A DNA stretch of 64,000 bases from an uncultured Eubacteriales bacterium (lineage in GTDB: Bacteria; Bacillota; Clostridia; Peptostreptococcales; Anaerovoracaceae), in contig CACYYD010000009.1 in NCBI GenBank assembly GCA_902778585.1, forward strand, positions 1-64,000, written 5' to 3'. The translations under genes were made by a program, and so were the position numbers. Below are positions 1-64,000 of the stretch, in pieces. Positions within the stretch are counted from its first letter, which is position 1; each line of letters starts with the position of its first letter. The notes under the pieces are model-generated. The model did not search any database, was not told where the DNA came from, and saw only the letters and a program-made list of their open reading frames with translations.

Positions 1-98
1 ACGCCGAACGGCACATGTTGAAGTTGATTTGAACCGCCGTATGCCGAACGGCATGTACGGTGGTGTGAAAGGGCGGAGGAAATCCGCCCTATTCGATT
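1..98 (+). mobile_element. 3' end of a group II intron (domains V and VI)
   Basis: Positions 34-63 fold as a domain V hairpin: lower stem CCGCCGT (34-40) with ACGGTGG (57-63, one G-U), a two-base GT bulge on the 3' side (55-56), upper stem ATGCC/GGCAT and a GAAC tetraloop (46-49). It is followed by a domain VI-like hairpin GGGCGGA/TCCGCCC (71-89) and a 3' tail TATTCGATT, resembling the ends of bacterial group II introns. The reverse transcriptase/maturase gene would lie to the left, outside the window. The exact splice site near 97-98 is inferred. An 11-base string GCCGAACGGCA occurs at 3-13 and again at 43-53. Confidence 0.62.
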
Positions 99-108
99 GC
101 CGCATGAG

Positions 109-145
109 AGGAGATGCATCCGCAGCTCATAGTGGGGCATCTCCT
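109..145. other. 9-bp inverted repeat just after the intron end
   Basis: AGGAGATGC (109-117) is the exact complement of GCATCTCCT (137-145), with a 19-base loop. No T-run follows, so it is not a good terminator. It sits in the leader of the YkvI-like gene and could sequester or stabilise that leader. Function unknown. Confidence 0.4.
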
Positions 146-193
146 GATCATAAACAATTATCACACTAAGATCAGGAAAAGGAGAAAAAGGGT

Positions 194-1342
194 ATGGGAG
201 ACACAGACAAGAGCAGAAAAAGCAGTTTCTATGCTAAGTACTTATTGCCTGGAGTAATACTGCAGTCAGTACTTATCGGAGGAGGCTATGCTACAGGACG
301 TGAAATCTATCAATATGGCGCAATGTTCGGATCGATGGGGTGGATCTCGGGCATTACTATCGCGATAGGGTTTTCTCTGTTTGCATTCCTTACGTTTGAG
401 ATCTGCAGGATCTACAAGGTTTATGATTACAAGAATTTCATCAAGCAGGTGATCGGACCGCTTTGGCCGGTGATGGATATTCTGACAATTCTGATCGGAA
501 TACTTCTTATAGCCGTTATGGCTGCGGCAACCGGTTCAATATTTGCGCAGGTAGGGCTGCCGGCATTCCTCGGGAATGTAGTGATCATAGTTGTAGTAGG
601 GCTGCTGAACTTCTTCGGTGAACGCATAATCGAGAGATTCGAATCCATAGGAACTATCCTTCTGTATGCCGGATACATACTGTTCACAATCATAGTGATT
701 GCCCGTAAGGGTGATCATATCGGAGAAGTATTCGCCAGCCACAGCACAGTAGCTTACGATGGAAAGGTCACTGTGGCACTGTGTATATGGACAGGGATTC
801 TCTATGTTGCTTATAACATCAACGCTATACCGATGGGTATGTTCTCGCTGAAGAGACAGACAGAGAGAAAACATACCATGTGGGGCGGACTGTTCGCGGG
901 ACTGCTCATGGTGATCCCATGGTTTCTCAGTTATTTCGCCATGATGTGCTTCTACGGCGACATGTCTATAGTAGGACCGGAAGTCGAAACTCCCTGGACA
1001 ATGATGATTACAGCCGTAAACGGCGGAGCAGGGCTGCTGACGCTGTTCGGGATAGTAATGGGATGGACTCTTATAGAGACGGCAACAGGCTGCATTCATA
1101 TGATCATTGACAGAGCTGATATTGCGCTGCAGGAGAAGGGCCGCGCAGCGCTTGACAAGAAGCTGAGAGGAATAATAGCAGTTCTGACGCTTGTTGCAGC
1201 ACTTATCTTTTCACGCATAGGAGTCGTCGATCTGATTGGAGCAGGTTATACATACCTGTCATATGGTTTTATAATCTTCTACCTGCTGCCGACACTTATT
1301 ATTGGCGGCTATAAGATTATCAAACATAAGGACGCTGCATAG
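194..1342 (+). CDS. YkvI-family integral membrane permease
   Basis: A 382-residue polytopic membrane protein with about ten to eleven hydrophobic segments. The N-terminal segment carries the glycine-rich stretch GGGYATGREIYQYGAMFG, typical of the uncharacterised YkvI family (APC-type fold, related to branched-chain and other amino-acid carriers). The start at 194 has AAAGGAG at 178-184. Sixteen bases separate it from the following aminotransferase gene, so the two are probably co-transcribed. The inferred job is uptake or export of an amino acid or amine handled by that aminotransferase; the substrate cannot be read from sequence. Base use is AT-richer than in the central part of the window. 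Confidence 0.8.
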   Translation: MGDTDKSRKSSFYAKYLLPGVILQSVLIGGGYATGREIYQYGAMFGSMGWISGITIAIGFSLFAFLTFEICRIYKVYDYKNFIKQVIGPLWPVMDILTILIGILLIAVMAAATGSIFAQVGLPAFLGNVVIIVVVGLLNFFGERIIERFESIGTILLYAGYILFTIIVIARKGDHIGEVFASHSTVAYDGKVTVALCIWTGILYVAYNINAIPMGMFSLKRQTERKHTMWGGLFAGLLMVIPWFLSYFAMMCFYGDMSIVGPEVETPWTMMITAVNGGAGLLTLFGIVMGWTLIETATGCIHMIIDRADIALQEKGRAALDKKLRGIIAVLTLVAALIFSRIGVVDLIGAGYTYLSYGFIIFYLLPTLIIGGYKIIKHKDAA

Positions 1343-1357
1343 AAGAGGGGGAAGATA

Positions 1358-2539
1358 ATGAAGATGAGCGGACTCAAAATAAAAAAGCAGCTGCTGGAGC
1401 AGGAGAAAGTCAGTTACGCGATGGATCATATAGAGCTGCCTGAGGGCGGAATAGACTGCAGCGAAGGATGCAATCCGTATGGCTTTCCTCCTGAATGCGT
1501 GGAAGTTCTACGCGGATTTGATCCGGCAAGGCTAGGGCCCTATCCTCACAGTCAGGCCATGTATGAAGCTATACATGAGTTCTGGGCAGATCAGATCAAC
1601 GTTGAACGGGACAACATCCTGCTTACTGAAGGCAGCATGAGCGCACTGTATATAGTAAACAATATATTCGATACTCATAATGCTGTTGTGCTTGGGATAT
1701 CGCCTCAGTTTACGGATTATTACATGCATGCAGAGATGATAGGGATCAGATATGCCCCGTATCAGCTGGAACGGTCACAGAATTATAAGTTTGATATCGA
1801 TTCTTTCATAAAAATGCATTATCAGGAAGCCGGCAGCAGTGAAACCGGAAAACCGGTAATGGATACATCATATAACTTTATCTATATAGATAATCCAAAC
1901 AATCCGACAGGACAGTGTATCGGCATCCGGGACATAGAAAAGATCGTAGCGGAGGCAGAGAGATACAACATAACGGTCATCATCGATGAAGCTTATGGGG
2001 ATTTCATGCCGAAGGAGAACTCTGCTGTACAGCTTTTCGCGGGTTATCCTAACCTTGCGGTAGTCAGGACCATGTCAAAAGGGTATGGCCTGGCAGGAAT
2101 GAGGGTTGGATATATAATCGCTCATAAGAATCTGATAAGTTACATGAACAAAATGACTAATCCATATATGGTTGGTGAATTGTCAAGAGAAGTCGCGGCT
2201 GCAGCCGTCAGATGCACGGGATTTGTGGAGCAGTGCCGGGAAGACTTCAGAACTATGAAAGCAGAAATCAGGCGTGTGCTCGGATGCACTGAAGAAGATC
2301 CATCGGGCACGTCTGGAAATCTGCATATTGCAGAAACTCTTGATACCAATTCCATATGCCTGCTATATCATGACCGGCCTGAAATCAATCTTAAGGACGA
2401 ATTCTTCAGGCGGGGGGTCCTGGTGATAGACGGATATGATTTCAAGGGCCTGGACTCCAGCGCTGCAAGGGTAAGGCTGCCTAAACTGGCCGATTTTCAA
2501 GTTTTGCTTCAGGCGATAAAGGAAATCAATTGTATGTAA
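1358..2539 (+). CDS. Class I/II PLP aminotransferase (HisC/CobD-like), copy 1
   Basis: A 393-residue fold-type I PLP enzyme. Visible motifs are NPNNPTGQ (about residue 184-191), the PLP-binding Asp in DEAYGDF (about 210), and the Schiff-base lysine in SKGYGLAGMRVGY (about 240), followed by the C-terminal Arg region (SSAARVRLP). The spacing matches histidinol-phosphate aminotransferase/threonine-phosphate decarboxylase-like enzymes. The first third (GGIDCSEGCNPYGFPPE) is unusual and Cys-containing, and is shared with the paralogue at 57172-58350; by eye about two thirds of residues are identical. There is no his or cob gene nearby, so a HisC or CobD assignment is not supported. It probably forms an operon with the upstream permease. 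Confidence 0.85.
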   Translation: MKMSGLKIKKQLLEQEKVSYAMDHIELPEGGIDCSEGCNPYGFPPECVEVLRGFDPARLGPYPHSQAMYEAIHEFWADQINVERDNILLTEGSMSALYIVNNIFDTHNAVVLGISPQFTDYYMHAEMIGIRYAPYQLERSQNYKFDIDSFIKMHYQEAGSSETGKPVMDTSYNFIYIDNPNNPTGQCIGIRDIEKIVAEAERYNITVIIDEAYGDFMPKENSAVQLFAGYPNLAVVRTMSKGYGLAGMRVGYIIAHKNLISYMNKMTNPYMVGELSREVAAAAVRCTGFVEQCREDFRTMKAEIRRVLGCTEEDPSGTSGNLHIAETLDTNSICLLYHDRPEINLKDEFFRRGVLVIDGYDFKGLDSSAARVRLPKLADFQVLLQAIKEINCM

Positions 2540-2581
2540 TGCGATCAGAGGCAGGACACACGCTTGAAAGGAGGTGCCGAA

Positions 2582-3208
2582 ATGGACGCAGCATGTGTAA
2601 AACAAACTCTGGTCAAACAGATCCAAAAGCTATCCGAACATCCGGAACTTTATTGTCGGAGTCCAGGACGGAATTTTACGAGAAGAAGAAAAACATCCTT
2701 TTGCACATTGATCTCTTTTATCCTCAATATGCGCGGCGGGCCTTTAACGAGTGAAGTTTAAGAATTAAGCAAAGACAAGAATCATTACAGGTATGTTCCT
2801 TCAACTATGAAATTCGACTATCTTCCGCTGTTGACGGGCACTTATGGAACAAAGCCTGTCTTTTACAACATCAGATATAGGATCGTGCGGGTGCGGATAA
2901 CTAAAGAGCTGGCGGAAACGCTGATAACCAATTTGCCTGCGGATCAATATCCTCCTGAGAAGCTAAAAGAGCTGTATGCCATGCGCTGGGGTATAGAAAC
3001 TTCTTTCAGAAGTCTTAAATATACAGTGGGGATGCTGCATTTTAACTCAAAAAAAGCAGAATGCATCTCATCTTTCAGGAAGTGTATGCAGCTCTTATCG
3101 TCTACAACTTCACAGAATGGATCACTGCTCAGGTAATCGTTCACGAGTCAAAACGTAAGCACACATACAAGGTCAATTTCTCTGCCGATACTACAGGTAT
3201 CTTCATGC
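2582..3208 (+). pseudogene. Decayed IS4-family transposase
   Basis: Three fragments of one transposase. Positions 2582-2761 give an IS4-type N-terminus (FTRRRKTSF, then FILNMRGGPL) with a good ribosome site AAAGGAGGT and end in a stop. Positions 2768-3060, in another frame, give the C-terminal part with YRYVPSTMKFDYLP and the IS4 signature Y-(2)-R-(3)-E-(6)-K, visible as YAMRWGIETSFRSLK. A frameshift near 3060 moves the rest (QEVYAALIVYNFTEWI) to a third frame. Most of the central catalytic domain, which carries the Asp residues of the DDE triad, is deleted between about 2761 and 2768, so it cannot be active. No terminal inverted repeats were identified. Confidence 0.85.
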
Positions 3209-3333
3209 CTTCAAAATCATTATTAACACAAAGAAAAACTGGGTTCTGCTTAAATTGCAGTTCCCAGTGAACTTTCGGTAAAAAATCCCGGAAGTTCTTT
3301 TGTTTTAAGTAAAAGCGGCAATTTCGCAGTTTG

Positions 3334-3342
3334 TGATAAAAT
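3334..3342 (+). promoter_or_regulatory. Extended -10 promoter candidate
   Basis: TG-A-TAAAAT lies about 30 bases before the likely start of the hypothetical gene at 3374, and a purine-rich ribosome site follows. No clear -35 element was seen. Confidence 0.35.
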
Positions 3343-3373
3343 GATGCTGCAAGGGAGAAAAGAGGATATAGAA

Positions 3374-3775
3374 ATGACTGATGCACAGAAATTAAAAGAA
3401 ATCATAGAATACTGCGGTATTGTTGGCTCCAAAGCCCTGAGCCATGAAGCAAAAGGGGAACAGTATAAAAACGCTCTTCTCAAGTTGCTTGATATCATGA
3501 AACGTATTTCACTGGAAGATATCAAAGCGGCCGGATATCCTGCTAATATAGAGAGTACCATGCTGATGGATTGGTATCTCATAGCTGGAACGGTTACAGA
3601 AGAATTTGATCAGCTTTCACTGCTTTCAACGCTTGTAACATATGTATCATGTAACGGTGAAGGCCGTCCGGGACATAGCACTGAATATATGAATAAGGTT
3701 ACTGCTTTAAGAAAAGTAATAGAAGAAGAGTACGGGACTGAGGTGATGAGGTTCTGCGGAAGCGACGGCTGTTAG
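3374..3775 (+). CDS. Hypothetical protein, helical, about 133 aa
   Basis: I do not recognise this family. The start at 3374 is preferred over 3341 because AAAGAGGA stands about nine bases before it. The protein is soluble and predicted mostly helical, with no signal peptide or membrane segment. It is rich in Lys and Glu in the first half, and the C-terminus has two cysteines (RFCGSDGC). It sits alone between the dead transposase and a LysR gene on AT-rich DNA, so it may be part of the acquired stretch. No function is proposed. Confidence 0.6.
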   Translation: MTDAQKLKEIIEYCGIVGSKALSHEAKGEQYKNALLKLLDIMKRISLEDIKAAGYPANIESTMLMDWYLIAGTVTEEFDQLSLLSTLVTYVSCNGEGRPGHSTEYMNKVTALRKVIEEEYGTEVMRFCGSDGC

Positions 3776-3952
3776 GATTCTCAGAGGAGAAATAATTGTA
3801 AACAGACTATTCGGAGAACGGACTACATTGCTGCTAAGTGATACGCAGATATAGATTTTCTCTTTTGCCAGATCATCTGATATATGAAAAAGCGAAGGGT
3901 GATAAAGCTCTTCAAGTAGTATTATTATTACCGACTGGAAAGGGGCGTGTTA

Positions 3953-4831
3953 ATGAATATCAGAGATTTGGATTTTTTTATCAAAGTATATGAGTGCAGA
4001 AGCATTAGTATAGCGTCTGAAAAACTCTTTATTTCTGCGCAGGGACTGAGCAATGTGATAAGCAGGCTCGAGCAGGAGCTCGGATGTTCGCTGTTCAACA
4101 GAGACAGGGCAGGATCAGTACCGACGGTCTGTGGAGAGGCTTTCTATAAATATGCTGTAAATACAAAATCGGAATATGAAAGGATGATCACAGAGATCGA
4201 ACACCTTTCAAGAGCCGAGAAGGGAGTCATCCGTATCGGATATTCATTTGGCGTAATGTCAGGATTAACAATGAATATCACTCAGGAATTTCAGAATAAA
4301 TATCCTGAGTATGAACTGGATTTTGCGGAAATGCCTGATAAAATCGTGGAAGAGCTTGTGCTGAGCGAAAAACTCGATATTGGATTTGCCGCATACGTCG
4401 ATAAGGATAAATTTGAATATGATCTTATAAACGAATCTGAAATACTGTTTGTTCCGATAAAGGACAGCAGGTTCTATGAGAGGGAATCAGTTTCGATACG
4501 TGAAATAGCTGATGAACCGCTTACCCTTCGCAACAGGAATTTTGCCACTACAAGGATCATGATGCAAGAATTTGAGAAATACGGGGCAGATCCTGAGATA
4601 ATGCTGAATACAGGCGGAATCCTGAGAAGTCTCAAATTGCGGAAAGACGGCATGGCTAATACTGTGATCATAGACAGTGTCGCGGCACAGATTGAAAGTG
4701 ATGAGATGCGGACTATCCCGTTTACAGAGGAACTGAAATGGCCTCTTTATATAATTACCAAAAAAGGAAGAGGCCGCAGTAAGGCCGTTGACAGATTTAT
4801 CTCATTCATAAAAGAAAACAGGATCGATTAA
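3953..4831 (+). CDS. LysR-type transcriptional regulator
   Basis: 292 residues. An N-terminal winged helix-turn-helix (residues about 1-60; SISIASEKLFISAQGLSNVI as recognition region, then LEQELGCSLFNR) is followed by a periplasmic-binding-protein-like effector domain starting near IRIGYSFG. The ATG at 3953 is chosen over the GTG at 3947 because the site GGAAAGGGG is spaced seven bases from it. No divergent partner gene is present. The nearest possible targets are the downstream C_GCAxxG_C_C gene and permease, but a terminator separates them. The ligand is unknown. Confidence 0.85.
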   Translation: MNIRDLDFFIKVYECRSISIASEKLFISAQGLSNVISRLEQELGCSLFNRDRAGSVPTVCGEAFYKYAVNTKSEYERMITEIEHLSRAEKGVIRIGYSFGVMSGLTMNITQEFQNKYPEYELDFAEMPDKIVEELVLSEKLDIGFAAYVDKDKFEYDLINESEILFVPIKDSRFYERESVSIREIADEPLTLRNRNFATTRIMMQEFEKYGADPEIMLNTGGILRSLKLRKDGMANTVIIDSVAAQIESDEMRTIPFTEELKWPLYIITKKGRGRSKAVDRFISFIKENRID

Positions 4832-4861
4832 GGGCAACAGCCGGAACAGAAGCATAAATAT

Positions 4862-4898
4862 GCGCTTGCTATAGATTGTATTTATAGCAGGCGCTTTT
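4862..4898 (+). terminator. Intrinsic terminator after LysR gene
   Basis: Stem GCGCTTGCTATA (4862-4873) pairs with TATAGCAGGCGC (4883-4894) with one T-G pair, followed by TTTT. Confidence 0.7.
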
Positions 4899-5041
4899 AG
4901 TTTCATTTTAATATAAATTTTGTTAATTAATAAACAAAGCGTTGGGGTCAGCCAACTAACTGTTGATGTCATGATGCATACTCTCAATGTTATCGTAAAG
5001 TGGTAAGTATATTATTGTAGATTTAGTAATGGAGGAAAACA

Positions 5042-5584
5042 ATGAATATCAACGCTAAAACAATCGATCTGGCTAAGGTCCAGGCTGACGCTGAAGAATC
5101 TTACCGCAAGGGTTTCTTCTGCTGTGAAGCAGTAATGGAGACTATCATGAACAACTTCGAGCTCGACGTTCCTTATGAGACCATAAGAATGGCTTCCGGA
5201 ATGGCTATCGGCGTAGGCAAGTCCGGATGCATCTGCGGCGCGCTCAACGGCGGAGTACTCGCTATCGGAATGTTCTTCGGAAGATCCGAGCAGAAGGGAC
5301 CTAAGGACCCTAACGTTGTAAAGTGCATGGGCATGACTAATGAACTGCATGACTGGTTCAAGCAGAACAACACAAAGGGTGTTGCATGCTGCCGTGTTCT
5401 GACCAAGGAATTCGACATGAGCGTAGGCGGACACAAGTCACAGTGCATCTACTACACAGGCATCTGCGCTGCAAAGACAGCAGAGATCCTTGCGCGTGAG
5501 CTCGGCATCCCTACAACAGGCAAGATCACACTGCTCTCACACGATGAGTATCTCAAGACAAGAACCACACCGCTCGAGGCATAA
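5042..5584 (+). CDS. C_GCAxxG_C_C family putative redox protein
   Basis: 180 residues with the cysteine pattern that names the family. An early CC pair (GFFCCEAV, about 22-23) is followed by SGCICGALNGG (about 60-70), a CC pair in GVACCRVL (about 118-119), then SQCIYY and GICAA. The Cys set suggests metal or disulfide redox chemistry, but no activity is established for the family. A strong ribosome site (GGAGG) precedes the ATG. The TDT-type permease follows after 46 bases, so the two probably form one transcript. Codons are more GC-rich and biased than in the neighbours, suggesting high expression. Confidence 0.82.
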   Translation: MNINAKTIDLAKVQADAEESYRKGFFCCEAVMETIMNNFELDVPYETIRMASGMAIGVGKSGCICGALNGGVLAIGMFFGRSEQKGPKDPNVVKCMGMTNELHDWFKQNNTKGVACCRVLTKEFDMSVGGHKSQCIYYTGICAAKTAEILARELGIPTTGKITLLSHDEYLKTRTTPLEA

Positions 5585-5630
5585 TTAGCTGAATTGTGAC
5601 TGGAGAATAATAATTAACGGAGAAAAGACA

Positions 5631-6551
5631 ATGATAAAGAAAATCCCAATTCCTATCTGCGGCGTGATACTCGGAATGTTTGGCCTGGGCAATCTGCTGC
5701 AGTCATATTCAGAAGGCATCCGCATGACATGCGGAGTCATCGCTACGATCCTTGCTGTACTGTTCCTGATCAGCGTATTTACTGATTTCGGAAAGTTCAA
5801 AGAAAATATGAAGAACCCGATAATGGCAAGCGTATTCTGCACATTCCCGATGGCGCTTATGCTTTTCAGCGTGTATTTCAAGCCGTGGTTCGGCGCGGTC
5901 TCGCAGATTATCTGGTATCTTGCGATCGCACTGCATATCGTGATGATTATCTACTTTACGAAGACTTTCATACTTAAACCTGATCTTAAGATAGTCCACG
6001 CAAGCTATTACATCGTTTATGTCGGAATCGCAATGGCAGCAATGACTGCTCCGGCATACGAAGCAACAGGTTTCGGAATGGCAACATTCTGGTTTGGCTT
6101 CGCAGCGTTGCTCATCCTGCTCGTTTTTGTAACGATGAGATATGTCAAACTGCCTGCACCTGATCCGGCAAAGCCGCTGATCTGCATCTACGCAGCACCT
6201 GTAAGTCTTTGCATCGCAGGCTATATCCAGTCGGCAGCAACAAAATCGCTGAGCTTTCTGACAGTCATGTGGGTAGTCGCAACAGTGTTTTTCCTGTTCG
6301 CATGTGTGAAATTCGTACAGTACCTGAAGATGCCATTCTTCCCTAGCTACGCAGCATACACATTCCCGTTTGCTATCAGCGCTATAGCTTCCAAGCAGTT
6401 AATGGCATGTTCTGTTGCAATGGAACAGCCAATGGCATTCCTCAAGCCAATCGTGCTTATTGAGACGATCATCGCTACATGCACGACATTATATGCTTTT
6501 GTTCGTTATCTGATGTTCCTCTTTGGAAGCGGAGAGAAAAAGGCAGCTTAA
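5631..6551 (+). CDS. SLAC1/TehA-like (TDT family) permease
   Basis: 306 residues with about ten transmembrane helices. It begins IPIPICGVILGMFGLGN, the usual N-terminal pattern of the tellurite-resistance/dicarboxylate transporter (TDT) superfamily that includes TehA and plant SLAC1. Family members move small anions such as malate, sulfite, formate or chloride. It lies 46 bases after the C_GCAxxG_C_C gene, with ACGGAGA as ribosome site, and is followed by a terminator. The substrate is not predictable here. Confidence 0.75.
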   Translation: MIKKIPIPICGVILGMFGLGNLLQSYSEGIRMTCGVIATILAVLFLISVFTDFGKFKENMKNPIMASVFCTFPMALMLFSVYFKPWFGAVSQIIWYLAIALHIVMIIYFTKTFILKPDLKIVHASYYIVYVGIAMAAMTAPAYEATGFGMATFWFGFAALLILLVFVTMRYVKLPAPDPAKPLICIYAAPVSLCIAGYIQSAATKSLSFLTVMWVVATVFFLFACVKFVQYLKMPFFPSYAAYTFPFAISAIASKQLMACSVAMEQPMAFLKPIVLIETIIATCTTLYAFVRYLMFLFGSGEKKAA

Positions 6552-6575
6552 CTGAAATATGCGATAATAATGGAT

Positions 6576-6611
6576 GACCGGCTGAAACGAGGACCAGCCG
6601 GTCGTTTTTTT
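6576..6611 (+). terminator. Intrinsic terminator after TDT permease
   Basis: GACCGGCT (6576-6583) pairs with AGCCGGTC (6596-6603), followed by G and seven Ts. Confidence 0.85.
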
Positions 6612-6613
6612 AG

Positions 6614-6661
6614 TTAATTATCTTTGAGCATTCTCCATAGCGTCGTTCGGCCGATGCCAGG
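6614..6661 (-). pseudogene. C-terminal scrap of a Fis-type HTH regulator
   Basis: Read on the minus strand, this stretch encodes PGIGRTTLWRMLKDN and a stop. That is the recognition helix and tail of the Fis-type DNA-binding domain found at the C-terminus of sigma-54 activators and sugar-acid regulators. Upstream codons (minus strand) no longer fit the domain, so only the last 15 residues survive. The scrap abuts the terminator of the permease. Confidence 0.5.
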
Positions 6662-6728
6662 ATTGCCCGAAGCGAAGCGAGGGTGCAACCTACGGCTGAA
6701 ACTCCAACACTTCTAAATCGAAAAATTT

Positions 6729-6806
6729 GTAGAATTCTACAGGATTGCATTGCAGGGAAACAAGACAAATGCTACAATCAAGTCGAAAAATCTGTAGAAT
6801 TCTACA
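6729..6806 (+). promoter_or_regulatory. Promoter bracketed by two identical palindromes
   Basis: TGTAGAATTCTACA, a perfect 14-base palindrome, occurs at 6729-6742 and 6793-6806. Each is preceded by the same ten-base context (TCGAAAAAT plus T or C), with one mismatch in 24. Exactly between them are -35 TTGCAG (6750-6755) and -10 TACAAT (6773-6778), 17 bases apart. This is the geometry of a repressor-bound promoter with two operators 64 bases apart. It drives the AAA ATPase gene. Confidence 0.7.
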
Positions 6807-6839
6807 CTTTTTAAGAGAATGGCTCCGGAGGCTGTAATT

Positions 6840-8147
6840 ATGATAAGAAGGGATAAATATCTTAACCAACTGATCAAAGCAAGAAATAATGGGTTCCCCA
6901 AGGTAGTCACAGGGGTTCGGAGATGCGGAAAATCTTATCTCCTTGAAGAGATATTTCGTTCATATTTGCTTTCGGATGGTGTAAAAGATGACAACATTGT
7001 TATTCTGGAACTGGATGACGATAAAAACAGCAAGTATCGCGATCCCTTGAAACTGGGAAGCTATGTCCGTGACTTATGCAAAGGGAAAGATACTTGCTAT
7101 GTGTTTCTGGATGAAATACAGATGGTGTATCCGATTATTAATCCTAACCTGACGGGAGGAGAACACATGCCCGCCAGTAAAAAAGATGAGCAAATAATCA
7201 CATTTGTAGATGTCATACTGGGACTGTCCCGCGAAACAAACATCGACCTTTATGTTACCGGGTCAAATTCAAAAATGCTTTCTTCTGATATAGTAACTGC
7301 CTTCAGAGATAAGGCGACAAACATTCAGCTGTTTCCGTTGTCGTTTGAGGAATTCAATAACTATAGTCCAAAATCTGCTGTTGAGAATATATACGAATAT
7401 ATGCAGTATGGAGGAATGCCTCTTGCGGTACTTAGCGATGAGGATGACAGGCGATTGTATTTGAAATCGTTATTCGAAACTACATACTTCCGGGATATCA
7501 TTGAGCGCAATCATCTGAAAAAGAGCGAGGCCCTTGACGAGCTCTGCAACATAATAAGCGCATCAACAGGAGACCTGCTCAATTCAGAAAAAATAGCCAA
7601 CACATTTGCCAGTGTAAGGCATGAAAAAATAGGAAAAGACACTGTAGAGAAGTATATTGCTTTCTTTAAAGATGCATTCATTATTCAGGAAGCGAAACGA
7701 TTTGACCTCCGTGGAAGGAAAGAAATCGGGGCATTACGGAAATACTACTTCTGCGATACCGGTCTTCGAAATGTCCGCTTAAATTTTGCATTCCCGGATG
7801 AGGGGCAAATGCTTGAGAATATCGTATATAACGAACTGATTTATAATGGCTATTCAGTGAATATAGGTGCATTTGATTCGATAGAGAAAAATAAAGAAGG
7901 TAAATCTGTCAGAAAAAATTATGAAGTGGATTTTTATGCTACGAGGGGATTGCGTGCATATTACATTCAGGTAACGGCAGATATATCAAGTGCTGAAACC
8001 AGAGCGAGAGAGGTAAGACCATACATGATTTTAAATGATCAGGTACAGAAGGTTTTGGTGGTCAATAGACCGATCGGGGAGAGCCGGGATGAAAACGGTT
8101 TTACTATAATTGGAATTACAGAGTTTCTTCTGAATTTCATAAAATGA
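6840..8147 (+). CDS. AAA ATPase with C-terminal DUF4143 domain
   Basis: 435 residues from the ATG at 6840, chosen because CGGAGG lies eight bases upstream; an in-frame ATG at 6819 lacks such a site. An N-terminal P-loop (GVRRCGKSYLL, about 24-34) is followed by Walker B (YVFLDEIQ, about 91-98) and sensor TGSNSKML. The C-terminal DUF4143 region has Glu in MLENIVYNEL, Asp in YEVDFYA and QVTA, the pattern of a PD-(D/E)XK-like fold with Gln where an active nuclease usually has Lys. Biological roles of this common family are unsettled. It is monocistronic, AT-rich compared with later genes, and its promoter carries paired palindromes, so autoregulation or control by a small repressor is likely. 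Confidence 0.82.
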   Translation: MIRRDKYLNQLIKARNNGFPKVVTGVRRCGKSYLLEEIFRSYLLSDGVKDDNIVILELDDDKNSKYRDPLKLGSYVRDLCKGKDTCYVFLDEIQMVYPIINPNLTGGEHMPASKKDEQIITFVDVILGLSRETNIDLYVTGSNSKMLSSDIVTAFRDKATNIQLFPLSFEEFNNYSPKSAVENIYEYMQYGGMPLAVLSDEDDRRLYLKSLFETTYFRDIIERNHLKKSEALDELCNIISASTGDLLNSEKIANTFASVRHEKIGKDTVEKYIAFFKDAFIIQEAKRFDLRGRKEIGALRKYYFCDTGLRNVRLNFAFPDEGQMLENIVYNELIYNGYSVNIGAFDSIEKNKEGKSVRKNYEVDFYATRGLRAYYIQVTADISSAETRAREVRPYMILNDQVQKVLVVNRPIGESRDENGFTIIGITEFLLNFIK

Positions 8148-8242
8148 TAAATGCATTCTGTGTGAGGGACGTCTCTCCTTTCTTGAAATTTCAACGTATC
8201 CGGAAATGCTTATTTATTCGACTCCCACTATCAGCTCCAGGA

Positions 8243-8268
8243 CTCCGGAAGTGTTCCGGAGTTTTTTT
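8243..8268 (+). terminator. Intrinsic terminator after AAA ATPase
   Basis: CTCCGGAA (8243-8250), loop GTG, TTCCGGAG (8254-8261), then seven Ts that run into the stop codon of the convergent permease gene. Confidence 0.85.
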
Positions 8269-9535
8269 ATGCCCAGACTATCCAGAGATAGATATATCCG
8301 ACCAGAACAGCGACCAGCGTATACGGAACGCCTATCCTGATGAAGTCGGCGAACGATACTTTATAGCCGTTGCTCTCGAGAAGGCCGACTGCGGCGATGT
8401 TCGCGGAGGCACCTATCGGAGTGATGTTTCCGCCGAGCGTAGCGCCTGACAGCAGCCCGAAGTACAGGAGATAAGGCTCAACACCGAGCGATGCTGTTAC
8501 CGCGGTCAGGACCGGGAGCATGGTCGCAACGTAAGGGATATTGTCTACGAATGCTGAGATCGCGACTGAGCCCCAGACTATTATCGTATACAGAAGGAAT
8601 AAGTTGTTTCCTCCGGCCTTTACGATCAGGTCTGCTATGTCGTTGATGAGACCCGCGTTGGTGAGGCCTCCGATGACGATGAAGAGGCCCAGAAGAAGTC
8701 CGAGCGTTCCGAAGTCAAGAGTCCTGACAGAGGCGACGGTATCTTCCGTGTTGCGGTCTCTTATGGTGTCGATGATCACGGTGATGACAGCAAGGACGCA
8801 GCAGATGACACCGTTGGTTATATCCGGAGTATCCGGAATGAATGATGCAGTTATGAGCGCTATGACCATAAGAATGAGCATAGCGGTTGGAAGATAATCA
8901 TTGACTTTGGTCTTTTCTACCGGCGGTACCGGGTCTTTGTAGTTCCTGAAAAGGATCATCATTACCGGGATGGTGGCAAGCGCACCGAGCTCTACAGCAA
9001 AAAAGATGCCCGGACGGCCGTTCATCCAGAAGAAGTCCATGAAGTTCATATGGGCATAGTCACCCAGCATGATCGAGGTGGTATCTCCGACAAGAGTGGC
9101 TGCTCCCTGAAGGTTTGATGATACAGAGATCGAAAGGATCATACCCACAGGGTCTATTCTGAGCTTCCTGCAGATGGCCAGGCCGATAGGAGCTACGATC
9201 AGGACCGTTGATACATTATCTATGAATGCGGAAATAAGACCCGCGAAGACTGACATGCGGATCGTGACCCACATGGCGTTCTCGGATTTTGACAGCAGAA
9301 AGTCTGCCAGAAGGACCGGCATGCCGGAATCTATGAAGTAATAAACGATGATCATAGTACCTGTGATCATCAGCAGAACGTTCCAGTTGATAGTCTCTGC
9401 CACCATGGACAGCGGAAGTATGCCTGCGGCTATAAATATCACCGCGGTGGTAAGAGCGATGTACGGTCTGTACTTAGGTCTGGCTATCATAAGCGCGTAC
9501 ATCATTATAAACAGTATCAAAGCGGCAAGTTTCAT
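8267..9535 (-). CDS. ArsB/NhaD (ion-transporter superfamily) permease
   Basis: 422 residues with about eleven membrane spans, in two inverted-topology halves. Each half holds the repeat hallmark: FIDNVSTVLIVAPIG in the first and FVDNIPYVATMLPVL in the second, with NLQGAATLVGDTTSIML and GGNITPIGASANIA as the matching re-entrant loops. This is the ArsB/NhaD/P-protein branch of the IT superfamily, which moves Na+, arsenite, or carboxylates. There is no arsenic gene nearby. It is monocistronic and transcribed toward the AAA ATPase terminator. Confidence 0.82.
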   Translation of the reverse strand: MKLAALILFIMMYALMIARPKYRPYIALTTAVIFIAAGILPLSMVAETINWNVLLMITGTMIIVYYFIDSGMPVLLADFLLSKSENAMWVTIRMSVFAGLISAFIDNVSTVLIVAPIGLAICRKLRIDPVGMILSISVSSNLQGAATLVGDTTSIMLGDYAHMNFMDFFWMNGRPGIFFAVELGALATIPVMMILFRNYKDPVPPVEKTKVNDYLPTAMLILMVIALITASFIPDTPDITNGVICCVLAVITVIIDTIRDRNTEDTVASVRTLDFGTLGLLLGLFIVIGGLTNAGLINDIADLIVKAGGNNLFLLYTIIVWGSVAISAFVDNIPYVATMLPVLTAVTASLGVEPYLLYFGLLSGATLGGNITPIGASANIAAVGLLESNGYKVSFADFIRIGVPYTLVAVLVGYIYLWIVWA

Positions 9536-9830
9536 TAAGTACCGATACCCCTGAAAGAATTCATATACGTGATAATTTGCCTTTAAATTTTACTCAATGT
9601 TGCAGGGGGGGCACAATGCCAAGTCTCAGCGGTCTCCGAAGTTTTTTATATGCAGGCAGCCGGGAGATAACTTGTCTCTGCCGGCCGTATTGATTATTAT
9701 TGAAGCAGATCGACCGGATACCGGTCATTATGATCGGGACGGAATATAAGGGAGCAGGTATCGGTAGACGAGTGCAGCGCTGGCAGAAGAGCAGCACTGA
9801 AGGACGTTTGGGACTTAAGGAGAAAAGTAT
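9536..9830. other. Intergenic leader with two hairpins, no recognised element
   Basis: This 295-base gap separates two divergent genes. Two inverted repeats are visible: GCCGGGAGA with TCTCtgCCGGC near 9659-9685, and GACCGG-ATA-CCGGTC near 9710-9724. A G7 run lies near 9604-9610. I could not match it to a known riboswitch and saw no convincing sigma-70 promoter pair for either gene. Confidence 0.4.
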
Positions 9831-10970
9831 ATGAAACTATTATTTGCATCTGACTCTTTCAAAGGGAGTCTGACCAGCGAGAAAACCGTAGAATTGCTCA
9901 GCAAAGCCGCCCGCGAGGTATTCGGCGAATGCGAGTGCTCCGGCGTGCCTGTTGCCGATGGCGGTGAGGGTACCGTCGAGGCCGTGATCGCGGCAGAGCA
10001 GGGCGAATATGTCAAGGTGAAAGTCCACGGGCCTCTCATGGAGGAGGCAGAGAGCTTTTACGGAGTATTTGACGGAGACAAGGCTGTAATAGAGATGGCT
10101 GCGGCTTCCGGACTGCCGATGGTACCTGAAGAACTCAGGAATCCGCTCAATACCACGACTTACGGCACCGGCGAGCTCATCCTCGACGCGCTGAAGAAGG
10201 GCTACCGTGACATCTCGATAGCTATAGGCGGATCTGCCACCAACGACGGCGGCATGGGATGCGCCAGAGCTCTGGGCGTGAAATTCCTGGACAGCGAAGG
10301 CTGCGAGCTCGAGGGATTCGGGCGCGATCTTGCCAAGGTATCGGCGATAGATATCTCGGGCCTGGATGAACGCATAAAAGAATCGAAGATCACCGTGATG
10401 TGCGATGTGACGAATCCTCTCTGCGGAAAGGACGGAGCAACATGGACCTTCGGAAAACAGAAGGGCGCAACGCCAGAGATACTGGAAGAGCTTGAAGCCG
10501 GCATGTGCAATTACCGTGATGTGATCAAAGAAAGCTTCGGAATAGACTGCGATGAGATCCCTGGAGCGGGAGCGGCAGGCGGACTCGGCGCTGCTCTGAA
10601 AGTCTTCTTTGGCGGAGAGATGAAGTCCGGGATCGAGACAGTGCTCGACCTTATACGCTTTGACGAGCGCCTCAAAGGCGTCGATCTGGTCGTAAGCGGA
10701 GAGGGGCGCACCGACTGGCAGAGCTGCTTCGGCAAAGTCATGCAGGGTGTCGGTATGCATGCCAAGGCAAAAGGCATTCCTGTACTGGGACTCTCCGGAT
10801 CGCTTGGAAAAAATGCGATGGACATCTGTGACTGCGGAGTATCCTCGCTTATGACTACAGTGAACGCACCGATGCCGCTCAGCGAAGCACTCGAGCGCGC
10901 GGAAGAACTATACTATGAAGGAGCGCTGAGGATGTTCCGCTTTGTCAGAGCGGGCATGGAGATGCGCTGA
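9831..10970 (+). CDS. glxK: Glycerate kinase (type 1, GlxK/GarK family)
   Basis: 379 residues, the usual length of the family. It opens MKLLFASDSFKGSLTS and continues with the substrate loop VADGGEGTVEA, GGSATNDGGMG (about 131-141), PGAGAAGGLGAAL (about 243-255) and SGEGRTD (about 287-293), all conserved in ATP:glycerate kinases. It phosphorylates D-glycerate to 2-phosphoglycerate (or 3-phosphoglycerate), feeding lower glycolysis. The pyruvate kinase gene follows after 18 bases, so the pair would convert glycerate to pyruvate with only enolase between them. The ribosome site AAGGAG at 9817 supports the start. Confidence 0.93.
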   Translation: MKLLFASDSFKGSLTSEKTVELLSKAAREVFGECECSGVPVADGGEGTVEAVIAAEQGEYVKVKVHGPLMEEAESFYGVFDGDKAVIEMAAASGLPMVPEELRNPLNTTTYGTGELILDALKKGYRDISIAIGGSATNDGGMGCARALGVKFLDSEGCELEGFGRDLAKVSAIDISGLDERIKESKITVMCDVTNPLCGKDGATWTFGKQKGATPEILEELEAGMCNYRDVIKESFGIDCDEIPGAGAAGGLGAALKVFFGGEMKSGIETVLDLIRFDERLKGVDLVVSGEGRTDWQSCFGKVMQGVGMHAKAKGIPVLGLSGSLGKNAMDICDCGVSSLMTTVNAPMPLSEALERAEELYYEGALRMFRFVRAGMEMR

Positions 10971-10988
10971 TAATGGGGAGACAGGATC

Positions 10989-12404
10989 ATGAGAAAAACA
11001 AAGATCGTATGTACTATAGGGCCGGCCAGCGAGTCGGAAGAGACTCTGAAAGAACTGTGCCTGGCAGGAATGAATGTTGCCAGACTCAACTTTTCGCACG
11101 GGACACACGCGGAGCATCTTGAGAGGATCAACAGGATCAAGAAGGTGAGAAAGGAGCTTGGGCTTCCTATCGCCATAATGCTCGACACAAAGGGTCCTGA
11201 ATTCAGGATAGGCACATTCAAAGAAGGCAAGGTGATGCTGCAGGAAGGCTCACAGTTCACCTTTACTACCGAAGACATCGAGGGCGATGAAAATATAGTA
11301 TCGGTAAGCTACAAGAATCTGGCTAACGAACTTGCTCCGGGAGATACCATACTGCTCAACAATGCGCTCCTCGAGTTCAAGGTGCTGTCAACAGACGGTA
11401 CCAATATCGTTACGGAGGTGCTTGCCGGCGGAGAACTGTCGAACCGAAAGTCTATGAGCTTCCCGGGCAAGCATATGCAGCAGGTATATCTGTCGGAGCA
11501 GGACAAATCGGATATCGCCTTCGGAGTCGAGCAGGATGTCGACTTTATCGCGTGCTCCTTCGTATCTGTAAGGCAGGATCTTACCGATGTGCATGATTAT
11601 CTGAAAGCTCTTGGCAAAGATGATTCGGTCGAACTCATTGCCAAGATAGAGAACCAGTCGGGTTACGACAATATCGACGATATATGTGCCGAGTGCGACG
11701 GCATCATGGTAGCAAGGGGCGACATGGGCGTAGAGGTGCCTTTCGAGAGGCTCCCTGCCATCCAGAAGGACCTCATATCCAGGTGCCGCATGATCGGAAA
11801 GCGCGTTATCACAGCTACCGAAATGCTCGAGTCCATGATACACAACCCGCGTCCGACGCGTGCAGAGACATCCGACGTCGCGAACGCTGTCTATGACGGA
11901 ACGAGTGCGGTCATGCTTTCGGGCGAGACCGCTGCCGGAGAATATCCGGTCCTCGCGGTGAAGGCAATGGCGAAGATCGCCGAAGAAGCAGAGCGCAACA
12001 TCGATTACAAGAAGAAATTCTATCAGCATGACTTCACGATCAAGAACGACATGGACGCGATATCCCATGCGACCTGCGGAATGGCGATGGATGTCGGCGC
12101 AGACGCGATAGTAGCCTGCACAATGTCCGGCCGCATAGCCAAGATGGTCTCGCGCTTCCGCTCACCGATAGACATTATCGGGCTTACGACGAACGAGAAG
12201 ACATGGCGCTCACTCGCGCTCTCATGGGCTGTCACGCCGAGGATGTGTGAGATAGTCCCGTCCACTGAGGTCCTGTTCTACATGGCAAAGAAAGCCGCGA
12301 TCGACGCGATGGATCTCAGGGAAGGCAATAAGATAGTCATCACCGGCGGCGGAACGACCGGCATATCGGGCAACACAAACCTGATCAAAATAGAAACTAT
12401 TTAG
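10989..12404 (+). CDS. pyk: Pyruvate kinase
   Basis: 471 residues. It starts RKTKIVCTIGPASES, and carries the barrel motifs NFSHGTH, MLDTKGPEFR, IAKIENQ, and the signature IMVARGDMGVE with the catalytic region ITATEMLESM. The C-terminal allosteric domain ends GGTTGISGNTNLIKIETI. There is no extra PEP-utiliser domain as found in some Bacillus enzymes. It catalyses phosphoenolpyruvate plus ADP to pyruvate plus ATP. It lies 18 bases behind the glycerate kinase gene and shares its transcript. Confidence 0.96.
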   Translation: MRKTKIVCTIGPASESEETLKELCLAGMNVARLNFSHGTHAEHLERINRIKKVRKELGLPIAIMLDTKGPEFRIGTFKEGKVMLQEGSQFTFTTEDIEGDENIVSVSYKNLANELAPGDTILLNNALLEFKVLSTDGTNIVTEVLAGGELSNRKSMSFPGKHMQQVYLSEQDKSDIAFGVEQDVDFIACSFVSVRQDLTDVHDYLKALGKDDSVELIAKIENQSGYDNIDDICAECDGIMVARGDMGVEVPFERLPAIQKDLISRCRMIGKRVITATEMLESMIHNPRPTRAETSDVANAVYDGTSAVMLSGETAAGEYPVLAVKAMAKIAEEAERNIDYKKKFYQHDFTIKNDMDAISHATCGMAMDVGADAIVACTMSGRIAKMVSRFRSPIDIIGLTTNEKTWRSLALSWAVTPRMCEIVPSTEVLFYMAKKAAIDAMDLREGNKIVITGGGTTGISGNTNLIKIETI

Positions 12405-12449
12405 CAGCAGAGGCAGAAAGATCTGAGATAATACAATACAGGGTAAATA

Positions 12450-12458
12450 TGCTATAAT
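12450..12458 (+). promoter_or_regulatory. Extended -10 promoter for small ORF
   Basis: TG-C-TATAAT, a perfect extended -10, lies 63 bases before the 61-codon ORF. No consensus -35 was seen. Confidence 0.55.
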
Positions 12459-12521
12459 CCATTACAGAAAACCGTTGCTGCCAGACGCAGCACTGACTGT
12501 TACTAGGGAGGGAAACAGGAA

Positions 12522-12707
12522 ATGAAAAAGTTTTTAGCTTGCACAGCGATCATCGGCGGAGTTGCCGGAACAGTAGCATACATGAACAAGAACGGACTGC
12601 CTATTCTTGGCAATCTGACGATGCACATTCCGGTAAAGTTCAAGTATGACTTCTGGGATCTCTTCACAAAGGGACTTGAGTTTGCAGACGGCAAGATCGC
12701 TCTGTAA
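12522..12707 (+). CDS. Small 61-aa hypothetical protein
   Basis: It has its own extended -10 promoter, a strong ribosome site (GGGAGG at 12507) and its own terminator, so it is very likely a real gene. The N-terminus MKKFLACTAIIGGVAGTVAYM is a single hydrophobic segment, either a membrane anchor or a short signal peptide. It is followed by a polar tail with aromatic residues (KFKYDFWDLF). I do not recognise a family and propose no function. Confidence 0.7.
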   Translation: MKKFLACTAIIGGVAGTVAYMNKNGLPILGNLTMHIPVKFKYDFWDLFTKGLEFADGKIAL

Positions 12708-12747
12708 AGGCTCCTTGATGGCGTAAAGTAGATACAGACCATTCCCA

Positions 12748-12782
12748 GCATCTGCCTGAACATGCAGGCAGATGCTTTTTTT
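12748..12782 (+). terminator. Intrinsic terminator after small ORF
   Basis: GCATCTGCCTG (12748-12758) pairs perfectly with CAGGCAGATGC (12765-12775), followed by eight Ts. Confidence 0.92.
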
Positions 12783-12795
12783 GTATAAGGCACAG

Positions 12796-14055
12796 ATGGA
12801 AGAAAGGAAACAAAACACAACTTCATTATGGACCCGTGATTTCACGATAATAACGGCAGGCAGTGTCATCTCGATGTTCGGCAATGCTATGTCGGGTTTT
12901 GCTATGAGCCTGATGGTGCTGGACATATCCGATTCCACACTTCTGTATGCGGTATACATCGCAATGTACACGGTGCCGCAGCTCATAGTGCCGGTGTTCT
13001 CCGGAGCCCTCCTGGACCGATACTCAAGAAAGAGGACCATTTATACGCTGGATTTCATATCTGCAGGTCTGTACTTCATAATGGCGGCCGTGCTGGCAAC
13101 GGGATGGTTCTCGTTCCCTGTATTTGCCGGATACTGCTTTCTCCTGGGCTCTATAGAGAGCGCATACATGGTCGCTTATGAGAGCTTTTATCCGCTGCTT
13201 ATATCCGAAGGAAACTACCAGAAGGCATATTCCATACAGAGCATTCTGGAGACCACTTCGGCGGTCATGGTACCGGTATCGGCGTTTCTGTATAAAGGCA
13301 TTGGAATAGCACCGCTCCTTGCCGGCAACGGGATATGCTTCTTTATTGCCGCCGTAATGGAGACGCGCATTCGCTCGGAAGAGAACTATATAGAGACACA
13401 GCGAAGCACAAGGCTGGAGAACGCGGGGCGAATCAGACAGATGATGGCTGACACGCGCGAGGGCTTCGAATATCTCATGAGTGAAAAAGGGCTCATGGCA
13501 GTAGCGGCCTTCTTCGCTTTCATTGCCGTCACGGGCGGAGTCTCCAATGTGATCACGCTGCCGTATTTCAAGAATACCTTCGATAACGGCGAGTACATAT
13601 ATATGCTGGTCTGGGGATGCGGCCTGGCCGGACGAGCGATAGGCGGAGGAATACACTATAAGACGGTCATTCCGGCTTCAAAGAGGTACATCATTGCCCT
13701 GTGCCTTTACATTCTGAACGCTTTGAATGAGGGCTTCTACCTCTTCTTCCCTGTCCCGGTCATGATGCTGATGTGCTTCGTTATCGGAGTGGGCGGAGTG
13801 ACTACATATACCATCCGCATATCCGCTACGCAAAGCTATGTCCCGGACGAGAAGAAAGGGCGCTTCAACGGAGCCTTCAACATGCTCTTCATGATAGGAG
13901 CGCTGCTGGGTGAGATGACAGCAGGATTCGTAAGCGAGGCGGTCTCCGAAAGAACGATCCTTATGACGGCGATGCTTGTGGAGGCGGCCCTTGCCCTGGT
14001 AATTATCGGGGGCTCAAAAAAGCATATTGAAAAGATATACAACCGTGAAAACTAA
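12796..14055 (+). CDS. MFS transporter
   Basis: 419 residues and about twelve membrane spans. The A-loop motif between TM2 and TM3 reads GALLDRYSRKRTI, typical of the major facilitator superfamily; the closest look is the MFS_3/TetA-like enterobactin/macrolide exporter type. The ATG at 12796 is chosen because the in-frame ATG at 12772 lies inside the preceding terminator stem. ATAAGG is the modest ribosome site. The substrate is unknown; export of a drug or metabolite is the family's usual role. Confidence 0.8.
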   Translation: MEERKQNTTSLWTRDFTIITAGSVISMFGNAMSGFAMSLMVLDISDSTLLYAVYIAMYTVPQLIVPVFSGALLDRYSRKRTIYTLDFISAGLYFIMAAVLATGWFSFPVFAGYCFLLGSIESAYMVAYESFYPLLISEGNYQKAYSIQSILETTSAVMVPVSAFLYKGIGIAPLLAGNGICFFIAAVMETRIRSEENYIETQRSTRLENAGRIRQMMADTREGFEYLMSEKGLMAVAAFFAFIAVTGGVSNVITLPYFKNTFDNGEYIYMLVWGCGLAGRAIGGGIHYKTVIPASKRYIIALCLYILNALNEGFYLFFPVPVMMLMCFVIGVGGVTTYTIRISATQSYVPDEKKGRFNGAFNMLFMIGALLGEMTAGFVSEAVSERTILMTAMLVEAALALVIIGGSKKHIEKIYNREN

Positions 14056-14070
14056 ACAGCAGCTCTTTTG

Positions 14071-14079
14071 TGGTATTAT
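14071..14079 (+). promoter_or_regulatory. Extended -10 promoter for amidohydrolase
   Basis: TG-G-TATTAT stands 36 bases before the ATG of the amidohydrolase and 16 bases after the MFS stop. No clear -35 was seen. Confidence 0.42.
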
Positions 14080-14114
14080 GTAGGCGTTAAACAGAACCAT
14101 CAGGAGGATAGAGC

Positions 14115-15254
14115 ATGCTTATAAAAAACGCGGTCATACATGACGCGATACATCCGGAACCTTACACCGGAGACATACTGGTAAAAGACGGAAAGATCGT
14201 CTCCGTGGGAGCGGCCGTAACTGGAGACGGTGAAGTCATCGATGCGTCCGGGCTTCACGCATACCCGGGCTTTGTGGATGCGCACAGCCATATAGGGCTT
14301 GACGGCTACGGCGGGCCAACAGGGAACACCTTCGACTACAACGAGATGAACGACATCTGCTGTCCGCAGCTCCGCGGACTCGACAGCTACTACGCCCAGG
14401 ATGCGGCCATTCCGATGGCGCTCGAGGGCGGAGTGACGACTGTCGCTACAGGTCCGGGATCGGCAAATGTGCTGGGCGGCACATTCATCGCAGTAAAGCT
14501 TTACGGAAACACAGTCGAAGAGGCGCTGGTAGATCCGGCTGTCGCCATGAAGTGCGCATTCGGAGAGAATCCGAAGAGGTGCTACAGGGACAAGTGCGAT
14601 TCGGCAAGGATGACAACGGCGGCAATACTGCGCCAGACGCTCTTTGAAGCCCGCGACTACATGCTCAGAAAGGAAGCGGCGGGAGACGACATCACTAAGA
14701 TGCCTAAATTCGATATGAAGATGGAGGCGCTCATACCTGTGATGAAGAGGGAGATCCCTCTCAAGGCTCATGCCCACAGAAGTGATGACATCATGACCGC
14801 CATCCGCATAGCGAAGGAGTTTGATCTTAAGCTCACGATCGAGCATTGCACTGAGGGTCACCTCATAGTCGACGAGCTTGCAGCAGCCGGAGTGCCGGTC
14901 GCTGTAGGCCCGACCCTTACCAATGCTTCCAAGCTTGAGCTTCTGAACAAGTCCTGGGAAACACCGGGAGTTCTTGCTGCAGCGGGAGTACAGGTCTCGA
15001 TAATAACCGATGCTCCGGTGATACCTGAACAATACCTGCCGCTCTGCGCAGGTCTTGCGGTAAAGGCGGGCATGGATCCTTTCATGGCGCTGCAGGCCAT
15101 AACGATCAATCCGGCCAGACATATCGGGATCGAAGACCGCGTCGGAAGCCTCGAGGCAGGCAAGGACGCGGACATCGTGCTTACGGACGGAGATCCTATG
15201 GTGAGCGACACTGCAGTGAAATACGTGATCGTAGACGGGAAGATCAGAAAATGA
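14115..15254 (+). CDS. Amidohydrolase (imidazolonepropionase-like)
   Basis: 379 residues of the metal-dependent amidohydrolase superfamily. Metal-site motifs are GFVDAHSHIG (H-x-H in the first strand, about 54-63), LKAHAHRSDD (about 216), TIEHCTEGH (about 241) and the catalytic Asp in ITDAPV (about 297). The C-terminus has the composite beta-sandwich segment (LEAGKDADIVLTDGDP) typical of these enzymes. It would hydrolyse a cyclic amide or related bond. Peptide-processing genes follow downstream, which fits a peptidase-like or dihydropyrimidinase-like role but does not prove it. AGGAGG precedes the start. Confidence 0.85.
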   Translation: MLIKNAVIHDAIHPEPYTGDILVKDGKIVSVGAAVTGDGEVIDASGLHAYPGFVDAHSHIGLDGYGGPTGNTFDYNEMNDICCPQLRGLDSYYAQDAAIPMALEGGVTTVATGPGSANVLGGTFIAVKLYGNTVEEALVDPAVAMKCAFGENPKRCYRDKCDSARMTTAAILRQTLFEARDYMLRKEAAGDDITKMPKFDMKMEALIPVMKREIPLKAHAHRSDDIMTAIRIAKEFDLKLTIEHCTEGHLIVDELAAAGVPVAVGPTLTNASKLELLNKSWETPGVLAAAGVQVSIITDAPVIPEQYLPLCAGLAVKAGMDPFMALQAITINPARHIGIEDRVGSLEAGKDADIVLTDGDPMVSDTAVKYVIVDGKIRK

Positions 15255-15282
15255 CAGTTTTATAAAGAAAAGGGGTAAAAAG

Positions 15283-15372
15283 GACAGATTCAGAAAAGAC
15301 GCAGACGCGATAGTAAAGGCATCGATAGAAGCGGTGCTGCCTGACGCGGCGGTGGTCCTTGCCGATGCTTGA
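15283..15372 (+). pseudogene. N-terminal fragment of a MOFRL/DUF4147 glycerate kinase
   Basis: Thirty codons read DRFRKDADAIVKASIEAVLP, then DAAVVLADA and a stop. This matches the N-terminus of type-2 glycerate kinases (DUF4147/MOFRL). There is no in-frame start codon and nothing of the remaining roughly 400 residues follows, so it is a relic. It lies directly behind the amidohydrolase, and an intact unrelated type-1 glycerate kinase lies 5 kb upstream. Confidence 0.5.
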
Positions 15373-15397
15373 TATGTTAGTAACGAAGTGATATAAT
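15369..15397 (+). promoter_or_regulatory. Sigma-70-type promoter for DUF819 permease
   Basis: TTGATA (15369-15374), 17 bases, TATAAT (15392-15397). Transcription should begin near 15404, inside the hairpin described next. Confidence 0.8.
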
Positions 15398-15399
15398 AC

Positions 15400-15434
15400 G
15401 CGCTGTGTGAAAAAAAAACACACAGCGCTTTTGT
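15400..15434 (+). terminator. Terminator overlapping a promoter start
   Basis: GCGCTGTGTG (15400-15409) and CACACAGCGC (15419-15428) enclose an all-A loop and are followed by TTTTG and TTTTT. It ends the amidohydrolase transcript. It also overlaps the predicted +1 of the promoter at 15369-15397, so the new RNA would start with most of the same hairpin. Confidence 0.7.
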
Positions 15435-15462
15435 TTTTATATGTTAATGGGAGGTAAATAAA

Positions 15463-16713
15463 ATGTCTGCATTTTGGATGGGATTAGTCGGCCGTGAGTC
15501 GCTGATCGCAGCTGATGACATGTGGGGACTCCTGGTAGTCATGACTATGGGTGTTTTCTTCTCCATCTGGCTGGAACAGAAATACGCTTGGGCTTCCAAG
15601 GTATCCGGCGCCATCATCGCTCTGATCATCGCTATGGTCCTTGCTAATCTCGGAGTAATTCCTACTTCTTGCGTACTCTATGACGATATCGTCTGGGGCG
15701 TGATCGTTCCTCTCGGCATCCCTATGCTGCTTCTCCAGTGTGACCTGAAGAAGATCTGGGCTGAGACAGGACGAATGCTGGTCATATTCCTGCTCGGTGC
15801 TCTCGGAACAGTTATCGGTGCATATCTCGCGTACTTCCTGCTCAAGGGACCTTACGGCAATGCTCAGGATCTCGCAAGAGTAGCTTCGATGATGACAGGT
15901 TCGTACATCGGCGGAGGCGTAAACTTTGCCGCTATGGCATCGCAGTACGCTGCAGGTGAGGACGTAACAGCAGCTGCTACAGTAGCGGATAACCTGCTGA
16001 TGGCTATCTACTTCTTCGTTCTTATCTTCTTCGCAGGAAACAGCTGGTTCCGCAAGAACTTCAAGCACCCTCTGATCGACGAAGTCGAGTCGGGCGCTGT
16101 AGATCTCGAAGAGGCAAAGACACTTGCTGCTCAGTTCTGGAGCCGCAAGGACATCTCGCTCAAGGACATCGCCATCAACATCGGCTATGCTGCGACAGTA
16201 GTATGGATCTCGCAGCTCATCGCCGGCATCTTCGGCGGATTCGAGCCAAACGGCGTATTCATGAACTTCGTAGTAAGATTCCTCGGATCGCAGTACGTAT
16301 GGATCACTACCATCTCCGTACTCGTTGCTACATTCATGACAAAGACTGTAAAGGAAATGCACGGATCGCAGGAGATCGGTACATACTGCATCTACCTGTT
16401 CCTCTTCGTAATCGGTGTTCCTGCAAACATCTACACCGTTGTTACAAAGAGCCCGCTCTTCCTTGTGCTCACAGCTATCATGGTATTCGTAAACATGATC
16501 TTCTGCTTCGGAGCTGCCAAGATCTTCAAGTTCAACCTTGAGGATGCTATCATCGCTTCGAACGCCAACATCGGCGGACCTACAACAGCAGCCGGCATGG
16601 CCATTTCACAGGGCTGGGTCGACCTCGTAGGACCTGCGATGCTCATCGGTACATTCGGTTATGTTATCGGAAACTATCTCGGAACAGTCGTAGCCGTAAC
16701 ACTCGGCTTATAA
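15463..16713 (+). CDS. DUF819 family membrane protein (YjcL-like)
   Basis: 416 residues with about eleven to twelve membrane helices; the family (YjcL in Bacillus) is a probable permease of unknown substrate. Visible features are the glycine-rich GSYIGGGVNFAAMA (about 146-159) and NANIGGPTTAAGMA (about 366-379), which look like two re-entrant pore loops. Codon use is strongly biased, a sign of high expression. It has its own promoter and strong GGGAGG site, and is followed by a terminator and the M19 dipeptidase gene. Transport of a peptide or peptide-derived compound is inferred from context only. Confidence 0.8.
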   Translation: MSAFWMGLVGRESLIAADDMWGLLVVMTMGVFFSIWLEQKYAWASKVSGAIIALIIAMVLANLGVIPTSCVLYDDIVWGVIVPLGIPMLLLQCDLKKIWAETGRMLVIFLLGALGTVIGAYLAYFLLKGPYGNAQDLARVASMMTGSYIGGGVNFAAMASQYAAGEDVTAAATVADNLLMAIYFFVLIFFAGNSWFRKNFKHPLIDEVESGAVDLEEAKTLAAQFWSRKDISLKDIAINIGYAATVVWISQLIAGIFGGFEPNGVFMNFVVRFLGSQYVWITTISVLVATFMTKTVKEMHGSQEIGTYCIYLFLFVIGVPANIYTVVTKSPLFLVLTAIMVFVNMIFCFGAAKIFKFNLEDAIIASNANIGGPTTAAGMAISQGWVDLVGPAMLIGTFGYVIGNYLGTVVAVTLGL

Positions 16714-16725
16714 ACGATTCGTTTG

Positions 16726-16762
16726 TCAGGCGCTCAGTTTTTTGGGCGCCTGATTATTTTTT
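16726..16762 (+). terminator. Intrinsic terminator after DUF819 permease
   Basis: TCAGGCGC (16726-16733) pairs with GCGCCTGA (16746-16753), followed by TTATTTTTT. The M19 ribosome site starts only two bases later, so read-through probably feeds the downstream operon. Confidence 0.75.
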
Positions 16763-16777
16763 CAGGAGGCTATATCA

Positions 16778-17761
16778 ATGAAAGTTTTTGATGCTCACAG
16801 TGACATCTGGACGGATGTCACGATCAAGCGCATGAAAGGCGAGACAAACGTATTTCATAATCATCACTTTGAAAGACTGCAGAAGGGCGGAGTCGAAGGA
16901 ACGATTCTCGTTCTCTGGGTAGATCCGCCTCATACAAGAGACTACGAAAAGAGAACGAAAGAGATCTTCAGCTGCGTATCCGATGAGATAGCAGAGGCAA
17001 AGGACTTCAGGATCGTCAGGACATATGACGAGATGATGAAGGCCCGCGAAGAAGGTGTCTTCTACATAATGATCGGCGTCGAGGGCATGGCTTACGCTTC
17101 ATATGACCCGACTTTCGCTAAATTTGACGAATACTACGACTTCGGAGCAAGACACGGCATGCTCACATGGAACGAAGAGAACGGATTCGGTCACAGCGCC
17201 GCATCCGGAAGCACAGAGGGGCTCAGCGAGCTCGGTAAGCAGGCTGTCCGCAGGATGATCGACAAGAGGATGATCGTCGACACATCGCACCTCAACGAGG
17301 CCGGATTCTGGGACATCGCCAGGATCATGGACGGACGTCCGTTCATCGCGTCGCACTCCGACTGCAAGAAGTTCAGCTCCCACCCGCGCAACCTCACTGA
17401 CGACCAGCTGAGAGCCATCCGCGACGCAAACGGCTGCGTAGGACTCAACGCCTGGAATGAGTTCCTCGACAACGACCCTGCAAAGGGCGACATCAACAGG
17501 CTTGCCGACCACTGCGAGCACATGATCGATGTGATGGGCATCGACCACGTAGGCTGCGGATTCGACTTCTGCGGATTCCTTGGCGATCCTAACGACCCTG
17601 AGGTATACTCGGGTATGGATGCTGTCACCGCGGGCCTTGAGGACGCGAGCAAGATCCCGGGACTCTTCGAGATCCTCAAAAACAGGGGAATGAGAGAGGA
17701 CGAGATGCAGAAGATCGCTTACGGCAACTTCCACAGGATCGTAAAAGAAGTAGTAGGCTAA
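16778..17761 (+). CDS. Membrane dipeptidase, peptidase family M19
   Basis: 327 residues. Zinc-site motifs of renal-dipeptidase-like enzymes are present: DAHSDIW (H-x-D, residues 5-11), GVEG with the bridging Glu (about 107-110), DTSHLNE with His (about 168-174), ASHSDCKKFSSHPRNLTDDQ (about 189-208) and GCGFDFCG with the catalytic-site Asp. Family M19 hydrolyses dipeptides, including those with a D-residue at the C-terminal side. No signal peptide is present, so it acts in the cytoplasm. It begins a three-gene run with the VanX-like dipeptidase (18 bases on) and an anchored protein. Confidence 0.92.
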   Translation: MKVFDAHSDIWTDVTIKRMKGETNVFHNHHFERLQKGGVEGTILVLWVDPPHTRDYEKRTKEIFSCVSDEIAEAKDFRIVRTYDEMMKAREEGVFYIMIGVEGMAYASYDPTFAKFDEYYDFGARHGMLTWNEENGFGHSAASGSTEGLSELGKQAVRRMIDKRMIVDTSHLNEAGFWDIARIMDGRPFIASHSDCKKFSSHPRNLTDDQLRAIRDANGCVGLNAWNEFLDNDPAKGDINRLADHCEHMIDVMGIDHVGCGFDFCGFLGDPNDPEVYSGMDAVTAGLEDASKIPGLFEILKNRGMREDEMQKIAYGNFHRIVKEVVG

Positions 17762-17779
17762 TAAGCCGGGAGGATCATC

Positions 17780-18634
17780 ATGGTCGATTATAAAAAGCCG
17801 ATCCCTAAGATCGAGTTTCTGTCAAACAAACTGCCTGTCGCGGAGCCGTCGGATGAGCCGATGGTGCTCATGAACGACAGGTTCATCTGCCACTCGTGGT
17901 ACTATTACTGGCCTGAGACCAACGGCACGCCGCTGCCGGGTTCGAGCCCTAACATCCTGGTCCGCAAGACCGTCTTTGAGATGCTCGAGAAGGCCGAGGC
18001 GCTGCTGCCTGAGGGCTATAAGTTCTTCATCTTTGACGCGTACAGGCCTATCCCTGTGCAGCAGTCGCTGTGGGACTACTACAGGGCCAAGAAGGTAGAG
18101 GAGATGCCGGGCGCGACTGACGAGGAGATCGACCACCAGACTCTGTTCTGCGTATCCTTCCCTTCGTACAACATCCTGCTCCCGTCCCTCCACAACACCG
18201 GCGGAGCCGTAGACCTCACTATAGTAGGTCCGGACGGCGAGAGGCTCGACATGGGCAGCGCCTTTGACGAGTTCAGCGACCGCGCGTGGACCACTTACTA
18301 CGAGGACGGCGAAGAGGGCGAAGGCGAGAACAACACCGCGAGGGACAACCGCCGCATGCTTTACAATGTCATGATCGAGGCGGGATTCACAAACTTCCCT
18401 GCCGAGTGGTGGCACTTCGACTACGGCGACGAGAAGTGGGGCCTGTTCACGGACAACGCTCCGATCTACGGAGGCAACCTCGACGCGGAGGTCCCTGAGA
18501 CCGTACCGTACGAGAACATGGATCTTGTAAGAGCGACAAACAGAAAGCAGCTTGAGAAGGCCGCCGAGATACGCGCTCTCCGCTCCGAGTTCAGGGACAT
18601 GGACGGCGAAGTGGCTTCGGTCATGAGGGGCTGA
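17780..18634 (+). CDS. D-Ala-D-Ala dipeptidase (VanX/DdpX-like, family M15)
   Basis: 284 residues. Motifs of the VanX family are FDAYRPIPVQ with the Arg that polarises the substrate, SLHNTGGAVDLTI with the zinc His and Asp, and EWWHFDYGDE with catalytic Glu and zinc His. VanX enzymes split D-alanyl-D-alanine. Here there are no vanH or vanA genes, so a nutritional or cell-wall-recycling role beside the M19 dipeptidase is more likely than glycopeptide resistance. No signal peptide is seen. It is about 80 residues longer than VanX, partly from an acidic insert near 175-185 (EDGEEGEGENN). Confidence 0.9.
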   Translation: MVDYKKPIPKIEFLSNKLPVAEPSDEPMVLMNDRFICHSWYYYWPETNGTPLPGSSPNILVRKTVFEMLEKAEALLPEGYKFFIFDAYRPIPVQQSLWDYYRAKKVEEMPGATDEEIDHQTLFCVSFPSYNILLPSLHNTGGAVDLTIVGPDGERLDMGSAFDEFSDRAWTTYYEDGEEGEGENNTARDNRRMLYNVMIEAGFTNFPAEWWHFDYGDEKWGLFTDNAPIYGGNLDAEVPETVPYENMDLVRATNRKQLEKAAEIRALRSEFRDMDGEVASVMRG

Positions 18635-18637
18635 TAC

Positions 18638-19132
18638 ATGAAGAGAAACCGCTACTTCGCAAAATGGCTTATAGTGACGCTGATAATGGCGATAGGCATC
18701 GGCACCTTCGGAGCGCTCTCGATAAGAAATGAGAAGCAGAAGGAGGAGAACGACGCCAGGCCGGAGTCATACATCACAAACCAGAGAAAACACGACATCG
18801 ACATGTCCGAACTCGCGAAACTCGCGGGTGGCTTCAGCGCTGATGGCTGGGATCTCTCCATAGAGGAGGATCACTGCGACAAGGGCCCTTACCTCGCGAT
18901 GAGGGAGTCTTCCGGCGCCGGGTCAGGCTTTGAGGGACGCGTGATGTACCTCAAGGACGGGATCATCATAGTCGAGATCGATGAGGACCTCTTTAAGGGA
19001 ATGCCGGACGGCTGGGAGGCCGACGGAAAAGGCAAGGGGAACTCCAGATACGCCATACTCGACATTGCCGGCACCGAAGGGGGCGTAAGCCTTGGATACC
19101 GCGGCGATGAGATTGTATTTTCTGGCAAATAA
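18638..19132 (+). CDS. Membrane-anchored hypothetical protein
   Basis: 164 residues starting three bases after the VanX-like stop, so translationally coupled. Residues about 9-28 (AKWLIVTLIMAIGIGTFGAL) form a signal-anchor helix; the rest is an extracytoplasmic, acidic domain with short beta-strand-like stretches. I do not recognise the fold. Position suggests an accessory to the two dipeptidases. Confidence 0.6.
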   Translation: MKRNRYFAKWLIVTLIMAIGIGTFGALSIRNEKQKEENDARPESYITNQRKHDIDMSELAKLAGGFSADGWDLSIEEDHCDKGPYLAMRESSGAGSGFEGRVMYLKDGIIIVEIDEDLFKGMPDGWEADGKGKGNSRYAILDIAGTEGGVSLGYRGDEIVFSGK

Positions 19133-19144
19133 AGGCTTTTGCGA

Positions 19145-19173
19145 TTGACACTGCCATGCTGATATGACATACT
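19145..19173 (+). promoter_or_regulatory. Promoter of the riboswitch transcript
   Basis: TTGACA (19145-19150), 17 bases, CATACT (19168-19173), with TG one base before the -10 (extended -10). Transcription would start near 19180, just at the P1 stem of the riboswitch. Confidence 0.75.
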
Positions 19174-19177
19174 TTCA

Positions 19178-19308
19178 GAGGTTAAAAAGGGAGTAGCTTG
19201 CGCATGGCAGATGCGTGACATATTTCGTCAGTACGGGACAATAAGCCCCGGAGTATGTTTGAAAGAGCGAGACTTTTACCGCGCTTTTGCGGTAAAAGTC
19301 TTTTTTTA
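19178..19308 (+). ncRNA. yybP-ykoY (Mn2+-sensing type) riboswitch with terminator
   Basis: Family hallmarks occur in order: AAAAAGGGAGTAG (19184-19196), TTCGTCAGTACGG (19224-19236), GCCCCGG (19245-19251) and GAGCGAGACTTTT (19265-19277). These match the conserved yybP-ykoY segments GGGGAGUAG, CGUCA and GCGAGACCUUU by recall of the family. The 5' strand GGTTAAAAAG (19180-19189) can pair with CTTTTACC (19273-19280) as P1. That same 3' strand is the left arm of a perfect 13-bp terminator (AGACTTTTACCGC, 19270-19282, with its complement 19289-19301) followed by TTTTTTT. P1 and terminator are mutually exclusive, so ligand binding should turn the downstream gene on. Confidence 0.85.
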
Positions 19309-19358
19309 TAAACGCGCCGTGCCGCGTGGCGCGGCGGTGAACGGAGGTATTGTAAGGA

Positions 19359-21119
19359 ATGGATGCAACTAATATAATATCGCTTCTCGGCGGAGTGGCG
19401 ATGTTCCTCTTCGGAATGTCAGTCATGGGAGACTCGCTCAAGAAGGTAGCCGGAAGCAAAATGGAGATGATACTGTATAAGCTTGCCGGCAATCCTGTGA
19501 AGGGCATACTGCTCGGAACAGGTGTGACCGCGGTGATACAGTCATCGTCGGCAACTTCCGTCATGGTAGTCGGCTTCGTAAACTCCGGCATGATGAAGGT
19601 CCGCCAGGCCATAGGGATCGTACTTGGAGCGATACTCGGAACAAGTATCACGGGCTGGATCCTCGCTCTCAACAGCATCGGAGGGTCAGGCGCGAGCGTT
19701 GCCTCGGCATTCAGCACGGAGACACTTACCGGAGTCGTGGCGCTCATCGGAATAGCGCTGTGGATGTTCTCCAAGAAGTCGGTTCAGAAAAACGTCGGAG
19801 GAATTATGCTGGGCTTTGCCGTCCTGATGTACGGCATGAGCATGATGTCGGGATCCATCTCGCCGCTGAGAGAGGATCCGAGGTTCCTCAGCATGATGAC
19901 AAGCTTCGTCAATCCGGTCATCGGCGTCATTGCCGGTATGGCTATCACTGCCATAATCCAGAGCGCGAGTGCTGCCGTAGGTATCCTTCAGGCGCTGGCA
20001 GTTACGGGAGCCGTTGAATTTGACATGGCCTTCCCTATCCTGATGGGTATCGGTATCGGAGCGTCCGTTCCTGTAATGCTGAGCGCTCTCGGAGCAAGCA
20101 CCAACGGCAAGAGGACAGCATTCGTTTATCTCATAATAGATGTGCTGGGAGCGGTTCTCGTCGGAGGCATATTCTACATAGTGAACGCGTTTGTCCACTT
20201 CAGCTTCATGAATATGGAGATGAACATGGTGACAGTTGCTCTTACGAACACACTGTACAGACTGGCCATAGTTATAATCCTGTCGCCTGCCATTGGGCTG
20301 CTCGAAAAGATAGTTGTCGCGCTCTTCCCTGAGAGCGAAGAGGCAGCTGCTGAGCAGGCAGATATGGACAGACTCGAGTCCAGGTTCCTCGATCACCCGG
20401 CGCTGGCACTTGCTCAGAGCAGGACCGTTATAGATTCAATGGCGGCAAAGGCTCTCGAAAGCGTCGAAAGCGCAGTCGACGTAAGAAGGGAATACAGCAA
20501 GGACAGGCTCAAGAAGGTGTTTGACCTTGAAGGAGTGCTCGACAGGTATGAGGACAAGCTTGGAACCTATATCTTCAAGATAACGTCGCATTCACTCAGC
20601 GAGGAACAGTCGACGGATGCCAACAAGTACCTGAGGGTGCTGTCGGACTTTGAGAGGATCTCTGACCACGCGCGCAACATAGGCGAAGCCACTGAAGAGA
20701 TACACGAGAAGAAGATAGAACTTTCAAAACCTGCAGAGAAAGAACTGCGTATACTAGAGGATGCTGTCAGAGAGATCACCGAGCTTACGATCGACGCCTT
20801 TATAAACAACAATATCGAGGCAGCGATGAAGATCGACCCGCTCGAAGAGGTCGTAGACGATCTCTGTGACGAGCTCAAGGCACATCATGTCGACAGGATC
20901 AGCCGTCAGGAATGCACATTAGAGAACGGCTTCGTATTCAATGACCTCCTTACGGACTATGAGAGGATCTCCGATCACTGCAGCAATATTGCGGTGGATA
21001 TCATCGAGGCCGGTCCTGAAGGAACACAGGCCCATGAGTATCATATGAACATGGACTACAGACAGGACGAGACATTCCAGAATTACTACAGCGAGTACAA
21101 AACAAAGTATTCGGTATAG
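19359..21119 (+). CDS. Na/Pi-cotransporter II-related protein with PhoU-like domain
   Basis: 586 residues. The N-terminal half has about nine membrane spans with the inverted-repeat signature of NptA/SLC34-type carriers: VIQSSSATSVMVVGFVNSG (about 55-73) and IIQSASAAVGILQALAVTG (about 198-216). The C-terminal half (about 345-575) is soluble, all helical, and reads as two PhoU-like repeats (SDFERISDHARNIGE and TDYERISDHCSNIA, each with the E-x2-SDH metal-ligand pattern). The family carries phosphate or a related anion with Na+. Control by a Mn-type riboswitch is visible upstream and is unexpected for this family; the two-component operon downstream has its own promoter. Confidence 0.9.
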   Translation: MDATNIISLLGGVAMFLFGMSVMGDSLKKVAGSKMEMILYKLAGNPVKGILLGTGVTAVIQSSSATSVMVVGFVNSGMMKVRQAIGIVLGAILGTSITGWILALNSIGGSGASVASAFSTETLTGVVALIGIALWMFSKKSVQKNVGGIMLGFAVLMYGMSMMSGSISPLREDPRFLSMMTSFVNPVIGVIAGMAITAIIQSASAAVGILQALAVTGAVEFDMAFPILMGIGIGASVPVMLSALGASTNGKRTAFVYLIIDVLGAVLVGGIFYIVNAFVHFSFMNMEMNMVTVALTNTLYRLAIVIILSPAIGLLEKIVVALFPESEEAAAEQADMDRLESRFLDHPALALAQSRTVIDSMAAKALESVESAVDVRREYSKDRLKKVFDLEGVLDRYEDKLGTYIFKITSHSLSEEQSTDANKYLRVLSDFERISDHARNIGEATEEIHEKKIELSKPAEKELRILEDAVREITELTIDAFINNNIEAAMKIDPLEEVVDDLCDELKAHHVDRISRQECTLENGFVFNDLLTDYERISDHCSNIAVDIIEAGPEGTQAHEYHMNMDYRQDETFQNYYSEYKTKYSV

Positions 21120-21137
21120 AAAGACGATCAAAGCAGA

Positions 21138-21174
21138 AGCTCCCGGCAGGCAATGCGCCTTCCGGGAGCTTTCC
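21138..21174 (+). terminator. Probable terminator after Na/Pi gene
   Basis: AGCTCCCGG (21138-21146) pairs with CCGGGAGCT (21162-21170); the T-run is short (TTTCC), so termination may be partial. Confidence 0.5.
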
Positions 21175-21194
21175 GCATTATGCGGTATCTCTAA

Positions 21195-21222
21195 TTGATT
21201 TCTTAGAATTTGCATTTAGAAT
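21195..21222 (+). promoter_or_regulatory. Promoter candidate for the two-component operon
   Basis: TTGATT (21195-21200), 16 bases, TAGAAT (21217-21222), about 60 bases before the response-regulator start. Confidence 0.45.
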
Positions 21223-21288
21223 ATATTGTAGGGAAATAGGAAAATCCCGGACGGCTGCCGGCGGTCCGGCAAAATAACGGAGATAAAA

Positions 21289-21960
21289 ATGAGGATATTG
21301 GTAGTAGAAGACGAAATAAACATGAACCGCCTTATAAGTGAGGCTCTTGAGGATGAGAAGTACAGCGTCGACAGCTGCTTTGACGGACAGGAGGCTCTGG
21401 ATTACGCGATGGCGGCTGACTATGACGTCATAGTGCTTGATGTGAACCTGCCGAAGATGGACGGCTTTACGGTCGTTGAGAGGCTCCGTGACGGAGGCTG
21501 CGGCACACCGGTACTCTTCCTGACTGCCCGTGACAGCGTCATGGACAAGGTGACGGGTCTTAACGCCGGCGGCGACTATTATCTGACCAAGCCTTTCAGC
21601 TTCGACGAGCTTCTTGCCGTAATAAAGGTTATGGCGCGCAAGTATACCGGCAACCGGACGAACGAGTACAGCGTAGGCGATCTTGTCGTGGATACTGACG
21701 CAAAGACGGTAACTCGCGGCGGAGAAGCTATCGACCTCACGTCCAAGGAGTTCGCGCTTCTCGAGTACATGATAAGGAACCGGGGAGTCGTGCTCTCCCG
21801 CGAGATGATAGAAAACAACCTCTGGAACTTTGACTACGAGGGCGGCACCAACGTGGTCGATGTATATATCGGCTACCTGAGGCGCAAGATAGACAAGGGC
21901 CGCAATAAAAAACTCATACACACTGTCTGGGGAACGGGCTGGGTCCTGAGAGAGGAGTAA
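21289..21960 (+). CDS. OmpR/PhoB-type response regulator
   Basis: 223 residues. The receiver domain (1-120) has the acidic pair ED (about 8-9), phospho-acceptor Asp in IVLDVNLPKMDG (about 51), Thr in FLTARD and Lys in LTKPF. The C-terminal winged helix (about 128-222) ends HTVWGTGWVLREE as usual for OmpR regulators. The loop before the Lys is NAGGDYYLTKPF where most relatives have GADDY, a small deviation. The kinase gene starts three bases after the stop, so the two form one operon. The signal is unknown; PhoB-like control of phosphate genes is possible from the neighbour but not shown. Confidence 0.95.
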   Translation: MRILVVEDEINMNRLISEALEDEKYSVDSCFDGQEALDYAMAADYDVIVLDVNLPKMDGFTVVERLRDGGCGTPVLFLTARDSVMDKVTGLNAGGDYYLTKPFSFDELLAVIKVMARKYTGNRTNEYSVGDLVVDTDAKTVTRGGEAIDLTSKEFALLEYMIRNRGVVLSREMIENNLWNFDYEGGTNVVDVYIGYLRRKIDKGRNKKLIHTVWGTGWVLREE

Positions 21961-21963
21961 GAC

Positions 21964-23316
21964 ATGTCTGCAAAACTCAGACTGACACTTTGGGTCACAT
22001 TTATGGTGCTGGTCGTCTCGGCGATGGTGCTGGTCTTTGTGCTGGTCATCAACAGACACAGCCTTCCGGAAGATCCTGCCGAGTATCTGGTGGAAGTCGT
22101 GATGGATAACGCGAGTGACGTGGAATTCGACCGCGGCAACTTCGAGTGGAATGAAATGACTGTATATAAAAGAGGAGTTTACTGCTCGTTCTACAATACC
22201 AACGGAGATCTGCTTCTTTCGGCAGACAAGGAGGACATGGACTTCTCGGATGAGCCGTTCAAGGAAAACACCATACGGACGGTCACGTCGGGGGACAAGG
22301 AGTTCTATCTCTATGACAGGTACGTGGACATGGAGGTCACCGGGCTGTGGATCAGGGGAGTCGTTATGACGGACAGCCATGTAGGCATAACGAACGTGAT
22401 ACTCCGGCTGACTGTGATGATATTGCCGATAATCCTCATCATCACGTTCCTGGGTGCCCTCTGGATATCCTCGAGGACATTCAAGCCTATCGAGAAGATC
22501 GTCGCAACAGCCAATTCGATCAACGACGCGGATGACCTCACGGACAGGATAAACCTTAAGAGGGGTCCTAAGGAGATGAAGCAGCTGGCGCGTGCCTTCG
22601 ACAGGATGTTTGAGAGGCTGGAGAAACTCTTTGAGGCAGAGCGGCAGTTCACGTCAGACGCGTCACATGAACTCAGGACGCCGACTGCGGTCATACTGGC
22701 GGAGTGCGACAGGGCCAAACGCAAGGCAAAGATTCCTGATGATTACCGGGAGTCGATAGGGCATATCGAGACTCAGGGTCAGCGCATGTCCGATCTCATT
22801 GAAGAGCTCCTCGGTATCACGAGGCTGCAGCAGGGAACAGAGAAGTACCCGCTGAAGAAGAGCGACCTGAGCGAGTTTATCACACTGTCGGCTGAGGAAT
22901 TCGTTCCTTCGGAGAAGCGCGGCATAAGGCTCGAGACTGAGATCGAAGACGGCATAGAGTGCAGCTTCAACCCGTCGCTTATGTCGCGGGTCGTGTATAA
23001 TCTGCTGCAGAACGGATACAAATACGGAAAAGAAAACGGCTATGTGCAGCTTAAGCTTCACAGGGATGGCGGTGACGCTGTCATCACGGTAAAGGACAAT
23101 GGCATAGGCATCTCTGAGGAAGACAAGGGCAAGATATGGCAGAGATTCTGGCAGGCCGACTCTTCGCGCGGCACCGAGGGCGGCAGCGGGCTAGGCCTCG
23201 CGATGGTAAAGGAGATAGCTGAGCTCCACGGAGGCAGTGTGGACGTTGAAAGCACGCTCGGAAAGGGAAGTACTTTCACGTTCAGGATCCCGTGCGGCGA
23301 GGCGGCAGAAGCGTAA
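21964..23316 (+). CDS. Sensor histidine kinase
   Basis: 450 residues. TM1 is near residues 7-29, an extracytoplasmic sensor of about 110 residues follows, and TM2 is near 147-168. Then come a HAMP segment (SINDADDLTDRI), the H-box SHELRTP (about 235), N-box YNLLQNG, G1 DNGIGIS and G2 GGSGLGLAMV of a HisKA/HATPase kinase. It phosphorylates the regulator encoded just upstream. The sensor domain is short and shows no recognised fold. The next gene starts 35 bases after the stop. Confidence 0.95.
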   Translation: MSAKLRLTLWVTFMVLVVSAMVLVFVLVINRHSLPEDPAEYLVEVVMDNASDVEFDRGNFEWNEMTVYKRGVYCSFYNTNGDLLLSADKEDMDFSDEPFKENTIRTVTSGDKEFYLYDRYVDMEVTGLWIRGVVMTDSHVGITNVILRLTVMILPIILIITFLGALWISSRTFKPIEKIVATANSINDADDLTDRINLKRGPKEMKQLARAFDRMFERLEKLFEAERQFTSDASHELRTPTAVILAECDRAKRKAKIPDDYRESIGHIETQGQRMSDLIEELLGITRLQQGTEKYPLKKSDLSEFITLSAEEFVPSEKRGIRLETEIEDGIECSFNPSLMSRVVYNLLQNGYKYGKENGYVQLKLHRDGGDAVITVKDNGIGISEEDKGKIWQRFWQADSSRGTEGGSGLGLAMVKEIAELHGGSVDVESTLGKGSTFTFRIPCGEAAEA

Positions 23317-23351
23317 CTGCCTGTGCGAACTATGGAAAGAAGGTGAATGCT

Positions 23352-23939
23352 GTGAGATCGACCATAGACTATTACAACAGGATCGCTGACTCGTACTACT
23401 GGACGACTGTCGGGATCGACATGAGCAAGCTCAGAAACGCCTTTGCGGCATACCTTCCGGCAGAATCCAGGGTGATCGACCTTGGCTGCGGGAGCGGGCG
23501 TGATGTGATGGCTTTCTGCGATATGGGACACGACGCGAGCGGACTTGATGCATCGAAAGAACTCGTGGAGCTCGCGAAAGAGCGTCTCGAGGTGAAGGCT
23601 TCGGTCGGCGACATGGTCACCTGGAGAGCATCGGAGCCATACGATGGGATATGGTGCTGCGCCTCGCTCATACACCTGAATGAAGAGGAGAAGAAGCGCT
23701 TCTTCGGAAACCTGCAGTACAATCTGAAGCCGGGAGGGGTGATCTACATCTCGGTGAAGGAAGGGATAGAAACGGGTACAGATGAAGAGGGCGTATATAC
23801 GAGCAACTGCACCGCAGACGAGCTTAAGAGCTTTCTGGACGGTGCAGGCTGTGAGATACTTGAGACCGTAGTGACCGAGGACGCCATGGGACGGCCCGGA
23901 GTAAAGTGGCTCAACGTCATCGCGAAAAAGCGCGGATGA
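23352..23939 (+). CDS. SAM-dependent methyltransferase, class I
   Basis: 195 residues from a GTG at 23352, chosen because AGAAGGT stands eight bases before it and it clears the kinase gene; an open frame extends back to 23292. Motif I is VIDLGCGSGRDV (SAM glycine loop), and motif II ends in GLDAS. Post-motif WCCASLIHL and the motif VI-like GGVIYISVKEG complete the fold. The C-terminal VKWLNVIAKK strand is the usual end. The substrate is unknown. Its 3' end overlaps the convergent LysR gene by 23 bases. Confidence 0.85.
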   Translation: MRSTIDYYNRIADSYYWTTVGIDMSKLRNAFAAYLPAESRVIDLGCGSGRDVMAFCDMGHDASGLDASKELVELAKERLEVKASVGDMVTWRASEPYDGIWCCASLIHLNEEEKKRFFGNLQYNLKPGGVIYISVKEGIETGTDEEGVYTSNCTADELKSFLDGAGCEILETVVTEDAMGRPGVKWLNVIAKKRG

Positions 23940-24795
23940 CCTGATCACGGAATTTTGATGATATCGGCGTAAGCGCCTGGTATCTGTTCCATATAAGATA
24001 AAGATGTGTTTCCTGCTGAGGATACAGCGGCCTGAAAACCAGGCCGCTTTCTTTTGAGCAATCTACCAGACCGCGGAAGGTGAGCAGCAGTCCGAGGCCT
24101 TCGAGTGCGAACATGGACCCGTTGTATGACAGTCTGAATGAGCCCTCAAGGTGAAGGTCCTTATGCCTGCTTCCGGCCCACTCGGCTATCTCGTAATTCC
24201 AGCTCTGCTCGGAGCAGAAGAGAGGCAGACCGGTGAGGTCGTCAGCCGTAACGCTTTCCTTTGCAGCGAGCGGATGATCCCTGCGCATCACTGCTCCCCA
24301 TACATCGACATCGGGGAATTCAACGTATTCATATTTAAGATCGTCCGGCGGTTCGCATATGACAGCAAAATCAAGGAGACCTTTGTCGAGCTTTTCGGTG
24401 ACCTGCTCGGTGTCGCCGCTGGTGATATGGTAATTGAGTCCGGGATAAACGGACTTGAGCCTTCCGAGCTCGCGCGCGAGATAGCGGATCTGGAACGACT
24501 CTGCGAGACCGAGGTAGATGTCGCCGCCGCTCACATCGTCGAGTGATACGAATTCCTGCTCTATCTTGTCAGCCATAGCCACGAGGTCTTCAGCTCTGTC
24601 ACGGAGCAGCAGGCCTTCTTCGGTCAGGCTGATGCTGAAGCTCTTGCGCGTGAAGAGCTTTTTGCCGAGATCCTCCTCGAGCACCTTTAAAGTCTTCGAA
24701 AGCGTAGGCTGCGATACGTGCAGGAGCTCTGCGGCCCGCGTCATATTTTCTTCTCTCGCGACTGCGAGAAAGTATCTGAGGTGTCTTATCTCCAT
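23917..24795 (-). CDS. LysR-type transcriptional regulator
   Basis: 292 residues from the ATG at 24795 (ribosome site GGGAGG); an upstream in-frame extension is open but would cover the operator. The N-terminal HTH reads MTRAAELLHVSQPTLSKTLK with LEEDLGKKLFTR, and the effector domain starts near IYLGLAESFQIR. It is divergent from a hypothetical/hydrolase/lipoprotein run with a 91-base gap that contains a T-N11-A inverted repeat, so it probably controls that run and itself. The gene end overlaps the methyltransferase end by 23 bases. Confidence 0.92.
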   Translation of the reverse strand: MEIRHLRYFLAVAREENMTRAAELLHVSQPTLSKTLKVLEEDLGKKLFTRKSFSISLTEEGLLLRDRAEDLVAMADKIEQEFVSLDDVSGGDIYLGLAESFQIRYLARELGRLKSVYPGLNYHITSGDTEQVTEKLDKGLLDFAVICEPPDDLKYEYVEFPDVDVWGAVMRRDHPLAAKESVTADDLTGLPLFCSEQSWNYEIAEWAGSRHKDLHLEGSFRLSYNGSMFALEGLGLLLTFRGLVDCSKESGLVFRPLYPQQETHLYLIWNRYQALTPISSKFRDQVIRAFSR

Positions 24796-24811
24796 TTTGT
24801 CCTCCCGGTAC

Positions 24812-24832
24812 GATATTCGAAACAAGAATATC
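24812..24832. promoter_or_regulatory. LysR-box-like operator
   Basis: GATATTC-N7-GAATATC is a perfect 7+7 inverted repeat with the T-N11-A core expected for LysR proteins. It lies 17 bases upstream of the LysR start and about 55 bases before the divergent gene. A further GAATATC half-site stands near 24855. Confidence 0.6.
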
Positions 24833-24886
24833 ACGGATTCATTTTATTCATTAGCGAATATCTTTGCAAGGCAGTAATATGTAGCC

Positions 24887-25129
24887 ATGAAAGAGAAAGA
24901 TATTGAAATGATCATCGCGGATATGAGGGCGGCAGGATGCAGCCGGGCAGACACCGAAAGAGTGCGGCGCATGCATGAGGCAGGGATGGACGCAGAGATA
25001 ATGCAGTGTCTCCGCAAATGCAGGTGCACCCTGATGGATGAACTGCACGACAAACAGCGCAGTGTCGACAGGATGGACAGGCTGATACGCTCGGCAGACG
25101 CATTGCAGACCGGCCGTCAGAGCAGATGA
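24887..25129 (+). CDS. Small helical protein, 80 aa
   Basis: 80 residues, fully helical in appearance, charged (many Arg, Asp, Glu) with three cysteines (AGCSRAD and LRKCRCTL). A heptad-like C-terminal part (DELHDKQRSVDRMDRLIRSA) suggests a short coiled coil. It starts the operon divergent from LysR and ends just before the hydrolase gene. Ribosome site is weak. I do not recognise a function. Confidence 0.6.
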   Translation: MKEKDIEMIIADMRAAGCSRADTERVRRMHEAGMDAEIMQCLRKCRCTLMDELHDKQRSVDRMDRLIRSADALQTGRQSR

Positions 25130-25161
25130 TCGGACATGTGATATTCAAAAGGAGAACTGAA

Positions 25162-26160
25162 ATGATAAAGAAAGAAGAACTGAACCTCGTAAAGGAATGG
25201 GACAAGACATTCGCAAAGAGTGAAAAGGTCGATCACTGCAAGGTGACTTTCGTGAACCGCTACGGCATCACACTCGCCGCAGACATGTACGTGCCTAAGG
25301 ATGCAGAAGGAAAGATGCCGGCTATAGCTGTATGCGGACCTTTCGGTGCAGTAAAGGAGCAGTGCTCCGGCCTCTACGCCCAGACCATGGCAGAAAGAGG
25401 GTTCGTTACGATCGCATTCGATCCTTCATTCACCGGAGAGAGCGGCGGCAATGTAAGATACATGGCATCGCCTGACATCAACACTGAGGATTTCATGGCT
25501 GCAGTAGATTTCCTGTCGCTCTGCGATAAGGTCGATCCTGAGCGCATCGGCATCATCGGCATCTGCGGATGGGGCGGCATGGCCATCAACACTGCAGCTC
25601 TCGACACAAGAGTCAAGGCGACTGTAGCTTCGACTATGTACGACATGACAAGAGTCAACGCGAAGGGCTACTTTGATTCCGAGGACAGCGAGGAGCAGCG
25701 CTATGAGAAGAGGAAGGCCATGTGCGCTCAGCGCCTGGCAGATCTCAGGGCCGGTGAGTACACACTTGGCGGCGGAGTAGTCGATCCGCTTCCTGAGGAT
25801 GCTCCGTTCTTCGTTGCAGACTACTATGACTACTACAAGACAGACAGGGGATACCACGCAAGATCCCTCAACTCCAACGGCGGCTGGAACGTCATCGGAT
25901 GCGAGTCCTTCATGAACCAGCCTATCCTCATGTACAGCAACGAGATCAGAAGTGCCGTCATGGTAATGCATGGCGACAAGGCGCATTCCTTCTACTTCGG
26001 CAAGGAAGCCTACGAGAACATGATCGACGGCAACAAGTACACAGAAAACAAGGAACTCCTGGTTATTCCTGGTGCAGTGCATACAGACCTGTACGACGGA
26101 GGCAGCAATAACGCTATCCCGTTCGACAAGCTGCAGGCATTCTTCGAAAAGTATCTGTAA
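25162..26160 (+). CDS. Alpha/beta hydrolase (dienelactone-hydrolase/YcjY-like)
   Basis: 332 residues from the ATG at 25162, preceded by AAAAGGAGA; an in-frame ATG at 25126 has no such site and overlaps the previous gene. The fold opens VTFVNRYGITLAADMYVP, with strand-turn AVCGPFGAVKEQCSG. The nucleophile elbow is GICGWGG (Cys where serine hydrolases have Ser, as in dienelactone hydrolases), and late residues include HGDKAHS and the His in PGAVHTDLYD. It probably hydrolyses an ester or lactone; the substrate is unknown. The lipoprotein gene follows one base after the stop. Confidence 0.83.
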   Translation: MIKKEELNLVKEWDKTFAKSEKVDHCKVTFVNRYGITLAADMYVPKDAEGKMPAIAVCGPFGAVKEQCSGLYAQTMAERGFVTIAFDPSFTGESGGNVRYMASPDINTEDFMAAVDFLSLCDKVDPERIGIIGICGWGGMAINTAALDTRVKATVASTMYDMTRVNAKGYFDSEDSEEQRYEKRKAMCAQRLADLRAGEYTLGGGVVDPLPEDAPFFVADYYDYYKTDRGYHARSLNSNGGWNVIGCESFMNQPILMYSNEIRSAVMVMHGDKAHSFYFGKEAYENMIDGNKYTENKELLVIPGAVHTDLYDGGSNNAIPFDKLQAFFEKYL

Positions 26161-26161
26161 G

Positions 26162-26680
26162 ATGAAAAGAATCACAATAATACTGCTTTCAGCGGCAATG
26201 GTTTTTGCGGCGGCCTGCTCAGGCGGACAGACACAGGATGCTCCTGAGCCTGAAGCTGCTGACGCGCAGGAGCAGCAGGAGCAAAGTGTGCAGAGTGCGG
26301 AAAGCAGCGCAGAGGAAGACAAAATGACAGAGATGATCCTTAAGATAAACGGTGAAGAAGTAAACGTAACATGGGAAGACAATGATTCCGTAAGAGCTCT
26401 GGCAGAACTCGCGGCCGGATCGGGACTCACCGCAGAGACCTCAATTTATGGCGGCTTCGAGCAGGTAGGCGGACTCGGCACTGCGCTTCCGAGCAGCGAC
26501 ACTCAGCAGACAGCTCAGCCGGGCGACATAATGCTGTACTCAAGCAGCAATATAGTCGTGTTCTTCGGAAACAACTCCTGGGCTTATACAAAGCTCGGAC
26601 ATATCGAGGGCAAAAGCGCTGACGAACTCAGGGCTCTGCTTGGCGGAGAAACCTGCGAAATCACACTGATATCAAATTAG
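26162..26680 (+). CDS. Lipoprotein with cyclophilin-like domain
   Basis: 172 residues. The start at 26162 gives a lipoprotein signal, KRITIILLSAAMVFAAACSG, with lipobox AAAC. A Glu/Gln/Ala-rich linker (to about residue 55) precedes a C-terminal cyclophilin-like fold domain (about 57-170) with the family pattern GDIMLYSSSNIVVFFGNNSW and KLGHIEG. It is tightly coupled to the hydrolase gene (one-base gap). It is exported and tethered to the membrane. The family has no defined biochemical role. Confidence 0.8.
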   Translation: MKRITIILLSAAMVFAAACSGGQTQDAPEPEAADAQEQQEQSVQSAESSAEEDKMTEMILKINGEEVNVTWEDNDSVRALAELAAGSGLTAETSIYGGFEQVGGLGTALPSSDTQQTAQPGDIMLYSSSNIVVFFGNNSWAYTKLGHIEGKSADELRALLGGETCEITLISN

Positions 26681-26690
26681 GCGCAAAAAA

Positions 26691-26718
26691 CTGTTGTAAG
26701 ATTGATGCGAAACAACAG
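26691..26718. promoter_or_regulatory. 7-bp inverted repeat before aldo-keto reductase
   Basis: CTGTTGT (26691-26697) and ACAACAG (26712-26718) flank 14 bases, in the 68-base gap before the aldo-keto reductase. It may be an operator or a weak RNA stem; there is no T-run. Confidence 0.3.
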
Positions 26719-26748
26719 CATCTGTTCGTAATAAGCGGAGGTAATTGA

Positions 26749-27894
26749 ATGAAAAATCTCGGATTTGGAATGATGAGACTGCCGGTCATCGGCGGAGACC
26801 CAACGAACTTCAATTATGAAGAACTCAAAAAAATGGTCGACGCGTTCCTTGACGCAGGCTATAACTATTTCGACACAAGCTATGTATATCACAACGGAAA
26901 GAGTGAAGAGGCGACCCGCAAGGCCCTGGTGGAGAGACATCCGAGAGAGTCGTTCCGCGTCGCTACAAAATTCCCTTCGTTCATTCCTATGTCAGAAGAG
27001 GATGTAGAGAAGACATTCGCCCAGCAGCTTGAGAATCTGGGTGTGGAGTATATCGATTACTACCTGCTGCACAACCTGCAGACTGTATGGTACGACGGCA
27101 TAGAAGGCAAGGGCGACGGACTTTTCAACTCGGAGCATCTCTTTGACCATGCAAAGGGCTGGAAGGCCGCGGGAAAGATCAGACACCTCGGCATCTCCTT
27201 CCACTCATCGCCGGCTCTGCTCGACAGAGTTCTGAACGAGCATCCTGAGATCGAATTCGTACAGATCGCACTCAATCCTATCGACTGGGACAGCGACTGG
27301 GTCGCCGCAAGGGAGTGCTACGAGATAATCCGCAGACACGGCAAGGAAGTCATCGTTATGGAAGCGGTAAAGGGCGGCGGACTCGCAAAGCTGCCGGCGG
27401 CTGCAGAGGATGTCCTCAAGGCAGTATGCCCTGACAAGTCGATCGCTTCGTGGTCGATCAGATTCGCTTCACAGCTTGAAGGAGTGATCGCTGTGCTCTC
27501 CGGTATGTCGAAACTTGAGCAGGTAATGGACAACACCAAAACAGCCAATGAAGCAGAGCCTTTCAGCGAGGCTGAGACCGAAGCGCTGTGGAAGGCGATG
27601 GAGTTCTACAGGGAATGCACACCTTTCCCTCCTGCAGAACTCGAGAAGTACAGAGGCCTTACATGGAACGGCGTAGATGTATATTCGATCATGCAGGCAT
27701 ACAGCATCTGCCTTGTGCAGCCTGATCCGAGCTGCATCGATGACAACAACTACTTCAAGAACAAGCTTGCCGAGAACTCGCACCTTGACATCCACGGCGA
27801 TCTGCCGCATCAGGAGGTCATCAGAGCGGACGGCATGAACGCGACATACATCGTTGATGAGGCAGTCGCGTACCTCAAGAGAAATACATTCTAG
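26749..27894 (+). CDS. Aldo/keto reductase
   Basis: 381 residues. It opens KNLGFGMMRLPVIGGDP and shows the catalytic tetrad: Asp in NYFDTSY, Tyr in YVYHNGKSE, Lys in VATKFPS and His in YYLLHNL. Most clostridial proteins with this N-terminus end in a 4Fe-4S ferredoxin segment with CxxCxxC; here the C-terminal 80 residues have scattered cysteines (SICLV, PSCID) and no cluster motif. It would reduce a carbonyl with NADPH; the substrate is unknown. A good GGAGG site precedes the start. Confidence 0.88.
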   Translation: MKNLGFGMMRLPVIGGDPTNFNYEELKKMVDAFLDAGYNYFDTSYVYHNGKSEEATRKALVERHPRESFRVATKFPSFIPMSEEDVEKTFAQQLENLGVEYIDYYLLHNLQTVWYDGIEGKGDGLFNSEHLFDHAKGWKAAGKIRHLGISFHSSPALLDRVLNEHPEIEFVQIALNPIDWDSDWVAARECYEIIRRHGKEVIVMEAVKGGGLAKLPAAAEDVLKAVCPDKSIASWSIRFASQLEGVIAVLSGMSKLEQVMDNTKTANEAEPFSEAETEALWKAMEFYRECTPFPPAELEKYRGLTWNGVDVYSIMQAYSICLVQPDPSCIDDNNYFKNKLAENSHLDIHGDLPHQEVIRADGMNATYIVDEAVAYLKRNTF

Positions 27895-27925
27895 AAACTC
27901 AGAGAAAGAAGCCGATAACAAAACA

Positions 27926-27957
27926 AGATCCACCGGGACTTACCCGGTGGATCTTTT
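27926..27957. terminator. Bidirectional terminator
   Basis: AGATCCACCGGG (27926-27937) pairs with CCCGGTGGATCT (27943-27954), followed by TTTT on the plus strand and TTGTTTTG on the minus strand. It serves the convergent aldo-keto reductase and surface-lipoprotein genes. Confidence 0.88.
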
Positions 27958-27960
27958 GTA

Positions 27961-29415
27961 TCAGTTATTGCTGCCCGGCTTTGCAGGCGGATCTCCGCTA
28001 GGCGGATTTCCTCCAGGGCCGCCCTGTCTGCCGGCTTCACCGTCTGGCTTTGCAGGAGGGTTGCCATCCGGGGCGTTCCCGCCCATAGCTCCGTCAGGGG
28101 CGCCTGTTCCCGAACCGCTTCCGCTTGATGCGGCTGCGGTGATGTCAAAGGCTGTTCCTTCGCTTGCGGATCCTTCTGTGTATTCCTTGCCGTCAACGTA
28201 CAGCTTGTGGCCGTTAAGATCGATAGCCGATCCTTCGCCGACCGTCAGTCCGCTTACATATGAGTCTGCCGTCAGTGTCCATGAGCTTCCGTCCTCGATC
28301 TCTACATATACATCACCCTTCTGGCCGTCTGTGTTGATGGCGCCTGTGAATACGGACTTGTCCTTCAGATACATGTTCAGTGTCGATACGTCATCAACGA
28401 TGATGTTCCCGTCGATCACCTGGCCGCTGGCATTAAGGTTTACATGACCGCCGTTGGAACCCTCGTTGCCCCAGCCGGCTGCCTCTGCCCTGAGGAAATT
28501 GCCTTCAGCATCTTCGTTGGTGATCTCAACGCCGCTGAGCGAGATCTCTGTCGCTGTATTGTTTACGAAGAAGATGTCTCCGTTCTTATTTGTTATGCTT
28601 CCGCCGTTTGCGGTGAAGGATGAGGTTCCCTCTGCAGCGTCACCCGACATCGACTGGTAGATCATAACAGCCTGATAGTAATCTGACTTGTCACCGTTCT
28701 TTGTGTTGTTGTCGGCAACCAGAGTGTCGTTGTTGAGGGTGACCGAATTCTTTCCTTCGACTACGATACCCTGCGATGCGGTGGATTCCATGTATGCGTC
28801 AGAGACCGTTATGTCTGCTGTCGAATAGACTACCGGGGATCCGGTGCCTGTCGTTTTGTAATAGCCGTTCGTTACATTGACCGTACCGCCGCCCCTGTCA
28901 GATCTGATGGCTGCCGATGAGTTGCCGGATGTGTTTATCGTGAGGTTGCTGGCGTTCATAGTGCCGCCGCCGGTAGTCATGACGCCTCCGGAGCAGTTGC
29001 CCTGTGTCTCGATGACTGAGTCGGAAATATTAACTGTTGTCCCTTCGCCGTATGAGAACACGGCATTGGCATGGGTACCGTTGGTCTCGATCAGGGAATC
29101 CTTTATGGTGAGCGTGCCGGACTCGGTTGCGAATATTGCTGAGTTTTCGCCGTAGAAGTCGGCCTCGTCTCCGTCAGCCTCGCCTGTCTTTGTGACTCCG
29201 ATGTTGGAGTATTCGGCTTCTTCTCCGCTCGTTTCTATCGCGTGGCCGCCGTCTTCACTGTTTTCGATCGTCTCGTTTACAGTAATGTCTTCCTTTGTCA
29301 GGTAAGAAGCTGCTGCTGTATCGGCCTCCTGCCCCGCGCAGGCTGTCATGCCCGCGATCATCACCGCGGCAAGCGCGCCCGCAAATATCTTTTTTGCTTT
29401 GGAATTCAGTTTCAT
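27961..29415 (-). CDS. Cell-surface beta-helix lipoprotein
   Basis: 484 residues from the ATG at 29415 (site AAAGGAG). The N-terminus is a signal peptide ending AGMTACAG, a usable lipobox. The body (about 30-420) is a long run of short beta-rich repeats with Asn/Thr/Gly ladders (e.g. SLIETNGTHANAVFSYGEGT, VIETQGNCSGGVMTTGGG), the look of a right-handed beta-helix as in adhesins or pectate-lyase-like surface proteins. The C-terminal 60 residues are a Gly/Pro/Asp-rich flexible tail with two GNPP-type repeats (DGNPPAKPDG, SGDPPAKPGS). There is no LPxTG sorting signal. An adhesion or surface-binding role is inferred. Confidence 0.75.
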   Translation of the reverse strand: MKLNSKAKKIFAGALAAVMIAGMTACAGQEADTAAASYLTKEDITVNETIENSEDGGHAIETSGEEAEYSNIGVTKTGEADGDEADFYGENSAIFATESGTLTIKDSLIETNGTHANAVFSYGEGTTVNISDSVIETQGNCSGGVMTTGGGTMNASNLTINTSGNSSAAIRSDRGGGTVNVTNGYYKTTGTGSPVVYSTADITVSDAYMESTASQGIVVEGKNSVTLNNDTLVADNNTKNGDKSDYYQAVMIYQSMSGDAAEGTSSFTANGGSITNKNGDIFFVNNTATEISLSGVEITNEDAEGNFLRAEAAGWGNEGSNGGHVNLNASGQVIDGNIIVDDVSTLNMYLKDKSVFTGAINTDGQKGDVYVEIEDGSSWTLTADSYVSGLTVGEGSAIDLNGHKLYVDGKEYTEGSASEGTAFDITAAASSGSGSGTGAPDGAMGGNAPDGNPPAKPDGEAGRQGGPGGNPPSGDPPAKPGSNN

Positions 29416-29501
29416 AGGGGGTTCTCCTTTTGCTTTCTTTATCTTACAGCTGAAGAATAACACGCGAACCTTAAATGTAACTAAAGCCTTCTGTAACTTC
29501 G

Positions 29502-29510
29502 TGATATACT
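29502..29510 (+). promoter_or_regulatory. Extended -10 promoter for C69 dipeptidase
   Basis: TG-A-TATACT, 38 bases before the dipeptidase ATG, in the gap between two divergent genes. Confidence 0.45.
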
Positions 29511-29548
29511 TAAGTCAACAATTATCACTTTCAGGAGGTATTAATATA

Positions 29549-31012
29549 ATGTCATGCACAACGGTGCTCGTCGGAAAGAAGGCGAGCAATGACGGTTCAA
29601 CAATGATAGCAAGGACTGATGACGGCCACTTCGATGTCAAGAAGACGATAGTGGTGCTGCCGAAGGATCAGCCGCGTAAATATAAAAGCAAGATCTCGCA
29701 TGTAGAGATCCCGCTGCCGGATGATCCTATGAGATATACGGCCAGCCCGAGCGTAGACGACAAGGAAGGCATCTGGGCGGCGACAGGTATCAACGAGGCG
29801 AATGTCGGCATGACAGCGACCGAGACGATCACCACGAATTCGAGAGTCCTGACCGCTGACCCGCTGGTAGAGCTGAAGCCGGCGAAGGGCAGAAAGCAGA
29901 AGGAGGTCCCGGGCGGAATAGGCGAAGAGGACATAGTCGTGCTGGTGCTCCCGTACATCAAAAGCGCCCGCGAAGGAGTGGAGAGGCTCGCATCGCTCCT
30001 TGAAGAATACGGCACTTATGAGTCCAACGGCATCGCGTTCAACGATGAAAACGAAGTCTGGTGGATGGAGACCATCGGCGGCCACCACTGGATCGCCACG
30101 AGGATCCCGGCAGACAGCGTAGTCATAAACCCTAACCAGTTCGGCACCGACAATTTCGATCTCGAGGACGCCCTCGGAAAACAGAAAGACCATATGTGCT
30201 CGGCCGACATGAGGGAGTTCATAAAGGACAATCACCTCGATCTCAACCAGAACGGAAAGTTCAACCCGAGGGACATCTTCGGATCCCGCAGGGACATGGA
30301 CCATATATACAACACGCCAAGAGCGTGGTTCATGGGCAGATACCTCGCGCCGCTCTCTCACAGCTGGGAAGGCGAGAACGCGGAGTTCGGCCCTGAAAGC
30401 GATGATATTCCGTGGTCGCTCGTTCCTGACAGAAAGGTCACCGCAGAGGACGTCCAGTATATGCTGTCGGGACACTACCAGGGAACGCCGTACGATCCGT
30501 ACAGCGGACGCGAGACAGGCATGAAGGGAATGTACCGCTCGATCGGCATCAACAGGACGGGCGTCACCTCGATCTGCCAGATAAGAGGCGAGGGCCCGGA
30601 CGAGCTTAAGGGTATCGAGTGGATCTGCTACGGATCTACGACTTTCTCCTGCTGGGTACCGGTATACACCAATGTTGCGAAGCTGCCTGACTATCTCAGC
30701 AAGGTCACGATGGACGTAACGACTGAGAACCTCTACTGGGCAGACCGCCTCATCGGCGCCATGGCAGACAAGAATTACGCTGACTGCGTGCAGAACATCG
30801 AGCGCTACCAGGATGCGGTCAATATCCGCGGCCTGCAGCTGATCCGCGAGTACGATGAGCGCATGGCTGAGTCCGGCGATTTCTCGCTGACCGAAGAAGC
30901 CAACAGGAAGATCTGCGAGATGGCAAAAGAAGAGACAGATAAAGCTCTGGGCAGGATACTCGACACATCGAGCAAGAAGATGAAGAACGGGTTCAACCTG
31001 GCAGATAACTAA
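29549..31012 (+). CDS. Dipeptidase, peptidase family C69 (PepD-like)
   Basis: 487 residues from the ATG at 29549 with AGGAGG eleven bases upstream. It begins MSCTTVLVGKKASNDGSTMI; Cys3 would be the N-terminal nucleophile after removal of two residues, as in Ntn-hydrolase dipeptidases. Family landmarks ARTDDGHFD, INEANVGMTATETITTN, GIAFNDENEVWWMETIGGHH and PNQF are present. It cleaves a broad range of dipeptides in the cytoplasm. The aconitase-X genes start 42 bases downstream, suggesting one operon in which peptide-derived proline-type products may be used. Confidence 0.92.
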   Translation: MSCTTVLVGKKASNDGSTMIARTDDGHFDVKKTIVVLPKDQPRKYKSKISHVEIPLPDDPMRYTASPSVDDKEGIWAATGINEANVGMTATETITTNSRVLTADPLVELKPAKGRKQKEVPGGIGEEDIVVLVLPYIKSAREGVERLASLLEEYGTYESNGIAFNDENEVWWMETIGGHHWIATRIPADSVVINPNQFGTDNFDLEDALGKQKDHMCSADMREFIKDNHLDLNQNGKFNPRDIFGSRRDMDHIYNTPRAWFMGRYLAPLSHSWEGENAEFGPESDDIPWSLVPDRKVTAEDVQYMLSGHYQGTPYDPYSGRETGMKGMYRSIGINRTGVTSICQIRGEGPDELKGIEWICYGSTTFSCWVPVYTNVAKLPDYLSKVTMDVTTENLYWADRLIGAMADKNYADCVQNIERYQDAVNIRGLQLIREYDERMAESGDFSLTEEANRKICEMAKEETDKALGRILDTSSKKMKNGFNLADN

Positions 31013-31054
31013 TATATTTCAAAAGAAAAATCAAAAAGAAAGGAGATGGGATCA

Positions 31055-32356
31055 TTGGATTACAAGGTAAAACTTACCGATGAGCAGAAAGCCATACTCG
31101 AGGGATCGAAGGGTGAGACTCTGGCGAAGGTCATGGAATCGCTTGTAAGATATGGCGAGCTCTTCGGGGCAACAGAGATGGTGCCTATAAGCAGCAAGTT
31201 CAATCACCTCGTGACCTCGTTCGGTCTCAAGGCACTCGGACCTGTTTATGAACTTATGGACAAGCTGCTCGAGGCAGGCGCTCCGTCGGGTCAGAAGTTC
31301 ACAGTAGACCCTAAGCCGCTCGACAAAAACGTTCCGAGCAATTTTGCCCAGGATGTCGTTTTCAAGCTCTTCATGTACAGCAGACAGAAGGACTACGAAA
31401 AGCAGCTGGCAGATCTCGGTCTGCTGTCGGACAACGCCTTTACCTGCACCTGCTACATGGATGAGGTAGGCAACAAGCCGGGCTTCGGCGAGATCCTCAG
31501 CTGGTCGGAATCGTCAGCCGTCGTATACGCAAACTCAGTCCTCGGCGCGAGATGCAACAGAAACTCCGGCATCATCGACCTGATGGGATCGGTCATCGGA
31601 TACGTGCCTAAGTTTGGCCTGCTGACCGACGAAGGCCGCAAGGCTGACTGGATCATCGAGGTCAAAACACAGAAGAAGCCTGAGGCGCAGCTTCTGGGCT
31701 CGGCCATAGGAATGAAGGTCATGGAAGACGTTCCGTATGTGAAGGGTCTCGATAAGTGGCTCGGCAATGAGCTCGATGACGAAGCCTGCACATATCTCAA
31801 GGACTTCGGAGCTGCGACAGCGTCCAATGGAGCGGTCGGACTCTATCACATCGACGGTCTCACTCCTGAGGCCGTCAAATACGGCGAGAAACTTATAAAG
31901 AAGGACGCGAAGGTCTACGTGGTAGATGATGAGGAGCTCGAAAGAGTCTACAGAGAGTATCCGGTCATCTGGAAGAACAAAGACGCTGACCCGAAGCTTT
32001 GCTTTATGGGATGCCCGCACATGAGCCTACAGCAGCTGAAGGACTGGACCGACAAGGTCGAGGCGGGACTTGCGAAGAGCGGAGCTGCGAAGGTCTCGGT
32101 ACCTACGGTCTTTACCGCTGCGCCTGACGTTCTGGAGGCGTTTGCGAAGACCCCGTACGCCGACGGACTCAAGGCGACAGGTGTCATCACTTCGTATATC
32201 TGCCCGCTGATGTACATGAACAATCCTCTCAGCGAGAAGATGCCTGTCATTACATCAAGCAATAAGCTCAGGACATACACCTCGGCCCGCTTCTATACGG
32301 ATGACGAGATACTCGAGCAGATAACTCAGAACAGGAAGGGAGGCAAAAGGAAATGA
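31055..32356 (+). CDS. Aconitase X large (catalytic) subunit
   Basis: 433 residues from the TTG at 31055; the ATG at 31046 abuts the ribosome site AAAGGAG, while the TTG is nine bases from it. It is a DUF521/AcnX catalytic subunit: KLTDEQKAILEGSKGE start, QDVVFKLF segment, cysteines in FTCTCYMDEVGNKP, GARCNRNSG and CFMGCPHMSL. Characterised relatives are cis-3-hydroxy-L-proline dehydratases in bacteria and mevalonate 5-phosphate dehydratase in archaea. No mevalonate genes are present here, so the hydroxyproline-type reaction is more likely but unproven. It overlaps the small-subunit start by four bases (ATGA). Confidence 0.88.
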   Translation: MDYKVKLTDEQKAILEGSKGETLAKVMESLVRYGELFGATEMVPISSKFNHLVTSFGLKALGPVYELMDKLLEAGAPSGQKFTVDPKPLDKNVPSNFAQDVVFKLFMYSRQKDYEKQLADLGLLSDNAFTCTCYMDEVGNKPGFGEILSWSESSAVVYANSVLGARCNRNSGIIDLMGSVIGYVPKFGLLTDEGRKADWIIEVKTQKKPEAQLLGSAIGMKVMEDVPYVKGLDKWLGNELDDEACTYLKDFGAATASNGAVGLYHIDGLTPEAVKYGEKLIKKDAKVYVVDDEELERVYREYPVIWKNKDADPKLCFMGCPHMSLQQLKDWTDKVEAGLAKSGAAKVSVPTVFTAAPDVLEAFAKTPYADGLKATGVITSYICPLMYMNNPLSEKMPVITSSNKLRTYTSARFYTDDEILEQITQNRKGGKRK

Positions 32357-32811
32357 AATCATTTCAGGGACGCGTAGTCGCGCCGGGCAGGGTCTCTGCC
32401 GAGGCGCTGGTATCGCACGGCGGTCTTAACACTCTTGCCTCTTTCCAGAAAGCGCTCCAGTTTGGCGACAAGAATGCGACATGCGGAGACCAGAACAATC
32501 CGGACCTCTACGGAAAGCAGATGGCCGGAAAGGCTCTCTGCCTGCCGCAGACTATAGGTTCGACGACGGGCGGACTCGTACTTTACTGTGCATGCTCGAT
32601 GGGTCGCCAGCCTGCGGCCATGCTCTTCTCAAAACCGATCGACTCGCTGGCAGCTGCCGGAGCAGTTCTGGCTGACGTATGGCTGGAAGACTCCAAGTCA
32701 AAGATGCCTGTCATCGATTCGCTCGGAGATGAGTTCCTCGATTACGTAAAGGACGGGATGAACATCATCATTCAGGAAGACGGCAAAGTGCTTGTAAGCG
32801 ATCCGTTCTAA
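32353..32811 (+). CDS. Aconitase X small (swivel) subunit
   Basis: 152 residues of the DUF126/AcnX swivel family: FQGRVVAPGRVSAEALVSHG start, LPQTIGSTTGG with the Ser-Thr-rich loop, and AGAVLADVWLED. In this organism the enzyme is split in two chains, whereas some bacterial AcnX proteins are single fused chains. It is translationally coupled to the large subunit by an ATGA overlap and followed by a terminator. Confidence 0.88.
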   Translation: MKSFQGRVVAPGRVSAEALVSHGGLNTLASFQKALQFGDKNATCGDQNNPDLYGKQMAGKALCLPQTIGSTTGGLVLYCACSMGRQPAAMLFSKPIDSLAAAGAVLADVWLEDSKSKMPVIDSLGDEFLDYVKDGMNIIIQEDGKVLVSDPF

Positions 32812-32823
32812 AGCAAACTAAAA

Positions 32824-32856
32824 GCGGCCTCCCGCGGGAGGCCGCATATTTTTTTA
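32824..32856. terminator. Bidirectional terminator
   Basis: GCGGCCTCCC (32824-32833) pairs with GGGAGGCCGC (32836-32845), followed by ATATTTTTTTAT on the plus strand and by TTTTAGTTTG on the minus strand. It separates the AcnX operon from the convergent Hsp70-like gene. Confidence 0.85.
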
Positions 32857-34767
32857 TCCGAGAGGTATCTCCACTACCTCGGCCATCTTTACGAGCGTAT
32901 GCTCGATCTGGCCTGAGATGTCTTCGACCATTCTGGCGGTTATCTCATCATTCTTTTCCTTCTCAAGGGACTCATAGAATGTCTCTTTTACATCTGCGCA
33001 GATGCTGTCCATGCGCATCTTGAAGGTGTTCTTCGGCACGAGCTTGCGTATTGCCTTCGGAATGTCGGCTGTGAGCAGCTTGTCCTGCATCTTGTCCTTG
33101 CCGAGAATGAGCACGACCGCCGAAGCGATGACACCTATGATAACACCCTCAGGACCTGCCATGAAAGGGATAAGGTCGATAGCCGAGATCAGGATGGCTA
33201 CGATCGCCGTTACTATCGAGTCGATGAGGAAGGTCATTTCCTCTACAGCGAAGATATTCTTGGCATCTACCTTTATATCGATATCATCGGCCGACAGGTA
33301 TGAGCGAAGGCTCAGCGCTGTGTACGGTACTCTGTGCTTTATGCAGATAGGAACCGTGAGCGACTCGAGTTCTTCGATCACAGGCTTGAGCCAGGCAGTG
33401 ATCGGCCCCGCAAGAAGTTCTCTGGTCTCATCCTTACGGAGAAATTCAGGGACCTCGGCCTGGAGTATGCTGTCAGTATCTGAAAGCTTGCTTATCTCGC
33501 CGTTTCTCCATCTGTCGAAAATAGGCATGGCTACCTGCTCGACTATAGGAGCAACGAGACAGTCGACGGCATCCCTGTAAAGGACAGGAATGTGTTTTTC
33601 GACTATTTCTTCGATGGCTGTCGACTTTATGAGCTGATCGAGATCTGCTCTGAACTCCTTGATATCCTCGTCTATACGGCCGCAGTACGCGAGACCGCGG
33701 GCGACTGAAAACTCAGGATCGTTCGCGGAGATCACCACGGCGTCAGGGAAGACCTCGGAACACCAGTCCCTTATGGCCGCCAGCTTGCTGACTCCGCCGG
33801 TAAGGAAAATAAGCTCCGGCTGAGCTCCCGAAATATTTGCCTTGACGTCATTGAGCGACGCTATGAAGACCGACTTCCATGAGCGTCCGCCAAGCCACGG
33901 CGTGCGCTTGTTGATCAGCTGCTTCGCTATTGAGCTGTTCATCCTCAGGGTCAGCTTTACCGGACGGTCATAGTGGAGGACGATCGTCTCCTTGCAGTCG
34001 TGTGTGCTCCAGTAATCCTCGTCCGAATAGTATTTTTCCTTCAGCCTTCTGGCCGCAAATTCGGCATAATTCTTCCAGGCTTCGCTGGCCTCGAAAACAG
34101 CCTTTATCTTTTTGCGAGCGAGGCCTGATGCCTCGACCGATTCCTCGAGAAGTATCTCATCCATGATGCCGCCGCCAAGAACGACCTCGCCGGCAGTCTG
34201 CATTTCGACTTCCTTGCCTCCCATGATGTAGGCGAAATCGGTGGTCGAGGAGCCGATGTCCACAACAAGGACAGGCTTCGAAAGAATATCCACACCTATC
34301 TGAAGGTGCTTTGACTGGCAGGCGCTCACCATTGCAGCCCTGGATTCGGAGATTATGCGCGCAGGCGGGTAGCCGGCGCTCTCGAATATCTCGCGGTAAT
34401 GCTCTCTGGAGTTGGCTTTCCATCCTGCCGGGCAGCCGATGTAGAACGAACAGTCCTCATTTTTTATGAGGTCTCCGGTGCCGTAGAGCTCGCCGAGGAC
34501 TCCTGCCGCAAAACTCTTTACATCAGACGCGCTCGAGCGGTCCGTCAGGAATCTGCTCTTGAAGCGCAGCTTGCGCTTTATGACGTTGTCAGCGTAGCAG
34601 GCCTTTTCACCTATGAGGAGTTCGCCTGACGAGAGCTGCGCGTAAGCCGTAATAAAACTCTGCTCACCTACCACAGTGAGCATCTCAGGCACTACCTGAT
34701 CTTCTTTGCTCAGCCTTGCGACTGCGCTTTCGGCATCGCCGAGGTCAAATCCGAAAAAACGATCCAT
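32854..34767 (-). CDS. Hsp70/actin-fold ATPase with hydrophobic C-terminal segment
   Basis: 637 residues. The N-terminal half is an actin-type ATPase: phosphate-1 loop GFDLGDAESAV (about 4-14), CPAGWKAN, SESRAAMVSA, phosphate-2 loop VVDIGSSTTDFAYI (about 168-181), GGGIMDE and adenosine loop LTGGVSKLAAIRDW (about 330). There is no standard Hsp70 beta-sandwich substrate domain; the C-terminal 280 residues are helical, with two hydrophobic helices around 525-565 (FLIDSIVTAIVAILISAIDL and GVIIGVIASAVVLILG) that could insert in a membrane. It lies 27 bases behind the two-TM partner gene on the same transcript. The role is unknown. Confidence 0.8.
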   Translation of the reverse strand: MDRFFGFDLGDAESAVARLSKEDQVVPEMLTVVGEQSFITAYAQLSSGELLIGEKACYADNVIKRKLRFKSRFLTDRSSASDVKSFAAGVLGELYGTGDLIKNEDCSFYIGCPAGWKANSREHYREIFESAGYPPARIISESRAAMVSACQSKHLQIGVDILSKPVLVVDIGSSTTDFAYIMGGKEVEMQTAGEVVLGGGIMDEILLEESVEASGLARKKIKAVFEASEAWKNYAEFAARRLKEKYYSDEDYWSTHDCKETIVLHYDRPVKLTLRMNSSIAKQLINKRTPWLGGRSWKSVFIASLNDVKANISGAQPELIFLTGGVSKLAAIRDWCSEVFPDAVVISANDPEFSVARGLAYCGRIDEDIKEFRADLDQLIKSTAIEEIVEKHIPVLYRDAVDCLVAPIVEQVAMPIFDRWRNGEISKLSDTDSILQAEVPEFLRKDETRELLAGPITAWLKPVIEELESLTVPICIKHRVPYTALSLRSYLSADDIDIKVDAKNIFAVEEMTFLIDSIVTAIVAILISAIDLIPFMAGPEGVIIGVIASAVVLILGKDKMQDKLLTADIPKAIRKLVPKNTFKMRMDSICADVKETFYESLEKEKNDEITARMVEDISGQIEHTLVKMAEVVEIPLG

Positions 34768-34794
34768 CAGAAAACCTTTCTTCCGCTTACTCTG

Positions 34795-35676
34795 CTATTT
34801 GCCGGTCGAGGCCAGGCCCTTCCTGAGGAGCCCGCCCTGCGCCACCATGGCAGGACGGATGGTCGCTGCCTTGATTCCCGGCATCAGGTCGAAGTACTTT
34901 TCATTTTCCTTGCTGTAATCCACTACTTCTATCTGCTGCCTGTGCAGGAAGTACTTTATCTGTTCTATCTTCTCGAGGGCGTATTCAGGGTCACCGCTGT
35001 AGGACGCAGCCAGAAGATCCGAGAAGAGGTCGAGCTCTGCCGGAGTTACCGCTTTGCCCTCGATAGTGCCGGCCTTTTCGCGTTCACGCCAGCGCTCTGC
35101 CGCGCCTATCTCTTCAAGCGCCTGGTCAACAGACAGGATCGCAGTCCTGAAATTGCGGTAGACCTTATCGGCATCTATCTTTATCTCTACCTGGTGCTCT
35201 TTCTTCTTTTTGCTGTGCTTAGGGCGGCCATACATGTAGCCTGAGAAATAAAGGGCGATCAGGCCGACGACCGAAGCACCTCCGTGGAGAAGGACCTCAT
35301 TGCGTGATGCCGAGTCCGCCGCCACAAACTGCTCCATCAGAAGAGGCCCGAAACCGAAGACGCAGAGAGCCAGACCCAGTATAAGGAGGATAAGGAAGGA
35401 GATCTTGAAGGATCCCTCTTCGCTGCTGTCCCTTCCGCTCTCCCAGACTTTCATTTTGCCGTTGGAATCGATAAGAGGGAGCGAAAGCCTGACCGACTGC
35501 ATCATATATGCCGCGGACTCTCTTTCGCGGTCACTCCCGCACTGCTCATTGTGCTTGAGAAGCAGCTTGTCTATCTCGTTTTCCAGTACGCGGATAGCCT
35601 TGTCTGCGGTGCCTGCGGCCGAGAGCGCGGTCAGCAGGCTGCTTTTATCTTTTTCCAGTAGATCTGTCATTTTCAT
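34795..35676 (-). CDS. Two-TM partner protein of the Hsp70-like ATPase
   Basis: 293 residues. A helical, charged N-terminus (about 1-90) is followed by two membrane helices (about 95-115, FLILLILGLALCVFGFGPLL; and about 130-148, GGASVVGLIALYFSGYMYG). A Lys-rich stretch (KHSKKKKEHQ) and a cytoplasmic helical domain ending FDLMPGIKAATIRPAMVAQG complete it. The T-x-RPA tail looks like a conserved motif of a family I recall seeing beside Hsp70-like genes, but I cannot name it. As the first gene of the pair it may act as membrane anchor or exchange factor for the ATPase; that is inference. Confidence 0.7.
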   Translation of the reverse strand: MKMTDLLEKDKSSLLTALSAAGTADKAIRVLENEIDKLLLKHNEQCGSDRERESAAYMMQSVRLSLPLIDSNGKMKVWESGRDSSEEGSFKISFLILLILGLALCVFGFGPLLMEQFVAADSASRNEVLLHGGASVVGLIALYFSGYMYGRPKHSKKKKEHQVEIKIDADKVYRNFRTAILSVDQALEEIGAAERWREREKAGTIEGKAVTPAELDLFSDLLAASYSGDPEYALEKIEQIKYFLHRQQIEVVDYSKENEKYFDLMPGIKAATIRPAMVAQGGLLRKGLASTGK

Positions 35677-35766
35677 AGTACATATACCCTTACGACGAAG
35701 TCGCTATATTTGATGAGAACATTATACGGCAAAGCGCCGCGCTGCCGCAAGAATGGCCAAATCAAA

Positions 35767-35786
35767 GAGGGCGCCGCGGCGCCCTC
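35767..35786 (-). terminator. Hairpin ending the lipid-like operon
   Basis: GAGGGCGCC and GGCGCCCTC form a 9-bp stem 13 bases downstream of the PAP2-like stop. On the minus strand it is followed by TTTGATTT, a weak T-tract. Confidence 0.5.
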
Positions 35787-35798
35787 CGGAAGATCTTT

Positions 35799-36488
35799 TT
35801 ACTGTATTATGTTGTTCTGTCCGTACACCAGGATGTAGGCTGCGATACAGACAGGGATCGCGCACATCACGTCGACAAACGAATGCTGTTTAACGAACAT
35901 GACGGACAGGCAGATCATCACCACCGAGGCGACGACGAAGATCTTCCACCATTTGGATGCGTCCTTGTACTTGCACCATACCGTCGCTATGCCGATAGAG
36001 TATGCAACGTGCAGTGACGGGCAGACGCCTGTCGGTGTATCGACGGAGTAGATGAAGCTCATAAGGTCGCAGAAGAAGTTGTCATGCGGCATTACAGCGG
36101 GTCTCAGCATCTGCACGCTCGGGTACACTATGTAGACGAACATCGCAACAGCCTGGGTGATCATGATGAACACCTGCAGTTCCTTAAACTTTCTGATGTC
36201 ATACAGCAGAAAGTATCCGAGAGAGATGACTATGAGCACGTACCAGAAGCAGTAAAAGAGAAGGAAGTACTCATTGAAAGGTATCATGTCATCGACCGGC
36301 GAGTGCACCACGTGGCAGGCGGAGACCGGAATAAGATTTTCTGTTATGAAAAACAGAACAAAGTATACCAGCCAGCCGCTCAGCAGCTTGAGGTGCTGGT
36401 ATCTCGGTTGGTTGATAGCTGATAATCTGAATTTACTGTAGTCCCGTACGGGCTTTCTAAGCCCAAGTACATGAGTAAGAAATTCCAT
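35799..36488 (-). CDS. PAP2-superfamily membrane protein (Aur1-like)
   Basis: 229 residues from the ATG at 36488 (AAGGAG about ten bases upstream); the start lies within the end of the acyltransferase gene, a 32-base overlap. About six membrane helices. PAP2 motif 2 reads CPSLHVAYS instead of PSGH, and motif 3 is KQHSFVDV (H-x3-D). The motif 1 Lys is not obvious (PSVQMLRP). This pattern resembles inositol-phosphorylceramide/sphingomyelin-synthase-like members that transfer head groups more than classic phosphatases. It is the last gene of a three-gene unit. Confidence 0.78.
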   Translation of the reverse strand: MEFLTHVLGLRKPVRDYSKFRLSAINQPRYQHLKLLSGWLVYFVLFFITENLIPVSACHVVHSPVDDMIPFNEYFLLFYCFWYVLIVISLGYFLLYDIRKFKELQVFIMITQAVAMFVYIVYPSVQMLRPAVMPHDNFFCDLMSFIYSVDTPTGVCPSLHVAYSIGIATVWCKYKDASKWWKIFVVASVVMICLSVMFVKQHSFVDVMCAIPVCIAAYILVYGQNNIIQ

Positions 36489-37251
36489 TTGAGTCAAACT
36501 CCTTGGTTATCGATTTGTTTGAAGGGTATTCACTCTTTGGTATATTCGGATACGGAACGACTTTGTGTTCCGGAAGATCCCTGGCTATAGCGGTCACGGC
36601 GTCCATCATTTCCCTGCTTATCCTTGCGCGCTCCTCTTCTGCCGGCGCAGATGAGTCATAGCGTACAGGCTTGCCGAAGTATACGGACTTGAGAGCGGGA
36701 GCTGTGTACATCGGGACAAAGCTCGGCTCTTCCTTATATCTCTTGTAATACATGCGGGCAACGTCAACAAAGTTCTCCTGGAACTCGCACACTATGTTGT
36801 TGTGCGGCACGTCGTGCTCCGGAAGTATGACGACGCGTGTTCCGGACCGCATTTCTCTGACGGTCGAGCGGAAAGTGCCCATGATCCTCGAATCGTGATA
36901 TACGCCTATGCAGTCCGCATTGTTGAAAATGCAGTACGCAGGCAGCGCGATAAGATACGAGAGGATCTTAAAAAACCATTTTATATAAGCGGGCTTGCAG
37001 CCCCAGAAATCTCTGTATGAATACGGCGGGATCTCTCTGAGATGCATCATCTCTCCCGCGGTCCATGTCTTGTGTTTCCCCGGAAAGTACAGTTCGCATG
37101 CGATAGGCGCGTTCATCTTTGCGTGGTTGCCGACTATGATGACCGGGCCGTCCGGTATGTTCCCGGCTCCGATGAACTCAGTCTTCGGATAGAAGATGCG
37201 GACCAGAAGCTTTATGAAGCGGAAAACAAGATCTGTTATCCTGTCTTTCAT
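36457..37251 (-). CDS. PlsC-like lysophospholipid acyltransferase, atypical motif
   Basis: 264 residues. Acyltransferase landmarks are VIIVGNHAKMNAP (about 31-43) in the place of the NHx4D motif, GTRVVILPEHD (the E-G-type block III) and VPMYTAPAL (block IV). The catalytic Asp of HX4D is Ala here (HAKMNA), so ordinary acyltransferase chemistry is doubtful unless another residue replaces it. It starts three bases after the E2-like stop and overlaps the PAP2-like start, so the three are coupled. Role in lipid or envelope modification is inferred. Confidence 0.75.
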   Translation of the reverse strand: MKDRITDLVFRFIKLLVRIFYPKTEFIGAGNIPDGPVIIVGNHAKMNAPIACELYFPGKHKTWTAGEMMHLREIPPYSYRDFWGCKPAYIKWFFKILSYLIALPAYCIFNNADCIGVYHDSRIMGTFRSTVREMRSGTRVVILPEHDVPHNNIVCEFQENFVDVARMYYKRYKEEPSFVPMYTAPALKSVYFGKPVRYDSSAPAEEERARISREMMDAVTAIARDLPEHKVVPYPNIPKSEYPSNKSITKEFDSNGISYSCTWA

Positions 37252-37254
37252 GTC

Positions 37255-38133
37255 CTAATACTCCACTTTCTCGCCCAGAGGTCTTTCAAGAAGTTCAGGC
37301 TCGCTGAGCAGCTTCTTAAGAAGCGCGATAGACCTGGAGCAGTAGTAGCCGTCGGAAATGCGTTCGTCGACGGTCAGACCTATCTCGACGCTCATGCGCA
37401 TCTCGGTATTGCCTTCCGCATCCGTGAAAGGCCGTTTCTTCATATCTCCTATTATGCAGAAGAGCGAGGTCGTTCCCCAGTTTGTAAGGTGGTGGTAGCC
37501 TGCGTGCAGCTTTATTGAACCCAGGTTTGCCAGCACAACAGAAGACTGGAACGGATCAGTAGCAATGACCGACTGAGGCATCATGCCGTGGCGGTCAAGG
37601 AATCTGGCGCCTGCTCCGAGCGCTTTCTTGAAAATAAGAGGAGTATGCTGGAGCAGGTCCATGCTTTCCGTCGACTGATCCTTGCCGTCTTTGCGGACGT
37701 AGGAAACCTGGCGGTAGATCTCGTTGTGGATATCATCAAGGGTGTCCTCCGGTTTGGAGTGGATGAATGCCAGGGCTTCTTCTCCGCTGTCCGAGAATAT
37801 CTTCTTAATAGTGAAAGCCGCCGTAACTTCATTGCGCTGATACAGATTGTAATTTGCGTAGAAGCGGTTGAGCTGCGGCCTCAGGGTTATGGTCTTTAGA
37901 AGAGCCGTTACCATGATCTGGAAAAGATTGTACTTGTACTCATGACCTTCGGCATTCTTCTTTTCGAGATATGCCATCACATTGGTGAGGTCGATAGTTT
38001 CCGACATGAAAGCTTCGTTGTCACAACGGTTAGGGTACATCAGAGGCATTATGAAATGCATGGAGTCAATGTCCCTTACAAGCTTTGCGTCGCGTCTGTC
38101 GCCCCAGCGTCTTCTGTCTGCTTTATTTCTCAT
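37255..38133 (-). CDS. 2-oxoacid dehydrogenase E2/CAT-fold protein without lipoyl domain
   Basis: 292 residues matching only the catalytic acyltransferase fold of E2 and chloramphenicol acetyltransferase (KYNLFQIMVTALLKTI; FQSSVVLANLGSIKLHAGYH; VEIGLTVDERISDGYYCSRS). There is no lipoyl or E1/E3-binding domain and no E1 or E3 gene nearby. The E2 active-site signature H-x3-DG reads E-R-I-S-D-G here, so the catalytic His is replaced by Glu. It is the first gene of the operon with PlsC-like and PAP2-like proteins. It may be an acyl-binding or acyl-transfer protein of the envelope pathway; this is inferred. Confidence 0.72.
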   Translation of the reverse strand: MRNKADRRRWGDRRDAKLVRDIDSMHFIMPLMYPNRCDNEAFMSETIDLTNVMAYLEKKNAEGHEYKYNLFQIMVTALLKTITLRPQLNRFYANYNLYQRNEVTAAFTIKKIFSDSGEEALAFIHSKPEDTLDDIHNEIYRQVSYVRKDGKDQSTESMDLLQHTPLIFKKALGAGARFLDRHGMMPQSVIATDPFQSSVVLANLGSIKLHAGYHHLTNWGTTSLFCIIGDMKKRPFTDAEGNTEMRMSVEIGLTVDERISDGYYCSRSIALLKKLLSEPELLERPLGEKVEY

Positions 38134-38193
38134 GACCTGTGTTCTTAAGCCCTTTCTTTGCTGTATTTTCCGATATTTCTCAGGACGCGAACC

Positions 38194-38222
38194 ATTATAC
38201 TTAATAGAAAAATGTGATACAA
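38194..38222 (-). promoter_or_regulatory. Promoter of the E2-like/PlsC-like/PAP2-like operon
   Basis: On the minus strand TTGTAT (38217-38222), 17 bases, TATAAT (38194-38199). It overlaps the divergent TetR promoter, so one repressor could govern both. Confidence 0.62.
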
Positions 38223-38223
38223 T
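38215..38223 (+). promoter_or_regulatory. Extended -10 promoter of tetR-VTT operon
   Basis: TG-A-TACAAT, 36 bases before the TetR ATG, overlapping the -35 of the divergent promoter. Confidence 0.5.
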
Positions 38224-38258
38224 TATTTCGTATTTATCTGAAACAGTGAGGTCAAAAT

Positions 38259-38843
38259 ATGTATCACATCAAGAACGACAAAAGGTGCATAAAGTCAGCG
38301 GCGCGGATAGGAGAGGCATTAAGGGAGCTTCTGACTGAAAAGCCGCTCAGCGAGATAACTGTCACTGACATACAGAAGAGGTCAGGCACCGGGCGGTCTA
38401 CGTTTTACAGGCTGTTCGACAATACGGACGATGTGCTCCTTTATCTTGTCGAAGGGGAATTCCTTGACATGGTGAATGATTACAGGGAAATGGACTGGAC
38501 CGACTTCACGGAGCACCTCATACGCAGCATAATGTCGGAGAGCCGCGTCATACTCAATGTGACTTCTTCGGGCAAGATGCATGTAATATCCAGAGCGCTC
38601 AGAAATGATCTCACGCAGGTGGCCGAAGCGGACAGCTATAAGTTTGATAATCTGTCAAGATATATGATCGCGGTCTTCATAGGAGGATGCATTTCGCTGG
38701 TGACCATATGGGATGAGACCGGAAGGGAAGAATCCGTGGATGAGCTTGCGAGAATGATGAGAAAGGCGTTCGATTACAAGGCAATAGAGGAGATACTTAC
38801 AAGACCTGCTAAGCAGGAAAGGAAAGGCGACGGCAGGCAGTGA
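38259..38843 (+). CDS. TetR-family transcriptional regulator
   Basis: 194 residues. The N-terminal HTH (about 14-58) reads IGEALRELLTEKPLSEITVT then GTGRSTFYRLFDNTDDVL, the TetR pattern with the aromatic FYRLF after the recognition helix. The C-terminal ligand-binding domain is helical (WTDFTEHLIRSIM to RMMRKAFDYKAIEEIL). It is divergent from the lipid-like operon with overlapping promoters and coupled by a GTGA overlap to the VTT gene, so both are its likely targets. Confidence 0.88.
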   Translation: MYHIKNDKRCIKSAARIGEALRELLTEKPLSEITVTDIQKRSGTGRSTFYRLFDNTDDVLLYLVEGEFLDMVNDYREMDWTDFTEHLIRSIMSESRVILNVTSSGKMHVISRALRNDLTQVAEADSYKFDNLSRYMIAVFIGGCISLVTIWDETGREESVDELARMMRKAFDYKAIEEILTRPAKQERKGDGRQ

Positions 38844-39547
38844 ACAGATCGGCAGAAGTACAGAAGGAAAAAACAAGCGGCAGCAGATACGGAAGTGTGC
38901 TGCAGAAGCTGGCTCTTGTCATATGGGTCGCCCTCATAGTATTTGCGTTTATAAACCGGGATAAGATAACGCCTGAAGCTATTGCTTCGTATGAACCGCA
39001 GAACCTGCTGCTGGCAGTGCTCATGATGATGGGGCTGTTTGCACTTAAGACTCTGTCTGTAGTCTTCTATTCGGGACTTCTGTTCACGGTATCCGGGATG
39101 CTCTTTGATCTCCCGGTGGCTATAGCCGTTAATATTGCCGGAGCACTGGTGATGCTCCTTGAAGGATACGGGATCGGACGCATGGGAGGCCAGCAGCTGG
39201 TCGAAGACCTCTCGAAAAAGTATCCGAAGTTTGGTGAGTTCACGGGACTGAAGGATTCCAACCCATTCCTGTTCGCGCTGCTTATAAGGACGCTCAAGGT
39301 GGTAAACTATGACCTCGGCAGTATGTATATGGGAGCTTCGGGAGTGAAGCTGCTGCCGTATCTGGGCGGCAGTCTCACCGCGCTGCTTCCCGAACTGACA
39401 CTATTTGCGCTGGCAGGGAGCGGGATAAGCAACATGAACGCGATTCCTGCGGTATATGCCGCTATTCTGTATGTCATCATGACGGCAGGTTCGATCCTTA
39501 TACTCAGGCACATGATGAAGACCAAAAACTATCAGGAACAAAAGTGA
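38840..39547 (+). CDS. VTT-domain (TVP38/DedA-like) membrane protein
   Basis: 235 residues starting from GTG at 38840 in a GTGA overlap with tetR. About six membrane helices. The VTT signature region is ALKTLSVVFYSGLLFTVSGM, then ALVMLLEGYGIGRMGG, with LIRTLKVVNYDLGSMYMGAS after. Members of this group act as lipid scramblases or transporters (for example of undecaprenyl phosphate or other phospholipids). That fits the lipid-like operon facing it. Confidence 0.82.
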   Translation: MNRSAEVQKEKTSGSRYGSVLQKLALVIWVALIVFAFINRDKITPEAIASYEPQNLLLAVLMMMGLFALKTLSVVFYSGLLFTVSGMLFDLPVAIAVNIAGALVMLLEGYGIGRMGGQQLVEDLSKKYPKFGEFTGLKDSNPFLFALLIRTLKVVNYDLGSMYMGASGVKLLPYLGGSLTALLPELTLFALAGSGISNMNAIPAVYAAILYVIMTAGSILILRHMMKTKNYQEQK

Positions 39548-39648
39548 TCTTTTGTGTACCGCACGGTCGCCGAATATGGTAAACTCACATAGTGAATCAA
39601 GACGATCAAAAAGATAAAACATAAAAAAGGAAGAAGGAAGAGATACTA

Positions 39649-40107
39649 ATGGCAAAAAACAGATACGGAAAAATGCAGGGAAACATGCAGTATAACCGTC
39701 CGTCCGGCGGCTATCAGAAGAACCTCTACAAGCAGCAGCTGAATACACAGGGCATCAAGGCGCCAAAGACTCTCGATCAGAAGAAGTTCAGAAATATCGC
39801 CATCGCAGCGGGAGTCGTATGGCTGCTTGCATCGATACTGCTTATCATGAAGCTCAGATGGTGGGGACTTCTTATTGCCCTGCTGATCGGAGTTGCAGTT
39901 GTAGGCGGAGGATACATCTTCCTGCAGAAGAAGGAAAGAGAGATAATCGGCTACTATAAAAAGATCGGCATGACAGAAGAGATGTACATCAAGGAGCTTA
40001 AGAAGAGAAACGCCGACAAGAAGCAGATAGACGCCGTAAGAAAGACCTGGAAGAAAGTGCAGGCAGAGCCGGTAGTCGGACCTGCAAGCGGCAAGAAAAA
40101 GAAATAG
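39649..40107 (+). CDS. Two-TM hypothetical protein
   Basis: 152 residues. A basic N-terminus with YGKMQGNMQYNRPSGGYQKN is followed by two closely spaced helices (IAIAAGVVWLLASILLIMKL; WWGLLIALLIGVAVVGGGYI, about 52-90). A Lys/Glu-rich cytoplasmic tail ends SGKKKK. Very basic, monocistronic, AGGAAG site before the start. The family is not recognised. Confidence 0.65.
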   Translation: MAKNRYGKMQGNMQYNRPSGGYQKNLYKQQLNTQGIKAPKTLDQKKFRNIAIAAGVVWLLASILLIMKLRWWGLLIALLIGVAVVGGGYIFLQKKEREIIGYYKKIGMTEEMYIKELKKRNADKKQIDAVRKTWKKVQAEPVVGPASGKKKK

Positions 40108-40157
40108 CTGACACCGGGGACGATTCTGGCTGTCAACAATAAAGATGCCGACAATAA

Positions 40158-40191
40158 AGACCCCGCACATCAGTGCGGGGTCTGTTTATTT
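40158..40191 (+). terminator. Intrinsic terminator
   Basis: AGACCCCGCAC (40158-40168) pairs with GTGCGGGGTCT (40173-40183), followed by GTTTATTTG. On the minus side the tail (TTTATTGTCGG) is also T-rich, so it may serve the convergent symporter. Confidence 0.75.
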
Positions 40192-40229
40192 GTCTTTCGA
40201 CGTATTGACTGATGAATATCAGCGTCAGA

Positions 40230-41693
40230 CTACTTTCCCTTTGCAGCCTTCTTTGCAGCCTTTGCTGCTTCGAGTCCGTCGTCGTATGCGCCTGATGTCT
40301 TTCTGTCCCAGAAGTCCTTTGTCTCTTTGGCAACGATTCCTGAGAGAGCGAAGAGAGCAACCAGGTTAGGGAATGCCATAAGACCGTTCATGAGGTCGGC
40401 GAAGTCCCAAACAACTCCGAGAGGCAGGAAAGGTCCGATAGCTACAGCGGCTACATACAGCCATCTGTAAGCTCTGATAGCACCCTTGTTGCCGTTTGTC
40501 AGATAGTCGAAGCATCTCTCAGCGTAGTAGTCCCAACCGAGGATAGTCGAGAATGCGAAGAGAGCGAGGCATGTAGCGAGGATGATGAATCCTACGATCT
40601 CAGGCCATGGGAATCCATTACCAAATGCCCACATTGTAACTTCTACGCCCTCGAGACCCTGCTCATGAGCACCTGTCATGACTACGCAGAGACCTGTCAT
40701 TGTGCAGATAACGATAGTATCGAGGAATGTACCTGTCGAGGATACCATGCCCTGACGTACGCACTCCTTAGTCTGTGCAGCAGCAGCAGCGATAGGTGCC
40801 GAACCGAGACCGGCCTCGTTCGAGAAGATACCTCTCGCAACACCCTTCTGCAGTGCCAGGAGGAATGCTCCCATTGCTCCGCCTGCAGCAGCTCTGAGTC
40901 CGAATGCTCCTGCAACTACCTCAACGATAGCGTGGCCGAGGTTTCCGATGTTGAAGAAGAATACCAGGAGAGCCGATACTACGTAGATGACCATCATTGC
41001 AGGTACGATCCTCTCAGTTACCTGAGCGATTCTCTCGATACCGCCTACGATTACAGCGATCGTTCCGGCTGTGATGATGATCGTAGCGATGACTTTTACC
41101 CATGTAGCATCCTGTCCGAATGCTGTGAATGCGACCTTTGTAGCGCCGAGTGAGTCACCGACCTTGGAGATGGCGTTTACGATACCGTTAACCTGTGTGG
41201 ATGTTCCGATACCGAGAGCTCCGGCGAGAGCTCCGAAGAGAGCGAACATCTTGCCGAGCCATTTCCACTTAGGACCCATACCTTTTTCAATGTAGTAGAA
41301 AGGTCCGCCGAGGATCGAGCCATCGTCCTTAACGTGTCTGTACTTAACAGCAAGAACACCCTCTGCGTATTTTGTAGCGATTCCGAAGAATGCCGCAAAC
41401 TCCATCCAGAACAGAGCTCCAGGTCCGCCTGCCATGATAGCTGTGGATACACCTACGATGTTACCCGTACCTACTGTGGCAGCGAGAGCTGTTGTCAGAG
41501 CTCCGAAGCTGGATACGTCGCCCTCAGCGCCTTCCTCGTTGGTAACTGCGTACCTGAGGGATGTGCCGAGCCTTCTCTGAGGATGGAACTTGGTGCGTAC
41601 AGACAGGAGAATACCGACTACGATGATGAGAACCATCATGACGGTACCCCAGACTAGTCCGTCCAGGTAGCTGATTAATTCACCAATGCTCAT
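40230..41693 (-). CDS. Sodium:amino-acid (alanine/glycine) symporter, AGCS family
   Basis: 487 residues with about eleven membrane helices. AGCS hallmarks are GTGNIVGVSTAIMAGGPGALFWME (two joined pieces, about 77-100), FALFGALAGALGIGTSTQVN and GIFSNEAGLGSAPIAAAAAQ. It moves alanine, glycine or similar neutral amino acids with Na+. Codon use is strongly biased toward a few codons, suggesting high expression. It has its own strong promoter with a 16-base palindrome at the predicted start. Confidence 0.94.
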   Translation of the reverse strand: MSIGELISYLDGLVWGTVMMVLIIVVGILLSVRTKFHPQRRLGTSLRYAVTNEEGAEGDVSSFGALTTALAATVGTGNIVGVSTAIMAGGPGALFWMEFAAFFGIATKYAEGVLAVKYRHVKDDGSILGGPFYYIEKGMGPKWKWLGKMFALFGALAGALGIGTSTQVNGIVNAISKVGDSLGATKVAFTAFGQDATWVKVIATIIITAGTIAVIVGGIERIAQVTERIVPAMMVIYVVSALLVFFFNIGNLGHAIVEVVAGAFGLRAAAGGAMGAFLLALQKGVARGIFSNEAGLGSAPIAAAAAQTKECVRQGMVSSTGTFLDTIVICTMTGLCVVMTGAHEQGLEGVEVTMWAFGNGFPWPEIVGFIILATCLALFAFSTILGWDYYAERCFDYLTNGNKGAIRAYRWLYVAAVAIGPFLPLGVVWDFADLMNGLMAFPNLVALFALSGIVAKETKDFWDRKTSGAYDDGLEAAKAAKKAAKGK

Positions 41694-41769
41694 AAATACC
41701 TCCTTACAAACTCCAATAACATATTAAGAGATTGGTCGTACATGTCCGGGTCCATGAAAAGCAGAACAC

Positions 41770-41785
41770 ATAAATCCGGATTTAT
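41770..41785. promoter_or_regulatory. 16-base perfect palindrome at the symporter +1
   Basis: ATAAATCCGGATTTAT lies immediately downstream of the -10 (41794-41799 on the minus strand), the position of a repressor operator. Confidence 0.5.
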
Positions 41786-41793
41786 ACATATAA

Positions 41794-41822
41794 ATTCTAA
41801 TGTGTTGGTTTTGTGATGTCAA
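41794..41822 (-). promoter_or_regulatory. Strong promoter of AGCS symporter
   Basis: Minus strand TTGACA (41817-41822), 17 bases, TAGAAT (41794-41799): near consensus. Confidence 0.82.
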
Positions 41823-41931
41823 ACATAAACATCGTCAATAAATTGTCACTTTTCACTTGTCCGTCACAAATCACTGATATTTCAAGGCTTTGATATTTCA
41901 ACGCTTTTATTAAGTTTTTTTTAGAAACAAA

Positions 41932-41961
41932 TTGTTTACGGACTGGCGATAGTGATAGAAT
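41932..41961 (+). promoter_or_regulatory. Promoter of P-type ATPase
   Basis: TTGTTT (41932-41937), 18 bases, TAGAAT (41956-41961) with TG one base before the -10 (extended). Confidence 0.55.
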
Positions 41962-41967
41962 AACTCA

Positions 41968-42086
41968 GTTATCTGCGGGATGAGGCCGGGGCATCGGAAT
42001 ACGATGCCCGCACCTGATCCCACCGGTCGCAAAAAGGCATGCCGCAAGGCATATTTTTCACCATGTGAACGGAGGGAAAAGAGAAA
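41968..42086 (+). promoter_or_regulatory. Structured 5' leader of P-type ATPase
   Basis: GGGAT (41977-41981) can pair with ATCCC (42017-42021) around an inner perfect 8-bp stem GGGCATCG/CGATGCCC (41989-42009, loop GAATA). A small hairpin ATGCC-GCAA-GGCAT (42039-42052) is followed by ATTTTT. The shape suggests leader control, but it does not match any riboswitch I know. Confidence 0.45.
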
Positions 42087-44819
42087 ATGGAAGAAGGATA
42101 CAGACCGTATCTTGAAAGCACAGAAGAAGTGCTTTCAAAAGCGGACTCCTCGGAAAAGGGTCTGCACGCGGCGGAAGCATCCGCCAGGCTCACCAAATAC
42201 GGGCCAAACAAACTTATCGAAGCAAAAAAGAGAAGCAGCATTGCAAGGTTCTTTGACCAGATGAAGGATCCGATGATCCTCATCCTTCTCGCGGCTGCCG
42301 CTCTGTCGCTCATCACATCGCTGTACCAGCACGAGAACCCGTCGGATGTCTTCATTATATTATTCGTTGTAGTTCTCAACTCCGTGCTCGGAGTGATCCA
42401 GGAGAACAAGGCCGAAGAAGCCATCGCAGCTCTCAAGGAGATGACCGCGGCAAAGTCGAAGGTGCTGCGTGACGGACAGATCGTCACTATCGAGAGCGCC
42501 GGACTCGTCCCGGGAGACGTAGTGGTGCTCGAAGCAGGCGACAGCATACCGGCTGACGGCCGCATCATAGAAGAAGCCTCTATGAAGGTCGAAGAAGCCG
42601 CACTTACCGGAGAATCGGTGCCTGTCACAAAAACAGCTGAGGCCATGGAGATCTCCGAGGGAGCAAAGGATGTGGCTCTCGCCGACAGACGCAATATGGT
42701 ATACATGGGCAGCACTGTCGTTTACGGCAGAGGCAAGGCCGTCATAACCGGAACGGGAATGGATACCGAGATGGGAAAGATCGCCGACGCGCTCGCCCAG
42801 GCAGAGGAAGAGCTCACGCCGCTTCAGATAAAGCTGGCGCAGCTTTCGAAGATCCTCACAAAGCTGGTCCTCGGCATCTGCCTCTTTATCTTTGTGCTCG
42901 GAGTGATCAAGGCGGGCCGCCTCAGCATGGATGTCATGATCGACACCTTCATGCTGGCTATCTCGCTGGCCGTTGCCGCGATACCGGAGGGACTTGTAGC
43001 TGTAGTTACGATAGTCCTCTCGATCGGCGTCACAAAGATGTCGCACAGGAATGCGGTCATAAGGCGCCTTACCGCGGTAGAGACGCTGGGCTGTGCCCAG
43101 ATAATCTGCTCTGACAAGACAGGAACACTTACGCAGAACAAAATGACGGTAGTGGACTACGCAGGCCACGACAGAGACCTGCTGGCTGCCGGAATGGCGC
43201 TTTGCTGCGATGCGGAGCTTAAGATAACAGACGGAACCGAAGAGGTCGTGGGCGAGCCTACAGAGGCTGCTCTTGTAGCATACTCATCTGTACAGAATCT
43301 GCCGAAGACCGAACTCGTAAAACTCTTCCCTCGTGTGGGGGAGGCTCCTTTCGACTCGGGCCGCAAGATGATGTCCACTGTTCACAAGAACAATGACATG
43401 GACGCTCCTGCAGGACTCGATACAGAACTCGATAAGCTCATCGCCAGGTCGGAGTACGTACAGTTCACAAAGGGTGCACCTGATGTAGTGCTGAGACATT
43501 GCTCTCATATACTCACAGACCACGGCATCGAGCCTATAACGGAAGACCTAGCCGCAAACGTAAAGAGAGACAACGCGAGAATGGCCGGAAAGGCCCTGAG
43601 AGTGCTTTCACTCGCAGCACGCGTCTACCATGAGAGACCGACCGACTTCTCTGATGAGGCTCTCGAGCAGGAACTCATCTTTGTAGGACTCACGGGAATG
43701 ATCGACCCTATAAGGCCTGAGGTAAAGGCTGCTGTCGCGGAGTGCCGCACGGCAGGCATCAGACCTATCATGATCACCGGCGACCAGCTCGACACAGCCG
43801 TAGCCATCGGCAAAGACCTCGGCATCATTGAAAGCGCTGATGACGCCATCCTTGGTGCAGCTCTTGATGACATGAGCGATGAAGAGCTCCTCAACAAGGT
43901 TGGCACATACTCCGTTTACGCGAGGGTGCAGCCTGAGCATAAGGTAAGGATAGTTAAGGCATGGCGCGCCAGACAGATGGTCACAGCCATGACGGGAGAC
44001 GGAGTCAACGACGCACCGGCTATCAAGTCGGCGGATATCGGCGTCGGCATGGGCATCACCGGAACGGATGTAACAAAGAATGTTGCAGATATGATCCTGG
44101 CTGACGACAACTTTGCGACGATAGTATCGGCTGTCGAAGAAGGCCGCAGGATCTACGCAAATATCAGGAAATGCATACAGTTCCTGCTTGCCACAAACAT
44201 AAGTGAGGTGCTGTCGATACTCATCGCGACTATCCTCAACTTCACGATCCTGAAGCCGGCTCACCTGCTCTGGATCAACCTCATCACAGATTCGCTTCCT
44301 GCTCTTGCCCTCGGAATGGAAGAGGGCGAAGGCGATGCCATGAGGCAGCAGCCGAGAAGCGCGCGCGAAGGAGTGTTCGCGGGCGGAATGGACAGGGACA
44401 TCCTGTACCAGGGAGCTGCCACAACATTGCTCGTTCTTATCGCATACTTTGTGGGCGAATTTATTGAGACCGGCCAGTGGCATATAGTTGCAAGCGATGA
44501 CGGTATCACGATGGCATTCCTCACTATGTCGATGTGCGAGATTTTCCACTCGTTCAACATGAGATCGCGCAGACAGTCCATCTTTACTCTCTCGAGGCAG
44601 AACCTCTGGCTCTGGGGATCGGCGGCAATGGCCCTGCTCCTCACATCCGTGGTCATCGAGATACCTGCTCTGGCAGCGCTGTTTGAGTTTACGCCTATCA
44701 GCTTCAAAGAGTATGGCATTGCCATGGGTCTTGCGATACTCATAATACCTATCGTTGAAATTGTAAAGGCATTCCAGCGCGCGGCGGCAAGACGCAAGGG
44801 CGAGGAGCTGCGCAGCTGA
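42087..44819 (+). CDS. P-type cation ATPase, Ca2+-ATPase (PacL/SERCA-like, P2A) type
   Basis: 910 residues. Domains in order: cation-ATPase N-terminal domain (1-70), TM1-2, actuator with TGES (LTGESVPVTK, about 174), and TM3-4 with the ion-site motif IPEGL (about 302). The phosphorylation loop is CSDKTGTLTQN with the catalytic Asp (about 344), the nucleotide domain has FTKGAPD, the hinge TGDGVNDAP is near 633, and six C-terminal TM helices follow. The IPEGL and late NLITDSLPALALGME sequences fit the P2A/P2B calcium type, though Mn2+ or Na+ cannot be excluded. It would export the cation at the cost of ATP. The MATE gene starts ten bases later. Confidence 0.93.
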   Translation: MEEGYRPYLESTEEVLSKADSSEKGLHAAEASARLTKYGPNKLIEAKKRSSIARFFDQMKDPMILILLAAAALSLITSLYQHENPSDVFIILFVVVLNSVLGVIQENKAEEAIAALKEMTAAKSKVLRDGQIVTIESAGLVPGDVVVLEAGDSIPADGRIIEEASMKVEEAALTGESVPVTKTAEAMEISEGAKDVALADRRNMVYMGSTVVYGRGKAVITGTGMDTEMGKIADALAQAEEELTPLQIKLAQLSKILTKLVLGICLFIFVLGVIKAGRLSMDVMIDTFMLAISLAVAAIPEGLVAVVTIVLSIGVTKMSHRNAVIRRLTAVETLGCAQIICSDKTGTLTQNKMTVVDYAGHDRDLLAAGMALCCDAELKITDGTEEVVGEPTEAALVAYSSVQNLPKTELVKLFPRVGEAPFDSGRKMMSTVHKNNDMDAPAGLDTELDKLIARSEYVQFTKGAPDVVLRHCSHILTDHGIEPITEDLAANVKRDNARMAGKALRVLSLAARVYHERPTDFSDEALEQELIFVGLTGMIDPIRPEVKAAVAECRTAGIRPIMITGDQLDTAVAIGKDLGIIESADDAILGAALDDMSDEELLNKVGTYSVYARVQPEHKVRIVKAWRARQMVTAMTGDGVNDAPAIKSADIGVGMGITGTDVTKNVADMILADDNFATIVSAVEEGRRIYANIRKCIQFLLATNISEVLSILIATILNFTILKPAHLLWINLITDSLPALALGMEEGEGDAMRQQPRSAREGVFAGGMDRDILYQGAATTLLVLIAYFVGEFIETGQWHIVASDDGITMAFLTMSMCEIFHSFNMRSRRQSIFTLSRQNLWLWGSAAMALLLTSVVIEIPALAALFEFTPISFKEYGIAMGLAILIIPIVEIVKAFQRAAARRKGEELRS

Positions 44820-44829
44820 TATACAGTTA

Positions 44830-46281
44830 ATGGAAGAAAAGAAGATCAACACGGAAGAAAACAGCAATAATATGCAGAAGCGCGATTCGGACAGGCTCGG
44901 CACCGAGCCCGTCCATTCGCTTTTGCTGAAGATGTCGGCGCCTCTCATGGTGTCGATGTTTGTAATGGCTCTGTACAATATCGTAGATTCCATCTTTCTC
45001 GGAATGTACAGCACGGACGCACTGACTGCCGTCTCCTACTGCTTTCCGTTCCAGAACCTGAATGCGGCATTCGGTATCGGAACGGCTGTCGGCATGAGCG
45101 CTCTGCTTTCCAGATATCTCGGAGCCAGGGAATACGACAGGGCAGACAAGGTTGCGCACAACGGTTTCATTCTTGTTGCCATAAACTACACTATATTCTT
45201 TATTGTCGGATGCCTCGCCGGCCCTATTATGAGGCTGATGACATCCGACAGCACCAACGCGCAGATAATCGCCGACGGAACGATATACCTCAGGATAACC
45301 CAGTGGCTCTCGTTCGCCCCTATGATACAGTCCATGTTTGAGAGACTGCTTCAGGGAACCGGCAAGACAAAATACATATTCTACATGCAGGTCGCAGGCA
45401 CGCTGTTCAATGCAGTGGTAGACCCTATACTTATTTTCGGCCTCTTCGGACTCCCGAGGATGGGAGCAAAGGGAGCGGCTCTCGCCACCGTGTTCGGACA
45501 GCTTTTCGGCTGCGTGCTCGGACACATTTTCAATAAGAAGTACAATAAGGAAGTCGATCTTCATATCAGCAAGATAAGACCGCACCTTCGCACCATGAGG
45601 GAGATCTACAGGATCGCCATTCCTTCGATAGTGCTGCAGGCCATGGGCGCCGTGATGAACTTCAGCCTCAACAAGATCCTTTCGATGTTCTCAGACCTGG
45701 CGGTCACGACCTTCGGAGTTTATTTCAAGCTGCAGAGCTTCGTATTCATGCCTATCTTTGGCATGAACAACGGATCGGTGCCTATCATCGCGTACAACTA
45801 CGGAGCTGACAGGCGCGACAGGCTTGAGCATACGATGAGCCTCGGAGTCAGATACGGCGTAGGGGTCATGTCGGTCGGCACGCTCATCTTCTGGCTCTTC
45901 CCAGAGCAGCTGATGGCGCTCTTCAGCGCACCGCCGGAGATGGTCTCGATGGGTATCGTCGCTCTTCACATCATGTCGCTAAACTTCCCGTTCGCGGGCT
46001 TCTGCATCATGAGAGGCGCAGCCTTCCAGGCGCTTGGAAAGAGCGTGTACAGCATGAACATCTCGATCATGAGGCAGCTGATCGTCATAATACCGTGTGC
46101 GTACATCTTCGCGAAGATAGGCGGAGTGGACATGGTATGGTGGGCATTCCCGCTTGCAGAGATCGTTGGTGTTACAATGTCGATAATCTATACTAAGCGC
46201 ATAAGAAAGACTATAATAAGTAAAATGACACCGCGGGATGCAGAGGGAAACGCTCTGCAGACGGAAGCATCCGTACAGTAA
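44830..46281 (+). CDS. MATE family efflux transporter
   Basis: 483 residues, twelve membrane helices. It starts with a polar 30-residue tail, then LLLKMSAPLMVSMFVMALYN, the usual MATE opening. Further landmarks are AVSYCFPFQNLNAAFGIGTA, LLQGTGKTKYIFYMQVAGTL and PIIAYNYGA in the second half. It exports cationic or organic compounds using Na+ or H+. It lies ten bases behind the ATPase gene and six before the cyclo-ligase, so the three are one transcript. Confidence 0.93.
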   Translation: MEEKKINTEENSNNMQKRDSDRLGTEPVHSLLLKMSAPLMVSMFVMALYNIVDSIFLGMYSTDALTAVSYCFPFQNLNAAFGIGTAVGMSALLSRYLGAREYDRADKVAHNGFILVAINYTIFFIVGCLAGPIMRLMTSDSTNAQIIADGTIYLRITQWLSFAPMIQSMFERLLQGTGKTKYIFYMQVAGTLFNAVVDPILIFGLFGLPRMGAKGAALATVFGQLFGCVLGHIFNKKYNKEVDLHISKIRPHLRTMREIYRIAIPSIVLQAMGAVMNFSLNKILSMFSDLAVTTFGVYFKLQSFVFMPIFGMNNGSVPIIAYNYGADRRDRLEHTMSLGVRYGVGVMSVGTLIFWLFPEQLMALFSAPPEMVSMGIVALHIMSLNFPFAGFCIMRGAAFQALGKSVYSMNISIMRQLIVIIPCAYIFAKIGGVDMVWWAFPLAEIVGVTMSIIYTKRIRKTIISKMTPRDAEGNALQTEASVQ

Positions 46282-46287
46282 CGGCTT

Positions 46288-46941
46288 ATGGAAGAAAGAT
46301 CTGCCAAAGAGCTCAAAAACGAATACAGAAAGCAGGCGCGCGAAAAACTGGCAGCCCTGACGGAAGAATACAGAAACGGCGCTTCGGCAGCGATAGCTTT
46401 GAATGCGCTCAACATTCCTGAGATGAAAGAGAGCAAAAGGGCAGGATTCCTCGGATTGGGAAAAACCGAAAAAACCGTGCTTGCCTATTTCTCGGTCGGA
46501 AGCGAACCGTCCACGCTGGCGGTCATAAGCGAGCTTCTGAAGTCCGGCAAAAGAGTCTGCCTGCCGCTTTGCATCGATCTCGATGAAGAAGGACACAGAA
46601 CGGACACCGTAGAAGCGATGGAAGCGAGACAGATCACGGGCTTTGATGATCTCGTTCCCGGAGCTTACGGGATACCTGCGCCAAAGGCAGATACAGTGCC
46701 CGTACCGCCTGAAGAGATAGATATAATCATACTGCCGTGCATATCGTGCGACAGGGAGTGCAACAGGATAGGACACGGCGCGGGATACTACGACAAATTC
46801 CTCAGCAAGACAGGAAAGGATTGCTTCACCATGGCGCTCTGCTATGAAGAGGCGATGCTTGACGATATACCGACCGAGCCGCATGACATGCCGGTCGACG
46901 CAGTAGTGACAGAGAAGATGGTCTACCGATGGCGTCCTTAA
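46288..46941 (+). CDS. 5-formyltetrahydrofolate cyclo-ligase
   Basis: 217 residues. Family landmarks are KNEYRKQAREKL at the N-terminus, SVGSEPST, CLPLCI and the nucleotide/substrate loop GHGAGYYDKFLS (about 168-179). It converts 5-formyl-THF to 5,10-methenyl-THF with ATP. A 20-residue insert near 45-60 (KESKRAGFLGLGKTEKTVLA) is slightly unusual. It follows the MATE gene by six bases. Confidence 0.9.
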   Translation: MEERSAKELKNEYRKQAREKLAALTEEYRNGASAAIALNALNIPEMKESKRAGFLGLGKTEKTVLAYFSVGSEPSTLAVISELLKSGKRVCLPLCIDLDEEGHRTDTVEAMEARQITGFDDLVPGAYGIPAPKADTVPVPPEEIDIIILPCISCDRECNRIGHGAGYYDKFLSKTGKDCFTMALCYEEAMLDDIPTEPHDMPVDAVVTEKMVYRWRP

Positions 46942-47042
46942 GGGGCACCGGGCCGGAAGTAGCCCGGATGAAAGGACACATCACAGACTGACAGTGCCGC
47001 AAAGCGGACGGGAATATATTAAAAGGAAAAGGAAGGACAATA

Positions 47043-48125
47043 ATGGCTGAACAGAAGAAAAAGATAATGCTCACAGGCGACAGACCTACGGGCAGACTGC
47101 ACATAGGACATTACGTAGGATCACTCAGACAGAGACTCGAGCTTCAGGACGATCCGAGCTATGAAAAAGTATTCGTCATGATCGCTGATGCTCAGGCGCT
47201 GACCGACAACTTCGACAATCCTGCGAAGGTAAGGGAAAGCGTTTTCCAGGTAGCGCTCGACTATCTCTCGGTAGGACTTGATCCTGCGAAGACTCACATG
47301 TTTATCCAGTCAGAGGTGCCGCAGCTGCACGAGCTGACCGTATACTATATGAACCTCGTTACGGTAAGCAGGGTGCAGAGAAACCCGACCGTAAAGTCCG
47401 AGCTCAAGCTGAGAGGCTTTGAGGGCGAGAGCGTACCGGTAGGATTCTTTACATATCCTATCAGCCAGGCCAGCGATATCACTGCATTCAAGGCAACTAT
47501 CGTTCCGGTCGGCGAGGACCAGGAGCCTATGCTCGAGCAGTGCAGAGAGATCGTAAGAAGCTTCAACAGGCTGTACGGCAAGGAAGTACTGGTAGAGCCT
47601 GAGATCTATCTGCCATCCAACCAGGCATGCCTCAGACTCCCGGGCACAGACGGACAGGCAAAGATGTCCAAGTCGCTCGGAAACACCATCTACCTTTCGG
47701 ACGACGAGGAGACACTGCGCAAGAAGGTAATGTCGATGTTCACAGACCCGGGACACCTCAGGGTAGAGGATCCGGGTAAGATCGAGGGCAACACGGTATT
47801 CACATACCTCGACGCGTTCGTCAAGGAAGACTCCTTCGAGAAGTTCCTGCCTGAGTACAAGGACCTCGACGAGCTGAAGGCTCACTACCAGAGAGGCGGA
47901 CTCGGCGACGTAAAGGTGAAGAAGTTCCTCTTCGCAGTCCTGAATGAGTTCCTGACTCCTATCAGGGAAAGAAGAGCGTACTTTGAGGCTCACCCTGAAG
48001 AGGTGATCGCGGCTCTGACCGAGGGTACCGAGGAGGCCAGAAAGACGGCGGCAGCAACTCTTGCCGATGTCAAGGAAGCCATGCAGATCGACTACTTCGA
48101 GAGATGGGAGAGAGAGTACAAATAG
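47043..48125 (+). CDS. trpS: Tryptophanyl-tRNA synthetase
   Basis: 360 residues of class I TrpRS. The HIGH motif is [10 protein letters not shown] (about 20-29), the signature ADAQALTDN follows, Trp-site residues include [10 protein letters not shown], and the KMSKS motif is AKMSKSLGN (about 210). The length is somewhat above the 330 common in this family. It charges tRNA-Trp. The 101-base leader has a CCGGGC/GCCCGG hairpin but no recognisable T-box. Confidence 0.95.
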
Positions 48126-48151
48126 CGAAAGGCCATGAGGCTGTTGCCAAC

Positions 48152-49810
48152 ATGGACCGTAAGAAAAGATTCAAATATGTGCTTATAGCTGAGGGCGCCT
48201 TGATAGGTCTTATCACCGGCGCTCTTGTTTCGGTATTCAGACTGATGCTGAGCGGAGCTGATGTGCTGCGCGGAAGGCTGGCTGACTATGTGCACAGCGG
48301 CGGAGCGACAGCCGCGCTTGTTTGTGCGCTCATACTTTTCGCGATCGCGATAGCGGTGACATGCCTGCTCGGATGGGAGCCGGATATCGCGGGCTCGGGC
48401 ATACCGCAGGCAGAGGCCGAACTCAGAGGGCAGAAGGATATGAAATGGTGGCGTGTCATTGCCGCAAAGATGGCAGGCTGCGCGCTGGCTATAGGCGGCG
48501 GGCTCGCGCTTGGCCGGGAGGGGCCGAGCATTCAGCTCGGCTCGATGGTCGGCAAGGGATTCGCGAGGGCCGGCCATCGCCTGCTCACCGAGGAGCGCCT
48601 TCTTATAACATGCGGAGCGGGAGCAGGCCTCTCGGCCGCTTTCGGAGCGCCGCTCGCGGGCGCTCTCTTCAGCCTTGAAGAGTTACACAGGAATTTCTCC
48701 GCAGAGGTACTTCTGACCACTATGGCGGCATCTGTTGCCGGCGATTTTGTGGCCGCAAATGTGCTTGGGCTCGAACCGGTATTCGGGCTCGAGATTTGGC
48801 ACGGTCTGCCTCTGTCGCTTTACTGGGCGGTAGCGCTGCTCGGTTTGGTGCTCGGACTTCTGGGTGCTGTATATAACAGAAGCATAGAATTTATGCAGAA
48901 CGGCTTTGAGCGCCTGGGAAAAGCCTTCGGAGCATTTGGCTGCAGACTGCTCGGAAAGAATGAGAGCGTCATCAAGGACGGGCTTCACCCTACCATCCTT
49001 GCATCGCGCCTCGCAAGGGGCGGCAGGATGCTCGGAGTGTTCTTCCTCGCTTACCTCCTCTTCTTCGTATATCCGGAGGCACTCGGAAGCGGCGGCGCGC
49101 TCGTCGGCAGGATAAGCCGCGGCGAATTCGCGCTCGGCGCCCTCGCCATACTCCTCATGATCAAATTCGTATTCTCGACGGCAAGCTTCGGCTCGGGCGC
49201 GCCCGGCGGCATATTCCTGCCGCTCCTGGTGCTCGGCGCGGTCACGGGCGGTCTCTTCTGCAGGCTGCTCGGCGCGGCCGGCATAGATCAGAGCTATATT
49301 GGAGCCTTTGTCGTCATATCAATGGCCGGCGCCTTCGCAGCCATAGTCAGGGCGCCCGTGACAGGCGTGGTCCTGATCACAGAGATGACAGGTGACTTTA
49401 CCTCGCTGCTGCCGCTCGTGCTCACTTCGCTTATTGCCTATGTGACAGCTGAGGCTCTGGGAACAAAACCTATATATACCCAGCTTCTGGAAAGAAGCAG
49501 CAAAAGCAGAAGCGCCGCTGCCGCAAGGACGGGCAGCTATATGGGCGCGCTGTCTGCGCTCCGCGACAGAAAGACAGTGATAGAGGCAGAAGTGGATGTG
49601 GGCTCACGGATGGACGGCGGGCATGTATCCGATTTCGGCCTTCCTCTCGGCACGCTCATCGTGTCGGTCACGCGCGGAGGTGTAGAGATAATCCCTGACG
49701 GCAATACCATCCTAAGAGCAGGAGATGAGCTTGAGATACTCACAAGGGAGAGCGATCTTCAGGATGTCGAGAGCATGATAGACGACGCCTGCCGCGTTAT
49801 TACAAACTGA
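48152..49810 (+). CDS. ClC-family chloride/proton antiporter with TrkA-C domain
   Basis: 552 residues from the ATG at 48152; an earlier in-frame ATG (48104) overlaps trpS and is less likely. Selectivity-filter motifs are GSGIPQAE, LGREGPSIQLG with the gating Glu, and GAPGGIFLPLL. The internal proton Glu is present in LFSLEELHR, which supports antiport rather than a channel. The last 80 residues (VGSRMDGGHVSDFGLP to DELEILTRES) form a TrkA-C/RCK-C regulatory domain. It stands 27 bases behind trpS. Confidence 0.92.
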   Translation: MDRKKRFKYVLIAEGALIGLITGALVSVFRLMLSGADVLRGRLADYVHSGGATAALVCALILFAIAIAVTCLLGWEPDIAGSGIPQAEAELRGQKDMKWWRVIAAKMAGCALAIGGGLALGREGPSIQLGSMVGKGFARAGHRLLTEERLLITCGAGAGLSAAFGAPLAGALFSLEELHRNFSAEVLLTTMAASVAGDFVAANVLGLEPVFGLEIWHGLPLSLYWAVALLGLVLGLLGAVYNRSIEFMQNGFERLGKAFGAFGCRLLGKNESVIKDGLHPTILASRLARGGRMLGVFFLAYLLFFVYPEALGSGGALVGRISRGEFALGALAILLMIKFVFSTASFGSGAPGGIFLPLLVLGAVTGGLFCRLLGAAGIDQSYIGAFVVISMAGAFAAIVRAPVTGVVLITEMTGDFTSLLPLVLTSLIAYVTAEALGTKPIYTQLLERSSKSRSAAAARTGSYMGALSALRDRKTVIEAEVDVGSRMDGGHVSDFGLPLGTLIVSVTRGGVEIIPDGNTILRAGDELEILTRESDLQDVESMIDDACRVITN

Positions 49811-49958
49811 ACGCAGAAAATTGGTAAACAATCTTCACAGATTCATCGAATTTCGAAACTGATACGGTGCTACAATTCCTTTGTACGGTCAGATGCATTC
49901 ATCATAAAGTGTTAAGAGCGCGGCGCTGCATGCGCACACGGCATCGGGATAAAGTATC

Positions 49959-50615
49959 ATGATCAGAAGAGTTACAGGAATATATTACAGCCCTGTCGGA
50001 GGCACGGCCATAATGACCGAGAGGCTGGCAAGGAGAATAGGAAAGCTTCTCAGTGACAGCAGCTCTGAAGAGATAAGCGTCGAGTGCTGCGATCTGCTGA
50101 GGGACGATTTGTCCGGCATGACCATAGATGACGAGACCATCGTCGTCATCGGCATGCCTGTTTATGTGGGAAAAATTCCTCTGCCTGCTATAGAAGCTAT
50201 AGAGCAGATAAGTGGGAACGGCGCGATGACTGTAGCTGCGGTCTCGTATGGCGGCAGGTCGTACGGGAATGCGCTCTTCGAACTCAAGACTATAGCTGAG
50301 GATCTCGGATTCAAACTGGTAGGTGCCGGAGCGTTCCTCATAAGCTACATGGCGATACGTGGAAGCTCCAACAGCATGAATCCGTCCCTTGATCTTGATT
50401 CCATGGGGGATTTCAGCCGCGCAGTATCAGATAAGATCAAAAGGCTTTCAGGCACTGAGATAGAAGAATTCAGGATGAAGCCTGCGCCTGTGGAGGTAAA
50501 CGGCAGGATGCCTGTCCACAAGATAAGCAGACTTTCACCGAGGGCTGCGGAGATAGCGCAGAAGGTCTTTGAAAGAATAAGCCTGGTGCGCAGAAGTTCG
50601 GAGTGGTTCCTCTAG
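49959..50615 (+). CDS. Flavodoxin-like protein (EFR1-type, no ferredoxin domain)
   Basis: 218 residues. The FMN-phosphate loop is YYSPVGGTAIMTERLA (about 9-24, with the flavodoxin SxTGxT variant SPVGGT), followed by IGMPVYVGKIPLPA and AVSYGGRSYGNALFE. Related clostridial proteins (EFR1) continue into a 2x4Fe-4S ferredoxin domain; here the chain ends before it with a basic tail. It probably works as a small electron carrier. It is monocistronic. Confidence 0.78.
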   Translation: MIRRVTGIYYSPVGGTAIMTERLARRIGKLLSDSSSEEISVECCDLLRDDLSGMTIDDETIVVIGMPVYVGKIPLPAIEAIEQISGNGAMTVAAVSYGGRSYGNALFELKTIAEDLGFKLVGAGAFLISYMAIRGSSNSMNPSLDLDSMGDFSRAVSDKIKRLSGTEIEEFRMKPAPVEVNGRMPVHKISRLSPRAAEIAQKVFERISLVRRSSEWFL

Positions 50616-50689
50616 ATTGTATACAAAACACCTTTAAATAGGGCAAAAATAGCATATGATGTGCTGTGGCTCGGTATCTGGCATATATG

Positions 50690-50719
50690 GACGTCTTCAC
50701 AAAGGAAGACGTCTTTTTT
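50690..50719 (+). terminator. Intrinsic terminator after flavodoxin-like gene
   Basis: GACGTCTTC (50690-50698) pairs with GAAGACGTC (50705-50713), followed by TTTTTT. Confidence 0.85.
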
Positions 50720-50774
50720 ATGTTAAAAAACAGCAAAATACCAGTAAATTCAACAAAAACAAGAGCGCTTCCGA

Positions 50775-50804
50775 TTGACGGGAATACTGCTTTTAGACTA
50801 AAAT
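50775..50804 (+). promoter_or_regulatory. Promoter of the citrate synthase/aconitase operon
   Basis: TTGACG (50775-50780), 18 bases, TAAAAT (50799-50804), about 70 bases before the start codon. Confidence 0.65.
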
Positions 50805-50875
50805 ACATGTATACATTTTGCGGCACATAAGAGAGTTTTATCACTGCCGCAATAAGGAATATTGGAGACAATACT

Positions 50876-52282
50876 ATGAAAACAATGAACGAAACAGAAA
50901 AAAACTCGACAAGAAGGACCAGGATAAACGAGAAGACAAACCTGCTCGAGATGGAAAACTACCATTATGAGGTGCAGGACATTCCTGATCCTAATCTCCT
51001 GCGCGAGTTTTTCGGATACACCGAGGTACCGAAGGTAGGCTTCAACTTCAGGACCAGCCCGATCGGCATGCCGCAGCAGGTGCTCATCACCGACTCGACA
51101 TTCCGCGACGGCCAGCAGTCCAGAGAGCCTTACACCACCAAGCAGATCACAGATATCTTCCAGATGCTGTCTAAGCTGTCGGGCCCTAAGGGCATCATCA
51201 GGCAGACAGAGTTCTTCACATACTCGGACAGAGACAAGGAAGCCATCAGGGCATGCCAGGATCTCGGGCTTGAGTTCCCGCAGATAACGACGTGGATACG
51301 CGCCAAGAAAGAGGACTTCAAAATAGTCAAGGAGATGGGCGTGAAGGAGACGGGCATCCTCACAAGCTGCTCCGACTACCACATCTTCTACAAGCTCGGC
51401 ATGACAAGACGCCAGGCGATGGATCACTATCTTTCGGTCGTGTATGACGCGTTTGAGGCCGGCATCACACCGCGCTGCCACCTTGAGGACATCACGAGGG
51501 CGGACTTCTACGGATTCGTCGTACCTTTCGTGAGCGCGATACAGGAGATGGCACGCGAGGCCGGAATGCCTGCCAAGATAAGAGTCTGCGACACCATGGG
51601 CTTCGGAGTGCCTTATCCGGGAGTAGCTCTCCCGAGGTCGGTCGCCGGGATCATCTACGGACTTCACGAGTACGCGGGAGTTCCGAGTGAATGCCTTGAG
51701 TGGCACGGACATAACGACTTCTACAAGGCGGTGTCCAACGCGGCGACGGCATGGCTTTACGGCTGCGGAGCGGTCAACTGCACACTCTTCGGCATAGGCG
51801 AGAGAACGGGCAATATCCCGCTCGAGGCGATGGTCTTCGAATATGCGCAGCTCAAGGGAACTCTCGACGGAATGGATACCACGGTCATCACTGACCTCGC
51901 AAGGTACTATGAGCAGAAGGTGGGCTACCAGCTGCCTCCTCAGACACCGTTTGCAGGCTCCAACTTCAATGTAACCAGAGCGGGCATCCACGCGGACGGA
52001 CTTCTGAAGAACGAGGAGATCTACAATATCTTCGACACAGAGAAGTTCCTCAAGAGGCCGCCGCTTGTCAACATAAGCCAGAGCTCGGGAGCAGCCGGCA
52101 TCGCACACTGGCTCAACACCAGCTACGGACTCAAAAACGACAAGATGGTCGACAAGCACAGCGCCGTAGTCATCTACATAAAGAACTGGGTCGACTCAGA
52201 ATACGAGTCGGGCCGTGTTGCCGAGATAGGCGCAGACGAGATATACAACAAGGTCAACGAATTCACGACCATGCAGCAGTAG
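50876..52282 (+). CDS. (Re)-citrate synthase-like HMGL enzyme
   Basis: 468 residues of the DRE-TIM metallolyase family (homocitrate/isopropylmalate synthase-like). The metal site reads ITDSTFRDGQQSREPYT (Asp and Arg of D-x-x-x-R-D); further landmarks are EFPQITTWIRA, LEDITRADFYGFV and the H-x-H pair in EWHGHNDFY. A 60-residue N-terminal extension (NLLEMENYHYEVQDIPDPNL) and lack of a LeuA allosteric domain match the clostridial (Re)-citrate synthase group. Aconitase follows after ten bases and isocitrate dehydrogenase lies beyond, which supports citrate rather than isopropylmalate as product. Homocitrate synthase is the main alternative. Confidence 0.82.
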   Translation: MKTMNETEKNSTRRTRINEKTNLLEMENYHYEVQDIPDPNLLREFFGYTEVPKVGFNFRTSPIGMPQQVLITDSTFRDGQQSREPYTTKQITDIFQMLSKLSGPKGIIRQTEFFTYSDRDKEAIRACQDLGLEFPQITTWIRAKKEDFKIVKEMGVKETGILTSCSDYHIFYKLGMTRRQAMDHYLSVVYDAFEAGITPRCHLEDITRADFYGFVVPFVSAIQEMAREAGMPAKIRVCDTMGFGVPYPGVALPRSVAGIIYGLHEYAGVPSECLEWHGHNDFYKAVSNAATAWLYGCGAVNCTLFGIGERTGNIPLEAMVFEYAQLKGTLDGMDTTVITDLARYYEQKVGYQLPPQTPFAGSNFNVTRAGIHADGLLKNEEIYNIFDTEKFLKRPPLVNISQSSGAAGIAHWLNTSYGLKNDKMVDKHSAVVIYIKNWVDSEYESGRVAEIGADEIYNKVNEFTTMQQ

Positions 52283-52292
52283 GAGAACAGAA

Positions 52293-54251
52293 ATGGGACA
52301 GACGATAGCACAGAAGATAATAGCCGCACATCTTTTGAGCGGTGAGATGATAAAGGGCAGCGAGATAGGGCTCAGGATAGACCAGACCCTTACGCAGGAC
52401 GCGACGGGCACGATGGCTTACCTCGAGTTCGAAGCAATAGGCATACCGCGCGTAAAGACTGAGCGCTCGGTCGCATACATCGATCACAATACGCTGCAGT
52501 CGGGCTTCATGAACGCTGACGACCACAGATACATACAGACGGTCGCCGCGAAGCACGGCATATGGTTCTCGAGACCGGGAAACGGTATCTGCCATCAGGT
52601 GCATTACGAGAGATTCGGTGTCCCGGGCAAGACCCTCATCGGTTCTGACTCGCACACACCTACCGGAGGCGGACTCGGAATGCTGGCCATGGGAGCCGGC
52701 GGAATGGACGTTGCCGTAGCAATGGGCGGAGGTGCCTATTACATCCCGATGCCGGGAATGATAAAAGTGGAACTCAGCGGACGCCTCGGAGGCGGAGCCA
52801 GCGCCAAGGATGTCATCCTTGAGGTGCTGAGACAGCTCTCCGTAAAGGGCGGAGTCGGATACATCGTGGAGTATGCAGGACCTGGAGTAGAGACTCTCAG
52901 CGTGCCTGAGCGCTGCACCATCACAAACATGGGCGCCGAACTCGGCGCAACTACATCGATATTCCCGAGCGACGAGATCACGCGCAGCTTCCTCGAGGCG
53001 CAGAGCAGAGGATCCGACTGGATTCCGCTCGCAAGCGACCCGGATGCTGAGTATGACAAGGTCATAAGCGTCGATCTTTCGGCTCTGAGACCTCTCGCGG
53101 CATGTCCGCACAGCCCTGACAACGTAAAGCCTGTAAGCGAGCTTTCGGATATAAAGGTGGACCAGGTCTGCATAGGATCGTGCACCAACTCGTCGCTCAC
53201 GGACATGCTCAAGGCGGCATCGATGCTGAAGGGCCGCAAGATAGCGGACAGCGTGAGCCTCTCGATCTCGCCGGGCTCGAGGCAGGTCTTCTCGATGCTC
53301 GCAGAATGCGGAGCTCTTACAGACCTTATCGACGCGGGGGCAAGAGTTCTGGAGTGCGCATGCGGACCGTGCATAGGAATGGGATTCTCGCCTAATTCAG
53401 GCGGCGTGTCGCTCCGTACATTCAACAGGAACTTCCTCGGACGCTCCGGAACAAAGGACGGACAGGTCTACCTCGTCTCGCCTGAGACAGCGGCAGCTTC
53501 GGCTCTTACCGGATACATAACGGATCCGTCAAAGGCCGGAAGCGACCCTGCGGTACCGGCGGCAGACATCTCGATATATGACGTGCCTGAGAAATTCAGG
53601 ATAAACGACAGCGGAGTCATCGCGCCTCTCGATGAAGAGGCGGCAAAGGATGCCGAAGTCGTGAAGGGACCTAACATCAAACCTTTCCCTGAGACTTATC
53701 CGCTCGAGGACAGCCTGGATGCGGAGGTGATCCTGAAGACAGGAGACAATATCACGACCGACCACATAATGCCGGCAGGATCAAAGATACTTCCGTACAG
53801 ATCGAACATCCCGCATCTGTCGCAGTACTGCTTCGAAGTGGTAGACCCTGAGTTCCCTGAAAGAGCCAAGGCAGCCGGTAAGGGGATCATCGTAGGCGGA
53901 CAGAACTACGGGCAGGGTTCGTCGAGAGAGCACGCGGCGCTCGTGCCGCTCTATCTTGGCATCAGAGCGGTCATAGCGAAGTCGTTCGCGCGCATACACG
54001 CGGCTAACCTGGTGAACGCGGGGATACTGCCTCTCATATTTGAGAACGAGGCGGACTATGACAGGATCGCCCAGGGCGACAGGCTCGAGCTTTCCGGCAT
54101 ACACGAAGGACTTAAGGCCGGAAAGATCACCGCGAAGGTGATAAGCGGCGGAGCGGTAAAAGCGGAGATCCCTCTCTGCATGGAGCTTGCCGGCAGGCAG
54201 AAAGAGATGCTGCTTGCAGGAGGCCTTCTGAAATATACAGCCGGGAAATAA
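52293..54251 (+). CDS. acnA: Aconitate hydratase
   Basis: 652 residues, the shorter aconitase form common in clostridia. 4Fe-4S ligands are Cys in CIGSCTNSS (about 292) and the pair in ECACGPCIGM (about 353-356). Other signatures are LIGSDSHTPTGGGLGMLAMG, the swivel-domain GDNITTDHIMPAG and GQNYGQGSSREHAAL (substrate Ser and Arg). It interconverts citrate and isocitrate. It is ten bases behind the citrate synthase gene. The minus-strand bioY terminator starts inside its stop codon. Confidence 0.93.
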   Translation: MGQTIAQKIIAAHLLSGEMIKGSEIGLRIDQTLTQDATGTMAYLEFEAIGIPRVKTERSVAYIDHNTLQSGFMNADDHRYIQTVAAKHGIWFSRPGNGICHQVHYERFGVPGKTLIGSDSHTPTGGGLGMLAMGAGGMDVAVAMGGGAYYIPMPGMIKVELSGRLGGGASAKDVILEVLRQLSVKGGVGYIVEYAGPGVETLSVPERCTITNMGAELGATTSIFPSDEITRSFLEAQSRGSDWIPLASDPDAEYDKVISVDLSALRPLAACPHSPDNVKPVSELSDIKVDQVCIGSCTNSSLTDMLKAASMLKGRKIADSVSLSISPGSRQVFSMLAECGALTDLIDAGARVLECACGPCIGMGFSPNSGGVSLRTFNRNFLGRSGTKDGQVYLVSPETAAASALTGYITDPSKAGSDPAVPAADISIYDVPEKFRINDSGVIAPLDEEAAKDAEVVKGPNIKPFPETYPLEDSLDAEVILKTGDNITTDHIMPAGSKILPYRSNIPHLSQYCFEVVDPEFPERAKAAGKGIIVGGQNYGQGSSREHAALVPLYLGIRAVIAKSFARIHAANLVNAGILPLIFENEADYDRIAQGDRLELSGIHEGLKAGKITAKVISGGAVKAEIPLCMELAGRQKEMLLAGGLLKYTAGK

Positions 54252-54275
54252 AAAAGCGGAGCCATAAGGCTCCGC
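54249..54275 (-). terminator. Intrinsic terminator of bioY
   Basis: GCGGAGCC-ATAA-GGCTCCGC (54256-54275); on the minus strand it is followed by TTTTTT (54255-54250). There is no T-run on the plus side. Confidence 0.8.
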
Positions 54276-54290
54276 GGGATGACTTGCTGT

Positions 54291-54857
54291 CTACAGCGGA
54301 AGATGCGGTCTGAGACGCCTGGTAAGTACCACGGCGAGAACGATCTTCAGAGCATCCGGAATGATATACGGGATGACGCACCAGCCGAGAGCTGTAGCGA
54401 AACTGACCGGGTCGTTGCTTCTTGTATATACGAAGACGAACCATTCGGTACCGATCGCGTAGCAGACGAGAAGCCCTGCAGCCATCGAAAAGGCCAGTAC
54501 AGGGACCGATCTGCCGTTCTTGTGCTCGATGAGCCACATGATGAGCGCGGTGAATATGAAGCCGAAGATGTATCCGCCCGTAGGTCCGACAAGATGGCCT
54601 ATTCCGCCGGTGAATCCTGAGAATACCGGGAGCCCGATCGCTCCGAGAAGTATGTACAGGATGACGGCAATAGTGCTGCGCTTTCCTCCCAGGAGACCGG
54701 TGGTAAGGAATACCGCAAAGGTCTGAAGAGTGAAAGGCACAGTTGCCGGGATCGAGATCCATGAGCAGACCGCCATCAGGGCTGTGAACAATGCGATAAA
54801 AGCGATATCCGTCGTCGTAAGGGCGCTGGAATGCTGGTTCTGATTAACTGTATTCAT
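54291..54857 (-). CDS. bioY: Biotin ECF transporter S component BioY
   Basis: 188 residues from the ATG at 54857 (AGGAG five bases before); the open frame reaches back to 55493 but only the last 188 residues match a family. Six membrane helices with ISIPATVPFTLQTFAVFLTT, LLGAIGLPVFSGFTGGIGHL, and GPTGGYIFGF, the BioY signature. It binds biotin for the ECF transport module, whose EcfAA'T genes are not in this window. It interrupts the citrate-to-oxoglutarate gene run on the opposite strand. Confidence 0.93.
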   Translation of the reverse strand: MNTVNQNQHSSALTTTDIAFIALFTALMAVCSWISIPATVPFTLQTFAVFLTTGLLGGKRSTIAVILYILLGAIGLPVFSGFTGGIGHLVGPTGGYIFGFIFTALIMWLIEHKNGRSVPVLAFSMAAGLLVCYAIGTEWFVFVYTRSNDPVSFATALGWCVIPYIIPDALKIVLAVVLTRRLRPHLPL

Positions 54858-54996
54858 GCATGCTCCTGTCGTGTATTGGTGTAATGAGTGCTCTCTTGTA
54901 CCGATACGCGTATGATAATACATCGGGGATAGCAAGTCATTAAGAGCAGATAAAAAATGGAAAAAAGAACAAGAAGCAAAAGGGAGAACAAGCGGA

Positions 54997-56193
54997 ATGG
55001 ACAATGAGATCAGAAGACAGATAGACGAAGCGGCGGAGCAGCTGCGGGAGATGCTCATTGAGCAGTATGAAAGAAATGAGCGGCTCGCGGCGGCCGCGAA
55101 GCGGGCGGGCGGCGCCGGAGGTGACGCCGGTTGCGGAGATGCGGATAAAAAGACCGTTATAGGTCTTGCGCCGGGAGACGGGATAGGCCCTGTCATCATG
55201 GATGAGACAAAGGCTGTCCTGAAAATGCTGCTCAGGGATGAACTCGAAAGCGGCAGGGTGGAATTTAAGGAGATAACAGGCTTCACTCTCGAAGAGAGAC
55301 TCGCCGCGGGCGAGACAGTCCCTAAAGGAGTGCTGGAGCAGATGGACTGCTGCGACGTCATCCTCAAAGGTCCTACGACAACTCCGAACGCTGCAATGGG
55401 CGGTAAGAATCTTGAGAGCGCAAATGTATTTCTGCGCAAGAGATTCGATCTTTTCGCGAACGTCAGACCTGTAAGCGTTCCTGAGGAAGGCATCGACTGG
55501 ACATTCTACCGCGAGAACACAGAGGGCGAATACGCGCTCGGAAGCCGCGGCATAAGGCTCGGCAAGGAAGCCGGAGATGGGCTCTCGGTGGACTTCAAGG
55601 TCATCACGGGTGAGGGCACACGCAGGATAGCGAAGGCTGCCTTCGACTTTGCGAGAGCAAACGGAAAAAAGCGTGTCTCCATAGTCACCAAGGCCAATAT
55701 TATGAAGAAGACCGACGGGGATTTCCAGACTATCTGCCTGGATGTTGCAAGAGATTACCCTGAGATAGAGACAGACACGTGGTTTGTGGATATAATGGCA
55801 GCGAACCTTGTGAATAAGGATATAAGAAGCGGCTTTGAGGTCTTTGTGCTGCCGAATCTCTACGGTGATATAATCACCGACGAGGCGGCCCAGATCCAGG
55901 GCGGAGTCGGCACCGCGGGTTCGGCAAACATCGGAACGGATATGGCAATGTTTGAGGCCATCCACGGATCGGCGCCTCGCATGGTCTCCGATGGCATAGC
56001 CCATCTCGCCAATCCGGCGAGCCTCATGACGGCCGCGGTAATGATGCTTCGTCACATAGGACTTACGGAAAAAGCGGCAGTCCTTGAGGCGGCCGTCAAA
56101 AAAGCGGACGACATGCTCGGCGCCCGCATGACCGGCCTTCCGGGCGGCGCAGGCTGTGCCGAATTTGCCGGCATAGTAAAAGAAAACATATAG
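54997..56193 (+). CDS. Isocitrate dehydrogenase (NAD-type, IDH/IMDH family)
   Basis: 398 residues. After an unusual N-terminal extension of about 50 residues (charged helix, then Gly/Ala linker KRAGGAGGDAGCGDADKK), the catalytic domain starts TVIGLAPGDGIGP. It continues with FLRKRFDLFANVRPV, FYRENTEGEYA (substrate Ser/Arg region), the metal-site NLYGDIITDEAAQ and FEAIHGSAP with the NAD loop. The NTEGEYA form fits isocitrate rather than isopropylmalate enzymes. It yields 2-oxoglutarate and completes the branch begun by the citrate synthase and aconitase genes. The AEC gene follows 19 bases later. Confidence 0.85.
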   Translation: MDNEIRRQIDEAAEQLREMLIEQYERNERLAAAAKRAGGAGGDAGCGDADKKTVIGLAPGDGIGPVIMDETKAVLKMLLRDELESGRVEFKEITGFTLEERLAAGETVPKGVLEQMDCCDVILKGPTTTPNAAMGGKNLESANVFLRKRFDLFANVRPVSVPEEGIDWTFYRENTEGEYALGSRGIRLGKEAGDGLSVDFKVITGEGTRRIAKAAFDFARANGKKRVSIVTKANIMKKTDGDFQTICLDVARDYPEIETDTWFVDIMAANLVNKDIRSGFEVFVLPNLYGDIITDEAAQIQGGVGTAGSANIGTDMAMFEAIHGSAPRMVSDGIAHLANPASLMTAAVMMLRHIGLTEKAAVLEAAVKKADDMLGARMTGLPGGAGCAEFAGIVKENI

Positions 56194-56212
56194 AGAGGAA
56201 ACAAGCAGCCGG

Positions 56213-57154
56213 ATGCTTCAGAATTTTTTGATCTGCGTAAACGCCGTAGTACCTTCGGCGATCTATCTGGCAATAGGGATCATTCTTAAGCTTGCACATG
56301 TAGTAACGGATGAAGAGGTCCGCAAGTTTACCCATATGGTATTCGTGGCTCTTTATCCGTTTATAATGTTCGAGAATCTTTACGGAAAAAATATAGCCGA
56401 ACACATGGACCTTAAACTCGGACTCTATGCGATCGGCTTTACCTTCCTGCAGTTTATGGTATCCTGGCTGTTCGTCTGCGGCATAGAAAAGGACAACTTT
56501 GAACGGGGCGCCATGATCCAGGCTCTCTACCGGAGCAATTACGTGCTGATGGGATTTCCTATCGCCATCAACCTCTTCGGCAAGGGCAACATCACGGCGG
56601 TAGCGATCATCATGATGCTGGTCGTCCCGTTCTACAACGTGTCTTCGGTGATAATCTTCGAAAACTTCCGCGGCGGAAAGGTACATGTAAAGGACATACT
56701 GAAGCGCATACTCACAAACCCTATCATCGACGGAGGTATCGCGGCCTTTGTCGTCATGATGCTTGGGATCGACCTGCCGGCGACTATAGAGACGACCGTG
56801 GGAGCGCTGTCTGACGCGACCGCGCCTATATCACTCATACTGCTCGGCGCTTCCCTTAACTTTGAAGGATTCAGCAGCGACAGAAAGCGCATCGCAATAT
56901 GCGCCCTGGGCAAGCTGGTCATATTCCCGGCAATCGGCATAGCGGGAGCAGTCGCTCTCGGATTCAGAGACGTGCCGCTTATCGCCATCACACTCATGAC
57001 GGCCGCGCCTGTAGCCCTGTCGTCGTACGCTATGGCGAGCTCCATGGGAGGCAACGGAAAACTCGCAGGAGAACTAGTAGTCATAACTACTTTAACTTCC
57101 TGCTTCACCATACCGGTATTTCTGTTTATACTTAAGACGAACGGCTTATTCTGA
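56213..57154 (+). CDS. AEC (auxin efflux carrier) family permease
   Basis: 313 residues, ten membrane helices in two repeats of five with the Pro-containing crossover segments typical of the AEC family: SAIYLAIGIILKLAHVVTDE, QALYRSNYVLMGFPIAINLF in the first half, and PVALSSYAMASSMGGNGKLA in the second. Bacterial members carry malate, malonate or other carboxylates. It lies between isocitrate dehydrogenase and the second aminotransferase gene with gaps of 19 and 17 bases, so one transcript is likely. A carboxylate or amino-acid-like substrate is inferred. Confidence 0.87.
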   Translation: MLQNFLICVNAVVPSAIYLAIGIILKLAHVVTDEEVRKFTHMVFVALYPFIMFENLYGKNIAEHMDLKLGLYAIGFTFLQFMVSWLFVCGIEKDNFERGAMIQALYRSNYVLMGFPIAINLFGKGNITAVAIIMMLVVPFYNVSSVIIFENFRGGKVHVKDILKRILTNPIIDGGIAAFVVMMLGIDLPATIETTVGALSDATAPISLILLGASLNFEGFSSDRKRIAICALGKLVIFPAIGIAGAVALGFRDVPLIAITLMTAAPVALSSYAMASSMGGNGKLAGELVVITTLTSCFTIPVFLFILKTNGLF

Positions 57155-57171
57155 GCGTGAGAGGGGGAGAA

Positions 57172-58350
57172 ATGGAAGGTCACAGGAACCTCAAGATCAA
57201 ACAGCAGCTTCTTGAACATGAAAAGATCAGCTATGCGAGCGACCACATCGATCTGCCGGAGGGCGGCATCGACTGCGGCGAAGGCTGCAATCCTTATGGA
57301 TTCCCGCCTGAATGCGCCGAAGTTTTCAGAAACTTCGATCCTGCCCGAATGGGTCCTTATCCTCACAGCCAGGCGCTGTACGATGCCATAATCAGGTACT
57401 GGAAGCGCCAGTGCAACATCGAGAGGGAAAACATAGTGCTGGCTGACGGCAGCATAAACGCGCTGTATATCATCAACAATATGTTCGATACACACAACGC
57501 GGTCGTCCTTGGCATTTCGCCTCAGTTTACGGACTACTACATGCATGCCGAGATGATAGGCATCAAGTACGCCCGTTACCAGCTCAAGAAGGAGCACAAC
57601 TATAAATTCGATACCTACGAGTTCATGGCAATGCACAACATCGCCGGAGACTACGCGCAGGCATCGATGCCGGCAAGGGAATACAACTTCATTTACATAG
57701 ACAACCCTAACAACCCGACCGGCCAGGTAATAGACTTAAAGGATATTGAGCGCATAGTCAAAGGCGCCAGAAAGAAGAACATCACCGTGATCGTCGATGA
57801 GGCCTACGGCGACTTCATGCCGAAGAGGAACTCCGCAGTGCGTCTCTGCGAAAAGTATCCGAACCTCGTGGTGGTCCGCACCATGTCGAAGGGCTTCGGT
57901 CTCGCGGGACTTAGAGTAGGCTACATAATCGCCTGCAAGGAGCTCGCCCACTGCATGAACAAGATGATCAATCCGTACATGGTCAGCGAACTTGCCCGCG
58001 AGGTGTCGGCCGAGGCGCTGAAGCACGACGAGTTCATCAGAGGCTGCAAGAGCGACTTCAGAGGCATGAAAAAGAAGATCCGCAGGGCTCTCGGATGCAC
58101 TGACAAGTTCCCGGCAGGAAACCGCGGCAGGCTGCATCTGGCTGAGACTCTGGACAGCAACTCGCTGATGCTCCTTTACCACGACGATCCGTCGATCAAC
58201 CTGAAGGAGGAATTCTTCAAACGCGGAGTGCTGGTCGTTGACGGCTATGACTTCAGGGGACTCGACTCGAGCGCGGCCCGCATAAGGCTTCCGAAAGCGG
58301 AGGACTTCCCGGTGTTGCTCAAGGCGATCCGCCAGATAAACAAACTGTAG
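57172..58350 (+). CDS. Class I/II PLP aminotransferase (HisC/CobD-like), copy 2
   Basis: 392 residues from the ATG at 57172 with AGGGGG upstream; a GTG at 57157 is also open. Same motifs as the copy at 1358: GGIDCGEGCNPYGFPPE, NPNNPTGQ, DEAYGDFMP and SKGFGLAGLRVGY with the PLP lysine, and SSAARIRLP at the end. By eye about two thirds identical to copy 1 over the full length, but with more GC-rich codons. Both copies stand directly behind a permease gene, of different families. Here it follows the 2-oxoglutarate-forming enzymes, so a glutamate/2-oxoglutarate transamination is a reasonable guess. Confidence 0.87.
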   Translation: MEGHRNLKIKQQLLEHEKISYASDHIDLPEGGIDCGEGCNPYGFPPECAEVFRNFDPARMGPYPHSQALYDAIIRYWKRQCNIERENIVLADGSINALYIINNMFDTHNAVVLGISPQFTDYYMHAEMIGIKYARYQLKKEHNYKFDTYEFMAMHNIAGDYAQASMPAREYNFIYIDNPNNPTGQVIDLKDIERIVKGARKKNITVIVDEAYGDFMPKRNSAVRLCEKYPNLVVVRTMSKGFGLAGLRVGYIIACKELAHCMNKMINPYMVSELAREVSAEALKHDEFIRGCKSDFRGMKKKIRRALGCTDKFPAGNRGRLHLAETLDSNSLMLLYHDDPSINLKEEFFKRGVLVVDGYDFRGLDSSAARIRLPKAEDFPVLLKAIRQINKL

Positions 58351-58426
58351 ATATAGGCAGATACAGATCGCAGATAAAGATATTGAAGATGCAGATACAG
58401 CAACGAAAGCTGCGTGAGGGATAAGT

Positions 58427-59059
58427 TTGGGATTTGAACTGATACTTACAAGTGCGCTTCTCGGCGCCGGACTTGCTATGGATGCTTTCAGTGTATCCAT
58501 AGCCAACGGCCTGGCAGACAGAAACATGAAAACGGGGCGGATGCTGACCATAGCGGGCACATTCGCCGCTTTTCAGTTTGCGATGCCGATGATAGGCTGG
58601 TTCGTCGTAAGAAGGATGGCTGAGACATTCGAGTGGTTCAGCCCGCTCATACCGTGGATAGCGTTGGTCCTCCTGCTGTTTATAGGAGGCGGACTTCTTA
58701 AAGACGGTATAGAAGAACTGAAGGAGAGCAAGGCTGCAGAGGCTTCAGGCGAAAGTGATGCCGGAGCGGAAAGCGATGATGGAGGCGCTGAAAAGCTGGG
58801 CGCGCTGATGCTCTTCGGACAGGGCGTCGCGACATCGATAGACGCTCTTTCGGTCGGCTTCACGACGGCATCGTACAACGCCGCGCAGGCGCTGGTCTCG
58901 TCGCTCATCATCGGCGTGGTGACACTCGCCATATGCATGGCGGGTCTCCGCATCGGGCGCAGGCTCGGAGAAATGCTCGCCGGAAAGGCCTCTATACTCG
59001 GCGGAGTCATACTTATCGCGATAGGTCTTGAGATATGGATAAGGGGCGTATTTTTCTAA
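58427..59059 (+). CDS. mntP: Manganese efflux pump MntP family
   Basis: 210 residues from a TTG at 58427 with GAGGG six bases before. Six membrane helices in two repeats, each with the conserved acidic motif: GLAMDAFSVSIANGL (about 14-28) and ATSIDALSVGFTT (about 135-147). The central loop is long and acidic (ASGESDAGAESDDGG). MntP exports Mn2+. Only 76 bases separate it from the aminotransferase and they hold no yybP-ykoY element, although this family is often under one; the riboswitch of this window is at 19178 instead. Confidence 0.9.
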   Translation: MGFELILTSALLGAGLAMDAFSVSIANGLADRNMKTGRMLTIAGTFAAFQFAMPMIGWFVVRRMAETFEWFSPLIPWIALVLLLFIGGGLLKDGIEELKESKAAEASGESDAGAESDDGGAEKLGALMLFGQGVATSIDALSVGFTTASYNAAQALVSSLIIGVVTLAICMAGLRIGRRLGEMLAGKASILGGVILIAIGLEIWIRGVFF

Positions 59060-59189
59060 AATACAAATTACAATCTCACAAACATCACCATTTCGACATA
59101 TTCGGGGGCTACCATATGGGTGTACAGAGAGAAAAGAACTCTGAAACCTCCATATAACATTTTCCATATAATACCTAAGACAACAATGC

Positions 59190-59222
59190 AAAAGCGGTGG
59201 AATCGGACCACCGCTTTTGTTT
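59190..59222. terminator. Bidirectional terminator
   Basis: AAAAGCGGTGG (59190-59200) pairs with CCACCGCTTTT (59208-59218), flanked by GTTTT on the plus strand and by TGCATTGTTG on the minus strand. It stands between convergent mntP and the ABC fusion gene. Confidence 0.8.
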
Positions 59223-59263
59223 TATGTTCTTTTTTATTCTTTTGTAATGTCTGGGCGCCTCGG

Positions 59264-62200
59264 CTACTCCGTCCTGAGAGCAACTACCGGATCCTTGCGC
59301 GCCGCCATTCCTGAAGGGATGAGTCCCGCGATGAATGTGAGGATCATGCTTATTATCACCAGTGCGACTCCTCCTGTTGCCGGCAGTATGGCCTTCAGCG
59401 CGGATATCTTGGTGAGACCTATCAGTATGTGGTTGATAGGTATCAGGAGCAGCAGGCTCGCGACTATTCCTATCACGCCCGCGCAGAGTCCGACGATGAT
59501 GGTCTCCGCGTTGAATATCCTCGCGATATCCTTCTTGGAGGCACCGATCGCGCGGAGTATTCCGATCTCCTTGGTCCTTTCAAGAACGGAGATGTATGTG
59601 ATGACTCCGATCATGATGGACGATACGATCAGCGATATCGCGACGAAAGCGATGAGCACGTAGCTGACCGCATTTGTGATGTTCTTTACCGATTTGATCA
59701 GAACGCCTGTGACGTCGGTGTAGCTGATGACCATGTCCTCGTCGCCGTTGTCCTGCATCTCCTGGTTGTAGTCATCGATGAACTTGAGGAAGTTTTCCTT
59801 CGACTCGAAGTCCTTGAGGTAGAACGACATCGAGTACGGTTTGTTGATGTCGGCGTAGCCGAGCTTCACCAGATTGGTATCGTAACTGGTCTCGGCGCCG
59901 CCCGATATGTATGCGGTGATGAGTCTTGTGATCTCATCTTCGTTCATCTTCATGGTGAAGGCGTCCGCGATGCCCGCCGGGTCGACATTGAACTGGCTTC
60001 CGACAGCCTGTGCAGCCTTGCCGAGTGCAGGTCCTACGACCTTCGCGTTCTGCATCATCTCTATGCCTTCGCCGTACTGGCTGATGCCCTTCTGGACATC
60101 GCTGTTGCCGGTGTACGGAGCTATGGTCTGCGAAAGGGCATTCCTGAGGATATCTTCCGGCTTAAGCTGCTGCTTGGCCATGTTTTCATCGATAGTGTCG
60201 TTCGTCTGTTTGATGAGCGCATTGATCTGAGGCACCAGCACTTCAGGAATGCTGTACTTGGATATCAGCTCGTCAGACAGACTGCCGTTTTTAAGAGCCG
60301 CGAAGAGGTCATCTTCAGATATGGCGATCCCCGCAGGAAGGCTCTTAGCCACGTCAGCTGCAGCCTGCTTCTGGGCGGCTTCCTTAGCTGCAGCTGCAGC
60401 CGCAGGGTCGGTCGCAGCAGCTATGGCATTCATTATTTCAGGTCCTGCCGCACTGAGCACCTTAGAATATCCTCCCAGAAGAGGATCGACTATCTGCTTG
60501 TGGCTGCCGCTGTCCTGATTCTCTGCCAGGGCTTTGGCTGTAAGAGTATCGTCGAATTTGAAATTAGCCGGATCCTTGATGTATTGGCTTACTATATAGT
60601 CGACCATTCCCTCGCAGCCCTTGCGGAGCGCCGCGTTCACATCGGATTCGATCTTCTCTGCGGAGTCGTTCTTTGAAAGATCTTTGATTTCATTGGTAGC
60701 GATCTTTTCAATCTCCTTCTGTATCGCATTCGGATCGATGTCGCCGCCGAGGGCTTTCTTGAGCTTGTTCTCGTCGATGCTTATCATGTCCTCAAAGCCG
60801 AGGCCTTCGCTGTTGTTGTTGCGGATGTCATCAAAGCTCTTGCCGCTGAATACGTCGATGTCCTTGTTGAGCAGCTGTATCTTCACGATATCAGATTCTG
60901 CCGCATACTCGATCATGTGGTTGGTAAGAGACGGAAGATATCCGACTCCGGAGCTCATGGCATTGGCGCCTGACTGCTCCTTCGCGCAGACTATGCCGCT
61001 TATGTGCAGCTTCTCGGATCTCCCGATGAGGTCCTCCATAAAGTCTTCGTCATCGGTCCTGTCCTCCCATACATCATAGGAGGAGTTGCGGGTGTATGTA
61101 TCGCATGCATGTACAAGCGCGAATTCCATTCCGATAAAGTCATCATAGGTCCACTCGAGACGGTCATTGGTGTTTTCGACCTTCTTGCCGTCCATGACAT
61201 CGTTGATCATGTCCTTCAGCTCCTGAGGATTGCGGAGTCCGAGCGTGTAGACGACATAGTCGTTCAGCTGGTCTTCGCTGTCGAGCACAAGGAGGAGCTC
61301 GTCATACTTCTCAGGCCATTTGCCGGCCAGTACCTTGTACTGTGACTTGAGAAGTTCTTCGTTGTCCATCATCTGAAAGAAGACGTCTGTGTTCATCATC
61401 GAGAAGCTGCTCTGCTGCAGACCGCTCATGTAGGACTGCATGATGGAGCCCGGGCTTACTCTCAGCGGACCGTACTCCATGTTTGTCGAATAGATGTTGA
61501 CCGAAAGACCGTATGAATACTGGTATGAGTTGAACCAGTCGCCGATCTCGCCCATGCTGGAGTCGAGGCGCTTCTTGAAGGCTGCCAGGTCATTCGAACC
61601 GACGCTGGCCAGCATGTCAGTCATGATCTGCTGCTCGTGCAGCTTATTGCCCGATGCCTCGCCCTCGGTATCGGACGCGTTGGTCATGAACGCCGTTATC
61701 ATCGAAGACATGTCGGCGGTCTCGGACATTATGGTAAAAGGATAGGACGAAAGGGTGTCCTCCTCGAGTTTGTCGATGTATGTCTGGAAGCCATTGGATA
61801 CGGAAAGTATCAGGGCTATTCCGATGATACCTATGCTGCCCGCGAAAGCCGTAAGAAGAGTACGGGCTTTTTTGGTCATAAGGTTGTTGAGCGACAGATG
61901 AAGAGCCGTCGCCATAGACATCGACCTGTTGCGGCGGCCAGAAGCGCGGCCGCTCTGCTTTGCGGCCTTTGCCGGCACCTCGCCGGCCTCCGAAGGCAAA
62001 GCAGAAGCCGCAGCACCGTCAGAGGCGGCTTTGGCGGCGGCTGCCGCCGCGGCCGCGGCCGCGCCCGGCACGGCGCCTCCGGCAGCAAGAGCATTCGCAG
62101 CGCTGCCTCCGGCGCCCGGTATATACGGGTCGCTGTCGCTTATAACCTGTCCGTCGGACAGTCTTACTATTCTTGTCGAATACGCCTCGGCGAGTTCCGG

Positions 62201-62797
62201 GTTATGAGTGACCATGATGACCAGCCTGGTCTTCGAGATCTCTTTAAGTATTCCCATAACCTGGTTGCTGGTCTCTGTATCAAGCGCGCCCGTAGGCTCG
62301 TCCGCGAGTATGATATCCGGGTCATTGATGAGCGCACGGGCTATCGCCACACGCTGCACCTGTCCGCCCGACATCTCCGCCGGCTTCTTGTTTATCTGGT
62401 CGCCCAGGCCAACGCGCTCCAGAGCCTCAGCCGCGCGGCGCTTTCTCTCTGCATGCGACACGCCGGAGAGAGTCAGCGCGAGCTCGACGTTCGAGAGCAC
62501 AGTCTGGTGGGATATCAGGTTGTAGCTCTGGAATACGAATCCGATCGTGTCGTTTCTGTACGCATCCCAGTCCGCGTCCTTATACTTCTTGGTGCTTATC
62601 CCGTTTATCAGAAGGTCGCCGTCTGTATACTGGTCAAGACCGCCCAGAATATTGAGCATGGTGGTCTTGCCGCAGCCCGATGGACCGAGCACGGAAACAA
62701 ACTCGCTCTCTCTGAAAGCGAGGTCTATCCCGCGCAGTGCCCGTACGGTCTCGGCGCCGGTTTTATATTCTTTTGTTATGCCTCTGAGTTCTAACAT
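59264..62797 (-). CDS. Fused ABC transporter, MacB/FtsX type, giant ectodomain
   Basis: 1177 residues from the ATG at 62797 (AGGGAG about ten bases upstream). Residues 1-225 are the ATPase with Walker A GPSGCGKTTML, signature MSGGQVQRVAIARAL and Walker B IILADEPTGALD. A low-complexity Ala-rich linker (about 230-290, AAAAAAAAAAKAASDG) leads to a basic stretch (SGRRNRS) and TM1 (about 308-330). A very large extracytoplasmic domain (about 335-1040) with Ala- and Gln-rich helices follows, then three C-terminal TMs with the FtsX motif ERTKEIGILRAIGASKKDI. Such type VII ABC proteins do mechanical work on substrates or envelope partners rather than classic transport. No TolC or membrane-fusion partner is adjacent. 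Confidence 0.9.
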   Translation of the reverse strand: MLELRGITKEYKTGAETVRALRGIDLAFRESEFVSVLGPSGCGKTTMLNILGGLDQYTDGDLLINGISTKKYKDADWDAYRNDTIGFVFQSYNLISHQTVLSNVELALTLSGVSHAERKRRAAEALERVGLGDQINKKPAEMSGGQVQRVAIARALINDPDIILADEPTGALDTETSNQVMGILKEISKTRLVIMVTHNPELAEAYSTRIVRLSDGQVISDSDPYIPGAGGSAANALAAGGAVPGAAAAAAAAAAKAASDGAAASALPSEAGEVPAKAAKQSGRASGRRNRSMSMATALHLSLNNLMTKKARTLLTAFAGSIGIIGIALILSVSNGFQTYIDKLEEDTLSSYPFTIMSETADMSSMITAFMTNASDTEGEASGNKLHEQQIMTDMLASVGSNDLAAFKKRLDSSMGEIGDWFNSYQYSYGLSVNIYSTNMEYGPLRVSPGSIMQSYMSGLQQSSFSMMNTDVFFQMMDNEELLKSQYKVLAGKWPEKYDELLLVLDSEDQLNDYVVYTLGLRNPQELKDMINDVMDGKKVENTNDRLEWTYDDFIGMEFALVHACDTYTRNSSYDVWEDRTDDEDFMEDLIGRSEKLHISGIVCAKEQSGANAMSSGVGYLPSLTNHMIEYAAESDIVKIQLLNKDIDVFSGKSFDDIRNNNSEGLGFEDMISIDENKLKKALGGDIDPNAIQKEIEKIATNEIKDLSKNDSAEKIESDVNAALRKGCEGMVDYIVSQYIKDPANFKFDDTLTAKALAENQDSGSHKQIVDPLLGGYSKVLSAAGPEIMNAIAAATDPAAAAAAKEAAQKQAAADVAKSLPAGIAISEDDLFAALKNGSLSDELISKYSIPEVLVPQINALIKQTNDTIDENMAKQQLKPEDILRNALSQTIAPYTGNSDVQKGISQYGEGIEMMQNAKVVGPALGKAAQAVGSQFNVDPAGIADAFTMKMNEDEITRLITAYISGGAETSYDTNLVKLGYADINKPYSMSFYLKDFESKENFLKFIDDYNQEMQDNGDEDMVISYTDVTGVLIKSVKNITNAVSYVLIAFVAISLIVSSIMIGVITYISVLERTKEIGILRAIGASKKDIARIFNAETIIVGLCAGVIGIVASLLLLIPINHILIGLTKISALKAILPATGGVALVIISMILTFIAGLIPSGMAARKDPVVALRTE

Positions 62798-62917
62798 CAG
62801 TCTCAATCTCCCTGTTTGCATAATTGCAATTCCAATCGTAAATTTTACCTTATTGCAACACATTCCTACAATAATTATTGTTCATAAAACACATATTGTT
62901 CAGAAACCTTAACTCCA

Positions 62918-63252
62918 CCTGATCGAAGCCCGCCGTGAGTCACCGAATTAGGCCAAAAGGCAAGGCGGGCAGACGAAATGGCCTAATCGAAGCCCGCCGT
63001 GAGTCACCGAATTAGGCCAAAAGGCGAGGCGGGCAGACGAAATGGCCTAATCGAAGCCCGCCGTGAGTCGACAAATTAGGCCAAAGGCGAGGCGGGCAGA
63101 CGAAATGGCCTAATCAAAGCCCGCCGTGAGTCACCGAATTAGGCCAAAAGTCGAGACGGGCAGACGAAATGGCCTAATCGAAGCCCGCCGTGAGTTGACA
63201 AATTAGGCCAAAGGCGAGGCGGGCAGACGAAATGGCCTGATCGAAGCCCGCC
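62918..63252. repeat. Tandem array of five 63-64 bp units built from alternating inverted repeats
   Basis: Units start at 62918, 62982, 63046, 63109, 63173 and a partial sixth at 63236. Each consists of CCTAAT..., a 23-base spacer with GCCCGCC, ATTAGGCCA, a second spacer with GGCGGGC, and TGGCCTAAT shared with the next unit. So GGCCTAAT and ATTAGGCC alternate about every 32 bases, and GCCCGCC/GGCGGGC alternate in phase with them. Copies differ at few positions. The first unit begins CCTGAT; the terminal half-unit has CTGAT with a matching ATCAG (63272-63276), a compensated change. It lies in the divergent intergenic region. Confidence 0.92.
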
Positions 63253-63300
63253 ACAGCCGTGGCTCGCCTGAAATCAGTGGTCGCAATAAGTATAAAAGAG

Positions 63301-63309
63301 TGATACAAT
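63301..63309 (+). promoter_or_regulatory. Extended -10 promoter of acyl-CoA synthetase
   Basis: TG-A-TACAAT directly after the repeat array, 81 bases before the start codon; TCGCAA 17 bases upstream is a poor -35. Confidence 0.5.
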
Positions 63310-63389
63310 ACATGGGTTCGAGCTGCGTGGAATGCACCGCGGCGAAACAGCGGAAATAACTGAAACTGAAAGACGGAGAAAAAGAAGAA

Positions 63390-64000
63390 ATGTCAGATAA
63401 GTGGACGATAAATGAAAACGGAAAAATAGTTTTTCCTATCCCGGAGAAGGTAAAGACTCCTTGGTTCGCAAGCAGGGGCGACCTTCCTGCAACTCTTGAA
63501 TACACAAACGGCACCATGTATGAAAAAGTTGAGGCCGTGGCAAAGAAGTATCCTAACAACATTGCCCTCGACTTCATGGGAAAGCACATAACATACAGGC
63601 ACATGATCGACCAGATCAACACTTGTGCCAAGTCGCTCCGCATCCTCGGAGTAAGGGAGAACGACAAGGTCACCATCGCGATGCCTAACTGCCCTCAGGC
63701 CATCTACATGCTTTACGCTGTAAACCTGGTAGGCGCCATTGCAAATATGGTGCATCCTCTTTCGGCCGAGAAGGAGATCGAGAACTACCTCAACATGTCC
63801 GAGTCGATCATGGTCGTCACACTCGACCAGTTCTATCACAAGATCGAAGCGATCCGTAAGAACACAAAGGTACAGAACGTGATCATCGCCCGCATCAGGG
63901 ACGAGCTCACAAGACCTATCAGAGTGGGATACATGCTGACCGAGGGACGCAAGATCGCGAAGATCCCTGAAGATGCGCCGGTATTCCAGTGGCCTGACTT
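63390..64000 (+). CDS. AMP-binding acyl-CoA synthetase, 5' part only
   Basis: 203 codons are visible before the window ends, with no stop. The start at 63390 follows GGAGAAAAAGAAGAA. The protein opens MSDKWTINENGKIVFPIPEK, then the adenylate-forming N-terminal fold: KYPNNIALDFMGKHITYRHM, SLRILGVRENDKVTIAMPNC, AIYMLYAVNLVGAIANMVHP. These are the substrate-entry helices of fatty-acyl or other acyl-CoA ligases (FadD-like). The P-loop and signature motifs lie beyond the window, so the acyl specificity is unknown. Confidence 0.9.
   Translation, partial: MSDKWTINENGKIVFPIPEKVKTPWFASRGDLPATLEYTNGTMYEKVEAVAKKYPNNIALDFMGKHITYRHMIDQINTCAKSLRILGVRENDKVTIAMPNCPQAIYMLYAVNLVGAIANMVHPLSAEKEIENYLNMSESIMVVTLDQFYHKIEAIRKNTKVQNVIIARIRDELTRPIRVGYMLTEGRKIAKIPEDAPVFQWPD

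Follow-up and report, generated by a model that had tools for sequence, protein, structure and literature searches.

A tandem array between divergent genes

The window, which is the whole stretch of 64,000 nucleotides that was analyzed, carries a tandem array near its right end, at positions 62918 to 63252, with 5.3 copies of a 64/63-bp unit and 91% matches. A first-pass annotation had described a 64-bp tandem array between two divergent genes and within about 30 bases of a promoter, and each of these points was borne out. The array is flanked by ABC transporter and AMP-binding (acyl-CoA synthetase) genes, and 28 bp separate its end from the −35-like hexamer of the acyl-CoA synthetase (acs) promoter, which is conserved in sister species, where its counterpart reads TCGCAT-17-TAAAAT. 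The extent given previously, 62918 to 63276, was too long on the right; the last bases, 63253 to 63276, are ordinary flank outside the array. The features of the locus are as follows.

59264–62797, minus strand: divergent gene for an ABC transporter ATPase/FtsX-like permease, with MLELRG taken as its start
62916–62923, minus strand: degenerate left-end half-site, CACCTGAT
62918–63252, no strand assigned: array (family F1, below) of five ATTAGGCC-N24/25-GGCCTAAT modules with 23-bp links, and a degenerate half-site plus link at the left end
62947–62987, no strand assigned: module 1, inner spacer 25
63011–63051, no strand assigned: module 2, inner spacer 25
63075–63114, no strand assigned: module 3, inner spacer 24
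63138–63178, no strand assigned: module 4, inner spacer 25; GACGGGC in place of GGCGGGC, partner unchanged
63202–63241, no strand assigned: module 5, inner spacer 24; right arm GGCCTGAT
63281–63309, plus strand: likely acs promoter, TCGCAA, 17 bp, extended −10 TGATACAAT (by eye and conservation)
63390–63998, plus strand: AMP-binding (acyl-CoA synthetase-like) gene, extending beyond the window, with an open frame of 611 codons in the genome

Within the window array, GGCCTAAT and ATTAGGCC alternate in steps of 31 to 33 bases, and GCCCGCC and GGCGGGC occupy the spacers, in line with the alternation of about 32 bases reported earlier. The units are 92 to 100% identical to their own consensus unit and have clearly been amplified. 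Their spacers are near-identical, not unique, and the earlier statement that the array is not a CRISPR holds. An Rfam search of the window matched a group II intron domain V at positions 32 to 97, with no other match.

A half-site and its spacing recur at eight loci

The genome that contains the window (G000) is a draft of 46 contigs and is 96% complete. A search of this genome with the repeat unit gave weak matches at C6 that likewise recur every 63 bp, and inverted pairs of the form ATTAGG..CCTAAT gave 21 exact matches per strand, versus 2 for the reversed control. When two mismatches were allowed, with the inner spacing fixed at 24 bases, the only additions were further members of these loci and two stray matches. 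At least eight arrays of the family, here called F1, were found at unrelated intergenic loci, with 30 modules in all, copies within one locus being nonindependent events. The search for further arrays had been proposed in the first pass as a check, and eight loci with a common site and spacing identify a repeat family. The F1 loci are listed below.

C4:50818, one module
C6:70388–70617
C9, the window array
C11:44068–44296 (C11a)
C11:54473–54701 (C11b)
C17:15744–16027, with a shortened fifth module in front
C26:11048–11277
C30:4692–4920

Four regular modules are present at six of the eight loci, and a single module at one. Most F1 arrays begin and finish with whole inverted pairs; the window array is a clear exception. 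The conserved element is an 8-bp half-site, ATTAGGNC or GNCCTAAT, in alternating orientation; with all half-sites oriented alike it reads A-ATTAGGNC-N-WWW, the core being nearly invariant and the A and WWW flanks weak. The basic unit is the 40-bp inverted pair ATTAGGNC-N24-GNCCTAAT, which is repeated about four times. Its inner spacer is 24 bases long in 24 of 30 modules and 25 in the remaining 6, and the links between pairs are 23 bp in 22 of 22 cases. The sites are spaced at 31.5 bp on average, equal to three turns at 10.5 bp, which places them all on the same helical face. The resultant of site positions was 0.96 at 10.5 bp per turn, versus about 0.2 at 10 or 11, in a calculation that set all inner spacers to 24 and so idealized the six 25-base spacers.

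The sequence between the sites is not kept. Inner-spacer identity between loci was 0.288, versus 0.286 in shuffles (p 0.41), and link identity was 0.307, barely higher than the shuffled value of 0.285 (p 0.02), both orientations having been tried in each case. Adjacent modules in C11b and C30 differ at 17 to 88% of inner-spacer bases, versus 0 to 14% of site bases. Outside the arrays, half-sites seem less common than in relatives, but by this measure they rank only 4 of 90 same-composition words.

Genes neighboring the F1 arrays include ABC/acs, nifH-like/nifD-like, cysS/thyA, ATP synthase C, MatE, and others, and no regulon is evident among the genes that flank the eight loci. The C6 and C17 arrays lie between codirectional genes and not at promoters. 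The flanks of the eight loci have nothing explanatory in common, except for a short repeat, CCGGCCAGCGYGGCAACGCRGGG, in the left flanks of the C11:44068 and C30:4692 arrays.

Distribution among relatives

No F1 array was found in 46 congeners or in the other 349 family genomes searched, and the stricter pair form had no match in the congeners. Among the 350 family genomes, only G000 has more than one pair match; two of the others have one pair each, which is chance level, and the 21 exact pairs per strand in G000 are far above it. Viral contigs gave no match to the F1 motif. A three-site pattern, searched in a collection of about 85,000 species from which records very near G000 may be left out, matched one other species, an Omnitrophota MAG; its repeat, on two contigs, is homogeneous and has longer arms, and we judged it unrelated and coincidental. 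The literature searches gave no matching description, whether of tandem arrays in Clostridia or of alternating phased sites.

Two loci were compared with those of relatives. The cysS-thyA gap is 429 bp with the array in G000, versus 3 to 16 bp in many sister species, where stop and start often overlap; eight sister species carry an unrelated structured element in this gap. The ABC-acs gap is 592 bp, versus 82 to 235 bp in most relatives that keep this gene order, although several have gaps of 271 to 859 bp; none of these gaps contains an F1 array, whereas the promoter of acs has been conserved. Since the gaps are much shorter in most sisters at the two loci, the F1 arrays look like lineage-specific gains.

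Other repeat families and structured elements

Three more families, F2 to F4, came to light when about half of G000 was sampled, and their counts are minima. F2 consists of GNNCATAC-NNN-GTATGNNC every 54 bp, with 15 exact palindromes at five loci and spacers that differ between loci. F3 is GTTGACGCAA-N21-TTGCGTCAAC every 75 bp (L139:4530-4803, on C24), and F4, present at three loci, is GACCCCA-GTTTA-TGGGTGC with a period of 54 bp. F2 and F4 adjoin on C24 and C43.

F2: C2:172643 (single palindrome); C19:1321–1541 (L134); C20:21419 (L175); C24:98–471 (L139); C43:6579 (L174)
F4: C14:31366–31630 (L187); C24:474–684 (L139); C43:6338–6570 (L174)
Structured element, cysS-thyA gaps: L235, L239, L244, L245, L247, L249, L250, L259
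Structured element, G000: C6:38655–38777; C13:16518–16630

An intron 3′ end similar to that of the window, on C24 (L139:1-95), seems by eye to run straight into the F2 array. The structured element is interspersed and about 120 to 200 nt long. Its loops are conserved, and its outer stems seem by eye to be compensated between species; it had no Rfam match. Inverted-repeat tandem arrays with other motifs are present in the sister species G038 (L205:7219-7490 and L209:9431-9613) and G008 (L229:15037-15180); the G008 unit resembles pieces within the structured element of G034 and G042, with arms changing together. No such arrays were seen in 400 kb of G031. A CRISPR-like array with a repeat containing CCCCACGTGCGTGGGG was observed at L125:7304-7454 (C7:7304 in G000).

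Alternative explanations

Two fold registers are possible along the window array, as had been noted in the first pass, and the array might be transcribed and fold into hairpins with these alternative registers; we consider such a structured RNA improbable. Its fold is better than that of shuffles (z −4.9), but inverted repeats alone would give such scores. The C6 and C17 arrays, given their codirectional neighbors, are probably transcribed; Rfam has no match at the window array. A paired change in the arms of the end unit had been claimed to look like selection for pairing. The half-sites with CTGAT (63238) and ATCAG (63273) are 39 bp apart, however, not 31, and their match extends over just 5 bases. 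CCTGAT is also present at the left end of the array (62918), facing an unchanged ATTAGG, and the fourth unit (near 63150) has GACGGGC for GGCGGGC with no corresponding change of GCCCGCC. The claim fails locally, and across loci the covariation is weak and mixed, the seventh base being unpaired in 10 of 23 modules in the inner register and in 6 of 22 links. The inner-register covariation score is at the shuffle level. The link-register score was matched by only 3 of 500 shuffles, a signal that comes from three cells and that related copies can produce without structure. In C11b, three consecutive half-sites share the change TTAGG to TTGGG, which, with the link covariation, could hint at pairing or copying. 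The arms are near-invariant instead of covarying, and hairpins need no spacing exact to one base. Because the evidence from arm pairing is weak and mixed, and the base at position seven often lacks a partner, recognition as DNA is a better fit than a stem in RNA.

A neutral minisatellite, in which a stretch prone to palindromes was recently duplicated by slippage, agrees with the amplified window units, but slippage cannot explain how eight loci whose spacers are unrelated came to share one 8-mer and its spacing; we give this explanation hardly any credence and reject it for the F1 family, so that it holds only for copy number inside a locus. A mobile repeat resembling REPINs or NIMEs is the main, if rather doubtful, alternative, in which the half-sites would be ends recognized by an enzyme, and the modules would have been inserted in gaps and tandemly duplicated before their spacers decayed. 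Multilocus, intergenic inverted-pair modules in ordered tandem clusters are also a feature of REPINs (PMC3116915), and the long cysS-thyA gap agrees with insertion, as does the ABC-acs gap, though several relatives have long gaps there. The F4 spacers look alike, by eye, at two loci; spacers are common to no two F1 loci. REPINs are mostly single (PMC3116915), whereas single modules are rare in F1 (1 of 8 loci), and the F1 half-site, at 8 bp, contains no hairpin. A profile search of the 96%-complete genome found no Y1_Tnp (PF01797) gene, the E. coli control being positive. Three options had originally been left open for the array: an RNA, a protein-binding array, and a BIME-like repeat. Protein binding fits best; a strict RAYT-driven BIME/REPIN is weakened, and mobility by another enzyme stays in contention.

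The array as a proposed phased set of protein sites

The analysis establishes the half-site and how it is spaced, shows that it recurs at eight loci whose spacers are unrelated, and finds it absent from the searched relatives. Site and spacing are kept while spacers change, which points to a reader, and the 8-base site itself is probably recognized by something in the cell. The simplest choice is a protein on double-stranded DNA, given a site that hardly varies, a base left free on both arms, and a phase in agreement with B-DNA. The window array may be a set of DNA sites for a putative sequence-specific, cooperative DNA-binding protein, a reading that we consider about evenly poised between right and wrong. 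Half-sites alternate every 31.5 bp on average and all face the same side of the helix; a protein acting as a dimer or larger assembly would occupy successive pairs cooperatively, and the bound protein would cover or wrap the intergenic stretch. We infer the protein nature of the reader, its action on double-stranded DNA, its cooperativity, and any effect on neighboring genes or on chromosome organization.

The binding-array reading is weakened by the neighboring genes, which form no regulon, and by the arrays that are not at promoters (C6 and C17). The change repeated in C11b and the link-register covariation also count against it. Even spacing is also weaker as evidence, since tandem duplication within loci and a common origin could partly explain it. 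A more speculative proposal, which we think unlikely, is a lineage-specific DNA-coating or chromosome-organizing system, in which a cooperative protein would act from about eight dispersed nucleation arrays, one of several motif-diverse families of which sister species have other versions, suggesting fast coevolution of protein and site. A site and spacing kept amid changed spacers usually mean a trans-acting reader, and finding that reader would reveal a new nucleoprotein system or a non-RAYT repeat mobilizer. Several array families in one genus offer a chance to watch site specificity evolve.

Comparison with known systems

F1 arrays share a constant element and regular spacing with CRISPRs, a reading that we rejected because the sites are 8 bp and alternating, and the spacers are duplicated within arrays. 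The likeness to REPINs and BIMEs is closer, as these are intergenic and multicopy, and in them a short conserved sequence occurs as inverted pairs at a fixed distance, in ordered tandem clusters (PMC3116915). F1 likewise has two conserved inverted sequences at a fixed distance. Unlike REPINs and BIMEs, it has an 8-bp half-site without a hairpin and is nearly always arrayed; dispersed copies are not alike over the whole unit, the inner spacers of the eight loci being at the shuffle level, and the Y1 (RAYT) transposase family, PF01797, was not found in G000, with controls positive.

The neisserial dRS3, ATTCCC-N8-GGGAAT, is 20 bp long and ends in inverted repeats of 6 bp (PMC3898611). NIME/dRS3 repeats resemble F1 in that short inverted-repeat sites, separated by other sequence, form arrays between genes (PMC3898611). 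The dRS3 arms are 8 bp apart, however, and the 8-bp arms of F1 are separated by 24 bp within pairs and 23 between them, in far fewer copies and with a strict period. Clusters of the Lrp/AsnC type, which are a precedent for the F1 spacing, have semipalindromic sites at target promoters, unlike the asymmetric, alternating F1 half-sites at unrelated loci, and the likeness is in site geometry alone: multiple sites on one helical face with centers two or three turns apart (PMC2995911; PMC10201364), as seen for F1 at 31.5 bp with a resultant of 0.96.
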